This document shows, piece by piece, positions 1 to 43,901 of a DNA stretch of 43,901 nucleotides. The notes beneath the pieces are model-generated. The model ran no database searches, was not told where the DNA came from, and saw nothing but the letters and a program-made list of their open reading frames with translations. Source of the DNA: Clostridium sp. (GTDB taxonomy: Bacteria > Bacillota > Clostridia > Clostridiales > Clostridiaceae); NCBI RefSeq assembly GCF_021372645.1, contig NZ_JAJFUC010000061.1, forward strand, positions 1 through 43,901, in the 5' to 3' direction. The position numbers and the translations under genes are program-made. The stretch's first letter is position 1; every line of letters begins with the position of its first letter.

Positions 1-147
1 CTTTTTAAGTAGCAAAGCCTATTGAGTGTTATAGCAAACAGGAGTAGCCTTGGCAAAACTGGACACTATGAAGTAGGAAAGAAACAAAATTATAGACTTT
101 TATATTCTTTTTGTAAAGTTTTATAGAATTTTGGTAACGGAAATAAA
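1..147 (+). other. Unassigned left edge, possible IS200/IS605 TnpB tail
   Basis: No gene can be called here. Two short translations, KPIECYSKQE in frame 3 and SSLGKTGHYEVGKKQN in frame 1, loosely resemble the variable C-terminal tail of IS200/IS605-family TnpB proteins, but they lie in different frames with stops between them. If that reading is right, this is decayed tail sequence next to the phosphorylase gene. No purine riboswitch core was found. The resemblance is from memory and weak. Confidence 0.2.
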
Positions 148-960
148 ATGTATGATAAAATAATGGAATCAGTGAAGTATATACAAGGCAAGGTAAATAG
201 AAATCCTAAAATTGCAGTAATACTCGGATCAGGATTAGGAGATTTAGTTGATTCAGTAGAGCAGGTAGAAGATATACCTTATGAAGATATTCCTAATTTT
301 CCAATCTCAACAGTTAAAGGTCATGAAGGTAAATTAGTCTTTGGTAAAATTAATGGGGTAGAAGTTTTAATAATGCAAGGAAGATTCCATTATTATGAAG
401 GATATACAATGAAGGCGGTTACATATCCCATATATGTAATGAAACAGTTAGGGATTGAAAAAATTATTGTAACCAATGCTTGCGGTGGAATTAATAAAAG
501 TTTTGAACCAGGAAAATTAATGCTTATTAATGATTTTATAAATTTATTTGGAGATAATCCTTTAATCGGTGTAAATGATGAAAGATTAGGAACAAGATTT
601 CCAGATATGTCAGAGCCGTATAAGATAGAGCTCATTAATAAAGCTAAAAAAATTGCAGATGAATTAGGGATTAAATATGGTGAATGGGTTTATGCAGGCT
701 TTATGGGACCATATTATGAAACAGCTGCTGAAATTGTAATGATAGGAAGGCATGGAGCTGATGCAGTTGGTATGTCAACAGTACCAGAAACAATAGTAGC
801 TAATTACTTGGGAATGGATGTACTAGGAATAGCATGTATTAATAATATGGCTACAGGAATACAAAAAGTGAAGCATTCTCATGAACGAGTTGTAGAAACA
901 GCTAAAAAAGCTTCGGTTAATTTATGCAAGTGGGTAGTACGAATTATAGAAGAACTTTAG
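148..960 (+). CDS. punA: Purine nucleoside phosphorylase, trimeric (PNP-I) type
   Basis: This 270-residue protein is a family-typical cytosolic purine nucleoside phosphorylase. The enzyme splits inosine or guanosine with phosphate into the free base and ribose-1-phosphate. Visible signatures are the phosphate-binding GSGLG near residue 27, QGRFHYYEGY near residue 76, NACGGIN, the base-binding YYETAAE, and GADAVGMSTVPE followed by CINNMATG near the C-terminus. The start is the first ATG and has only a weak GGA-type ribosome binding site. The gene stands alone, followed by a repeat hairpin that could end transcription. A second, hexameric-type phosphorylase (deoD) lies at 21.3 kb, so the window has both structural classes. 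Family assignment is firm. The substrate preference is inferred. Confidence 0.95.
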   Translation: MYDKIMESVKYIQGKVNRNPKIAVILGSGLGDLVDSVEQVEDIPYEDIPNFPISTVKGHEGKLVFGKINGVEVLIMQGRFHYYEGYTMKAVTYPIYVMKQLGIEKIIVTNACGGINKSFEPGKLMLINDFINLFGDNPLIGVNDERLGTRFPDMSEPYKIELINKAKKIADELGIKYGEWVYAGFMGPYYETAAEIVMIGRHGADAVGMSTVPETIVANYLGMDVLGIACINNMATGIQKVKHSHERVVETAKKASVNLCKWVVRIIEEL

Positions 961-977
961 TTTTCATGTTTACTAAG

Positions 978-1035
978 GGATGTTCAAAAAAATAACAGAT
1001 TGGCATCTTTTGTCTATTATTTTCTTTCATATGCC
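978..1035 (-). repeat. Hairpin repeat, short form (copy A)
   Basis: The left arm TTCAAAAAAATAACAGA and the right arm TCTATTATTTTCTTTCATA are imperfect inverted complements around a short loop. Read on the minus strand, this is the same sequence type as copy C (24623-24682) and the ends of the long copy B (22926-23084). It lies just after punA and before the htpG promoter, so it may act as a transcription terminator. Confidence 0.7.
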
Positions 1036-1057
1036 TAAGTGAGATTATAAGAACAAT

Positions 1058-1086
1058 TTGACAATTAATACTATTTGGTCTAAAAT
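1058..1086 (+). promoter_or_regulatory. htpG promoter
   Basis: TTGACA at 1058-1063 and TAAAAT at 1081-1086 are separated by exactly 17 bases, a near-consensus SigA-type promoter. The TTG inside the -35 box also begins an open frame into htpG but should not be taken as the start codon. No CIRCE inverted repeat was seen. Confidence 0.75.
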
Positions 1087-1120
1087 ATTTCTAGAAAAAA
1101 ATAAGAGGAGTGGTTATAAA

Positions 1121-3058
1121 ATGATAAAAGAAAATGGTAATATTTCAATTGATACAGAGAACATATTTCCTATTATTAAGAAGTGGCTATACTCTGATAA
1201 AGACATATTTATAAGAGAAGTTATAAGTAATGCATGCGATGCAATTAGTAAATTCCAAAGATTAGCTTCATTTGGAGAAGCTACTGCAAATGAAGATGAA
1301 CAATATAAGGTTATAGTATCTGTAAATAAAGAAAAGAAAACTCTTAAATTCATAGATAATGGTATTGGAATGAATGAAGAAGAGGTTAAAAAGTACATTA
1401 CTCAAGTTGCTTTTTCAGGGGCAACAGATTTTGTGGAAAAATATAAAGATAAGGGCGATGAAGGTAAGGATATAATAGGTCACTTTGGACTTGGTTTTTA
1501 CTCAACATTCATGGTTTCTGATAAGGTTCAAATAGATACATTATCACATAAAGATGGAGCAGAGCCAGTAAAATGGATTTGTGATGAAGGTGGTACTGAA
1601 TATGAAATGGGTATTTCAGAAGAAAGAACTACAAGAGGTACAACTGTAACATTATATATTAATGATGAGAGTACAGAATTTTTAGAAGAATATAAGGTTA
1701 GAGAAATAATAAAGAAATATTGTTCATTCTTACCTACAGAAATATATTTAGAAAATGAAAATAAGCCAAAAGAAGAACCTAAATATGAAACAAAGAAAAA
1801 AGAAGATGGAACTGAATATCAAGAATTAGTAGAGCCAGAAGCTCCAAAGCCTTTAAATGATACAAAGCCTTTATGGGTTAAAGCTCCAAAAGATTGTACA
1901 GATGAAGAGTATAAAGATTTTTATAGAAACGTATTTATGGATTTTAATGAACCATTATTTTGGATTCATTTAAATGTGGATTATCCATTTAACTTAAAAG
2001 GAATATTATATTTTCCTAAATTAACTCATGAAGTAGAACTTAGAGAAGGTCAAGTAAAACTTTATAATAATCAAGTTTTCGTTGCAGATAATATTAAAGA
2101 AGTAATTCCAGAATTCTTATTATTATTAAAAGGAACTATAGATTGTCCAGATTTACCTTTAAATGTATCAAGAAGTTTCCTTCAAAATGATAAGGAAGTT
2201 TCAAAAATTTCTAATCATATAATTAAGAAAGTTGCAGATAAATTAGTAGATTTATTTAAAAATAGTAGAGAAGAATTTAATAAATTTTGGCCAGACATAC
2301 AAATATTCATTAAGTATGGCTGCTTAAGAGATGAAAAATTCTATGAAAAGATTAAGGAAATAATAATCTTTAAGAATTTAAAAGGTGAATTTATAACATT
2401 AAAAGATTATCTTGAAGCTAATAAAGAAAAACATGAAAATAAAGTATTTTATTCTAATGATGAGAAACAACAATCGCAATATATTAAGATGTTTAAAGAA
2501 TATGATTTAGATGCTGTAATATTTGATTGCACAATAGATGATCACTTTATTTCATTCTTAGAAATGCATGAAAAAGGAGTTAAATTTAATAGAATTGACT
2601 CTGATATTTCAGATACATTAGGAAGTAAAACTGATGAAAATGATGAAACTCAAAAGGCATTGAATAAAGAAATAGAAGATGTATTTAAAAATGCTTTAGG
2701 AGAAAAAGTTACTAAATTATCAGTTGAAGCATTAAAAAATGAAAATACTTCAGCACTAATTTTAGTTTCAGAAGAATCAAGAAGAATGGCTGAAATGAGT
2801 AAGATGTATGCAAAATCAGGCATGAACTTCCCAGGTATGTTTGATGAAGAAAAGACTTTAGTTGTAAATAATAAAAATGCTATCATTAAAAAACTTGTAG
2901 AAGTTTCTAAAGATGATGCTAAAAAAGATGAAGTTAAATTCATTTGTGAACATATTTTAGATTTAGCTAAGATTGCTAATAAAGAATTAGATGCAAATGA
3001 AATGGATGAGTTTATAAAGAGAAATAATGAACTTTTAAGCAAAGTTATTTTACTATAG
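1121..3058 (+). CDS. htpG: Molecular chaperone HtpG (Hsp90)
   Basis: This 645-residue cytosolic ATP-dependent chaperone has the GHKL ATPase fold at its N-terminus: EVISNACDAISK, DNGIGM and GHFGLGFYS within about the first 140 residues. The middle domain follows, with LNVSRSFLQNDK typical of Hsp90. A charged, proline-rich stretch around residues 210-270 makes it slightly longer than many bacterial HtpG proteins. The start is the ATG at 1121, ten bases after AGAGGAG. The upstream in-frame TTG at 1058 is part of the promoter -35 box. The gene is monocistronic, with its own promoter and a strong terminator after it. Confidence 0.96.
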   Translation: MIKENGNISIDTENIFPIIKKWLYSDKDIFIREVISNACDAISKFQRLASFGEATANEDEQYKVIVSVNKEKKTLKFIDNGIGMNEEEVKKYITQVAFSGATDFVEKYKDKGDEGKDIIGHFGLGFYSTFMVSDKVQIDTLSHKDGAEPVKWICDEGGTEYEMGISEERTTRGTTVTLYINDESTEFLEEYKVREIIKKYCSFLPTEIYLENENKPKEEPKYETKKKEDGTEYQELVEPEAPKPLNDTKPLWVKAPKDCTDEEYKDFYRNVFMDFNEPLFWIHLNVDYPFNLKGILYFPKLTHEVELREGQVKLYNNQVFVADNIKEVIPEFLLLLKGTIDCPDLPLNVSRSFLQNDKEVSKISNHIIKKVADKLVDLFKNSREEFNKFWPDIQIFIKYGCLRDEKFYEKIKEIIIFKNLKGEFITLKDYLEANKEKHENKVFYSNDEKQQSQYIKMFKEYDLDAVIFDCTIDDHFISFLEMHEKGVKFNRIDSDISDTLGSKTDENDETQKALNKEIEDVFKNALGEKVTKLSVEALKNENTSALILVSEESRRMAEMSKMYAKSGMNFPGMFDEEKTLVVNNKNAIIKKLVEVSKDDAKKDEVKFICEHILDLAKIANKELDANEMDEFIKRNNELLSKVILL

Positions 3059-3107
3059 TAAAATACGATAAGAACATAAATTAAAATATTAAAAACTATA
3101 TATTAAT

Positions 3108-3168
3108 AAAGTAGTCAGTAGCATTTAAAAGGTAAAAAATTTTAATGCTATTGATTACTTTTTTTTAT
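3108..3168 (+). terminator. Rho-independent terminator after htpG
   Basis: An 18-bp stem (left arm 3108-3125, right arm 3144-3161, two mismatches) is followed directly by a run of T. Confidence 0.9.
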
Positions 3169-3268
3169 TTCTTGTCAAAATTTTGTAAGAGTTGTGATAC
3201 ATAATGAAAATAAAGTATAAATTTAGTGAGTAAAGTTTAAAATAAAAGGGAAGTGATTTCCATAATAC

Positions 3269-3343
3269 ATGAATTACTCATTATATGTAAAAGTAGTCTG
3301 TGCAAGCTTAAGCATTTTAAGTAGCTTTCAAAATAATTTATAA
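3269..3343 (+). CDS. Possible 24-residue leader ORF, translationally coupled
   Basis: An ATG frame of 24 codons starts downstream of GGGAAGTG (3248-3255) and ends with TAA at 3341-3343. One base separates it from the ATG of the next gene, which has no ribosome binding site of its own. This arrangement suggests that translation of the short frame delivers ribosomes to the first gene of the polysaccharide operon. The peptide is not recognised and may have no function of its own. The gap between its own Shine-Dalgarno and the ATG is longer than usual. Confidence 0.35.
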   Translation: MNYSLYVKVVCASLSILSSFQNNL

Positions 3344-3344
3344 A

Positions 3345-4883
3345 ATGGATGTGATTAAAGCAAAAATGCAATACATTTTAAAGAAAAAAGATGAAATATT
3401 AAGAAATATAGATTATCCTGTAGTAGCATTTTTAGTAGTTATTATAATAGGCTCTATTACGTTATTTTGTGAACCAGTTATTGGAATGGCAGATAATGGA
3501 GACTTTTATAGAGAAATAAGTACTAATGGGGTATATGAATTAAATCCCAATGATAATGATTTATATAATGGGTATTTTTACAAAAATTATGGGATATATA
3601 AATATAACAATGAGAATGAAAAAATATATACATCTACACAAGGAATATTTATTAAAGGAGCAATTTGTATAAATAAAATATTCAATAAAAATTATGTTCT
3701 AGATATAAGATTTATGTCGTGGATGTTTTTACTTGCAGAAGCTATAGGCATTTATCTAATTGTAAAAGTATTAATCAATGAAATAATTAAGGAAAAACAT
3801 AAGATAATAATAACTTTAATAACGAGTTTAATATTTTGTGATACTGCATATTTATCTTATTACAATTCTTTTTATGGGGAAGCTATAAATATAAGTTTCT
3901 TTTTATTAAGTGTGGGGATTTTACTATATATGATAGAAGTCAACAAATTCAATATATTTAATATTTTAATGTTTGGAATTTCTTCTTTTATCTTTTTTGG
4001 CGCAAAGCAGCAACTTGCACCAGTCGGGATTTTAATTGCAATTTTAGTATTAAGAATAGGGTTTAAAAGAAAAGATAAGTTATTTAAAGGGTTAAGTTTA
4101 TTGTTATTCGTGGGATTTGTTGTAAGTTCAATATTATTTTATAAAACAATAACTGGAGATTTTGAATATATCAATAGTTATCATTCTATGAATAGAGGAA
4201 TTTTATTATATGAGGATGATCCAGATGAAATTATAAAATATTTCAATTTAGATCAGCAGTATTCATTATTAAAAGAAACGACATTCTATGATGATGTAAC
4301 ATTAGTGAATTTATATGATAACAAACTTATAGAAAATTATTATAAAAAATTTACTACAACGAAAATCTTATCTTATTATATTACTCATCCAAGGGCGTTT
4401 TTTAAATTATTAAAAATATCTTTTAATAATGCATATTCAATACGACCTAATGCTATGGGAAATTACGAAAAGAGTGCTAATAAAGAATTTGGTGCAAAAT
4501 CTTATTTTTTTGCATTATATAGTACTATAAAACAAAAAGTATTTACTGGAAATTCAATTTTTTCACTTATTACAATAATAATATATATATATATTTCTCT
4601 AAGTAGATATATAAAAGGATATAAAAGCAAAGATAATAAGATAATTCTTAAAGAAGAAGCATATTTTTATATATTTTTAATTGGATTATCTCAAATTGTA
4701 ATATCAGTAATAGGTGCAGGAGATGCAGATTTATCTAAACATGTATTTATGTATAATATGAGTTTTGATTTGATTTTAATATATCTTATAAGTATAAAAT
4801 TGCAGGAACGTACAATTAGACATAATCAAAAAAATAAATTCACTTTTAATAAATTAAGGGGGACCCAAAGTGGAACAAATTAA
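3345..4883 (+). CDS. Polytopic membrane protein, GT-C glycosyltransferase-like
   Basis: This 512-residue integral membrane protein has roughly ten or more hydrophobic segments. After the first membrane segment (about residues 24-45) comes an external acidic motif, MADNGDFYRE, which resembles the metal-binding acidic loop of GT-C type lipid-linked sugar transferases. A large loop (about residues 270-390) precedes further membrane spans. It opens the exopolysaccharide operon and overlaps the next gene by 14 bases. Its exact substrate cannot be told from sequence. It may modify or decorate the polymer made by the GT2 enzyme encoded downstream. No Shine-Dalgarno precedes its ATG, which supports coupling to the short frame just upstream. 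Confidence 0.65.
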   Translation: MDVIKAKMQYILKKKDEILRNIDYPVVAFLVVIIIGSITLFCEPVIGMADNGDFYREISTNGVYELNPNDNDLYNGYFYKNYGIYKYNNENEKIYTSTQGIFIKGAICINKIFNKNYVLDIRFMSWMFLLAEAIGIYLIVKVLINEIIKEKHKIIITLITSLIFCDTAYLSYYNSFYGEAINISFFLLSVGILLYMIEVNKFNIFNILMFGISSFIFFGAKQQLAPVGILIAILVLRIGFKRKDKLFKGLSLLLFVGFVVSSILFYKTITGDFEYINSYHSMNRGILLYEDDPDEIIKYFNLDQQYSLLKETTFYDDVTLVNLYDNKLIENYYKKFTTTKILSYYITHPRAFFKLLKISFNNAYSIRPNAMGNYEKSANKEFGAKSYFFALYSTIKQKVFTGNSIFSLITIIIYIYISLSRYIKGYKSKDNKIILKEEAYFYIFLIGLSQIVISVIGAGDADLSKHVFMYNMSFDLILIYLISIKLQERTIRHNQKNKFTFNKLRGTQSGTN

Positions 4884-5724
4884 TACAAGAAAAAAAATCG
4901 ATATATTAATGACATTGCTTATAGCATATTTTTTCGCTTTATGCTTAAGTAATAAAGTTTTAGAATTAGATAATTCTTTTGAAAATTATCTAATGATTGA
5001 ACTTGTTATGATAATTGCTCTTGTAAGTTATTATACCAATATTACATTAGCATTAGTAGTTACATTGGCAGCTGATTTTGTATATATGAGTTATAAATTA
5101 TATTGTAATTTTGTTAATAATGTAAAGATAGATTTTAATACGTATTATTGGATTATTTTATTGCCTATTACAGCGCTTTTAGTGGCATTAGTATCAAAAA
5201 ATATTGTTATGATACAAAAAGAAAATGAAAGTTTAATAAATGAAAATTCTAAATTAGTTATGATTGATGAAGATACAAATATAAGAAATGAAAGAGCTCT
5301 TTTAATTGAATTACCAATATATATGAAATTGAGTATAAGACATAAGGTGCCTGTAACACTATTTATTCTGAGGATTAAATTTGCTGACAAACTTAGAAGT
5401 ATTTTAGGCAAAGAACAATATAAGGTTTTATTAATTCAATCCAGTGAAGTTTTTGAAAAATCATTAAGAGAAGAAGATATAAAATATATAATAGACTATA
5501 AAACATTTGGTTTTTTAACAATTACTGATATAGATGGAGCTAAGATTATAAAAGAAAGATTTAAAGAAAATGTGAATAAATTTGACTTTTCAAAAGAATC
5601 TGTTTATAAAAATATAAAATTAGATATTCAAATTGGTTTTTATACTTTTGATAATTCAGTAAATAATCCTTTCGAATTTATTAAATTAGCAGAAAAGGAA
5701 TTGGAATATGATATACAAGAATAA
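4870..5724 (+). CDS. Membrane protein with degenerate GGDEF domain and intact c-di-GMP I-site
   Basis: This 284-residue protein has about four hydrophobic segments in residues 10-110, a short linker, and a GGDEF-fold domain starting at DEDTNIRNERALL (near residue 133), which corresponds to the usual D-LTGL-NRR start. The catalytic GGDEF loop is replaced by DYKTF (209-213). The inhibitory-site motif RxxD is kept as REED (200-203), at the canonical five-residue distance. This is the pattern of a c-di-GMP receptor that no longer makes the nucleotide, as described for Listeria PssE and Pseudomonas PelD. Start: GTG seven bases after AAGGGGG. The gene overlaps both neighbours, so it is part of the operon. 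I infer that it conveys c-di-GMP control to the synthase, which lacks PilZ. Confidence 0.75.
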   Translation: MEQINTRKKIDILMTLLIAYFFALCLSNKVLELDNSFENYLMIELVMIIALVSYYTNITLALVVTLAADFVYMSYKLYCNFVNNVKIDFNTYYWIILLPITALLVALVSKNIVMIQKENESLINENSKLVMIDEDTNIRNERALLIELPIYMKLSIRHKVPVTLFILRIKFADKLRSILGKEQYKVLLIQSSEVFEKSLREEDIKYIIDYKTFGFLTITDIDGAKIIKERFKENVNKFDFSKESVYKNIKLDIQIGFYTFDNSVNNPFEFIKLAEKELEYDIQE

Positions 5725-6730
5725 ATTCCTTATATATAAAATAATAGTTATTTTAATTTGCTTTATAATTACTAGCTTTTTTACTAGAAATATTGAATGT
5801 AAAGCAGAAACCAATAAAGAAAACTTACAAGTAAAAGGTGAAATTTATTTTTATCTTGATGATGTTACGCCTTTTAATGAATTAAATAATCTAATAGATG
5901 AAATAAGTTATTTAAAAGATAATGGAATTAAGTTTTTTATAGAGTCATCACCAGTATTTGTAAATGAAGATTTAAAAGCAATGAGAAGATTTGCAGCATG
6001 TTTAAGATATGCACAAGCAAATGGAGGAAAAATAGTGTTAAAATTCCCTATATTAAATGAAAAAGGATCAAATGGAAAATCTATAAGTGCGCACGTAATC
6101 ACTGAGAAAGTTAAAAAATCTTTTGATAATTATACTAATTATTGGGTCTATCCAATAGGAATGAGTGTTAAAGAGTCCTTACTTTACAGAGAGGATTTAA
6201 AAGAACTTTGGGAATGTACAGATACTTTGTTTTTAAATTCCCAAGATAATATTAATAATGATAAGAGTAATTACACTATTAAATCATATGAGAATATCAT
6301 TCAAAAAATTAATTTAGATAACTACATTAAGAATAATAGCACTAATATATATGATAAAAGTGCAATATGTGTGAAAAGTGATTTTACATTTGATGAGTTT
6401 AAGAAAAATGTAGATGAAATTCTTAATAGAGAAATAAGTTTTACTGAAAATAATAAATTAAATTCTTATATGAAGTTTAATAATGAAGTAAAAAGCAATT
6501 CAAAAGGAATTTTTTTTAATAATAAAGATGTGACACAACAAAGATTTATTTGTGAAGAAGAATATAAAAATGCTTTTGCTAAGGAAGATAGTAAAAAAGA
6601 AAGTCCATCTAAAAAGGATTTGACACTGTCCAATAAAATTATAGAAATAGTAAGTGCAGTGGCGTCACTAATATTTTTAATAATATTAGTATTAAGTAAA
6701 AAGATAGAAAGGAAAAGGTTTTTTAAATAA
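5708..6730 (+). CDS. Membrane-anchored DUF2334-like (polysaccharide deacetylase-fold) protein
   Basis: The 340-residue protein has an N-terminal signal or anchor (about residues 8-27), an extracytoplasmic domain, and a C-terminal membrane segment (about 310-330) with a positive tail. The stretch YFYLDDVTPFNELNNLIDE, then LKDNGIKFFIE, matches the beginning of DUF2334 proteins, relatives of polysaccharide deacetylases. I do not see the usual zinc-binding HxxxH motif, so catalytic activity is doubtful. It overlaps the previous gene by 17 bases and lies five bases before the GT2 gene. A role in modifying or guiding the exported polysaccharide is inferred from context. Confidence 0.6.
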   Translation: MIYKNKFLIYKIIVILICFIITSFFTRNIECKAETNKENLQVKGEIYFYLDDVTPFNELNNLIDEISYLKDNGIKFFIESSPVFVNEDLKAMRRFAACLRYAQANGGKIVLKFPILNEKGSNGKSISAHVITEKVKKSFDNYTNYWVYPIGMSVKESLLYREDLKELWECTDTLFLNSQDNINNDKSNYTIKSYENIIQKINLDNYIKNNSTNIYDKSAICVKSDFTFDEFKKNVDEILNREISFTENNKLNSYMKFNNEVKSNSKGIFFNNKDVTQQRFICEEEYKNAFAKEDSKKESPSKKDLTLSNKIIEIVSAVASLIFLIILVLSKKIERKRFFK

Positions 6731-6735
6731 ATCAT

Positions 6736-7986
6736 ATGAGTATTATAGATTATTTAGTTATATATTCGTTAATAGTAATATGGATAACAGTTTTTATTAA
6801 TGTAATATTAGTTATATCAGGATATATATATTATTCAAAAATAAACAATGAGAAAATGGATGAACAATTAAAAAATTATCCTTTTGTATCCATATTAGTT
6901 CCAGCTCATAATGAAGCTGTGGTTATAAGAAAGACAGTAACTTCTTTACTAGAATTAGATTATCCTAAAGATAAATATGAAGTAATCATAGTTAATGATA
7001 ATTCTAGTGATAATTCAGCACAAATATTGCAAGAAATGCAAAAAAAATATGCACAAAAAAACTTAATAGTAATAAATACGGATAATATAATTGGAGGGAA
7101 GGGGAAATCCAATGCCTTAAATATTGGACTTGAAAAAAGTAAAGGTGAAATTTTAGCTGTTTATGATGCAGATAATACTCCCGATAGAAAGGCACTAAAA
7201 TATTTAGTACAAACTTTGATAAAGGATAAAAGCTTAGGAGCAGTCATTGGAAAATTTCGATGTAGAAATAAAGATAAAAGTTTATTAACTAATTTTATAA
7301 ATATAGAAACCTTGACTTATCAATGGATGGCGCAAGCAGGACGATGGAATTTATTTAGTTTATGCACTATTCCAGGCACTAATTTCGTTGTAGTAAGAGA
7401 AATAATGGATGAAATGGGTGGATGGGATACAAAGGCAATAACAGAAGATACAGAAGTAAGCTTTAGAATTTATAGAATGGGATATAAAATAAAGTTCATG
7501 CCTCTTGCTGTAACTTATGAACAAGAACCTCAAACTGTTAAGGTCTGGTTTAAGCAAAGAAATAGATGGGTAAAAGGTAATATATATGTAGTAATAAAAA
7601 ACTTAAAATATATATTTAATCCCAAAGCTGGTGTTACAATATTTGATATTTTATATTACACCTTAGTTTATTTTTTCTTTTTATCTGCAAGTGTACTATC
7701 GGATTGTATATTTATACTTGGAGGGGCTAATATAGTTCAAATACATATTGGCGGATACGAAGTAATTTTATGGTTTATGGCATTATTAGTTTTTATTTTA
7801 TCAGTAATGGTAGCAATTTCAATGGAAAAGGGAGAATTAAATTTTAAAAATGTATTAGTTATATTATTAAGTTATTTTACTTATAGTAAAATGTGGGCTA
7901 TTGTTTCCATAGCTGGATTTTATAATTATATAAGAGATGTTGTTTTTAAGCGAGAAGTAAAATGGTATAAAACAGAAAGGTTTTAA
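6736..7986 (+). CDS. Processive family 2 glycosyltransferase, cellulose-synthase-like
   Basis: This 416-residue inner-membrane synthase has all the GT2 processive landmarks: the nucleotide-binding VNDNS (D88), DAD (144-146), TED (236-238) and QRNRW (274-278), the Q(Q/R)xRW motif of BcsA and hyaluronan synthases. One or two membrane segments precede the catalytic domain and about three follow. Unlike BcsA it has no C-terminal PilZ domain, ending about 140 residues after QRNRW. The gene begins six bases after the previous stop, and its nearest Shine-Dalgarno is far away, so it is probably translated by coupling. It most likely polymerises a beta-linked glycan and threads it through the membrane. 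The sugar is not known. Confidence 0.88.
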   Translation: MSIIDYLVIYSLIVIWITVFINVILVISGYIYYSKINNEKMDEQLKNYPFVSILVPAHNEAVVIRKTVTSLLELDYPKDKYEVIIVNDNSSDNSAQILQEMQKKYAQKNLIVINTDNIIGGKGKSNALNIGLEKSKGEILAVYDADNTPDRKALKYLVQTLIKDKSLGAVIGKFRCRNKDKSLLTNFINIETLTYQWMAQAGRWNLFSLCTIPGTNFVVVREIMDEMGGWDTKAITEDTEVSFRIYRMGYKIKFMPLAVTYEQEPQTVKVWFKQRNRWVKGNIYVVIKNLKYIFNPKAGVTIFDILYYTLVYFFFLSASVLSDCIFILGGANIVQIHIGGYEVILWFMALLVFILSVMVAISMEKGELNFKNVLVILLSYFTYSKMWAIVSIAGFYNYIRDVVFKREVKWYKTERF

Positions 7987-7999
7987 TAGGGGGAGCAAA

Positions 8000-10111
8000 G
8001 TGAAAAAAATTATAAATATTATTAACATTTTATTTTTAGCAATAATTTTTTCTTTAAGTATTGGCATAGGAATATATGCTGCTCCTAAAGGAGACAATAT
8101 AGAACAAAATGTAAATACAAAGAGCTATAATCTTAGTAATGATGTAATATTTACTGGTGCATTTTCAAGTTATAGTACTTATTTTAATGTTGATGAATGG
8201 TGGAAAAATACTAAAGTAGAAGCACAAGTTAATTTCTGTATAAATCAATTGATTGAAGAAAATCAAAAAGCATATATAAAATTATCGGTTAATGGAACAC
8301 CTTTTTATTCTCAAGGAATTTTTTATAAAAGTTATTCAGAAGAACAACAAATAAAGGTTGCTATACCAGAAGAGCTTTTAAAAGTACATTCTAATCAATT
8401 GAAAATAGAGACTTATTTAAGAACATCCGAACTTTCTTGTGTAGATGATGTTAATCTTGCCAATTGGTTTGTAATCAAAAAAAGCACTAATATAAAAGCT
8501 ACATTTAATAATATTATTTCCAATAATAAAATATCTGATTTTCCATATCCATTCTTGAAAAATCAAGATAATAATCAAAATTTAAATGATTTATCAATTG
8601 TAATTCCTGATGATTACAGTGATTCAGAGTTGAGTGCTGCATTTATTTTGAATTCATATTTAGAAAAGCTAAATGATACTTATGAAAATAAAATAACCAT
8701 AGTAAAATATAGTGATTTTGCAAAAAATGAAAACACAAATGGTATTTTTATTGGTGGATATAACAATTTAAAAAATGAATTTGGTGTGGAAAGCAGCAAA
8801 AATACTGATTGTCTTATAAAGGTGTTAAATTCACCCTATTCAGCCAATAAAAATAATAAAACCATGGTGATTTTATGTGATGATAATGACAATTTAATAA
8901 AAGGAATTAAAACACTACAAAATAAAGAGTTGGTATATCAATTAGATAGTGATACATTCAATGTAACGAGTGATTTTAAAGAAGAAACCGTACCTAAAAT
9001 TGTAAGTGGAAAAGTAGCATTTAAAGATATTGGAATTAGTGAAATACAATTAAAGGGCTCTTTTAGAAGAGAGTCAACTATAAGTTATAGTATTCCAAAG
9101 AATAGAATCTTTTCTCAACGTGATAAAATTAAACTTTTCATGAGATATTCTGAAAATCTTGATTTTGAGAAATCTTTAGTTACAGTTTATATTAATAATA
9201 CACCAATAGGCAGTAAAAAATTAGAAAAAGAAAAATGTTCTCAAGATGAAGTAGAATTAAAGTTACCTAATGATGTTAGTAATACAAATTATTTAGATAT
9301 AAAAATTGCTTTTGACTTAGAGCTAACAAACAGTTATTGTGAAAAGAGACAGGAAGAAATGCCATGGGCATTAGTAACAGGAGATTCATATTTATATTTA
9401 GGGAATAATGATATAAATGATTATTATTTTTCTACTTACAGTGCACCATTTGTAAAAGATGAAATGTTTAATGATACTGCAATGATTGTACCTGATGCAT
9501 TAAGTTCTGATGAAATAAACTCATTAGGAAAAGTTGTTGGATATTTAGGAAAAGATGTTGCGTATAATAATGGAGATTTTAAAGTTGTTAGAAGTTCAGC
9601 GGTAAGTGATAGTGATAAGAAGAAAAATATAATTATTTATGGAATGCCAAAGACAAATAAATTAATTTCAACTATAAATGATGAATTATGGTTTAAGTAT
9701 GATGAAAATTATTCAAAGTTTTTATCCAATGAAAAATTAGTATTGACAGATTCTTTTAGCTCTACAATTTCTAATTTTCAACTGGATATATCAAAATTCA
9801 ATGATCAAAAGGCTATGCTTGTATTAACATCACCAGATAGTGAAATATTAAAGAACTCATTAAGTTATTTAAGTTCAGCTACTATGGTTGCAAAGCTTAA
9901 TGGAGATTGTGCAATAATAGATAAATATGGTGACATTAAAACATATAAAATGAAAAAAGAAACTCAAAAGCCTGCTTATGAAAAACTTGAAGCTTTAGAT
10001 GGAAATGCTAAAGCAGTGCTTATTATTGCGGGACTATTTGTAATATTTGTAGCAAGTGCTACAGCCTTATATTTCTTCAAGAATAATAAAAACAGCAAAC
10101 TCAGGAAATAG
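8000..10111 (+). CDS. BcsB-like exopolysaccharide synthase subunit
   Basis: The 703-residue protein has a signal sequence (about residues 1-28, ending near AAP), a large extracytoplasmic region and a single C-terminal membrane helix (about 670-693) with a basic tail. This layout matches BcsB, the periplasmic or cell-surface partner of cellulose synthase with repeated carbohydrate-binding and flavodoxin-like domains. Two jelly-roll-like halves appear: one around residues 50-170 (FTGAFSSYSTYFNVDEWW) and one around 350-480 (LKGSFRRESTISYSIP). The GTG start follows AGGGGGAG at 7988-7995. It closes the operon. It probably anchors the synthase and guides the nascent polymer, by analogy with BcsA-BcsB. 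Confidence 0.8.
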   Translation: MKKIINIINILFLAIIFSLSIGIGIYAAPKGDNIEQNVNTKSYNLSNDVIFTGAFSSYSTYFNVDEWWKNTKVEAQVNFCINQLIEENQKAYIKLSVNGTPFYSQGIFYKSYSEEQQIKVAIPEELLKVHSNQLKIETYLRTSELSCVDDVNLANWFVIKKSTNIKATFNNIISNNKISDFPYPFLKNQDNNQNLNDLSIVIPDDYSDSELSAAFILNSYLEKLNDTYENKITIVKYSDFAKNENTNGIFIGGYNNLKNEFGVESSKNTDCLIKVLNSPYSANKNNKTMVILCDDNDNLIKGIKTLQNKELVYQLDSDTFNVTSDFKEETVPKIVSGKVAFKDIGISEIQLKGSFRRESTISYSIPKNRIFSQRDKIKLFMRYSENLDFEKSLVTVYINNTPIGSKKLEKEKCSQDEVELKLPNDVSNTNYLDIKIAFDLELTNSYCEKRQEEMPWALVTGDSYLYLGNNDINDYYFSTYSAPFVKDEMFNDTAMIVPDALSSDEINSLGKVVGYLGKDVAYNNGDFKVVRSSAVSDSDKKKNIIIYGMPKTNKLISTINDELWFKYDENYSKFLSNEKLVLTDSFSSTISNFQLDISKFNDQKAMLVLTSPDSEILKNSLSYLSSATMVAKLNGDCAIIDKYGDIKTYKMKKETQKPAYEKLEALDGNAKAVLIIAGLFVIFVASATALYFFKNNKNSKLRK

Positions 10112-10158
10112 CATAAAAGTTTTGATACTACAAACCTTCAAATAGATTAAATTCAACA

Positions 10159-10187
10159 TTGTAAATTCCATAGTGTAATGCTATAAT
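10159..10187 (+). promoter_or_regulatory. Promoter of the SCIFF peptide gene
   Basis: TTGTAA at 10159-10164 and TATAAT at 10182-10187 have a 17-base spacer. The start of transcription would lie about 30 bases before the peptide gene. Confidence 0.65.
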
Positions 10188-10224
10188 TACTAGAGATATT
10201 TTTTGAATGGAGGAGTTTTCATTT

Positions 10225-10362
10225 ATGAAACATATAAAAACTATTAATAAACCAAATATCAAAAATAGCTTATGTAAGCCAGGGTGCAAGGAATGTGCAA
10301 ATTCATGTCAATCAGCTTGTAAGACATCTTGTACAGTTGCAAACTTAGAGTGCGAAAACTAA
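10225..10362 (+). CDS. scfA: SCIFF ranthipeptide precursor
   Basis: This 45-residue peptide is a member of the SCIFF family (six cysteines in forty-five residues), a nearly universal RiPP precursor of clostridia. It starts MKHIKTINKP, has cysteines at 17, 21, 24, 28, 32, 36 and 43, and includes the conserved SCQSACKTSCTVAN core. Threonine 37 and cysteine 32 correspond to the thioether-linked pair reported for C. thermocellum CteA. The ribosome binding site is GGAGGAG at 10209-10215. The maturase gene follows 67 bases later, with a palindromic hairpin between, which would give more precursor than enzyme transcript. Identity is firm. The biological role of the mature peptide (quorum-type signalling is proposed in some clostridia) is not shown by the sequence. 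Confidence 0.95.
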   Translation: MKHIKTINKPNIKNSLCKPGCKECANSCQSACKTSCTVANLECEN

Positions 10363-10368
10363 TTTTTC

Positions 10369-10394
10369 AAGCAGTAACTATATAGTTACTGCTT
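10369..10394 (+). terminator. Attenuating hairpin between scfA and scfB
   Basis: A perfect 12-bp stem (arm AAGCAGTAACTA) with a two-base loop is followed by a weak T-rich tail. It probably ends most transcripts after the precursor gene or stabilises its 3' end, with partial readthrough into the maturase. Confidence 0.7.
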
Positions 10395-10429
10395 ACTTTA
10401 TATTTGTATATATTTAGGAGGAATTTAAA

Positions 10430-11791
10430 TTGTCTTTAATACATAAATTTAAGCAAGGTGAAAACTATTTTGTTTTAGATGTAAACACTGGGGCAGTTCA
10501 TGTAGTGGATGAACTAGTCTATGATATATTAGGTGAGGATAAATTAAAGAATAAGAAAGAAATATTAGAAGAACTTAAAGGAAAATATGATAAAGAAGAA
10601 CTTTCAGAAGCTTATGATGAAATTCAAGAATTAGCAGAAGAAGGTATTCTTTATTCAGAAGATCAATATGAAGAAATCGCTCACAGTTCTATGGATGATA
10701 GAGATTACATAAAGGCTATTTGTTTAAATGTTATTCATGGGTGCAATTTAAGATGTAAATATTGTTTTGCTGATGAAGGTGAATATCATGGACATGGCGG
10801 AGTTATGAACCTAGAAACAGCTCAAAAGGCAATTGACTATGTTATTAAAAGAAGTGGTCCAAGAAAGAATATAGAAATTGATTTGTTTGGTGGAGAGCCA
10901 ACATTAATCATGGATACTATAAAAGAAATAATTAAGTATGCTAGAGATAATGAAGAAAAGTGGGGAAAGAAAATTAGGTTTACTATGACCACTAATGCTA
11001 CTCTTTTAACTCCAGAGATGATGGATTATATGGATAAGGAAATGGGAAACATTATTTTATCATTAGATGGAAGAAAAGAAGTTAATGATAATGTTAGAAT
11101 TAAGCCAGATAAGAGCGGTTCTTATGATGATATTGTACCTAACATAAAAGAGATGATTAAAAGAAGAACTAAGGGAAAAACTTATTATGTTAGAGGAACT
11201 TTCACAAGAGGAAACATAGATTTTTATGAAGATGTAATGGCTATGGTAAATGAAGGCTTTAGGGAATTATCAATAGAACCTGTTGTTTTAGAAAACGGAC
11301 ATCCTCTTTCTCTTAGAGAAGAAGATATTGATACGATTTTTGATAATTATGATAAATTGTATGAAGAAATGAAAAGAAGAAAAAGAGAAGGAAATGAAGA
11401 ATTTAAATTCTATCATTTTAATATAGATCTTCAAGGTGGACCATGCGTTTATAAGAGAATTTCAGGTTGTGGAGCTGGTTTTGAATATGTAGCAATAACT
11501 CCACAAGGAGATGTATATCCATGTCATCAATTTGTTGGAAAAGAAGAATTCAAACTAGGAAGTATTAATGATGATACTTACGATACAGAACTTGCTAAGA
11601 AATTCAAGAAATCTCATATATACAATAAACCTAAGTGTAAAGATTGTTGGGCAAAATTCTACTGTAGTGGTGGATGCCAAGCAAATAATTTTAATTTCAA
11701 TGGAGATATGAATATTCCTTATGAAATTGGGTGTAAAATGCAAAAGAAGAGAATTGAATGTGCAATTGCATTGAAATGTGAAGATAATTAA
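10430..11791 (+). CDS. scfB: SCIFF peptide maturase, radical SAM/SPASM thioether-forming enzyme
   Basis: The 453-residue enzyme installs Cys-to-Thr thioether bonds in the SCIFF peptide. Residues 1-80 form a PqqD-like peptide-recognition (RRE) domain. The radical SAM cluster motif CNLRCKYC places C105, C109 and C112. The SPASM region near the C-terminus has CGAGFEYVAITPQGDVYPC and then CKDCWAKFYCSGGC with a late cysteine in EIGCKM, which bind two auxiliary iron-sulfur clusters. The start is TTG at 10430, preceded by AGGAGG (10416-10421) at a good distance. The neighbouring precursor makes the assignment secure. Confidence 0.95.
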   Translation: MSLIHKFKQGENYFVLDVNTGAVHVVDELVYDILGEDKLKNKKEILEELKGKYDKEELSEAYDEIQELAEEGILYSEDQYEEIAHSSMDDRDYIKAICLNVIHGCNLRCKYCFADEGEYHGHGGVMNLETAQKAIDYVIKRSGPRKNIEIDLFGGEPTLIMDTIKEIIKYARDNEEKWGKKIRFTMTTNATLLTPEMMDYMDKEMGNIILSLDGRKEVNDNVRIKPDKSGSYDDIVPNIKEMIKRRTKGKTYYVRGTFTRGNIDFYEDVMAMVNEGFRELSIEPVVLENGHPLSLREEDIDTIFDNYDKLYEEMKRRKREGNEEFKFYHFNIDLQGGPCVYKRISGCGAGFEYVAITPQGDVYPCHQFVGKEEFKLGSINDDTYDTELAKKFKKSHIYNKPKCKDCWAKFYCSGGCQANNFNFNGDMNIPYEIGCKMQKKRIECAIALKCEDN

Positions 11792-11802
11792 ATAAACATA
11801 AG

Positions 11803-11850
11803 TAGCTAATAACAAGAGAAATAATTTTTAGTTGTTATTAGCTATTTTTA
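11803..11850 (+). terminator. Terminator after scfB
   Basis: A 13-bp stem (TAGCTAATAACAA at 11803-11815 with its complement at 11832-11844) is followed by a T-rich tail. Confidence 0.85.
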
Positions 11851-12039
11851 CATTTATTTATAGTGTTCGTTTGTATGATTATAATATAAGAATATAAAAT
11901 TATAAGTAAAAAGGAATGGTAAAGCAAATGTTATTTGTGATTCTTTAGTTTTCAAATGTATTGATGACTAAAAAAAGTTTGGTGTTTTTTGCTAAGAATG
12001 ACTTATTATATGAATTATAGTGTGCAAGGAGAATAGTAA

Positions 12040-13275
12040 TTGAGAGAATATATTTTAGAAAATAATTTAAAGTTAATATACAAGCATACTGAATCTGAAC
12101 TTACATCAATTTGTATATCAATAGATGCTGGTGCTGGAGTTGAAACTGAAAGGTACGGAATAGCTCATGCAACTGAGCATATGGTTTATAAAGGAACGAA
12201 AAAAAGAACAGAGAAAGAAGTAAATGAAGATTTAAGCAATATTTTCGGATTCAATAATGCTATGACTAATTATTCATATGTAATTTATTATGGTACGTTA
12301 CTTGGTGAAGATTTGAAAAAAGGTGTAGAGTTATTAAGTGATATAGTTCTTAATCCAAGTTTTAGTAATGAAGGCTTTAAAGAAGAAATTGATGTAATAA
12401 AAGAGGAACTTAAAGAATGGGATGAAGAATTAGAACAATATTGTGAAGATAAACTATTTTTAAACAGCTTTAATAATAGAAGAATAAAGTATCCTATTAT
12501 AGGAACAAAGGAAAGTTTAGACAGTATTACTTTAAGTGACATAAGAGAATTTTATTATAAATATTATTTCCCAGAAAATACTTCGATTGTTGTAATTTCG
12601 TCAGTAAGATTTGATAAGGTAAAAGATATTGTCTATGAATATTTTTGGAAATGGAATGTATCATATGATAAAAAAAATCATAGAAATGAATTGAATTGCA
12701 AAAAGATTGAATATGAAATTCCTAAAATAGAGGTATTTAATGATAAAAGAGATGGAATAAAGACATGCAAAATTGAAATAGTATGTCCAATAGATAACTT
12801 GAGTAAGAAAGAAATGAAGGCTCTTAGAATTTTCAATCAATATTTTGGAGAAGGAGTTAATTCAATTCTTTATGATACTTTAAGAACTAAAAATGGGCTT
12901 ATTTATGATGTGATTACTGAAATTGCACATGAAAATTATATAAAATTATATAAAATTACCTTTAGTACAGCAAAAGAAAATGTAAATAAGTCAATAGCTT
13001 TAGTTAAGGAATGCATAGAAAAGGTAAATTTATTAGAGCAACGTATAGATAACAAGCAAATAGAACAATTAATCAAGAATTTTAAATTAAAGAGATTATT
13101 TAGAGAAGAGCAGAGTATAGTTTTAGCAAAAGAGTTGGCTACCTATGATACAATGTTTGGAGATTATAAAATATATGTTGATGAAACTAATGACTTAGGT
13201 TATTTAACTAATGAAATTATATTTCAAGTAGGTAATAAAGTATTGAAAAATCTATCAATACAAATAATTTATTAA
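12040..13275 (+). CDS. M16 family zinc metallopeptidase
   Basis: This 411-residue protein has the inverted zinc motif HATEH (H43, E46, H47). The third metal ligand is expected 76 residues on and is present as E123 in IKEELKEWDEE. The later GLIYDVITE matches the R/Y substrate-binding part of the second M16 half, so both halves are present, as in bacterial M16B peptidases. The TTG start follows AAGGAG (12026-12031). No signal peptide is seen, so it acts in the cytosol. It lies directly downstream of the SCIFF genes but after a terminator. A role in cutting the SCIFF leader is possible but is only suggested by position. M16 enzymes do act on other RiPPs, such as PqqF and AlbF. Confidence 0.88.
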   Translation: MREYILENNLKLIYKHTESELTSICISIDAGAGVETERYGIAHATEHMVYKGTKKRTEKEVNEDLSNIFGFNNAMTNYSYVIYYGTLLGEDLKKGVELLSDIVLNPSFSNEGFKEEIDVIKEELKEWDEELEQYCEDKLFLNSFNNRRIKYPIIGTKESLDSITLSDIREFYYKYYFPENTSIVVISSVRFDKVKDIVYEYFWKWNVSYDKKNHRNELNCKKIEYEIPKIEVFNDKRDGIKTCKIEIVCPIDNLSKKEMKALRIFNQYFGEGVNSILYDTLRTKNGLIYDVITEIAHENYIKLYKITFSTAKENVNKSIALVKECIEKVNLLEQRIDNKQIEQLIKNFKLKRLFREEQSIVLAKELATYDTMFGDYKIYVDETNDLGYLTNEIIFQVGNKVLKNLSIQIIY

Positions 13276-13347
13276 TCTATATTATGTTAAGATAATTAAT
13301 AAGTAGCAAAGTGAATAATTTTAATATTATAACAATATAAATGGAGG

Positions 13348-13458
13348 GTGACAACGGTTAAGGTAGTTGATAATGAAAATACTGCAATGTTTTATATTAC
13401 TGCTAAATTAGATAGGGGGAATATTCCTGAGGTTACCATTATTACAAGAATTACTTAA
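13348..13458 (+). CDS. Possible 36-residue ORF overlapping the decarboxylase start
   Basis: A GTG frame next to GGAGG encodes 36 residues ending TIITRIT and overlaps the beginning of the next gene in another frame. It is preceded by a strong purine-rich stretch (ATGGAGGG), but the spacing to GTG is poor. It is not recognised. It may be a leader frame for the decarboxylase gene, whose own start codon is unusual, or chance. Confidence 0.25.
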   Translation: MTTVKVVDNENTAMFYITAKLDRGNIPEVTIITRIT

Positions 13459-14887
13459 ATATCATGATGAGAAGAATTTACTTCTTTCTATGCCGGGAAA
13501 TAAAGGTGGAATTGGATTTTTAGGTGATGAGATTGGAGAAAAGTTTGTTAATAGACTAGGATTTTTAGATATAACTGAGGTTGAACCATTAGATAATTTG
13601 CATTGTCCTGAGGGGATTATAAAAGAAGCTCAAGAATTATTGGCTGAAACTTATAAAGCTAAAAAAGCATATTTTCTTGTGAATGGAAGTTCGCTAGGAA
13701 ATTTGGCAGCTATGTTCTCTGCATTTGATGAGGGCGATGAAGTTTTAGTTGAAAGAAATTGTCATAAGTCAATTTATAATGGATTAATTTTAAGAAAATT
13801 AAAAGTAAAATATATTGAGCCTATTATTGATTATCAAAATGGTGTATTTCTTCCTCCAAATAAAGAAAACATTTATAAGACACTCGGCGAAAGTTCAAAT
13901 CCAAAAGGAATTATATTAACTTATCCTAATTATTTTGGAATTACATATGAAATTGAAGATATCATAATAGATTTGAAATCAAGAGGGTTAAAAGTTATCA
14001 TAGATGGAGCTCATGGAGCTCATTTTGGTATAAATAAAAGATTGCCTAAATCTATTGCAAGCTTAGGAGATTATGTGATTTTGAGTGCACATAAAACTTT
14101 GCCCGCATTGACTCAAGGTGCATATCTTTTAGTAAATGAAGAAAATAGTTGGTTAGAATTCTATCTAAAAACTTTTATGACAACATCACCTTCTTATTTA
14201 ATTATGGCATCATTAGATTATGCTAGATATTATTTAGATAATTACGGTAAAAAAGATTATGAAAGATTAATAGATATAGCAGAGAAATGGAAAGTAAAAA
14301 TAAATCAACTTAAAAACGTACATATATTATGTAAGGATGATTTAAATAAACAATATAAGCATATAATAACAAATCAAGTTAAAATTGAATCCAAACAAGA
14401 ATATGATATTGATTTAAGCAGGTATATATTGATTCTTCCTCAAGGATATAGTGGACATAAACTTCTCGAGTATTTAAGAAATCAAAAGATACAAGCTGAA
14501 ATGAGTTTTTCAAGAGGAGTGGTGTTAATATTGTCTCCTTTTAATAGTGAAGAAGATTTTAAGATTATATATGAAGCTATTTCGAATTTAGAAATGAATA
14601 GTATAATTGGACAAATAGAAGCAAAATATTTTTTTGATATTCCAGAAAAAAAATTAGAACCGTATGAAATTTTTAAATTAAATGGTGAGTGGTGTGAAAT
14701 TGAAAGATGCGAAGGTTATATTGCAAAAGAAGCAATAATACCATATCCACCTGGAATTCCATTAGTCTGCCAAGGAGAAATTATTTCTCGAAATGCTATA
14801 GATATAATACAAGATTATGTCATTAATAAAAAAAGTATTTTAGGAATTAAAAATAATAAGGTTCACGTAATCAAGATAAAAGAATAA
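13427..14887 (+). CDS. Orn/Lys/Arg decarboxylase family PLP enzyme
   Basis: This is a fold-type I PLP protein of the ornithine/lysine/arginine decarboxylase family (bacterial YaaO/SpeA-like short form). Visible signatures are the opening SMPGNKGGIGF, VNGSSLGNLA, DGAHGAHFG, and the PLP lysine in SAHKTLPALTQ (codon 14093-14095). The C-terminal PPGIPLVCQGE is typical of the C-terminal domain. The first conventional start (ATG 13490) would remove the conserved LPLLQELLKYHDE stretch, which continues in frame upstream to a TAG at 13409. Between them there is no ATG, GTG or TTG. CTG at 13427, six bases after AGGGGGA, is the best start. Total length would be 486 residues. The substrate (Arg, Lys or Orn) cannot be told. 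Confidence 0.8.
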   Translation: MRLPLLQELLKYHDEKNLLLSMPGNKGGIGFLGDEIGEKFVNRLGFLDITEVEPLDNLHCPEGIIKEAQELLAETYKAKKAYFLVNGSSLGNLAAMFSAFDEGDEVLVERNCHKSIYNGLILRKLKVKYIEPIIDYQNGVFLPPNKENIYKTLGESSNPKGIILTYPNYFGITYEIEDIIIDLKSRGLKVIIDGAHGAHFGINKRLPKSIASLGDYVILSAHKTLPALTQGAYLLVNEENSWLEFYLKTFMTTSPSYLIMASLDYARYYLDNYGKKDYERLIDIAEKWKVKINQLKNVHILCKDDLNKQYKHIITNQVKIESKQEYDIDLSRYILILPQGYSGHKLLEYLRNQKIQAEMSFSRGVVLILSPFNSEEDFKIIYEAISNLEMNSIIGQIEAKYFFDIPEKKLEPYEIFKLNGEWCEIERCEGYIAKEAIIPYPPGIPLVCQGEIISRNAIDIIQDYVINKKSILGIKNNKVHVIKIKE

Positions 14888-14900
14888 AAGATTAAGATAT

Positions 14901-14978
14901 ATTTTATTCATTAAGTTAAGGTTACTGAATAAAATTAGTTAAGCAGATTTTATTCAATATAAGAATTATCTTATATTG
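14901..14978 (+). terminator. Tandem hairpins after the decarboxylase gene
   Basis: ATTTTATTCA (14901-14910) pairs with TGAATAAAAT (14926-14935), and CAATATAAG (14955-14963) pairs with CTTATATTG (14970-14978). A second copy of ATTTTATTCA at 14947-14956 could compete for the middle segment. The most economical reading is termination of the upstream gene. Confidence 0.5.
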
Positions 14979-15005
14979 GTATCAATTAAAATATTGTGTT
15001 AAAAT
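14976..15005 (+). promoter_or_regulatory. clpS-clpA promoter
   Basis: TTGGTA at 14976-14981 and TAAAAT at 15000-15005 have an 18-base spacer, giving a leader of roughly 55 bases before clpS. Confidence 0.5.
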
Positions 15006-15067
15006 ATATCTATTTAGAATAATATATATATGATAATAAAATATAAGTAGGGATGGACGATTATATT

Positions 15068-15367
15068 ATGGAAACAAATATTGTGACCAAACAAAAAGAT
15101 CTAGTTAAGATAAAAAAGCCTAAGCTATATAAAGTTGTTATGTATAATGATGATTATACTACAATGGAATTTGTTATTAATGCATTAGTGAATGTGTTTA
15201 ATAAGAAGCTTATAGAAGCTGAAAAAATAATGTTAGATGTACATGAAAGAGGTAAGGGAGTAGCTGGAATATATAGCCACGATATTGCAATTACAAAAGT
15301 TTATACGGCAATGTCTATGGCTAAGGAACAAGGATTTCCATTCAAGCTTACTGTAGAGGAGGCGTAG
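15068..15367 (+). CDS. clpS: ATP-dependent Clp protease adaptor ClpS
   Basis: This small adaptor binds N-end-rule substrates and hands them to ClpA. The YNDDYTTMEFV stretch carries the acidic residues that grip the substrate amino group, and HERGKGVAG is the conserved helix segment. Two starts are possible: ATG 15053, which has its purine-rich GTAGGG directly abutting, and ATG 15068 (99 residues), ten bases after GGATGGA. I prefer the latter. The gene is followed three bases later by clpA, preceded by GAGGAGG inside the clpS end, so the two are co-translated. Confidence 0.92.
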   Translation: METNIVTKQKDLVKIKKPKLYKVVMYNDDYTTMEFVINALVNVFNKKLIEAEKIMLDVHERGKGVAGIYSHDIAITKVYTAMSMAKEQGFPFKLTVEEA

Positions 15368-15370
15368 AGT

Positions 15371-17650
15371 ATGAAAATTACTAATGAAGTTAATTCGATA
15401 TTACTTAAAGCATATCAAGAAGCAAAAGACAAAAATAGTGAATATATTACACCTGAACATTTACTATATGTAGCAACATTTAATGAAAAGGTGGAATATG
15501 CAATTAGAGAATGTGGTGGCAGTTTAGAAAATTTAAGATATAACTTAAATACTTATATAAAAACATATATAAATAAAATTGGTGAAGGTGAACCACAAGA
15601 AAGCATTGAATTTCAAAAGGTTATTTTAAATGCTAATGAACAAGTCCTAAATAGTGGAAAAGATGCTATTGGTATAGATCATATACTTTCTGCAATTTTT
15701 AATTTAGAAGAGAGTTATGCACGCTATTATTTAGAACAAGAAGGTGCTACAAGAAGAGAATTGCTATATTTATTATGCCATAGTCTAGAAGAAGTTAATC
15801 AGAATTCTTATGAAGATGAAACAAAAGAAAGTTTTGGCGAAGATACAGAAGGATTCATAGATGAAGAAAATCAAGAAAAAGCTAAGAAGAAAAAAGAAGA
15901 TGCATTTCTTAATAAGTTTACAATAAATCTTATTGAAAAAGCTAAGGAAGAAAATAGCGATCCATTAATAGGAAGAAAAGATATTTTAGATAGAAGTATT
16001 CAAATACTTTGTAGAAGGATAAAAAATAACCCTATTCATGTAGGCGAATCTGGAGTTGGTAAGACTGCTATTATTTTAGGTCTTGCAAGACTTATAAGTG
16101 AGAATAAAATTCCAGAAAAATTAAAAGGAAGTTGTATGTTTTCTTTAGATATAGGATCAGTAATTGCAGGAACTAAATACAGAGGAGATTTTGAGGAAAG
16201 AATAAAAAGAATTTTAGATTTAATTGGAAAACAAAATAAGCCAATAGTTTATATAGATGAAATTCACAACATAGTTGGTGCCGGATCATTGAATGGTGGG
16301 GCTTTAGATGCATCTAATTTATTAAAGCCTTATTTAACCGAAGGTAAAATTAGATTTATTGGAGCAACTACTTTTGATGAATATAAAAAATTCTTTGAAA
16401 AAGATAAAGCATTAAGTAGAAGGTTTCAAACAATAGATGTTAAAGAACCTTCTATTAAGGAATCAATAGAAATACTTAATGGACTTAAGGATAATTATGA
16501 AGAATATCATAATGTAAGTTATACATATGAAGCCATAAGTAATGCTGTAACTTTAAGTGATAAGTATATTAATGATAAATATTTACCAGATAAAGCTGTA
16601 GATATTATTGACGAAGCAGGAGCTTATGCTCGTATGCATAATGAAGATGTGGAAGAAAAGATCATAATTGATAGGACGGTTATTGAAGAAATAATTTCAA
16701 AGGTTTGTAGTATTCCAAAGCAAACTGTAGAAAGTAGTGAAATAAATTCGCTGCAACATCTTGAATCTAGTTTAAAGGAAAATATTTTTTCTCAAGATAA
16801 AGCAATTGAAGAAGTTGTGAGATGCATAAAGATGTCTAGATCTGGACTAAATGAGGAAGATAAAACAGTAGCATCTATGCTTTTTGTTGGGCCTACTGGA
16901 GTTGGGAAAACTGAAATTGCAAGATGTCTTTCTAAAAAGCTTGGTATAGAGTTAATTAGATTTGATATGAGTGAATATGCTGAAAAGCATGCAGCTTCAA
17001 AGCTTATAGGATCCCCTCCAGGATATGTAGGGTATGAAGAGGGCGGATTACTTACAGATGCTGTGAGAAAGACTCCACACTGTGTATTATTACTAGACGA
17101 AATAGAAAAGGCAAATGAAGATATTTTAAATGTACTACTCCAAGTCATGGATTATGCAACACTCACTGACAATAAAGGTAGAAAAGCTGATTTTAGAAAT
17201 ACAATTATAATTATGACTTCTAATGCAGGAGCAAGAAATATAGGTAAAAAACTTATAGGCTTTGGAGAAAGAGAAGTTAAAGGTGAAGCTATAATGGAAG
17301 AAGTAAAGAAATTCTTTACACCTGAATTTAGAAATAGATTAGATAAGATAATAGTATTTAATAGTATGAATGATTCTATGGCAATAAACATTGTTAAAAA
17401 ACAATTAAATGATTTTAAAATTAAACTAGCTGCTAAGAATATTGAAATTGAATTTAGTGAGGAATGTGTTAATTATATTTCTAAAACAGGCATGTCAGAA
17501 GAATTTGGAGCTAGGGAAATTGCTAGAATTGTAGCTTCGGAAATTAAGCCGTTACTAGTTGATGAGATTTTATTTGGAAAACTGAATGATGGTGGAAGTT
17601 GTACTGTTGATCTCATAGATGAAAAATTCAAATTGACAATTAATGATTAA
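15371..17650 (+). CDS. clpA: ATP-dependent Clp protease ATP-binding subunit ClpA
   Basis: This 759-residue AAA+ unfoldase partners with ClpP. The N-domain (about residues 1-145) with a double Clp-N repeat is followed by an acidic linker. The first ATPase module carries GESGVGKT near residue 226 and YIDEIHN. The second carries GPTGVGKT near residue 507 and LLLDEIEKA. The ClpP-docking IGF loop (KKLIGFGE) is present near residue 632, so the protein can engage ClpP. The first Walker A motif has serine where proline is usual (GEPGVGKT), a mild change. It is coupled to clpS. Confidence 0.95.
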   Translation: MKITNEVNSILLKAYQEAKDKNSEYITPEHLLYVATFNEKVEYAIRECGGSLENLRYNLNTYIKTYINKIGEGEPQESIEFQKVILNANEQVLNSGKDAIGIDHILSAIFNLEESYARYYLEQEGATRRELLYLLCHSLEEVNQNSYEDETKESFGEDTEGFIDEENQEKAKKKKEDAFLNKFTINLIEKAKEENSDPLIGRKDILDRSIQILCRRIKNNPIHVGESGVGKTAIILGLARLISENKIPEKLKGSCMFSLDIGSVIAGTKYRGDFEERIKRILDLIGKQNKPIVYIDEIHNIVGAGSLNGGALDASNLLKPYLTEGKIRFIGATTFDEYKKFFEKDKALSRRFQTIDVKEPSIKESIEILNGLKDNYEEYHNVSYTYEAISNAVTLSDKYINDKYLPDKAVDIIDEAGAYARMHNEDVEEKIIIDRTVIEEIISKVCSIPKQTVESSEINSLQHLESSLKENIFSQDKAIEEVVRCIKMSRSGLNEEDKTVASMLFVGPTGVGKTEIARCLSKKLGIELIRFDMSEYAEKHAASKLIGSPPGYVGYEEGGLLTDAVRKTPHCVLLLDEIEKANEDILNVLLQVMDYATLTDNKGRKADFRNTIIIMTSNAGARNIGKKLIGFGEREVKGEAIMEEVKKFFTPEFRNRLDKIIVFNSMNDSMAINIVKKQLNDFKIKLAAKNIEIEFSEECVNYISKTGMSEEFGAREIARIVASEIKPLLVDEILFGKLNDGGSCTVDLIDEKFKLTIND

Positions 17651-17665
17651 CAATTAACAATGCAT
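17651..17665 (+). repeat. Left copy of a 15-bp inverted repeat
   Basis: CAATTAACAATGCAT lies right after the clpA stop. Its exact reverse complement is at 18080-18094, so the pair brackets the zinc-ribbon gene. Confidence 0.7.
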
Positions 17666-17763
17666 TATGAATCATGTGTATATTAGTGAATAAAATTATT
17701 AAATTAGGAGATAATATATAACTGATAGGGAGAAATCTCTAAACTAGAAGAGGAGGTGAACTA

Positions 17764-17802
17764 TTGCGAAGTTATTTTATAACTTTGGCAATGGAACATT
17801 AG
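17764..17802 (+). CDS. Possible 12-residue leader ORF before the zinc-ribbon gene
   Basis: A TTG codon lies seven bases after the very strong AGGAGG (17751-17756) and opens a 12-residue frame ending with TAG at 17800-17802. The ATG of the zinc-ribbon gene begins two bases later and has no ribosome binding site of its own. This fits a translational-coupling leader. The same Shine-Dalgarno could instead serve an ATT one base upstream, in another frame. Confidence 0.4.
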   Translation: MRSYFITLAMEH

Positions 17803-17803
17803 A

Positions 17804-17959
17804 ATGGAAGATAAGAAATTAATATGCAGAGATTGTGGCGATGAATTTATTTTCACTGTAGGAGAGCAAGAATTCTACAAGGAAAAAGGATTTGAAAATG
17901 AGCCAACAAGATGTGCTGATTGTAGAAGAGCTAGAAAGCAACAAAACAACAGAAGATAA
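17804..17959 (+). CDS. Zinc-ribbon domain miniprotein
   Basis: The 51-residue protein has CRDCG (C8, C11) and CADC (C37, C40), a four-cysteine zinc ribbon with the helix-like core VGEQEFYKEKGFENEPTRC between them, and a basic tail rich in Arg, Lys, Asn and Gln. It belongs to a group of small clostridial zinc-ribbon proteins of unknown role. Nucleic-acid or ribosome binding is plausible from the basic tail. It lies between clpA and the T-box operon and ends in its own terminator. Confidence 0.85.
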   Translation: MEDKKLICRDCGDEFIFTVGEQEFYKEKGFENEPTRCADCRRARKQQNNRR

Positions 17960-17986
17960 TCAATAACGGATTTTGTTGATTTATCA

Positions 17987-18020
17987 AAGAGCCATGAGAT
18001 CAAACCTTATGGCTCTTCTT
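17987..18020 (+). terminator. Terminator after the zinc-ribbon gene
   Basis: AAGAGCCATGAG (17987-17998) pairs with CTTATGGCTCTT (18006-18017), with one wobble, followed by a short T-containing tail. Confidence 0.75.
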
Positions 18021-18079
18021 AAATATATATATTTTATTAATTTCAAGGAAACTTTATTATTAGCTGAACGTTGTAAATT

Positions 18080-18094
18080 ATGCATTGTTAATTG
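18080..18094 (-). repeat. Right copy of the 15-bp inverted repeat
   Basis: ATGCATTGTTAATTG is the exact reverse complement of 17651-17665. Confidence 0.7.
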
Positions 18095-18103
18095 CAATAT
18101 ATA

Positions 18104-18121
18104 AGGCACATTCAAAAAAAT
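18104..18121 (+). repeat. Single-arm fragment of the hairpin repeat
   Basis: GGCACATTCAAAAAAATA matches one arm of the dispersed hairpin family (copies A, B and C). No partner arm was found next to it. Confidence 0.4.
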
Positions 18122-18133
18122 ATGAAAATGCTA

Positions 18134-18163
18134 TTGAATTTTTTATGCATTTGAGAGTATAAT
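18134..18163 (+). promoter_or_regulatory. Promoter of the T-box/alaR-alaT operon
   Basis: TTGAAT at 18134-18139 and TATAAT at 18158-18163 have an 18-base spacer. Transcription would begin near 18170, upstream of the T-box. Confidence 0.6.
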
Positions 18164-18289
18164 ATAAAGAAAGGTTTGAATAAAAAATAAATGAAAAATT
18201 ATTTTTATAATCTTTTTATTTTGAGAATTTAATATTTGTAATGTACATTGAAATGAATTAAATTCAATTGAAAATCATATGTTAAAGAT

Positions 18290-18607
18290 ATTGATAAGGA
18301 ATAGTATATTAAGTAAACTTTTTAGAGAGCTAGAGCTTGGTGGAAATCTAGTAAGTAAACTTTATAGAAGCAGCCTTTGAATTTTATAACTGAAAAATAA
18401 AAATTATAAGTCTTAAATGTAAATTTCTAAATGATTAGCTATTTTTATTTAAGGGATGATTTTTAATTAGGTTATAACGTGATCCTCATGTTATAGGGGT
18501 GGAGTATTATAATGTACTCTAACTGAGTGAACAATAATTATATTGTTTATTAGGGTGGTACCGCGAAGTAATTCCTTCGTCCCTTGTTTGGGATGGGGGC
18601 TTTTTTA
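18290..18607 (+). promoter_or_regulatory. T-box riboswitch (probably alanine-specific)
   Basis: The diagnostic T-box sequence AGGGTGGTACCGCG is at 18552-18565. It is followed by a terminator stem (TCGTCCC with GGGATGG) and a T run ending near 18607. Upstream, Stem I shows AGAGAG, then a CTAGA/TCTAG stem capped by a GGTGGAAA-type loop, and the usual closing CTTTGAA. The segment GAAGCAGCCTTTGAA suggests GCA (alanine) as specifier codon, read from the customary GAA-NNN spacing. AGC one base later is an alternative. An alanine specifier suits the downstream alanine aminotransferase-like operon. Uncharged tRNA binding would prevent termination and raise expression. The T-box call is firm. The amino acid is inferred. 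Confidence 0.9.
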
Positions 18608-18634
18608 TGTTAAAATTTAAGGGGGTTATTTTCG

Positions 18635-19114
18635 ATGGAGGAAATACTTGAAATATTAGAAAAAAATAGTAGATATACTGATGAACAAATTGCTGTTATG
18701 GCAGGTAAGACTGTTGAAGAAGTTAGAGAGGCAATTAGAGATTATGAAGAACAGAGCATAATAGCTGGTTATACAACTCTCATAAATTGGGAAAACACAG
18801 GTAGTGAAACAGTTACAGCCTTAATTGAAGTTAAGATAACACCTCAAAGAGGTGAAGGTTTTGATAAGGTTGCAGAGAGAATATATAAATTTTCAGAAGT
18901 AAAGGCATGTTATTTAATGTCTGGGGGATTTGATTTAACAGTTATTGTTGAAGGAAAGACAATGAAGCAAGTAGCACTTTTTGTATCTGAAAAACTTGCG
19001 ACGCAACAATATGTATTAAGTACTGGTACTCATTTTGTACTAAAAAAATATAAAGATCATGGAACAATATTTAAAGAAAAGAAATTAGAAGATAGGGAGG
19101 CAATATTTATATGA
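18635..19114 (+). CDS. alaR: Lrp/AsnC family regulator, AlaR-like
   Basis: The 159-residue protein has an N-terminal winged HTH (YTDEQIAVMAGKTVEEVREAI, residues 15-35) and a C-terminal RAM/AsnC ligand-binding domain (VKACYLMSGGFDLTVIVEG). It overlaps the following aminotransferase gene by four bases (ATGA). This order, Lrp regulator then class I aminotransferase, matches Bacillus subtilis yugG-yugH, now called alaR-alaT, which supports alanine synthesis. The operon sits behind a T-box, so here both genes respond to tRNA charging. The symbol rests on gene order and protein resemblance. Confidence 0.85.
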   Translation: MEEILEILEKNSRYTDEQIAVMAGKTVEEVREAIRDYEEQSIIAGYTTLINWENTGSETVTALIEVKITPQRGEGFDKVAERIYKFSEVKACYLMSGGFDLTVIVEGKTMKQVALFVSEKLATQQYVLSTGTHFVLKKYKDHGTIFKEKKLEDREAIFI

Positions 19115-20277
19115 TATTAGAAGATATGATCTTAGATTATGTTAAAGATATGCCTCCATCAGGTATACGAAAATATTTTGATCTTATAAATGAAATGGAT
19201 GACGTAATTTCTCTTGGAGTTGGAGAACCAGATTTTGTTACTCCTTGGAATGTAAGAGAAGCTGGTATTTATTCTCTGGAACAAGGACATACTCATTACT
19301 CTTCAAATGCAGGATTTATTGAACTACGTACTGAGATAGCAAAATATCTTCATAGGCGATTTGATCTTGCTTATAATCCGGAAAATGAAATACTAGTTAC
19401 GGTTGGAGGAAGTGAAGGGATTGATATAGCACTTAGAGCTTTAGTTGGACCTGGAGATGAAGTTATAGTTCCAGAACCAAGCTTTGTTGCATATAAAGGC
19501 TGTACAGCTTTTACAGGAGCAAAAGCCAAGGTGCTAAATCTTAAAGTCGAAGATAAATTCAAACTTATGCCAGAAGCTTTAGAGGCAGCTATTACTCCTA
19601 AAACAAAGGTAGTTATAATACCATTTCCGAATAATCCAACAGGTGCAGTAATGACAAGAGATGAACTTGCTGGAATAGTAGAAGTTTTAAAAGATAAAAA
19701 TATCATTGTAATTTCAGATGAAATATATTCAGAACTTTGCTATGGAGATAAACATGTTTCAATAGCATCTTTTCCAGAAATGAAGGAAAAGACATTGGTT
19801 ATAAATGGTTTTTCTAAGTCATATGCAATGACTGGATGGAGACTGGGATATATTTGCGGCCATCCAATTTTAATAGATGCTATGAAGAAAATTCATCAAT
19901 ATGCAATAATGAGTTCACCAACAACAGCTCAATATGCAGCTATTGAAGCGTTAAAAAGTGGAGATAGCAGCGTAAAAGAAATGTCTAGAGAATATAATAG
20001 AAGAAGACGAGTTTTAGTAGATGGATTCAGAAAAATCGGATTAGACTGCTTTGAACCACTTGGAGCATTTTATATATTCCCAAGTATTAAATCTACGGGA
20101 ATAACTTCAGATGAGTTCTGTGAACAGTTATTAGTAAGTGAAAAAGTTTTAGTTATTCCAGGTAATGCCTTTGGTGATTGTGGAGAAGGATTTATAAGAG
20201 TTTGTTATGCTTCTTCTATGGATGATATTATTAAAGCATTAAAAAGAATAGAAAAATTTGTTAATACTTTAAAATAA
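19111..20277 (+). CDS. alaT: Class I aminotransferase, alanine transaminase (YugH/AlaT)-like
   Basis: This 388-residue fold-type I PLP enzyme has VISLGVGEPDFVTPWNVRE near its start, N175 in NNPTG, D203 and Y206 in SDEIYSEL, the PLP lysine K236 in GFSKSYAMTGW, and the carboxylate-binding arginine in FIRVCYA. The sequence is close in pattern to B. subtilis YugH, reported as alanine transaminase AlaT. Automatic annotation would say PatA or aspartate aminotransferase-like. It is translationally coupled to the Lrp gene and controlled by the T-box upstream. The likely reaction is pyruvate plus glutamate to alanine plus 2-oxoglutarate, inferred. Confidence 0.88.
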   Translation: MILEDMILDYVKDMPPSGIRKYFDLINEMDDVISLGVGEPDFVTPWNVREAGIYSLEQGHTHYSSNAGFIELRTEIAKYLHRRFDLAYNPENEILVTVGGSEGIDIALRALVGPGDEVIVPEPSFVAYKGCTAFTGAKAKVLNLKVEDKFKLMPEALEAAITPKTKVVIIPFPNNPTGAVMTRDELAGIVEVLKDKNIIVISDEIYSELCYGDKHVSIASFPEMKEKTLVINGFSKSYAMTGWRLGYICGHPILIDAMKKIHQYAIMSSPTTAQYAAIEALKSGDSSVKEMSREYNRRRRVLVDGFRKIGLDCFEPLGAFYIFPSIKSTGITSDEFCEQLLVSEKVLVIPGNAFGDCGEGFIRVCYASSMDDIIKALKRIEKFVNTLK

Positions 20278-20291
20278 AGTAGTATTATAAT

Positions 20292-20338
20292 AAATAGAGC
20301 AACCTAAAATAACTGGAAATTAGGAATGCTCTATTTTT
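20292..20338 (+). terminator. Terminator after alaT
   Basis: AAATAGAGCAACCTAA pairs with TTAGGAATGCTCTATTT (one bulge), followed by TT. The loop is about a dozen bases. Confidence 0.85.
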
Positions 20339-20408
20339 ATCTATTGCACCGAAAATGATAATTCGAGGTTCAGAAAAAAATATAGTTAAATTACTAAGAT
20401 ATACAACG

Positions 20409-20417
20409 TGGTATAAT
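20409..20417 (+). promoter_or_regulatory. Possible extended -10 promoter for deoC-deoD
   Basis: TGGTATAAT is an extended -10 element about 140 bases before deoC. No good -35 is visible at 17 bases. A second TATAAT lies near 20430. Confidence 0.35.
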
Positions 20418-20558
20418 CCTAAATTATGCGTATAATATAAAAGTTAACATATTATATATAAGTATAAATAACATTAATATAAATATGTTTTTTAGAGTTT
20501 AGATTATGAAATTTCATGATTTTAAATATTAATTATTTAAATAAAGGAGAGATATAAA

Positions 20559-21209
20559 ATGAACTTAGCAAAATATATAGATCACACAATATTAAAGCCA
20601 GAAACAACAGTTGAAGAGGTAAAAAAACTTTGCAGAGAAGCCAAGGAATATAATTTTGCATCAGTCTGTGTAAATGGATATTACGCAAAGTTGGTTAGTA
20701 CTGAACTTGCAGGAAGTGATGTTAAAACTTGTGTAGTAGTTGGATTCCCACTAGGAGCAATGACTAAGGAAGTTAAAGCATTTGAAACAACTCAAGCTAT
20801 TGAAAATGGCGCTAATGAAATTGATATGGTTATAAATGTAGGCGCATTAAAAGATAAAAATTATGACCTTCTTAAGGAAGATATAGAAGCAGTAGTAAAT
20901 GCAGCCAAAGGAAAAGCAATAGTTAAAGTTATTATTGAAACATGTTTGTTAACCAATGACGAAAAAGTTAAAGCATGTGAAATATCTAAAGAAGCTAAAG
21001 CTGACTTTGTTAAAACATCAACAGGTTTTTCAAGTAGTGGAGCAACAAAAGAGGATATTGCTCTTATGAGAAAAACTGTAGGGGAAAGTTTGGGAGTAAA
21101 AGCATCAGGTGGAGTTAGAGATTATAAGACTGCAATGGATATGATAAATGCAGGAGCAAGCAGAATAGGTGCTAGTGCGAGTATTGTTATTGTTAGTGAA
21201 AGCAAGTAA
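20559..21209 (+). CDS. deoC: Deoxyribose-phosphate aldolase
   Basis: The 216-residue class I aldolase cleaves 2-deoxyribose-5-phosphate to acetaldehyde and glyceraldehyde-3-phosphate. The Schiff-base lysine is K152 in FVKTSTGF, the activating lysine is K181 in VKASGGVRD, and the acid is D89 in [10 protein letters not shown]. Start ATG after AAAGGAGA. It forms an operon with deoD 74 bases downstream, completing deoxynucleoside breakdown from phosphorolysis to glycolysis. A phosphopentomutase is not in the window. Confidence 0.96.
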
Positions 21210-21283
21210 TCAAAAAATGACAATATACAATATTTAATAAGCTGATAAGTAAATATTAAAATTCAAAGATACGGAGGAATAAA

Positions 21284-21997
21284 ATGAGTATTCATATTAA
21301 TGCACCACAAGGTGCTATTGCAGAAAATGTATTATTACCAGGAGATCCTTTAAGAGCTAAGTTTATTGCGGAAACATTTTTAGAAGATGCAGTTTGTTAC
21401 AATGAAGTTAGAGGAATGTATGGATTTACAGGAACATATAAAGGTAAAAAGATTTCAGTTCAAGGAACAGGAATGGGTATACCATCAATATCAATATATA
21501 CTAATGAATTAATTCAAAGTTATGGAGTTAAAAATCTTATAAGAGTTGGAACTTGTGGTGGGTATAGTGAAAAGGTTAAGGTTAGAGATCTTATAATAGC
21601 AATGTCAGCTTCAACAGACTCAAATATTAACTTAGTAAGATTCCAAGGAAGAACATTTGCACCAACAGCAAGTTTTGAATTATTAAAGCCTGCATACGAT
21701 ATAGCAGTTCAAAAAGGTTTTGATCCTAAGGTAGGAAGCATATATAGTTCAGATATATTTTATGGTGATGACAACGAAGATTGGAAGAAGTGGGCTAAGT
21801 TTGGATGCTTAGGAGTAGAAATGGAAGCAGCAGCATTATATACAATTGCAGCAAAGTTTGCAGTTAATGCATTAGCATTACTTACAGTAAGTGATCATTT
21901 TGTAACTGGAGAAGTTACAAGTGCAGAAGAAAGACAAACAACATTTACTAATATGATAGAAGTTGCACTTGATACAATAGTTAGCTTAAATAAATAA
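21284..21997 (+). CDS. deoD: Purine nucleoside phosphorylase DeoD-type (hexameric)
   Basis: The 237-residue protein begins with [29 protein letters not shown], the DeoD signature with the phosphate-binding GDPLRAK. It has [18 protein letters not shown] and [10 protein letters not shown], and the catalytic aspartate in SDHFVTGE. Ribosome binding site ACGGAGG. It is co-transcribed with deoC and ended by a terminator. It complements punA at the left end. DeoD enzymes accept adenosine-type as well as 6-oxopurine nucleosides. Confidence 0.96.
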
Positions 21998-22013
21998 TAA
22001 TTTAAAATAATTC

Positions 22014-22045
22014 AAAAGGACTTGGATTGATTTCCAAGTCTTTTT
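22014..22045 (+). terminator. Terminator after deoD
   Basis: AAAAGGACTTGGA (22014-22026) pairs with TCCAAGTCTTTTT (22033-22045), with one wobble. The last T bases form the tail. Confidence 0.85.
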
Positions 22046-22216
22046 GTAAAATTTTCTTGACTATAATTGAGAATTTTATGTATTAATTCATAATTTCAGA
22101 ACATAAAAGATATAAAAGAGCTTTCATTTCAAGGATATTTAAATTATCAGATTTAAAGAAAATGCAAAATACTTATGTTTTAGATTTAAAAAAAATTAGG
22201 TGAGGAAGATTAATTT

Positions 22217-22570
22217 ATGAATATACAAATATTTGGGACTAAAAAATGTTTTGATACTAAGAAAGCAGAGCGCTTTTTTAAGGAAAGAAAAATACAATTT
22301 CAATTTATTGATTTAAATGAGAAACCTATGAGTAAAGGTGAACTTAACAGTGTACTTCACTCAGTAAGTATTAAAGATTTAATAAATAATAAATCAAAGG
22401 ATTATACAAAATTAAATTTTAATAATATTAGAAGTAATGAAATAAAAGCTGAACTATTATTAAAAAATCAAAAAGTTATGAATACTCCAATCGTAAGAAA
22501 TGGTAAGGAAGCAACTGTTGGATATAGTCTAGAGGTGTGGAATAATTGGATAGAGAATAATCTTATATAG
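22217..22570 (+). CDS. ArsC/Spx-family thioredoxin-fold protein
   Basis: The 117-residue protein opens with MNIQIFGTKKCFDTKKAERFF, the thioredoxin-like ArsC/YffB pattern with a single cysteine (C11), and ends with TPIVRNGKEATVGYSLEVW, the usual C-terminal motif. It lacks the CxxC of Spx. Such proteins are annotated as arsenate-reductase-family, but most are not shown to reduce arsenate. No ars genes are nearby, so a detoxification role is not supported by context. Start after GTGAGGAAG-type sequence, with no operon partner. Confidence 0.85.
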   Translation: MNIQIFGTKKCFDTKKAERFFKERKIQFQFIDLNEKPMSKGELNSVLHSVSIKDLINNKSKDYTKLNFNNIRSNEIKAELLLKNQKVMNTPIVRNGKEATVGYSLEVWNNWIENNLI

Positions 22571-22686
22571 GTTAAATGTACCAAAAGTTTCTATTAAAAT
22601 TGATGTATACTATATAAATTTTTTCAGAATACTAAAGTTAAGATTATTTTATTTTTAAATATGCTTTAGAAAGGATATGAGTATTT

Positions 22687-22845
22687 ATGGCAAAAGCAGG
22701 AATGAGAAGACCCGATCTAAGTGATCCACATGGAACAGAAAGTAATCATAAAACAAATTATAAAAAAAATGATTCTAAGCAAATTCCAATAGAGATACAA
22801 GGAAAAGCTAAAACAGGAAATGCAAAAGCATCATCAATACAGTAA
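22687..22845 (+). CDS. Conserved small clostridial protein
   Basis: The 52-residue hydrophilic protein carries RRPDLSDPHGTESN near the start and PIEIQGKAKTGNAKA near the end. It has no membrane segment and no cysteine. It looks like a small basic protein seen in many Clostridium genomes, of unknown function. It is preceded by AAGGA (22671-22675) and followed by a perfect terminator, which supports real expression. The family memory is informal. Confidence 0.65.
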   Translation: MAKAGMRRPDLSDPHGTESNHKTNYKKNDSKQIPIEIQGKAKTGNAKASSIQ

Positions 22846-22883
22846 GAATAGAACTAAAAACATTAATTATTTATTAAGGTTAG

Positions 22884-22922
22884 AAATAAAGGATGAAATT
22901 ATAAAAAATTCATCCTTTATTT
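22884..22922 (+). terminator. Terminator after the small clostridial protein
   Basis: A perfect 14-bp stem (AAATAAAGGATGAA at 22884-22897 with its complement at 22909-22922). The right arm ends in T-rich sequence. Confidence 0.85.
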
Positions 22923-22925
22923 AAG

Positions 22926-23084
22926 GTACATGAAAGAAAATAATAGACCAAAGATGCGATGTATATTTTGCGTCAGACAAGGAAGCAAGTTTTGCTCATA
23001 GCAAGCCTATTAGAAGAACTTGATGACATAGTATGGCGCAAAATAGGCAAGCATACTGGTTTATTATTTTTTTTATTAGAGTAC
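22926..23084 (+). repeat. Hairpin repeat, long form (copy B)
   Basis: This 159-bp element starts and ends with GTAC. The outer arms (ATGAAAGAAAATAATAGACC and its imperfect complement around 23055-23078) match copies A and C. An inner stem pairs TATTTTGCG (22964-22972) with CGCAAAATA (23037-23045) exactly. A further small stem TTGCT/AGCAA lies inside. The nested folding and the short-form relatives suggest a MITE-like or structured-RNA element. It codes for nothing that I can see. Confidence 0.75.
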
Positions 23085-23588
23085 TAATTAAATCATTAAA
23101 GTTTTTAACAAACATCTAAATATGTAGGATAAGATGTAATATTTATGAGGGAAACATCGTTAAAAACTACTAAAAATATATAAATTTAGAATAGTTAAAG
23201 TTAAATTATTTATCAATAAATCAATTATTATATTAGGAATACAAAGAGTAAAAACTTATTTTGACAAAAGACAGAAAATATAGAATAATATAGTTAAATA
23301 ATCATATTTTTCATGTAATCATAATTAGATAAAGTCAAAATTCTAATTATATTTTAATTATTATATGTAATTTATAACAATAATTCTTTTAGCGGATATT
23401 TTAAATTACAAAGATTAACTATAGACATGAAGTAAATATCGCAGCATTAAATGCCCTTTTGTGAGTTAATAATATTTTAACTTAAATTTATAATAGATTT
23501 AAAGAAAATATTTTACAATTAATTTAGAATGATATACATAATATGTAAATTATTAACAATAAAAACGTAAACATGGGAGGGTTTAGTA
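23085..23588 (+). other. AT-rich intergenic region with one possible promoter
   Basis: No gene was found. TTGACA at 23261-23266 with AATAAT 17 bases later is a possible promoter, though it would leave a leader of about 300 bases before the hydrolase gene. GGGAGGG before 23589 is that gene's ribosome binding site. Nothing else stands out. Confidence 0.4.
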
Positions 23589-24617
23589 ATGAATATGGTC
23601 AATACAGCTACAAAAATATTTTCAGATTTTGATTTTGAGGACGCAAAAAAATATATTCATCAAAAAAATTACAAAGAAGATATGTTAAAGAAAGTTGAAC
23701 CGTATTTAAAGAAAAAATTAGAACATGGATATATAATGGGGAAGAAAAATTTAAAACTTTATTATGAAGAATTTATTGTCAAAAATCCAAAAGCAAATAT
23801 AGTTATTTGCCATGGTCTTAGAGAGTGCACTGAAAAGTATTACGAGTTAATTTATTATTTTATGCAAGAAGGATATTCTGTTTTTATAATTGAACACAGA
23901 GGACATGGGCGATCTCAAAGGCTTGGAATAGATACTTCACAAATTAATGTTGAAAAATTCGACTATTATGTTGAAGATTTTAAGAAATTTATAGATGAAA
24001 TTGTTATTCCCAATAGTAATAATAGAAGCTTATTATTATTTGCACATTCTATGGGTGGAGGGATAGGTACTATTTTTTTGGAGGAATATACTAATTATTT
24101 TAAAGCTGCTGTACTGAGTTCACCAATGCATGAAATGAATACAGGCAAATCACCAAAGATTTTAGCAAATATTGTATCTATAGGAATGAAACTTTGTGGA
24201 AATGAAAAAAAGTATCTTCCAGGTCAAATACCTTATACAGGAGAAAAAAAATTCCCTAGCAGTTCGACTAGTTGTAAAGAAAGATATGAATATCTACAGG
24301 ATAAGATTAAAAGGAATAAGGCATATCATAGTGGTGGTTCATCTGCTCTGTGGTATTTAGAAAGTCTGAAAGCAACTAAAAAACTTATAAAAAAAGAAAA
24401 TGCTTCAAAAGTAAAAATACCGATATTATTATTTCAAGCAGAATATGATACGTATGTAATTCCAAGAGGACAAAATAAGTTTGCAACTTACGCTAAAAAT
24501 TGTGAACTAATTCATGTAAAGGAATCAAAGCATGAATCTTATTTTGAGAGAGATGAAATAGTATTTGCTGTTATTGATAAGGTAATATCATTTTATGAGA
24601 ATAACGTAAAAGAGTAA
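23589..24617 (+). CDS. Alpha/beta hydrolase, lysophospholipase-like
   Basis: The 342-residue protein is an S33-type alpha/beta hydrolase (hydrolase_4, monoacylglycerol lipase/lysophospholipase group). The oxyanion-hole segment is CHGLRE (near 75), and the nucleophile S154 lies in AHSMGGG. The acid is expected at EYDTYV, and the histidine in SKHESYF near the C-terminus. No signal peptide, so it is cytosolic. It stands alone, followed by repeat copy C acting as terminator. The substrate is not evident. Esterase or lysophospholipase activity is a family inference. Confidence 0.88.
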   Translation: MNMVNTATKIFSDFDFEDAKKYIHQKNYKEDMLKKVEPYLKKKLEHGYIMGKKNLKLYYEEFIVKNPKANIVICHGLRECTEKYYELIYYFMQEGYSVFIIEHRGHGRSQRLGIDTSQINVEKFDYYVEDFKKFIDEIVIPNSNNRSLLLFAHSMGGGIGTIFLEEYTNYFKAAVLSSPMHEMNTGKSPKILANIVSIGMKLCGNEKKYLPGQIPYTGEKKFPSSSTSCKERYEYLQDKIKRNKAYHSGGSSALWYLESLKATKKLIKKENASKVKIPILLFQAEYDTYVIPRGQNKFATYAKNCELIHVKESKHESYFERDEIVFAVIDKVISFYENNVKE

Positions 24618-24622
24618 TCTTG

Positions 24623-24682
24623 GGCATATGAAATAAAGTAACAGACCAAATAGATAAGCATATTGGTCTGTTATTTTTTGTC
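24623..24682 (+). repeat. Hairpin repeat, short form (copy C), likely terminator
   Basis: GGCATATGAAATAAAGTAAC begins the left arm. ACAGACCAAAT pairs with ATTGGTCTGT and is followed by TATTTTTT. It is the internally deleted counterpart of copy B: both share AAGCATA(C/T)TGGT and a T-rich end. Its place after the hydrolase gene suits a terminator. Confidence 0.75.
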
Positions 24683-24772
24683 CACAGGATACCCTAAAGG
24701 GTATGAATTGTGCATTAATTTAAAGTATATATCTAAATAATTTGAAATAATTAATTTTAGAAGTATTTTTTA

Positions 24773-24804
24773 ATAAAGTTATATACTTAAGTATATAACT
24801 TTAT
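24773..24804. repeat. Perfect 32-bp palindrome at the 3' end of a minus-strand gene
   Basis: A perfect 16-bp inverted repeat (half ATAAAGTTATATACTT) with no loop. It includes the stop codon of the minus-strand gene. No T run follows on either strand, so it is not a standard terminator. It might be a cruciform, a protein site or an mRNA-stabilising hairpin. Confidence 0.65.
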
Positions 24805-25307
24805 CTAAAGAATTCATTAAATATTTCTTTAGTAGAAAGTTTAGAACCATCAATTATATCTTTATATTCTTTTAATTTTGTCTCTTCTTCAGTTGTTAAT
24901 TTTTCATTAGACCTTTTCTTTTCCATTAGAGATTTAAAATCTTTGTAGTTTTCATCTCCAAGTTTTCCTTTAACAATACAATCCCTAATGGAATGTAGAG
25001 TTTTCTGTTGATCCTCTGAAAGTTTTTCACCTTTATCTTTACATTTTTTTAATTCTAGTAATTCCTTTTTTTGATCAGAAGAAAGATATTTAAAATTTTC
25101 TTTATTAAATAAATCAAAACCTTTATGTTTATCTTTTTTAGCATCATTACTTTTCTCAACATTATCATTATGAGCATAAAAAGTTGAAGATTCTAAATCA
25201 TTAAGAGAATAAGACATTGTACCAGCTATTGTTGTTTTGCAAATGGTTGATAAGCAACCAATAAATACTAAAGAAGTTATCATACATTTTATAACTTTTC
25301 TATTCAT
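24801..25307 (-). CDS. Secreted or lipoprotein with tandem 20-21-residue repeats
   Basis: The 168-residue protein starts at ATG 25307, seven bases after CGGAGGT. An upstream ATG at 25340 would place that ribosome site inside the gene. A signal sequence covers about residues 1-29. FIGC near residue 18 is a poor lipobox, so lipid attachment is uncertain. The rest is charged and helical. From about residue 75 it repeats a unit of 20-21 residues four and a half times, each opening L-(S/G/T)-x-(D/E)-(Q/E/N) and ending G-x-K or N-E-K. No known family was recognised. It is the only minus-strand gene besides the histidine kinase. Confidence 0.75.
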   Translation of the reverse strand: MNRKVIKCMITSLVFIGCLSTICKTTIAGTMSYSLNDLESSTFYAHNDNVEKSNDAKKDKHKGFDLFNKENFKYLSSDQKKELLELKKCKDKGEKLSEDQQKTLHSIRDCIVKGKLGDENYKDFKSLMEKKRSNEKLTTEEETKLKEYKDIIDGSKLSTKEIFNEFFR

Positions 25308-25835
25308 TTTCATACCTCCGTAAATGTTTAATTTCAACAATTAGTATGTGAAAAAAATGAAAAAAATATTATTTTTTTACTTAAGTTTATCAATAATTAT
25401 TTAGGGATGTGAAATTTGGAATAATTTGTCTGTATAAAGAATTTAATGTTAAATTAAAAATAGAAATTTTAATAGGTATTCCTAAGTATAGAAAATTCTT
25501 GGATAATTACAGTGTACATATGTGTAAGATTCTATAAAATAATTTAAAATACGATATAGATAATGAAATTATTTCAATTTTAGAGTAAATTCATAATAAA
25601 TATTTCAAAATATTACTTTAAAAATTAAATATTTATATAAATGTTGTAAAGTCACATTAAAGTATATATATTCTTATTTAAATTATAATTAATAAAGTTA
25701 ATAGTGCATAAATTAATAATAAGATAAATAATTCTAAAAGTTAATTTTATGAAATTTATAAAATATAACTACAATCAAAATGGTAGAATATACAATTAAA
25801 GTGATATAATATATGTAACAGAAGGGGAGAACGTT
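25308..25835. other. AT-rich divergent intergenic region with amylase promoter
   Basis: No gene is visible. TGATATAAT at 25802-25810 is an extended -10 element about 25 bases before the amylase start. Its -35 is poor. AAGGGGAG precedes ATG 25836. The promoter of the minus-strand secreted protein must also lie here but cannot be placed with confidence. Confidence 0.45.
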
Positions 25836-27176
25836 ATGAATTCATGGATTAGAGAGAGCATATTTTATCAATTTTATACACTTGGATTTTGTGGAGTTTT
25901 AGAGCCGAGTACAGTGTATGAAGAAGAGAATAGATTAATTAAAATTGAAAAATGGATACCTCATTTAAAAGAAATGAGTATAAATGCAATTTATTTTGGA
26001 CCAGTCTTTGAGTCAAGTTATCATGGATATGATACAAAAGATTATTATAAAATTGATAAAAGACTTGGAACCAATAAGGATTTTCAAGAATTGTGTGAAA
26101 AGCTTCATGAAAATAATATAAAAGTAATATTAGATGGAGTATTTAATCATGTAGGAAGAGAATTTTGGGCATTTAAGGATGTTCAAGAGAACGGAAGAAA
26201 TTCTAGATATTGCAATTGGTTTCAAAACTTAAATTTTGATAGCAGAAGTCCGATGGGGGATGAATTTAATTATCAAGGCTGGAATGGTTGCTATGATTTG
26301 GTAAAACTTAATTTGAAAAATAAAGAAGTTTTAGATCATTTATTACATGCAGTAGAAGCTTGGATAGATGAGTTCAATATAGATGGATTAAGATTAGATG
26401 CCGCAGACAGTATAGACTTTGAATTTTTTACGGTGCTAAAGAAATTTACAGAAACTAAAAAAGATGATTTTTGGCTTATGGGTGAAGTTATTCATGGGGA
26501 TTATACTAGATGGGCGAATGCTGAAAGTTTAGATTCTGTAACAAATTATGAATGTTATAAGGGGAATTATTCAAGTCACAATGATAAGAATTATTTTGAA
26601 ATTGCATATTCATTAAACAGATTATTTGGAAATGGTGGAATTTATAAGGATTTGTGTTTGTATAATTTTGCAGATAATCATGATGTAAATAGAGTAGCTA
26701 GTATTTTAAAAAATCCAGAATATATATATAATGTTTATACACTATTATATACAATGCCAGGTGTACCAAGCATTTATTATGGAAGTGAATATGGAATTAA
26801 AGGTGTTAAGGGAAAAGGGACAGATTTGCCTTTAAGACCAGAATTAGAACTTGAAGAAATCGATGAAGCAAATGATAAATTATTTAAACTAATTAAAAAA
26901 TTAGGAAAAATGCGATTTGAAAGTGAAGCTTTAAAATATGGTAACTATGAGCAAGTTATTGTTAAAAATGAACAATTTATCTTTACTAGAACTTGTAAGG
27001 ATGACAAAATATATATAATTTTGAATTTATCAGATAAAGAAAGTTGCTTAGATTTTGAGTTACATTTTAAAGAAGGAATTGATTTACTAGATGAAAATGA
27101 AATTGTAATTAATGGTGGAAAAGTAAATATGCGAGTACCGGCATTTTCATCAAAAATAATAAAAGAATTGAAATAG
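25836..27176 (+). CDS. GH13 alpha-amylase family enzyme (neopullulanase/cyclomaltodextrinase-like)
   Basis: The 446-residue (beta/alpha)8 glucan hydrolase has the GH13 regions in order: DGVFNHVG (region I), DGLRLDAAD with the nucleophile aspartate (region II), WLMGEVIHG with the acid/base glutamate (region III), and FADNHDVNR (region IV). It lacks the N-terminal domain of classical neopullulanases and has no signal peptide, so it acts on alpha-glucans or maltodextrins in the cytosol. A short C-terminal beta domain follows. The pullulanase gene starts 73 bases downstream, so the two probably form an operon for glycogen or maltodextrin breakdown. Confidence 0.9.
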   Translation: MNSWIRESIFYQFYTLGFCGVLEPSTVYEEENRLIKIEKWIPHLKEMSINAIYFGPVFESSYHGYDTKDYYKIDKRLGTNKDFQELCEKLHENNIKVILDGVFNHVGREFWAFKDVQENGRNSRYCNWFQNLNFDSRSPMGDEFNYQGWNGCYDLVKLNLKNKEVLDHLLHAVEAWIDEFNIDGLRLDAADSIDFEFFTVLKKFTETKKDDFWLMGEVIHGDYTRWANAESLDSVTNYECYKGNYSSHNDKNYFEIAYSLNRLFGNGGIYKDLCLYNFADNHDVNRVASILKNPEYIYNVYTLLYTMPGVPSIYYGSEYGIKGVKGKGTDLPLRPELELEEIDEANDKLFKLIKKLGKMRFESEALKYGNYEQVIVKNEQFIFTRTCKDDKIYIILNLSDKESCLDFELHFKEGIDLLDENEIVINGGKVNMRVPAFSSKIIKELK

Positions 27177-27249
27177 AAAATAATGTTCTGAGAGTTTAAA
27201 AATCCATAGGGCAAGGATTTAATAAAATTAACAAAGGGGTAATAATACA

Positions 27250-29223
27250 ATGAATTTATTAGATAATGATTATAATAATTATATTGGTAAGCTAGGAATG
27301 GAGTATTCTAAAGATAGCACAAAGTTTGTGCTTTGGGCACCTAATGCAAATAATGTAAGGTTAGCTTTGTTCGGAAAAGATGGGAAGAACTATACTGATG
27401 CTCCAGAAGAAATATTAGATATGAACAGAGGGGTGCAAGGAACTTGGAATATAGAAGTTAAGAAAGATTTAAAGGGTAAATTTTATAATTATTTAGTCAC
27501 TAATAGTGGAAATGAGAGAGAAGTAACAGATCCCTATGCTAAAGCTCTATGTGTTAACGGATATAGAGGCATGGTAATTGATCTTAGCGAAACAGATCCT
27601 ATAGATTTTAATAAAGATGAAAGACCAGAATTAAGTAGTGCAGCAGGATCGATAATATATGAAGTTCATGTAAGAGATTTTTCCATAAATAAAAATTCAG
27701 GAATTAAATTTGAAAGAAAGGGAAAATTTGTTGCATTCTGCGAACATGGAACTACTATTCCTGGACAATATACAAAAACGGGTATTGATTATTTGAAGCA
27801 TTTAGGAGTAACTCATGTTCATTTACTTCCTTCTTTTGATTATGAGACTGTTGACGAAAGCAAGCCTGATATGCCACAATATAATTGGGGATATGATCCG
27901 AAAAATTATTTTGCACCAGAAGGGTCTTACTCTACAAATCCTTTTAGTGGAGAAAAAAGAATTAGTGAATTTAAGGAAATGGTTAAAAGTATTCATAGAG
28001 CAGGCATACGAGTTGTTATGGATATGGTTTATAATCACACATATAGAAGTTATGATTCAAATCTTAATTTAGCAGTACCAGGATATTATTATCGCCAAGA
28101 TTCAAATGGTAATTTTTCAAATGGTTCAGGATGTGGTAATGAATTAGCTTCAGAAAGATATATGGTAAGAAAACTTATTGTTGATTCAGTAATTTATTGG
28201 GCTAAGGAATATCATATAGATGGATTTAGATTTGATTTAATGGGACTTCATGATATTGAAACTATAAAGCAAATTAGAGTAGAGTTAGATAAAATTGATC
28301 CTTCGATACTTATATATGGTGAAGGATGGACTGGTGGATGGACACCACTTAGAAGCGAAGATTCGGCAGTAAAAGAAAACATAGTTAAATTTGAAAAAAT
28401 GCAAATTGCAGCATTTAGCGATGATACTAGAGATTCAGTTAAAGGGCATGTATTTAACATTAATGAAAGAGGATATGTAAATGGTAGAACAGGTCTTGAA
28501 GAAAGTATTAAATTTTGCATAGTTGGAGCTATTGGAAAAGAAGGTATTAATTATGATAAAATATTATATTCACACTGGGCATGGGCAAATGAACCGTACC
28601 AATGCATAAATTACATTTCGGCACATGATAATTATACATTATGGGATAAGTTATATATGTCAAATAAAGATTCATCACAAGAAAAGCGCAAAAATATGAA
28701 TAAATTAGCAGCAGCCATAGTTTTAACTTCTCAAGGGATACCATTTTTTCAAGCAGGAGAAGAATTTTTAAGAACTAAAAAAAATGATGATGGAAGTTTT
28801 AATCATGATAGTTATAATGCGCCAGATAGAGTGAATAGTTTAGATTGGAATAGAGTTCACGAGTATAGAGATATTGTTAATTATTACAGAGGGTTAATTA
28901 AATTAAGAAAAAAATACAAAGCTTTTAGAATGAATTCAAGTGAGGAAATTAAAAAGAACATAAAATTCTTAGAATATGGAGAAAGTTTTTATAAAGAAAA
29001 TGTTGTTGCATATAGAATAGAAGATAACAGTGGGAAAAATTTATGTAATACTATAGTGGTAATATTCAATCCGAATGATGAAGAAGCATTTATAGATTTA
29101 AAGGAATGTGGATGGAGTGTTCTTGTGAATAAAGAAAGAGCTGGAGTAGACGAAATTTATGCTATAGCAGGTAATAATATAACAGTTCCATCAAAGTGTG
29201 CATCTGTTTTAATTAAAAAATAA
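27250..29223 (+). CDS. pulA: Type I pullulanase
   Basis: This 657-residue debranching enzyme hydrolyses alpha-1,6 bonds. An N-terminal CBM48 module (FVLWAPNANNVRLALFG, about residues 20-40) precedes the GH13 barrel. The type I signature YNWGYDP is present. Catalytic residues lie in DGFRFDLMG (nucleophile), IYGEGWTGGW (acid/base) and SAHDNYTLWD. No signal peptide: intracellular, unlike secreted pullulanases. Ribosome binding site AAAGGGG. It works with the preceding amylase-family enzyme. The GalT-like gene 28 bases downstream is in the same operon. Confidence 0.95.
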   Translation: MNLLDNDYNNYIGKLGMEYSKDSTKFVLWAPNANNVRLALFGKDGKNYTDAPEEILDMNRGVQGTWNIEVKKDLKGKFYNYLVTNSGNEREVTDPYAKALCVNGYRGMVIDLSETDPIDFNKDERPELSSAAGSIIYEVHVRDFSINKNSGIKFERKGKFVAFCEHGTTIPGQYTKTGIDYLKHLGVTHVHLLPSFDYETVDESKPDMPQYNWGYDPKNYFAPEGSYSTNPFSGEKRISEFKEMVKSIHRAGIRVVMDMVYNHTYRSYDSNLNLAVPGYYYRQDSNGNFSNGSGCGNELASERYMVRKLIVDSVIYWAKEYHIDGFRFDLMGLHDIETIKQIRVELDKIDPSILIYGEGWTGGWTPLRSEDSAVKENIVKFEKMQIAAFSDDTRDSVKGHVFNINERGYVNGRTGLEESIKFCIVGAIGKEGINYDKILYSHWAWANEPYQCINYISAHDNYTLWDKLYMSNKDSSQEKRKNMNKLAAAIVLTSQGIPFFQAGEEFLRTKKNDDGSFNHDSYNAPDRVNSLDWNRVHEYRDIVNYYRGLIKLRKKYKAFRMNSSEEIKKNIKFLEYGESFYKENVVAYRIEDNSGKNLCNTIVVIFNPNDEEAFIDLKECGWSVLVNKERAGVDEIYAIAGNNITVPSKCASVLIKK

Positions 29224-29251
29224 TTTTGTAGGAAGGTTTTTGGTGATATAA

Positions 29252-30022
29252 ATGCAAAAAGAAAAGTATTTAGTGTTTTTAAATGATATTAATAAAGATA
29301 AGCCCAATGAATTTAAAAAAATAAATATAAAAGAATGTCCTTTTTGTAATAGAGACAAACTTACTGATATAATTGATGAAAAAGGTCCATTTGTATTACT
29401 TAAAAATAAGTATCCAACAATAAAAGACACCTATCAATTAGTTCTCATAGAAACATATAGTTGTGACAAGGATATGGGACAATATTCTGCAGAGTATATG
29501 GAAGATTTAATAAGATTTGGTGTTAAACATTGGCTAAATATAGAAGAAAGTGGAGAGTTTGAATCAGTTATATTTTATAAAAATCATGGACCAAATTCTG
29601 GAGGAAGTTTAAAACATCCTCACATGCAAATTGTAGGACTACATGATATTGATTATAAATTGAAAATAAAAGATGAATATTTTGAGGGAATAGAGATTCA
29701 TAAAAGTGATAAGTGTTTAGTAACTTTGTCTACTAAACCATTTAATGGATTTACTGAGTTTAATATAATTATAAATGATAATTTATATGCACTAAATGAA
29801 CTTTCGTATAATCTTAAAATTATAGTTCATTATCTCTTAAACAATTATTTTGTAAAATGTGATAGCTTTAATATATTCTTTTATCATTTAAAGGAAAAGA
29901 TTGTATGCAAAGTTATGCCAAGATTTACTAGTTCACCATTGCTTCTTGGATATGGTATAAAGCAAATATCGAGCTGTGAAAGAGAAATAGCAGATAAATT
30001 AAAATCAATGTATTTTGAATAG
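29252..30022 (+). CDS. DUF4931/GalT-like HIT-superfamily protein
   Basis: The 256-residue protein has a zinc-type CPFC (29-32) and the histidine-triad motif HPHMQ (122-126), preceded by NHGPNSGGSL, as in galactose-1-phosphate uridylyltransferases (HPHxQ). The second histidine would be the nucleotidyl-bearing nucleophile. Its length is about two thirds of GalT. DUF4931 proteins are the nearest group I recall. It follows pulA closely, so it may move a nucleotidyl group onto a glucan-derived sugar phosphate, which is an inference. Galactose genes (galK, galE) are absent. Confidence 0.75.
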   Translation: MQKEKYLVFLNDINKDKPNEFKKINIKECPFCNRDKLTDIIDEKGPFVLLKNKYPTIKDTYQLVLIETYSCDKDMGQYSAEYMEDLIRFGVKHWLNIEESGEFESVIFYKNHGPNSGGSLKHPHMQIVGLHDIDYKLKIKDEYFEGIEIHKSDKCLVTLSTKPFNGFTEFNIIINDNLYALNELSYNLKIIVHYLLNNYFVKCDSFNIFFYHLKEKIVCKVMPRFTSSPLLLGYGIKQISSCEREIADKLKSMYFE

Positions 30023-30040
30023 TATATCCGTTAACCTAAC

Positions 30041-30118
30041 GAAATAAAGTGGCATGCATTTGTGACCGTTACTGAAGAGTTTGATATAACACTCCGCCAA
30101 AACATGCCCCCTTATTTC
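30041..30118. repeat. Long imperfect hairpin between converging genes
   Basis: GAAATAAAGTGGCATG (from 30041) pairs with CATGCCCCCTTATTTC (ending 30118), with a 40-base interior. It is richer in G and C than its surroundings. It has no clear T tail, so it may be a structured RNA or repeat rather than a simple terminator. Confidence 0.5.
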
Positions 30119-30164
30119 TAGTTTTGGTTATAAATTAATAGTATAAGTACAGATTAGAAGTTAG

Positions 30165-30200
30165 GTAACTATAATTTTATATTATAGTGATATTTTTTTA
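30165..30200 (+). terminator. Terminator of the glucan operon
   Basis: ACTATAAT and ATTATAGT form a short stem (30168-30188) followed by GATATTTTTTTA. Confidence 0.6.
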
Positions 30201-30238
30201 TTTAGCTTTGTTAGACTAAATTGTTTATATATACACAA

Positions 30239-30280
30239 TAAAAATAGGTAGCCTAATTTTATCTTAAATGTAGACTATCT
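30239..30280 (-). terminator. Terminator of the histidine kinase gene
   Basis: On the minus strand, AGATAGTC pairs with GGCTACCT (one mismatch, one wobble) and is followed by ATTTTTAT. Confidence 0.55.
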
Positions 30281-30314
30281 GTTAATACACAATTAAAGAA
30301 AATAACACGATAAT

Positions 30315-32717
30315 TTATATTGAATATATATCAGAAAACTCAATGTTAATCATTTCAATTTTATTATTCATAGGTTTAATTTTATCAATAACTTCTACAT
30401 CTTCTACAATCTTTGCAGGCAGCTCTATTTTAAATGTACTACCATTACCAACTTCACTATCAACACTTATTTTCCCTCCATGAAGCTTAACTAAGGATTT
30501 TACCAAAGATAATCCAATTCCACTTCCTTCAGCATTACGTGAAAGAGACTTATCTATCTGATGAAATCTTTTAAAAATATTATTTAGGTGTTTTTTGTCC
30601 ATTCCTATACCAGTGTCTTTTACTAATATTTCAACAGTATCACCTTTATCAATTAAATTTATGAATATCATACCACCTAGATTTGTAAACTTAATTGAAT
30701 TCGAGATAAGATTTAGTATAATTCTTTCAATCTTTTCAGGATCAAAGGCAATAATTTTTTCCTCTGTATTTGTATCAAAAACAATATTTAGCCCCTTTCC
30801 TTTAATATATTCTGATACAGATTGGACAATATCTTCTATAATCTCAACTATATTTTCATTTGATAGATTTAATTTAAAAAATCCTGAATCCAGTTTTGAT
30901 ATATCTACTATATTATTGATAAGTTTTGTAAATCTGTAGCAATTTTGTTTAATGATATTTATGCTTTTAGAAATCTTTTCTTTATTAACTTCAAGTAAGT
31001 GATCCTTAGAGTATAACTCCATTAATTGGTTGGTACTGAAAATTACATTCAAAGGAGTTTTAAGCTCATGTGATACATTTGCAAATATTTCATCCTGAAT
31101 CTTAAGTGCTTTTTCTATTTTATTTTTGGCTTTTATTTCTTCAGTGATATCTATTGCAATAACAACTATTTCGGTAATCTGCTTGTTTATATCAAACAAA
31201 GGTTGAAATATAACTTTAAAAAACTTTTCTTCTCCTGCTACAACATGTTTTCTGTTTAAGAAATAATGACTATCATTTTTCTCTATTAAATCTTTGATAT
31301 TACTTATTACTTCAGTTTTTTCATCCATATTATACTTAAAGGCTTCAAAAAAAATTTTTCCTATACTAGAGGATAGCGATGTTGCATTCTGATTATGTTT
31401 CTTTAAATCATCATACCCTTTATTGTTCATATATGTAATTTTAAAATCAGGATATGAAATTATGTTATAGCCAAGATCAAGATTTTCTATTGTTCTATTT
31501 AGCAAATCGTATTGAGATTTTAATAATGAATTCTCTTCATTTTTTAATCTGTCACATATATCACGACTTACTAATACACCAGCTATAAAATTACCTTCGT
31601 TATCATATATTGGTGTACCACTTACTTCTCTGCGAATTATACTATTATTATTTTTAGAATCAATTCTGTATGCTGAAAACTTTTCCCCCCTTGCTACTCT
31701 TTTTGATGGTAAATTTTTAAGTGGTATTAAATTGCCCTCTATATCAAAATTTTCAGCTTCTTTCAAGGTATTCTTTAAATTTATTAATTTTGTACCATTA
31801 AAGAAAGGATGTTTCCTAGATGCTTTGTTAATCATGGTATATTGTCCATTTTTATCAAAAATAATTAATTCATCAGACATATTTTCCATAATAGCTTCTA
31901 GTTCTTCATTCTGATTCTTGATAATTTTTTCTTTATCTGTTAGTTCCTTGAATATGGTTTGGTAAGGTTCTGTAATGCAAGTTACTACAACTGCTTGATA
32001 AATAAAGTAAAATGATAGTATCTTAAAATAATGACCTAATAAATTTGAAAAGTCATAATTACTTATATATAAAGTAAACTCAAATTCAGAGGCTATAGTA
32101 AAAATAATAGATAATAATAAATCTTTGTAAACTTTACCATCAAACTTATTTTTGTTCTTTCTTAATAATATAGCATCTAATATTAATATTAAGCATATCA
32201 CATACTCGCTAATTATCTTGAATTGTGTTTGTCCTTTTCCATCAATAAAACATATTGGAAATACTTTAAAATAAAAAATTGAAGCTATAATAGTTAAAGT
32301 AATTATAGTATAAATTGTAAAAGTAAAATACGGACTTAAGTGTTTCTTAAAATGCATGAATATAAATGGTACTAATAGAGAAATACTTTCAAGGTAACGT
32401 GCTCCTATCCATAATTGATTGGCATAAAAATCATAACCTTTAAAAATGTTCATACCATGGTATGATAATGTATGTAATAAGTCTAAAAATGAGACAAACA
32501 TATATGCAATACCTATAAATATTAAGTAATCAAAATTTTGTTTTGAAAAATTCCTGGAATTCCATGCTATTACAAATAGAGTAAATCCTATTGTTGTACT
32601 AAATAGTTCAGCAAAACTATGAAACAACAAGTAATCATAAAGGTTAGTTAAGTATAATGCTACTGCAATAAATAATATGATAATAGTTTGCAGAATCTTC
32701 TTTTGGTATTCAGACAT
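30315..32717 (-). CDS. MASE3-PAS sensor histidine kinase (orphan)
   Basis: The 800-residue membrane kinase has an N-terminal multi-pass MASE3-type sensor (about residues 5-240, including LHTLSYHGMNIF), a coiled linker, two PAS-like domains (about 265-390 and 400-520), the HisKA box with phosphorylated H550 in NVSHELKTPLN, and a HATPase domain with N, G1 (DTGIGM) and G2 (EGSGIGLSLV) boxes. The start ATG 32717 is six bases after GGGGGA. The longer frame would begin before the ribosome site. No response regulator gene is adjacent. Orphan kinases of this type in clostridia include those that phosphorylate Spo0A. That link is only a hypothesis here. Confidence 0.9.
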   Translation of the reverse strand: MSEYQKKILQTIIILFIAVALYLTNLYDYLLFHSFAELFSTTIGFTLFVIAWNSRNFSKQNFDYLIFIGIAYMFVSFLDLLHTLSYHGMNIFKGYDFYANQLWIGARYLESISLLVPFIFMHFKKHLSPYFTFTIYTIITLTIIASIFYFKVFPICFIDGKGQTQFKIISEYVICLILILDAILLRKNKNKFDGKVYKDLLLSIIFTIASEFEFTLYISNYDFSNLLGHYFKILSFYFIYQAVVVTCITEPYQTIFKELTDKEKIIKNQNEELEAIMENMSDELIIFDKNGQYTMINKASRKHPFFNGTKLINLKNTLKEAENFDIEGNLIPLKNLPSKRVARGEKFSAYRIDSKNNNSIIRREVSGTPIYDNEGNFIAGVLVSRDICDRLKNEENSLLKSQYDLLNRTIENLDLGYNIISYPDFKITYMNNKGYDDLKKHNQNATSLSSSIGKIFFEAFKYNMDEKTEVISNIKDLIEKNDSHYFLNRKHVVAGEEKFFKVIFQPLFDINKQITEIVVIAIDITEEIKAKNKIEKALKIQDEIFANVSHELKTPLNVIFSTNQLMELYSKDHLLEVNKEKISKSINIIKQNCYRFTKLINNIVDISKLDSGFFKLNLSNENIVEIIEDIVQSVSEYIKGKGLNIVFDTNTEEKIIAFDPEKIERIILNLISNSIKFTNLGGMIFINLIDKGDTVEILVKDTGIGMDKKHLNNIFKRFHQIDKSLSRNAEGSGIGLSLVKSLVKLHGGKISVDSEVGNGSTFKIELPAKIVEDVEVIDKIKPMNNKIEMINIEFSDIYSI

Positions 32718-32754
32718 ATCAAATCCCCCAGTAAAATTTTTCATATGTGTTATT

Positions 32755-32783
32755 ATTTAATAATTGCATGTCTAATTTTACAA
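32755..32783 (-). promoter_or_regulatory. Possible promoter of the histidine kinase gene
   Basis: On the minus strand, TTGTAA and TTAAAT are separated by 17 bases, about 40 bases before the start. The -10 is imperfect. The rest of 32784-33003 is AT-rich and shows nothing recognisable. Confidence 0.35.
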
Positions 32784-33003
32784 CATTTTGCATTATGTGT
32801 AAACCATTTACATATAAAACATTATGATAATCGTATTTCATTTACTTACAATTTATTTTAAAAATATCGTTTTTATGACAACGTTTTAAATTATCATTTT
32901 AAAACTATAGTTAAAACATATAAAATAATTAACTCCTTTAATTGAAAATCTAAAAACTCTTTAATCTCTTCTTTTTTATTTAAATAAATTCAAAATAAAC
33001 ACT

Positions 33004-33043
33004 TATATATTTATAGTTATTTGCAAATAACTATAAATATATA
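33004..33043. repeat. Perfect 40-bp palindrome upstream of RNase J
   Basis: A perfect 20-bp inverted repeat with no loop, centred on TTTGCAAA at 33020-33027. It lies about 50 bases before the rnjA start, between divergent genes. There is no T run on either side. It may be an operator, a hairpin in the rnjA leader or a cruciform. Confidence 0.75.
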
Positions 33044-33095
33044 TAAATATCAGACAATGTACCTATTGTGGGTATAAATATTAAGGGGTGATAAA

Positions 33096-34802
33096 TTGGA
33101 TAATAACGAAATTAAAATTAAAACAAATAAAAAAATTAAACCAAGAGCAATTCCAATAAAGGTGATTCCATTAGGTGGGCTTGAAGAGATAGGAAAGAAT
33201 ATTACTGCCTTTGAATATAAAGATGAGATAATAGTTATAGATTGTGGATTAGCGTTTCCGGATGAAGATCTTTATGGGATTGATATTGTAATTCCTGATG
33301 TAACATACTTAATAAAAAATAAAGATAAGGTAAAGGGATTTTTTATTACCCATGGACATGAAGATCATATAGGTGCATTACCATATGTATTAAAGCAAAT
33401 TAATGCTCCTGTATATGGCACAAAACTTACAATTGGATTAATTGAAATTAAATTAAAAGAACATAATATACTTAGTGACTGTACATTAAACATAGTTGAA
33501 CCAGGTGAATTAATAAAATTAAATGAAATTAGTATTGAATTTATTACAAATAATCATAGTATACCAGATAGTTGTTCAATTGCATTACATACACCTGTAG
33601 GCGTTATTGTTCATACAGGCGATTTTAAAGTTGATTTTACACCAGTTGATGAAAAAGTTATGGATTTACAAAGATATGCTCAATTGGGTAAGAAAGGTGT
33701 ATTGCTTTTAATGGCTGAAAGCACTAATTGTCTTCATAAAGGTTATACAATGTCAGAAAAAACAGTAGGTGAAACACTAGACAATCTTTTTAGTAAGGCA
33801 ACTGGTAGGGTTATAGTATCTACATTTGCATCAAATGTTCATAGGCTACAGCAGATTAGCAATTCTTCAATTAAAAATAATAGAAAGATAGCTTTTAGTG
33901 GTCGAAGTATGGAGAAAATATCAGAAGTTGCTATAGACCTTGGATATTTATTTATTCCAGGAGATATGATAATAAGCTTAGATGAAATTAAAAACTATTC
34001 CAATGATAAGATAACTATTGTTACGACCGGAAGCCAAGGAGAATCAATGGCAGCACTTACAAGGATAGCTGCATCAACACATAGGCAGATACAAATAGAA
34101 GAAGGAGATACAGTTATTATCTCAGCAACTCCTATACCAGGTAATGAAAAAGCTGTATCAAATGTAATAAATGATTTAATCGAGAAGGGTGCTAATGTAA
34201 TTTATAAAGCAATAGAAGATATACATGTTTCAGGGCATGCTTGTGAACAAGAACTTAGATTGATTCAAACTTTATTAAAGCCTAAATTTTTTATACCTGT
34301 TCATGGTGAGTATAAGCATTTAAGTAAACATGCTAAAATAGCACAAAGTATGGGAGTAGATAAATCTAATACATTTATTTTAAGAACTGGAGATGTTCTT
34401 GAATTACTTAGAAATAAAGGTACAGTAACAGGAAAAGTGCCATTTGGAAGAGTACTTATAGATGGTATGGGTGTGGGCGATGTAGGTAATATGGTACTTA
34501 GAGATAGAAAGAATTTGGCTGAAAATGGAATTATAACAGTAGTTATAGCTATAGATAGAAGAAATAAAATTATAACATCAGGACCAGATATAGTTTCAAG
34601 AGGTTTTGTATATGTTAGAAATTCTGAAGAACTAATTGATGAAGTTAGAAGTGTAGTTACTAATGTTGTAGAAAAATGCTTAGATAATAATATAACTCAA
34701 TGGGCAGAAATAAAAAATAGTATAAGAAGAGAAGTAGATAATTTTGTTTATACAAAGATGAAGAGAAAACCTATGATTTTACCGGTAATTGTTGAAGTAT
34801 AA
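33096..34802 (+). CDS. rnjA: Ribonuclease J
   Basis: The 568-residue metallo-beta-lactamase/beta-CASP ribonuclease takes part in mRNA decay and RNA maturation. The zinc motif HGHEDHIGALPY lies near residue 85, HTGDFKVD follows, and the beta-CASP region ends in PVHGEYKHL. GLEEIGKN near residue 28 is typical. TTG start five bases after AAGGGGTG. The C-terminal domain is complete (MKRKPMILPVIVEV). The gene is monocistronic, with a long palindrome in its upstream region. Endo- and 5'-exonuclease activity are family knowledge. Confidence 0.95.
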   Translation: MDNNEIKIKTNKKIKPRAIPIKVIPLGGLEEIGKNITAFEYKDEIIVIDCGLAFPDEDLYGIDIVIPDVTYLIKNKDKVKGFFITHGHEDHIGALPYVLKQINAPVYGTKLTIGLIEIKLKEHNILSDCTLNIVEPGELIKLNEISIEFITNNHSIPDSCSIALHTPVGVIVHTGDFKVDFTPVDEKVMDLQRYAQLGKKGVLLLMAESTNCLHKGYTMSEKTVGETLDNLFSKATGRVIVSTFASNVHRLQQISNSSIKNNRKIAFSGRSMEKISEVAIDLGYLFIPGDMIISLDEIKNYSNDKITIVTTGSQGESMAALTRIAASTHRQIQIEEGDTVIISATPIPGNEKAVSNVINDLIEKGANVIYKAIEDIHVSGHACEQELRLIQTLLKPKFFIPVHGEYKHLSKHAKIAQSMGVDKSNTFILRTGDVLELLRNKGTVTGKVPFGRVLIDGMGVGDVGNMVLRDRKNLAENGIITVVIAIDRRNKIITSGPDIVSRGFVYVRNSEELIDEVRSVVTNVVEKCLDNNITQWAEIKNSIRREVDNFVYTKMKRKPMILPVIVEV

Positions 34803-34857
34803 TAAGTAAGGCATATTCAATTCTCTCATACGTCTAATTTAATATATAAATAATTGC

Positions 34858-34895
34858 AAATAGGTATTAGAATAACAAATTACCTATTTCTAGTA
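34858..34895 (+). terminator. Possible terminator after rnjA
   Basis: AAATAGGTA (34858-34866) pairs with TACCTATTT (34881-34889). The tail is only weakly T-rich. Confidence 0.5.
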
Positions 34896-34979
34896 TAAAA
34901 TAGTTTTGTAAAAAATTCGCTAGAAAAGGTGGTTTAGTTCGTTTAAGTAATTTTAATTTTAAGTATGCTGAAATTTATC

Positions 34980-35010
34980 TTGACTCTAACCTAAGGGATG
35001 AGTTTATAAT
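34980..35010 (+). promoter_or_regulatory. MerR-type promoter/operator upstream of the first aminotransferase
   Basis: TTGACT at 34980-34985 and TATAAT at 35005-35010 have an unusually long 19-base spacer, the hallmark of MerR-activated promoters. The spacer holds the dyad CTC-N3-CCT-A-AGG-N3-GAG, centred between the boxes. The same architecture and the CCTAAGGGA core recur at 39555-39585 before the MerR gene. Confidence 0.8.
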
Positions 35011-35042
35011 AAGCATATAAGATTTTTTTACTAAAGGGATTT

Positions 35043-35063
35043 AGGCACATTCAAAAAAATAAC
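35043..35063 (+). repeat. Single-arm fragment of the hairpin repeat
   Basis: GGCACATTCAAAAAAATAAC lies in the untranslated leader between the MerR-type promoter and the aminotransferase. A shorter match, GGCATATTCAA, lies at 34810-34820. No complete partner arm was found. Confidence 0.45.
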
Positions 35064-35136
35064 AAGTTAGGATGTTAATATATTTTATATACCTAAATTA
35101 AAAATTTTTTATTTGGCTAAGAGAGGATTGAGTTAT

Positions 35137-36312
35137 ATGAAAAAAATACCATTTTCACCACCTGATATAACAGAAGAAGAAATAGAAGCAGTAGCTAATG
35201 TGCTAAGATCAGGATGGATTACTTCAGGACCACAACTTGCAAAGTTTGAAGAAGGAATAGAAGAGTACTTAAAAGTTAATAAAGCTTTAGCATTAAATAG
35301 TGCAACTGCTGCAATGGAGTTAGTACTTAAGGTATTTGATATAAAAGAAGGAGATGAGATTATATCTACTCCTTATACTTATACTGCAACTTCAAGTGTT
35401 GCTGTACATAGAGGGGTTAAGCCTATATATGTAGATGTAAAAAAAGATACTTTTGAAATGGATATAGATAAGGTTGCTGAAAAGATTACAGATAAGACAA
35501 AAGTAATTATGCCAGTAGATATTGCGGGTCTACCATTTGACTATGATGCATTAAAGAAAGTTTTAAAAGATAAAAATAGAGAAGATATTATGATTCTTTG
35601 TGATTCAGCACATTCTTTTGGTGCTAAATACAAAGGAGAGCCAGTTGGATCTCAATGTGACTTCCATTCATTCTCATTCCATGCAGTTAAGAATTTAACT
35701 ACTGGTGAAGGTGGAGCAGTTACTTTTAATGATAATAATTTTAAAGAACATGAAAATCTACTTCAATATATGAGATTTACTGCTATGCATGGTCAATCAA
35801 AGGATGCTTTAAGTAAACTTAAGGCTGGAGCTTGGGAATATGATATTATAAATGATGGACTTAAATGTAATTTAACAGATATAGGAGCTGCAATTGGTGT
35901 AGTTCAACTTAAGAGATATGAAGGAATGCTTGAAAAGAGAAGACAAATTTTCAAGACATACACAGAGATTTTATCTAAAGAAGATTTTTCAATAATTCCA
36001 GTTACTAAAGATGATAATGGAACTGAAACATCATATCATTTATATCTTTATAGAGTTAAAGGCTTTAATGAAGAAAAGAGAAATGCAGTTATTCAAAAGT
36101 TAGCTGAAATGGGAATAGCAACAAATGTTCATTATAAACCTCTCCCAATGCTAACACTTTACAAAAATCTTGGATATGACATTAAGGATTATCCAAATGC
36201 TTATGCTCAATATGAAAATGAAATTACACTTCCAGTATATACTACATTGTCTCTTGAGGATGCGGAGTATATAGCGAAGGAAACTTTAAAAGTAATTAAA
36301 GAGTTATTATAA
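35137..36312 (+). CDS. DegT/DnrJ/EryC1-family sugar aminotransferase (first)
   Basis: This 391-residue PLP enzyme is of the type that aminates nucleotide-linked keto sugars. PLP-related residues are D156 in LCDSAHSFG and K185 in SFHAVKNLTTGEGG. GWITSGPQLAKFEE and NSATAAMELVLK are family-typical. The start ATG 35137 is nine bases after GAGAGGA (35121-35127). The TTG at 35113 is upstream of that site. Transcription probably begins at the MerR-type promoter near 35017. A strong terminator closes the unit. No other sugar-nucleotide genes are next to it, so the product sugar cannot be named. Confidence 0.9.
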   Translation: MKKIPFSPPDITEEEIEAVANVLRSGWITSGPQLAKFEEGIEEYLKVNKALALNSATAAMELVLKVFDIKEGDEIISTPYTYTATSSVAVHRGVKPIYVDVKKDTFEMDIDKVAEKITDKTKVIMPVDIAGLPFDYDALKKVLKDKNREDIMILCDSAHSFGAKYKGEPVGSQCDFHSFSFHAVKNLTTGEGGAVTFNDNNFKEHENLLQYMRFTAMHGQSKDALSKLKAGAWEYDIINDGLKCNLTDIGAAIGVVQLKRYEGMLEKRRQIFKTYTEILSKEDFSIIPVTKDDNGTETSYHLYLYRVKGFNEEKRNAVIQKLAEMGIATNVHYKPLPMLTLYKNLGYDIKDYPNAYAQYENEITLPVYTTLSLEDAEYIAKETLKVIKELL

Positions 36313-36335
36313 TAATAGCTTGTTCAGTTTATAAT

Positions 36336-36375
36336 AAAAGCAGTAGGTTAAGAAAAATTTTTACCTACTGCTTTT
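36336..36375 (+). terminator. Terminator after the first aminotransferase
   Basis: A perfect 13-bp stem (AAAAGCAGTAGGT at 36336-36348 with its complement at 36363-36375). The right arm ends in TTTT. Confidence 0.9.
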
Positions 36376-36405
36376 GTAATATATAACTTTATAATGTATG
36401 AATTC

Positions 36406-36438
36406 AGACTTTAATGTTAATAAATATAATTAAAGTCT
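36406..36438 (+). promoter_or_regulatory. Hairpin in the leader of the DUF262 cassette
   Basis: AGACTTTAAT (36406-36415) and ATTAAAGTCT (36429-36438) form a perfect 10-bp stem with a 13-base loop, about 50 bases before the first gene of the cassette and without a T tail. TATAAT at 36390-36395 just upstream could be a -10 box with a poor -35. An operator or leader structure is possible. Confidence 0.4.
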
Positions 36439-36487
36439 ATAAAATATAAGTTATATAGATTATAATTTATATAGGTGGTGAACGGAG

Positions 36488-37708
36488 ATGCAAGAAATAA
36501 GTATTATAGATGCAGAAGTTATTTTTAATAAAATAGAAGAAGAAGATAAGAAGGAAGCAGAAAAACCTGACTACAGTTCAATAACTAGTAATAGTATAAC
36601 TCAATATAAAAGTGATTTGGCATTTATAACTTTAATGGAAGGATTAGATCAAGGGTTGTATGTAATACCAAAGTATCAAAGAAAATTTATTTGGTTACAA
36701 GAGCAAGTTGAAAATTTAGCAGTATCTTTAATAAGAGGGTTACCAATTCCTCCTATATATGTATCAAGAAATGAAAAAAAACAAATGGAGATACTTGATG
36801 GACAGCAAAGAATGATAAGTTTATTTTTATATTATAAGGGCAAGTATATAAAGAATAGCTCAAATACATCAATTGAATTACAGGAGATAACATGTGATGA
36901 AAGTCTAACAGAAGATGGAACAGATTTCTTGAGTTTGATTGAAAAACTATGGAAGTTAAAAAATGTTACTTATGAATATAAATATATTGATGATAATTCT
37001 GAAAAAGAGAAAGCAATTGATATAAGTTATAAAACGCTTCCTATTGAAATAAAAAGGACAGTAGATTTTACTACAATTTCAGTAGTAGAAATAAAAGTAG
37101 ATGATGAAGAACATAAAAATAGAATATTATATAAAGTATTTGAAAATTTAAATAGTGGTGGAACTAAACTTACTAATCAAGAATTAAGAGATGGTATATA
37201 CCAATGTGAATTTTATGAGATGTTACACACTATAAATAATACTAATATGAAGTGGAGGAATATTTATGGTCCTAAGCATAAGCATAGCAGAGATGTTGAG
37301 CTTTTACTAAGATTTTCAGCAGTAGAATATTTCTTTAAATTAGAAGATGAAAAAATAAAAATAAATAATTATTTTGGATCGTATCCTAAATTACTTAATG
37401 ATTTTTCAGATAAAGCCATCAAATTTAATGAGGCAACTATTTTAAAGTACAAAAATAATATAGAAAAATTTATAAATAGAATTGAATTTAGTGGAAGAAT
37501 GCCTAACTTATTAATAGAGAGTTTATATCTAGCAAGTACTTATATAGATGGCGAATATAAAATACAGGATGATATTTGTAATTTAATACTAAAGAGTGAC
37601 GAGTTTAAAGATGGAGCTTTAAGTTATTCAGCAAGTAAAGTAAATGTAAAAGAGAGGTTTAACTATGTCTACAGAGAATTATCAAAATATGTTGAAGGAA
37701 ATAAGTAA
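36488..37708 (+). CDS. DUF262 (GmrS-like, DGQQR) protein, putative defence component
   Basis: The 406-residue protein has the DUF262 (ParB/sulfiredoxin-like fold) core: IPKYQRKFIW (60-69), SLIRGLPIPPIYV (80-92), the nucleotide-binding DGQQR (104-108), and NLNSGGTKLTNQELRD further on. In GmrSD-type restriction enzymes and BrxU this domain hydrolyses nucleotides and controls an attached nuclease. Here no DUF1524 nuclease domain is fused; the C-terminal half (about 240-406) is helical and unassigned. The gene follows AGGTGG at good spacing. It overlaps the ATPase gene by 44 bases, which argues for one functional unit. Acting as sensor or regulator of the ATPase-HNH pair is an inference. Confidence 0.85.
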   Translation: MQEISIIDAEVIFNKIEEEDKKEAEKPDYSSITSNSITQYKSDLAFITLMEGLDQGLYVIPKYQRKFIWLQEQVENLAVSLIRGLPIPPIYVSRNEKKQMEILDGQQRMISLFLYYKGKYIKNSSNTSIELQEITCDESLTEDGTDFLSLIEKLWKLKNVTYEYKYIDDNSEKEKAIDISYKTLPIEIKRTVDFTTISVVEIKVDDEEHKNRILYKVFENLNSGGTKLTNQELRDGIYQCEFYEMLHTINNTNMKWRNIYGPKHKHSRDVELLLRFSAVEYFFKLEDEKIKINNYFGSYPKLLNDFSDKAIKFNEATILKYKNNIEKFINRIEFSGRMPNLLIESLYLASTYIDGEYKIQDDICNLILKSDEFKDGALSYSASKVNVKERFNYVYRELSKYVEGNK

Positions 37709-38630
37709 TAAGATTCTTAATAATAAACTTAAATATAAAAATACAATAATAATAGGAGACAATAGTAGTGGTAAATCAGAAGTATTAAAATCTCTATTTG
37801 AGTATAAAAAAGAAGGATATTATTTTATAGATTCTGTAAATAGAAGTTTTGATTTTACTAAAGTAAGTTCTTTAAAAGGATTAGAATTAGGAAGTTATAA
37901 AAAAGTTGTTGAACGAAGAGTAGATGATGTAAAGAATTTTAACTTAGAGGATAGTTTTGATGTATTCGGGGATGGTAATGGATCTATTGAACAAGTTTAT
38001 TTTAATTATGATAAAAGAGTAAAATCGTTGTTTAAGGAATTACTTAATATAGATTTTAATATTGAAATTAAGGATAATCTTATTATAGGTAAAAAACCAT
38101 TATTGAAAATTGGAAATGAATTTGAAAAATTATCAAGCGGATTTCAAGCAATAATAAGAATTCTTTTAGAAATATGTTATTTTGAAGATTCTTTAGAAAA
38201 AGATATAAAAAATCCATTTGTAGTTATTGATGAAGTTAATGAATTTTTATCATCAAAGAATGAGGAAAAGATGTTACCATTTTTAAAGAAAAATTTTAAA
38301 CAGATGAATTTTATAGTTACAACACACTCTCCAGACATAATAGCAAGTTCAGAGGAATTTAATATAATAGCATTGAAGAGTAATAATTATCAATGCTTAG
38401 ATGGTAATGACTATAGAAGTGTAACGGATGTACGTGAAATATTTGCAGAAATATATGATATAAAAGATGATGATAAAGCTGATCATATTGAGTTTACATT
38501 AAGAAACTTACTTAATCTTAAAATTAGCAATGCATGGACAGATATAGAAGAACATAAGTTGAAGTTAATTAATGAAAATAGATTATCTAATGCACAAAAG
38601 TTATTATTAACGCAAATAAAAAGTTGGTGA
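37665..38630 (+). CDS. ABC/AAA-type ATPase, PtuA-like
   Basis: The 321-residue ATPase is of the AAA_15/AAA_21 (OLD/SMC-like) class. Walker A is GDNSSGKS (31-38), the signature-like segment is LSSGFQ (156-161), Walker B with the catalytic glutamate is VVIDE (186-190), and the switch histidine is in TTHSPD (219-224). It is short, with no coiled coil or TOPRIM nuclease, as in the ATPase of Septu systems. It starts inside the preceding gene with AGAGAGG at good distance. The HNH gene follows four bases after its stop. It likely binds the HNH partner and holds it inactive until triggered, by analogy with PtuA. Confidence 0.88.
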   Translation: MSTENYQNMLKEISNKILNNKLKYKNTIIIGDNSSGKSEVLKSLFEYKKEGYYFIDSVNRSFDFTKVSSLKGLELGSYKKVVERRVDDVKNFNLEDSFDVFGDGNGSIEQVYFNYDKRVKSLFKELLNIDFNIEIKDNLIIGKKPLLKIGNEFEKLSSGFQAIIRILLEICYFEDSLEKDIKNPFVVIDEVNEFLSSKNEEKMLPFLKKNFKQMNFIVTTHSPDIIASSEEFNIIALKSNNYQCLDGNDYRSVTDVREIFAEIYDIKDDDKADHIEFTLRNLLNLKISNAWTDIEEHKLKLINENRLSNAQKLLLTQIKSW

Positions 38631-38634
38631 TTTT

Positions 38635-39420
38635 ATGCGTGAAAATATACTTTTATTGGATATTCCTAATTTTAATCCAAAGTATGATAGTAAAGTTCAT
38701 TATGCATATGAGGATAAACGTGGAAGTATAAATTTGAAAAAATTACTTATAGATACTTCAAAAGGTTATTGTATGTATTGTTATAGTAGAATTTTAATTG
38801 ATGAAAAAAATTCTGGTCATTTAGAACATTCAATTGAAAAGGCTAATTCTGATTTATTGAAAGAATGTATTAGTAATATTTCAATAACGTGTTCTAAGTG
38901 TAATCTATCTTTTAAACGAGTTGGTGAAAAAGATAGAAAACTGAGTAAAAGAACAATTAGTAAATTTAATAAAATGGTAAGCTGTGAAAAATCATGTATA
39001 AATATTTGTGATGAATACAATACATTAAGAAAACAATATATAAGTAGAGTTGGTTCTGAAATAATATTGCAGCCTTTTGGCGTTAAAAACTCTAATACTA
39101 ATATTGAATTAAGAATTCAGTATGATGTACTTAATCAAGAATTTATACCAAGCAATGATTATAAATATAACGATAATGAAAAAGAATTTATAAAAAAGCA
39201 TATAAAAAGATTTAATTTAAATGATACTACATATAGAACTAAATCTATTATAAAACTTTGTGAAGATGTAATAAATTTTGAAAAACTTCCTAAAGTAGAA
39301 AGGTATGAAAATTTAATTGCTGATTTACTAATAGAGAAATTAGAAAAAGTTGAGTTAGATAAAGCTATAAAGCTATGTGTAATAATTTATGAACAAGCTA
39401 TAATAAAAAATAAGAATTAA
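38635..39420 (+). CDS. HNH endonuclease-like protein, PtuB-like
   Basis: The 261-residue protein carries a zinc-supported HNH core: CMYC (C46, C49), HLEH (H62, E64, H65), then a CSKCN (C86, C89, N90) second cysteine pair. This CxxC-HxEH-CxxCN order fits the HNH family of PtuB and retron-associated effectors (TIGR02646-like). The C-terminal 150 residues are unassigned. The start ATG 38635 is preceded by GGTGA inside the ATPase end. A nuclease acting on DNA or tRNA is likely (PtuB has been reported to cut nucleic acid). The target here is unknown. A strong 23-bp terminator follows. Confidence 0.85.
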   Translation: MRENILLLDIPNFNPKYDSKVHYAYEDKRGSINLKKLLIDTSKGYCMYCYSRILIDEKNSGHLEHSIEKANSDLLKECISNISITCSKCNLSFKRVGEKDRKLSKRTISKFNKMVSCEKSCINICDEYNTLRKQYISRVGSEIILQPFGVKNSNTNIELRIQYDVLNQEFIPSNDYKYNDNEKEFIKKHIKRFNLNDTTYRTKSIIKLCEDVINFEKLPKVERYENLIADLLIEKLEKVELDKAIKLCVIIYEQAIIKNKN

Positions 39421-39474
39421 TTAAATAAGATTCATTTAAGAATAAAGATAGTAATATCTATATATATAGGTGTG

Positions 39475-39523
39475 AAAATAAACTTTATGTAATTAAAATA
39501 TTTAATTACATAAAGTTTATTTT
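39475..39523. terminator. Long terminator hairpin after the defence cassette
   Basis: A perfect 23-bp stem (39475-39497 with 39501-39523) around a three-base loop. The right side continues TTATT, and the left arm begins with AAAA, so it could work in both directions. Confidence 0.85.
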
Positions 39524-39554
39524 ATTATTTCAAGAGAATTTTTAAAAATAAGTG

Positions 39555-39585
39555 TTGACCCTGCCCTAAGGGAAGGGATTACAAT
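39555..39585 (+). promoter_or_regulatory. MerR-type promoter/operator of the MerR-methyltransferase gene
   Basis: TTGACC at 39555-39560 and TACAAT at 39580-39585 have a 19-base spacer. The dyad CCCTGCCCT-A-AGGGAAGGG (39559-39577) has eight of nine pairs matching, centred between the boxes. Transcription would begin near 39592, just before the gene, as expected for autoregulation by a MerR protein. Confidence 0.85.
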
Positions 39586-39607
39586 TGATTTAATGGGAGT
39601 GATAATT

Positions 39608-40768
39608 TTGAAGATAGGTGAATTTGCTAAAAAATCAGGAGTAACTGTAAAAACATTGCTTCATTATGATAAAATAGGACTTCTTAAGCCATCACACAAA
39701 ACAGATGCAGGATATAGAATTTATTGTGAAGAGGATTTTTTAAAGCTTCAACAAATTACAACCTTAAAATTCATAGGCTTACCATTAAATGAAATAAATC
39801 ATATTTTATATGAAAGCGGAGAAAATCTGGAGAGTATGATAAGCATTCAAAAGAAGGCTTTAGAAGAAAAGAAAAAACATATTGATGCAGTTATAGATGT
39901 TTTTAATAAAGCTAAAAATACAGCAAAGAAAAATGGATTTTTAGATGCTAACAATTTAATCGATATTATAAAGATAACTAATATGGAAAGCAGGGTTAGA
40001 GAGCAATATAAAAGTGATAAGAACCTTAACATTAGGAGTAATCTCCATAGCTATAACATAAATAAAGTAGACTTTGATAAATGGTGTTTTAATCAAATAA
40101 ATTTTCCGAAGAATGCAAGAATATTAGAAATTGGATGTGGCACAGGAAAGCTTTGGTTTAAGAATAAAGAAAGCATTTATAAAAATTTAGATATTACTTT
40201 ATCAGATTTTTCAAAAAGTATGTTAAAGATTGCAAAGGATAAATTAAAAGACATAGATTATGACTTTAAGTATGAAGAAATCAACGTGGAAAACATTCCA
40301 TATGAAGATGAAAGTTTTGACATTGTTATTGCAGAACATATGATTTATTTTGCATCAGATATAGAAAAAGCTTTATCTGAAATAAAGAGAGTTTTAACTT
40401 GTGGAGGCATGCTTTATGTAAGTGCGAATTCATGTGAAACTATGGCAGAATTAAATAAACTTGTAGAAAAATTTGATTCAAGTCTTGGAATTGATAATAA
40501 CGGATATTCATCTAGGTTTGAATTAGAAAATGGAGATGCAGTTCTTAAAAAATATTTTAATAAAGTTGATGTAGAAATATTAGAAGGAAAAATCATAGTA
40601 GATGATGCAAAACCTGTGGTTTCTTATAAAGCTTCAACGATTCAAGGTAGTTCAATACTTGTTGGAGAAAAGAAAAAAGAATTCACAAAGTACTTAGAAG
40701 ATTATATTAAAAAGAATGGGGATATATCAATAACTACAAAAACTTGTATGTTTAAAGCAATGAAATAA
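39608..40768 (+). CDS. MerR regulator fused to a SAM-dependent methyltransferase
   Basis: The 386-residue protein begins MKIGEFAKKSGVTVKTLLHY (TTG start eight bases after GGGAG at 39595-39599). The ATG at 39593 would be leaderless. Residues 1-70 are a MerR winged HTH with IGLLKP and DAGYRIY, followed by a helical dimerisation segment (about 75-115). Motif I of a class I methyltransferase, ILEIGCGTGKLW, lies near residues 172-183, and SFDIVIAEHMIYF is the motif III region. The effector-binding part of a normal MerR is thus replaced by a methyltransferase domain. Its own promoter carries a MerR operator, so autoregulation is likely. It could sense SAM or a methylation substrate (inference). Confidence 0.85.
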   Translation: MKIGEFAKKSGVTVKTLLHYDKIGLLKPSHKTDAGYRIYCEEDFLKLQQITTLKFIGLPLNEINHILYESGENLESMISIQKKALEEKKKHIDAVIDVFNKAKNTAKKNGFLDANNLIDIIKITNMESRVREQYKSDKNLNIRSNLHSYNINKVDFDKWCFNQINFPKNARILEIGCGTGKLWFKNKESIYKNLDITLSDFSKSMLKIAKDKLKDIDYDFKYEEINVENIPYEDESFDIVIAEHMIYFASDIEKALSEIKRVLTCGGMLYVSANSCETMAELNKLVEKFDSSLGIDNNGYSSRFELENGDAVLKKYFNKVDVEILEGKIIVDDAKPVVSYKASTIQGSSILVGEKKKEFTKYLEDYIKKNGDISITTKTCMFKAMK

Positions 40769-40770
40769 TG

Positions 40771-40790
40771 CATATGAAAGAAAATAACCT
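40771..40790 (+). repeat. Single-arm fragment of the hairpin repeat in an operon gap
   Basis: CATATGAAAGAAAATAACC matches the left arm of copies B and C. It lies between the MerR gene and the second aminotransferase and creates a misleading in-frame ATG upstream of the real start. Confidence 0.5.
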
Positions 40791-40833
40791 AATGGTAAAA
40801 CAACCACGAGGTAAAATTAAGGAGATAGAAAAA

Positions 40834-42024
40834 ATGAATATTCCATTAGTTGATTTAAAAGCTCAATACAAAATAGTTGAGGAAAAAGCAGTAAAGGCTG
40901 TATGTGAAGTACTTTCATCTGCAAGCTATATTATGGGGAAGGATGTAACAGAATTTGAAAAGGAATTTGCAGAATATATAGGAGTTAAACACGCTATATC
41001 TGTTGGTAATGGTACAGATGCTTTAGTTGTAGCACTTATGGCTTGTGGTATTGGAGAAGGTGATGAAGTTATAACTACACCATTTACGTTTTTTGCTACA
41101 GCAGAAAGTATTTCATTTGTAGGTGCGATTCCTGTTTTTGTGGATGTAGAAAAGGATACTTACAATATAGATCCATTAAAGATAGAAGAAAAGATTACTA
41201 AAAAAACAAAAGCAATTATGCCAGTTCATATATTTGGTCAATCAGCAAAGATGGATGAAATAATGGCAATTGCTAAAAAGTATAACTTAAAGGTTATAGA
41301 AGATGCAGCACAAGCTGTTGGTGCTGAATATAGAGAAAAGAAAGTTGGCGCAATAGGAGATGTAGGATGTTTCTCATTTTTCCCAACTAAAAATCTTGGC
41401 TGTGCAGGGGATGGTGGAATTATAACAACATCTGATGATAATATAGCAACTATTGCAAGAGCACTAAGAACTCATGGCAGTGGAGAAAATGGTCAAAGAG
41501 CTTATAATTTATTAAATAAAATAAATGAAGAAGTTAAAACTTCAGAAGGACATGATGATACAATATATAATCCATTAAAATATTATAATTATTTGATTGG
41601 ATTTAATACAAGGTTAGATACAATTCAAGCTGCAATTTTAAGAATTAAGCTAACGAATATAGATAATTGGAATGAAAAAAGAAGAGAAAATGCTAAAATG
41701 TATGATAAAAAATTAAAAGATACAGCTTTGACATTGCCTATAACAATAGCTGAAAGTAAATCCGTATATAATATGTATGTAGTACAATCTGAAAATAGAG
41801 AGGAAATGCTTAATAAGCTAAAAGAAAAAAATATAAGCACAGGAGTTTATTATCCAGTTCCAATGCACCTGCAGAAGGTATATAAAGGTCTTGGATATAA
41901 AGAAGGGGATATGCCTGTAGCTGAGTATTTATCACATAGGACATTTGCAATACCGATCTTCCCAGAGTTAAGTATAGAACAAAAAGAGTATATTGTTGAA
42001 ATAATAAGAGCTGTAAATTGCTAA
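40834..42024 (+). CDS. DegT/DnrJ/EryC1-family sugar aminotransferase (second)
   Basis: The 396-residue PLP enzyme begins IPLVDLKAQY, with D157 in IEDAAQAVG and K186 in FSFFPTKNLGCAGDGG. An insertion of some 25 residues (around 215-245, TSEGHDDTIYNP) separates GSGENGQRAYN from the active-site loop GFNTRLDTIQAAIL. The start ATG 40834 follows AAGGAG (40819-40824). The longer frame from 40768 is made from a repeat fragment. It is distinct from the first aminotransferase (the two are not recent duplicates). It is probably co-transcribed with the MerR-methyltransferase gene, 65 bases upstream. The sugar substrate is unknown. Confidence 0.9.
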   Translation: MNIPLVDLKAQYKIVEEKAVKAVCEVLSSASYIMGKDVTEFEKEFAEYIGVKHAISVGNGTDALVVALMACGIGEGDEVITTPFTFFATAESISFVGAIPVFVDVEKDTYNIDPLKIEEKITKKTKAIMPVHIFGQSAKMDEIMAIAKKYNLKVIEDAAQAVGAEYREKKVGAIGDVGCFSFFPTKNLGCAGDGGIITTSDDNIATIARALRTHGSGENGQRAYNLLNKINEEVKTSEGHDDTIYNPLKYYNYLIGFNTRLDTIQAAILRIKLTNIDNWNEKRRENAKMYDKKLKDTALTLPITIAESKSVYNMYVVQSENREEMLNKLKEKNISTGVYYPVPMHLQKVYKGLGYKEGDMPVAEYLSHRTFAIPIFPELSIEQKEYIVEIIRAVNC

Positions 42025-42102
42025 TAAGTTCAGTTTTCACTACTGGTATCTATAAGTATTTAAATCATCTCTACAAATTTTTAATTTACAATCTTAGATG
42101 TA

Positions 42103-42111
42103 TGATATAAT
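42103..42111 (+). promoter_or_regulatory. Possible promoter of the rRNA methyltransferase gene
   Basis: TGATATAAT is an extended -10 element about 45 bases before the gene. TTTACA lies 15 bases upstream of TATAAT, a short spacer. Confidence 0.45.
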
Positions 42112-42154
42112 TATTTAGAATTTAATACAATAATTTGTTTAGGAAGGTACTTAT

Positions 42155-43342
42155 ATGAAAGAGATAATACTTACAGTAAAAAAAGAGTTTGTTAATAAAT
42201 ATAAAAAGGGATATCCATTAATTCTTGAAGAAGTATTGGAAAATGCAAAAGTTTTAAAAGAAGAAGGTCAAATTATAACTCTTATAGATGATAAAAAAGC
42301 TTTTTTAGGAAAAGGATATTATGGAAAACAAAATAAAGGCTGTGGCTGGATTTTAAGTAACAGCAAGAATAGCAATTTAGATTATAAATTCTTTTATGAT
42401 AAAATTAGAAATGCATTTTCTAAAAGAATAAAGCTTTATCATTCAAAAGATACTACTGCATTTAGAGTATTTAATGGTGAAGGTGATGGAATAGGCGGTC
42501 TTACTATTGATTATTTTGATGAATATTATCTTATTACTTGGTATAGTAAAGGAATGTATGAGTTCAAAGATAACATACTTAAAGCTATAAAAGCCTTAGT
42601 GTCTTTTGATGGAATATATGAAAAAAAGAGATTTGAAGAGAATGGTATGGTTGTGGATGAAGACAGTTATTTATGTGGAAGAAAAGCTCCAGAACCTCTT
42701 GTGGTAAAAGAAAATGGAGTTAATTTTGCAATTTATTTAAATGATGGGGCAATGGTTGGAGTATTTTTAGATCAAAAGGAAGTAAGAAAATCTATTAGAG
42801 ATAAATATTCTAGAGGAAAAAGGGTGTTAAATACTTTCTCTTATACAGGAGCTTTTTCTATGGCAGCAGCAAAAGGTGGAGCTATTACTACAAGTGTTGA
42901 CTTAGCAAGTAGAAGTTTAGAAAAAACAACTGAAAATTTTACTATAAATAATATTGATTCTACGAAGCATGATATAATTGTTGAAGATGTTTTTCTTTAT
43001 TTCAAACGCGCAAAAAAAGAAGAATTAAAATTTGATGTGGTTATTCTTGATCCACCAAGCTTTGCAACATCTAAAGATAATAGATTTAGTGCAGCAAAAG
43101 ACTATAAAGATTTGATGAAATCAGCTATAGAGATAACAGAGGATGAAGGCGTAATTGTAGCTTCTACGAATTGTGCTACCTTTAATATGGATAAGTTTAA
43201 GAAGTTTATAGATGAAGCATTTAAAGAATCTAATAAGAAATATGAAATTTTAGAAGAGCATAGTCTTCCAGGAGATTTTGCAGTTACAGAAAAGTTTCCA
43301 GAAGGAAATTATTTGAAGGTTGTGTTTGTAAGAGTTTATTAG
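42155..43342 (+). CDS. Class I rRNA (cytosine-C5) methyltransferase, RlmI-like
   Basis: The 395-residue protein has an N-terminal PUA-like domain (about residues 1-75), a linker with FRVFNGEGDGIGGLTIDYF typical of the RlmI/YwbD group, and a Rossmann methyltransferase domain with motif I VLNTFSYTGAFSMAA near residue 228 and motif IV LDPPSFA near residue 304. It likely methylates a 23S rRNA cytosine at C5, as does RlmI at position 1962 in E. coli. Ribosome binding site AGGAAGG. Its stop codon is followed directly by a heat-shock gene remnant. Confidence 0.9.
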   Translation: MKEIILTVKKEFVNKYKKGYPLILEEVLENAKVLKEEGQIITLIDDKKAFLGKGYYGKQNKGCGWILSNSKNSNLDYKFFYDKIRNAFSKRIKLYHSKDTTAFRVFNGEGDGIGGLTIDYFDEYYLITWYSKGMYEFKDNILKAIKALVSFDGIYEKKRFEENGMVVDEDSYLCGRKAPEPLVVKENGVNFAIYLNDGAMVGVFLDQKEVRKSIRDKYSRGKRVLNTFSYTGAFSMAAAKGGAITTSVDLASRSLEKTTENFTINNIDSTKHDIIVEDVFLYFKRAKKEELKFDVVILDPPSFATSKDNRFSAAKDYKDLMKSAIEITEDEGVIVASTNCATFNMDKFKKFIDEAFKESNKKYEILEEHSLPGDFAVTEKFPEGNYLKVVFVRVY

Positions 43343-43343
43343 T

Positions 43344-43591
43344 GTGAAAAAGGAAGACATCAATCTTGAATATATAAGGACAATACATTAATTATTTCTG
43401 CAATTAGAAATGAAGAAAAGGATAATTATATTAGAAGAGAAAGATCTTATGGACAAATTTCAAGAGTCTTCCATGTAGAAAATGTTGATAGAGAAAAGAT
43501 TTCAGCAAAATTTAAAAATGGAGAATTGCAAATTACTTTACCTAAATTAGTCCAAACTATTAGTCAAAGTAGTAAAATTCCAATTGAATAA
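43344..43591 (+). pseudogene. Hsp20/alpha-crystallin remnant, N-terminally deleted and frameshifted
   Basis: Translation from 43344 gives KKEDINLEY in one frame. The match then moves to a second frame from about 43370: KDNTLIISAIRNEE, YIRRERSYGQISRVFHVENV, then KFKNGELQITLPK. These are the C-terminal alpha-crystallin hallmarks of clostridial Hsp18. The first frame stops with TAA at 43389-43391, and the second has no start. The N-terminal half of a normal protein of about 150 residues is missing, since the RlmI-like gene ends one base upstream. The remnant ends in TAA at 43589-43591. This is a decayed gene. An intact copy elsewhere is likely but not seen. Confidence 0.85.
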
Positions 43592-43665
43592 ATAAGATTT
43601 AAATGATTTAATTAGTTTTTTAAGATGAAGTTTAAGTAATATATATAATTGAATAATATATTTTT

Positions 43666-43709
43666 GAGATAGTTAAGAATGTTGCAGAAAATAAATTCTT
43701 AGCTATCTC
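43666..43709. terminator. Terminator or bidirectional hairpin
   Basis: GAGATAGTTAAGAAT (43666-43680) pairs with ATTCTTAGCTATCTC (43695-43709), with one wobble. A T run precedes the left arm, and ATTTAT follows the right arm. Confidence 0.75.
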
Positions 43710-43846
43710 ATTTATATGCTTAAAAAATCTATTTTTTATATAATATTTATGTTAATATGAATGTAAGCGTAAAAAATTAAGTATCTAGATAGCCTGTCCT
43801 CTCATTGATAAAGTTAAATTAAATAATTATTAATGGGAGGACTAAT

Positions 43847-43901
43847 ATGTCTAGAAAATTAGATAATGCCAGTTGGGAAGAATGCATCAATAAATTTAAT
43901 T
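43847..43901 (+). CDS. Start of a gene cut by the window edge
   Basis: ATG at 43847 follows GGGAGG at good spacing and opens MSRKLDNASWEECINKFN, 18 residues before the window ends. The family cannot be named from so little. Confidence 0.6.
   Translation, partial: MSRKLDNASWEECINKFN

Follow-up and report, generated by a model that had tools for sequence, protein, structure and literature searches.

A three-gene Clostridium cassette with Menshen layout, a PtuA-like ATPase and a predicted HNH nuclease effector

A three-gene cassette in the chromosome of a Clostridium species is, with a probability of roughly 75% in our estimate, an anti-phage operon that has the layout of Menshen, a Septu PtuA-type ATPase in the NsnB position and an HNH nuclease as its effector. 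The window, by which we mean the whole 43,901-nucleotide stretch of DNA that was analyzed, carries three plus-strand open reading frames of 406, 321 and 261 amino acids. Gene 1 (36488..37708, +) encodes an NsnA-like DUF262 (GmrSD_N) protein, a predicted NTP-dependent sensor or regulator; gene 2 (37665..38630, +) encodes a PtuA-like ATPase of the ABC/SMC type in the NsnB position; and gene 3 (38635..39420, +) encodes an NsnC-like protein with an HNH finger, the predicted nuclease effector. Checking the reading frames confirmed these coordinates, the 44-nt overlap of genes 1 and 2 and the 4-nt gap between genes 2 and 3, all of which had been given in an earlier note on this DNA. The motifs quoted there (DGQQR, GDNSSGKS, LSSGFQ, FVVIDE, TTHSPD and CMYC...HLEH...CSKCN) are all present, and they are not chance occurrences, since their core residues are invariant across aligned rows, among them that of the window and that of a 96-99% copy in genome G401. 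The same note had placed strong terminators on both sides of the genes. Stable hairpins do fold at both places: a probable terminator (36335..36376, +) precedes gene 1, in the space after the aminotransferase gene upstream (-20.4 kcal/mol, z -7.0), and a long A-T-rich hairpin, a possible terminator (39475..39523, +), lies downstream of gene 3 (-21.3 kcal/mol, z -7.7), with none of 200 shuffles folding equally well in either case. The word strong did not hold up, however, as a consensus scan returned 0 terminators where shuffles expect 1.4, and the right-hand hairpin, being nearly all A-T, is a weak candidate for an intrinsic terminator.

The best PADLOC-DB match of gene 1 is NsnA of Menshen (PDLC03877, 5.1e-47, 22-382/385). 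This model matches all nine aligned gene 1 rows, window included, and is the top match in each of the six relatives scanned singly. Comparison by hhalign with two high-scoring ("canonical") NsnA proteins gave a probability of 99% (E 7e-18), and a profile search of the PDB found the DUF262 protein 7p9k (E 5.7e-6). The DGQQR motif (residues 104-108; 36797..36811, +) is invariant in 9/9 rows, and Q64 R65, D104-R108, F218 and N222 are all invariant in the alignment. In the available text of PMC12137116, QR, DGQQR and FxxxN are the motifs named for GrwAB and GmrSD. A gene 1 tree of 21 rows, from which L118 and L119 (both resembling L117), the DUF262 genes of L071-L075 and L077-L079, the cut genes of L004 and L008, and also L030 were omitted, leaves most deep branches open.

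Gene 1 also matches the Pfam family GmrSD_N (PF03235, 8.5e-31), and this domain with its three motifs favors a split type IV restriction system of the GmrSD kind, in which gene 1 would recognize modified DNA, gene 3 would cut it and gene 2 would be accessory. We regard that arrangement as highly unlikely, because a Pfam search of the three proteins found no DUF1524 and because none of the 11 loci lacks the ATPase, whose catalytic motifs are invariant. Plain GmrSD was likewise rejected on the lack of DUF1524. Compared with GmrSD, BrxU and SspE, the trio shares a DUF262 domain containing DGQQR, but it lacks the DUF1524 nuclease domain and keeps its ATPase and HNH functions in separate genes.

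Menshen also supplies the best PADLOC match of gene 3, NsnC (PDLC03885, 1.2e-84, 2-252/255), which matches 11/11 gene 3 rows and comes first in all four relatives scanned singly. The protein contains an HNH zinc finger, C46-x2-C49...E64-H65...N81...C86-x2-C89-N90 (38770..38904, +), that is conserved across the rows and aligns weakly with the finger of PtuB. C46, C49, E64, H65, C86, C89 and N90 are invariant in 11/11 rows, N81 is kept in 10/11 (it is D in L005), and the first histidine of HLEH is not conserved among the 11. The catalytic residues are thus in place, and the proposal made in the earlier note does not fail for want of them. Similarity to PtuB is confined to this region: the best PtuB model scores 2e-9 versus 1e-84 for NsnC, although PtuB model PDLC00345 does match 11/11 rows, and an hhalign profile comparison gave a probability of 29% (E 6e-4) over 57 columns around the finger only. 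An NCBIfam search returned no model at E <= 1, so gene 3 is not TIGR02646, provided that the release includes that model. The Pfam HNH match falls below the Pfam cut-off, and the Pfam search found no PIN or BECR match. AlphaFold gave a mean pLDDT of 38 from the single sequence and of 54 from the alignment, with the HNH region below 50, so that neither model is reliable; Foldseek found nothing at E <= 0.001 with the alignment-based model, and a PDB profile search gave two weak, unrelated matches only.

The ATPase is where the cassette departs from canonical Menshen. Gene 2 matches PtuA at 9.4e-18 and NsnB at 1.7e-14, and PtuA outscores NsnB in 11/11 proteins (the window and 10/10 relatives, checked per protein), a comparison that favors PtuA because PADLOC holds dozens of PtuA models against the one NsnB model seen. 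By hhalign, gene 2 resembles PtuA with a probability of 98.7% (E 1.6e-16). In the ATPase tree, the gene 2 proteins form a clade of their own apart from PtuA (support 100/100), which joins PtuA weakly (78/79). An AU test rejected a topology that unites gene 2 and the canonical NsnB proteins from L113 and L114 in a single clade (p 0.0007), for a group that was named after the first tree and in the presence of long branches. Three rows were dropped before the tree was built: L130 is really a PtuB neighbor, L150 is only a short reading frame, and L149 lies at the position of L131. Never taken in were L135-L137, L138 (which coincides with L114), L151 and L030, a near copy. The catalytic motifs appear intact across all 11 aligned rows: Walker A GDNSSGKS (residues 31-38; 37755..37778, +) with G31, N33, S34, G36 and K37 invariant, the ABC signature LSSGFQ (156-161; 38130..38147, +) with LSSG and Q161 invariant, Walker B FVVIDE (185-190; 38217..38234, +) with I188, D189 and E190 invariant, and the invariant switch-histidine motif THS (220-222; 38322..38330, +). 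With the models favoring PtuA and the AU test setting gene 2 apart from canonical NsnB, we read the trio as a branch that keeps the Menshen layout but has diverged.

Menshen is reportedly the NsnABC system of Millman et al. 2022. The trio shares its order of DUF262 gene, ATPase and NsnC, and the NsnA and NsnC models fit genes 1 and 3 best. Unlike Menshen, its ATPase is nearer PtuA than NsnB, its effector carries an HNH finger, and genes 2 and 3 have no OLD or TOPRIM match in Pfam at E <= 1. The available text of PMC10952713 describes a predicted OLD-type nuclease adjoining the DUF262 gene of Menshen, and a loss of resistance when the DUF262 gene is mutated or deleted. The canonical loci L113 and L114 are laid out alike but match different NsnC models, and they too gave no TOPRIM match at E <= 0.01, so an OLD-type nuclease may not define the Menshen family. 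The earlier note called the trio an undescribed system, a claim that does not survive the best matches of genes 1 and 3 to catalogued Menshen models. The note itself would have counted a match to a catalogued system against that claim, and through those two genes such a match was found in substance. Nor is the combination itself new: ptuXYZ, described in the available text of PMC11980606 from 17 operons, joins a DUF262 protein and a PtuA-like ATPase with a PIN-like/BECR RNase. We liken it to the trio by domain make-up alone, as three genes for DUF262, PtuA-like ATPase and nuclease, but its third gene is that RNase rather than an HNH-finger protein.

Like Septu (PtuAB), the trio places the gene of an HNH-finger protein after that of a PtuA-like ATPase, and the earlier note was borne out in seeing a GmrS-like DUF262 module coupled to a Septu-like pair, weak as the likeness of the gene 3 finger to PtuB is. 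The pair might then be a working Septu defense with the DUF262 protein as a dispensable modulator. The 11/11 preference of gene 2 for PtuA, its weak grouping with PtuA and the alignment of the HNH finger with PtuB, matched by PDLC00345 in every row, all speak for this idea, yet we think it unlikely. Gene 1 precedes the pair and overlaps gene 2 in all 11 loci seen and keeps an invariant DGQQR in nine rows, gene 2 sits in its own clade and is shorter than PtuA (321 residues against 406-463 in the six class matches used), and NsnC fits gene 3 far better than PtuB does. Plain Septu was rejected on the scores of gene 3, its lack of an NCBIfam match and the DUF262 gene in front. A retron with a PtuAB effector was also considered, and no reverse transcriptase was found among the four flanking genes scanned.

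The three genes occur together elsewhere, so the earlier note's proposal cannot be dismissed on the ground that they never do. With gene 3 as bait, all eight related loci have the same gene order (in two of them gene 1 is cut by the contig end), as do the congeneric loci L030 and L031, and with the start codons chosen here the overlap of genes 1 and 2 measures 26-50 nt in every one of the 11 loci. The NsnC model is rare, matching in 3/391 genomes of the class. Within the genus, gene 1 has a match at E <= 1e-3 in 12 genomes, three of which (G000, G401 and G426) have the trio; in the other nine loci (L014-L022), which are short, neither gene 2 nor gene 3 had a match at E <= 0.01. Of these nine, all except that of G414 were then viewed over a wider stretch, and one of the eight, L076, has a DUF262 gene and a 485-residue ATPase. 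Among 398 genomes of the phylum, the sole gene 3 match besides the window, in G133 (E 7.8e-4, 26% over 89 residues), contains four internal stops and was set aside as chance. Gene 3 had no tblastn match at 1e-5 in 72,556 plasmid records or 50,697 phage records, and of the 30 stretches of viral contigs that fit gene 3 peptide patterns none encodes a relative. Gene 2 had a match in a single plasmid record, covering 27% of the gene.

How such an operon would act can be sketched by analogy. PtuA probably holds PtuB in check as an ATP-bound oligomer, and Septu cuts tRNA. The gene 2 ATPase may likewise restrain the HNH protein as an ATP-bound oligomer, while the DUF262 protein would bind an NTP together with a phage cue, such as modified DNA or a replication intermediate. 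Hydrolysis of the NTP by gene 1 would release or activate the complex, and the HNH finger would then cut nucleic acid, either phage or host DNA or, like Septu, tRNA. Infection would be halted, probably with sacrifice of the cell. In Septu itself, Walker and H-N-H mutants lose immunity, according to the available text of PMC13096335. More tentatively, and at somewhat less than even odds, the trio may be a separate tripartite lineage in which an NsnA-like DUF262 sensor took control of a Septu-type ATPase/HNH pair in an event independent of canonical Menshen. Defense systems would then swap PtuA-type switches, DUF262 sensors and nucleases with one another, and the place of the trio under Menshen in PADLOC would reflect its sensor and effector models but not its switch, which would belong elsewhere. 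The cassette also shows that a catalogue label drawn from sensor and effector can mask an ATPase of a different family. With only three genes, it is a compact case in which to ask what a Septu-type ATPase/nuclease pair gains from a DUF262 sensor, which matters for Menshen, ptuXYZ and Septu alike.

The cassette is an insertion, missing at the equivalent site in 7/8 sister loci, and GC in blocks is 22-25% inside it and 26-32% outside. Fourfold sites differing between the two species concerned number 8/212 versus 112/524; judged from the sequences, the cassette was recently exchanged between these species. It contains no integrase, and the exchange, at one chromosomal site, probably took place via recombination in the flanks. 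It makes a neat case of defense-gene turnover. The four flanking genes scanned (35113-43342) encode, by Pfam, two aminotransferases, a MerR-methyltransferase and an RlmI-like methyltransferase, and look metabolic or regulatory rather than defensive. Such neighbors would suit a housekeeping or regulatory operon tied to the adjoining aminotransferase genes, a non-defense role that we find scarcely credible given the absence from most sister loci, the lower GC and the exchange between species. The cassettes of relatives, moreover, have different neighbors, as judged by eye, and in three relatives homologues of the TOTE or HEC defense systems adjoin the trio.

The candidate cassette comprises three plus-strand genes (36488..39420), which encode, in order, a DUF262 protein, an ATPase and a protein with an HNH finger. 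Their open reading frames, with a 44-nt overlap followed by a 4-nt gap, and all of the motifs quoted in the earlier note are present in the window sequence, and its domain analysis proved correct. It had also placed strong terminators on both sides. Folding does give a stable hairpin on each side, the right-hand one almost entirely A-T, but a consensus terminator scan found none, compared with 1.4 expected in shuffles.

The three genes also occur together elsewhere, in eight bait loci and two congeneric genomes. Using gene 3 as bait in genome contigs returned the eight loci, which match it at 38-45% identity and come from records named Lachnospiraceae, Eisenbergiella, Eubacteriales or Clostridia; two of them, L008 and L009, are close to one another. 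Relatives of genes 1 and 2 lie directly upstream of the gene 3 relative in all eight, with order kept, and gene 1 is truncated by the contig end in L004 and L008. Within the genus, the trio is present in G401 at 96-99% identity for the three proteins and in G426 at about 41-44%. In all 11 loci (window, G401, G426 and the bait loci) the end of gene 1 runs 26-50 nt into gene 2, given start codons that we picked so as to match. Among the genomes scanned the trio is rare: sorting gene 1 matches by the presence of genes 2 and 3 left 3 of 68 genus genomes, and the NsnC model was found in 3 of 391 class genomes, one of which (G647) is apparently the record of L004. The NsnA model, at E <= 1e-20, was found in 28 of the 391.

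The outer two genes find their best matches in Menshen (NsnABC). Gene 1 matches NsnA first in PADLOC-DB (PDLC03877, E 5.1e-47, profile positions 22-382 of 385), followed by PD-T4-2_A (8.8e-29), and GmrSD_N in Pfam (8.5e-31). Its DGQQR motif, QR (64-65), F218 and N222 are invariant in 9/9 aligned sequences. Gene 3 matches NsnC (PDLC03885, E 1.2e-84, profile positions 2-252 of 255), with PtuB behind it (2.1e-9); in Pfam it has only a sub-threshold HNH match, and the NCBIfam search gave no match for either gene. Could gene 3 lack its catalytic residues? It does not appear to, because the finger residues are conserved: C46, C49, E64, H65, C86, C89 and N90 are invariant in 11/11 sequences, as are three further cysteines (C117, C121 and C125). 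From position and alignment with PtuB, we read H65-N81-N90 as a putative HNH triad, of which N81 is replaced by D in L005.

For reference we used L113 and L114, loci from the same class that we termed canonical for their high NsnA and NsnB scores. The NsnA model gives gene 1 159 bits and the canonical proteins 372 and 364. A profile comparison nevertheless relates gene 1 to canonical NsnA (99%, E 7e-18), and its tree recovers an own clade, with the branching above that clade not resolved. The source genome holds a second, weaker NsnA-model match (93 bits) on contig 25 at 102757-103464 (L126:4740-5753); the protein is 337 aa long and lacks DGQQR.

Gene 2 is nearer to the Septu ATPase PtuA than to canonical NsnB. 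PtuA models lead in PADLOC-DB (best 9.4e-18; NsnB 1.7e-14), Pfam matches are SMC_N and AAA_21, and NCBIfam gives a weak PtuA match (43.6 bits against a cut-off of 500). Core Walker A residues, LSSG-x-Q, the Walker B DE and THS are invariant in 11/11 sequences. The NsnB model scores 52 bits for gene 2 and 330 and 303 for L113 and L114. Scanned singly, the window protein and 10/10 relatives rank a PtuA model first, in a library biased toward PtuA, with dozens of its models and one NsnB model seen; NsnB trails in eight relatives and fails E 1e-9 in the other two (L003 and L005). In a tree of 29 ATPases, gene 2 and its relatives form a separate clade (100/100) that adjoins PtuA with weak support (78/79). 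Forcing this clade together with the two canonical NsnB proteins cost 40.9 log units (AU p 0.0007), in a test where the group was chosen once the tree was known, canonical NsnB numbers two and several branches are long. Profile comparisons agree with this result: 98.7% and E 1.6e-16 against PtuA (five sequences), compared with 77.9% and E 1.8e-5 against canonical NsnB (two sequences). The nearest PDB sequences are retron and Septu ATPases, among them PtuA 8ee4.

Taken together, the PADLOC, tree, profile and PDB comparisons indicate that the trio has a Menshen layout with a Septu-like ATPase and a predicted HNH-finger effector. Its likeness to Menshen lies in the layout and the best matches of genes 1 and 3; its likeness to Septu lies in the PtuA-like gene 2 product with an HNH-finger protein behind it. 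For the third genes of L113 and L114 the best matches are other NsnC models (PDLC03899 and PDLC03891), with no Pfam family hit, implying that different proteins occupy the NsnC position; across the loci scanned, 11 models of NsnC appear, and PDLC03885 is a twelfth. Given the NsnA and NsnC matches, the earlier proposal of an undescribed system is not borne out, and the trio is instead a divergent offshoot of a layout already catalogued.

In the published excerpts surveyed, DUF262 is found in Menshen, where it is paired with a predicted OLD nuclease and where mutating or deleting its gene removes resistance (PMC10952713). DUF262 motifs are described in GrwAB (PMC12137116), a Bacillus cereus survey includes Menshen (PMC11811056), and ptuXYZ combines DUF262, a PtuA-like ATPase and a PIN/BECR RNase in 17 operons, without experiment (PMC11980606). 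This literature yielded no description of a DUF262, PtuA-like and HNH operon; the likeliest source, a study of Menshen domain polymorphism (Li et al. 2025, cited by PMC12704722 and PMC12839542), lies outside it. We put the chance at roughly three in four that the trio is a tripartite defence system in which, by analogy, the PtuA-like ATPase would act as scaffold and switch, the HNH protein would serve as effector, possibly against tRNA or DNA, and the DUF262 protein would be an NTP-dependent sensor.

In the window, the cassette lies between an aminotransferase gene and a gene (39593-40768) for a single protein with MerR-type DNA-binding and SAM methyltransferase domains. The latter has matches at E <= 1e-60 in 23 of 68 genus genomes, 21 of them at least 66% identical, window counted. 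Apart from the window and G401, 21 genus genomes have this gene, and we sampled eight of those. In seven (L063-L069) the two flanking genes are direct neighbours, and any ORF between them is shorter than 90 aa, the aminotransferase gene of L067 being truncated at the contig end; the eighth (L070) carries an unrelated 280-aa ORF there. G426 is one of the seven, and its trio sits elsewhere in the genome. GC content per 1-kb block is 22-25% within 36500-39499 and 26-32% outside. Between the window and G401, 56/3000 positions differ across 100-bp blocks of 36400-39399, compared with 87/1194 (35200-36399) and 121/1200 (39500-40699) in the flanks; at fourfold sites, 8/212 differ in the three cassette genes and 112/524 in four flanking genes. 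This low divergence supports the view that the two species exchanged the cassette recently, and we infer that the exchange proceeded via recombination in the flanks. The G401 locus (L030, G401:C1:98000-114000) lacks the second aminotransferase gene that follows the MerR-methyltransferase gene in the window, and its RNase J-like and aminotransferase genes are separated by a 370-aa ORF that looks transposase-like by eye.

The scan of neighbours covered ten proteins chosen by eye (one from the G426 locus L031, four from L007, three from L002 and two from L003). In two distant relatives (L007:6831-9800 and L031:8555-11515), the gene immediately downstream of the trio encodes a TOTE primase-helicase with a PLD-like domain, suggesting that the two are connected by function or through an island. 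L007 also has a HEC-02A-like ATPase near the trio, L002 has a HEC-01A-like ATPase, and the two L003 proteins had no defence-model match at E <= 1e-10. In G454, a DUF262 gene with DGQQR overlaps a gene for a 485-aa ATPase whose best PADLOC match is HEC-04 (L076:2251-4867), possibly a further DUF262/ATPase system. Elsewhere in the window, 10430-11791 encodes a 453-aa protein whose sequence has the look of a SCIFF-type radical-SAM peptide maturase.
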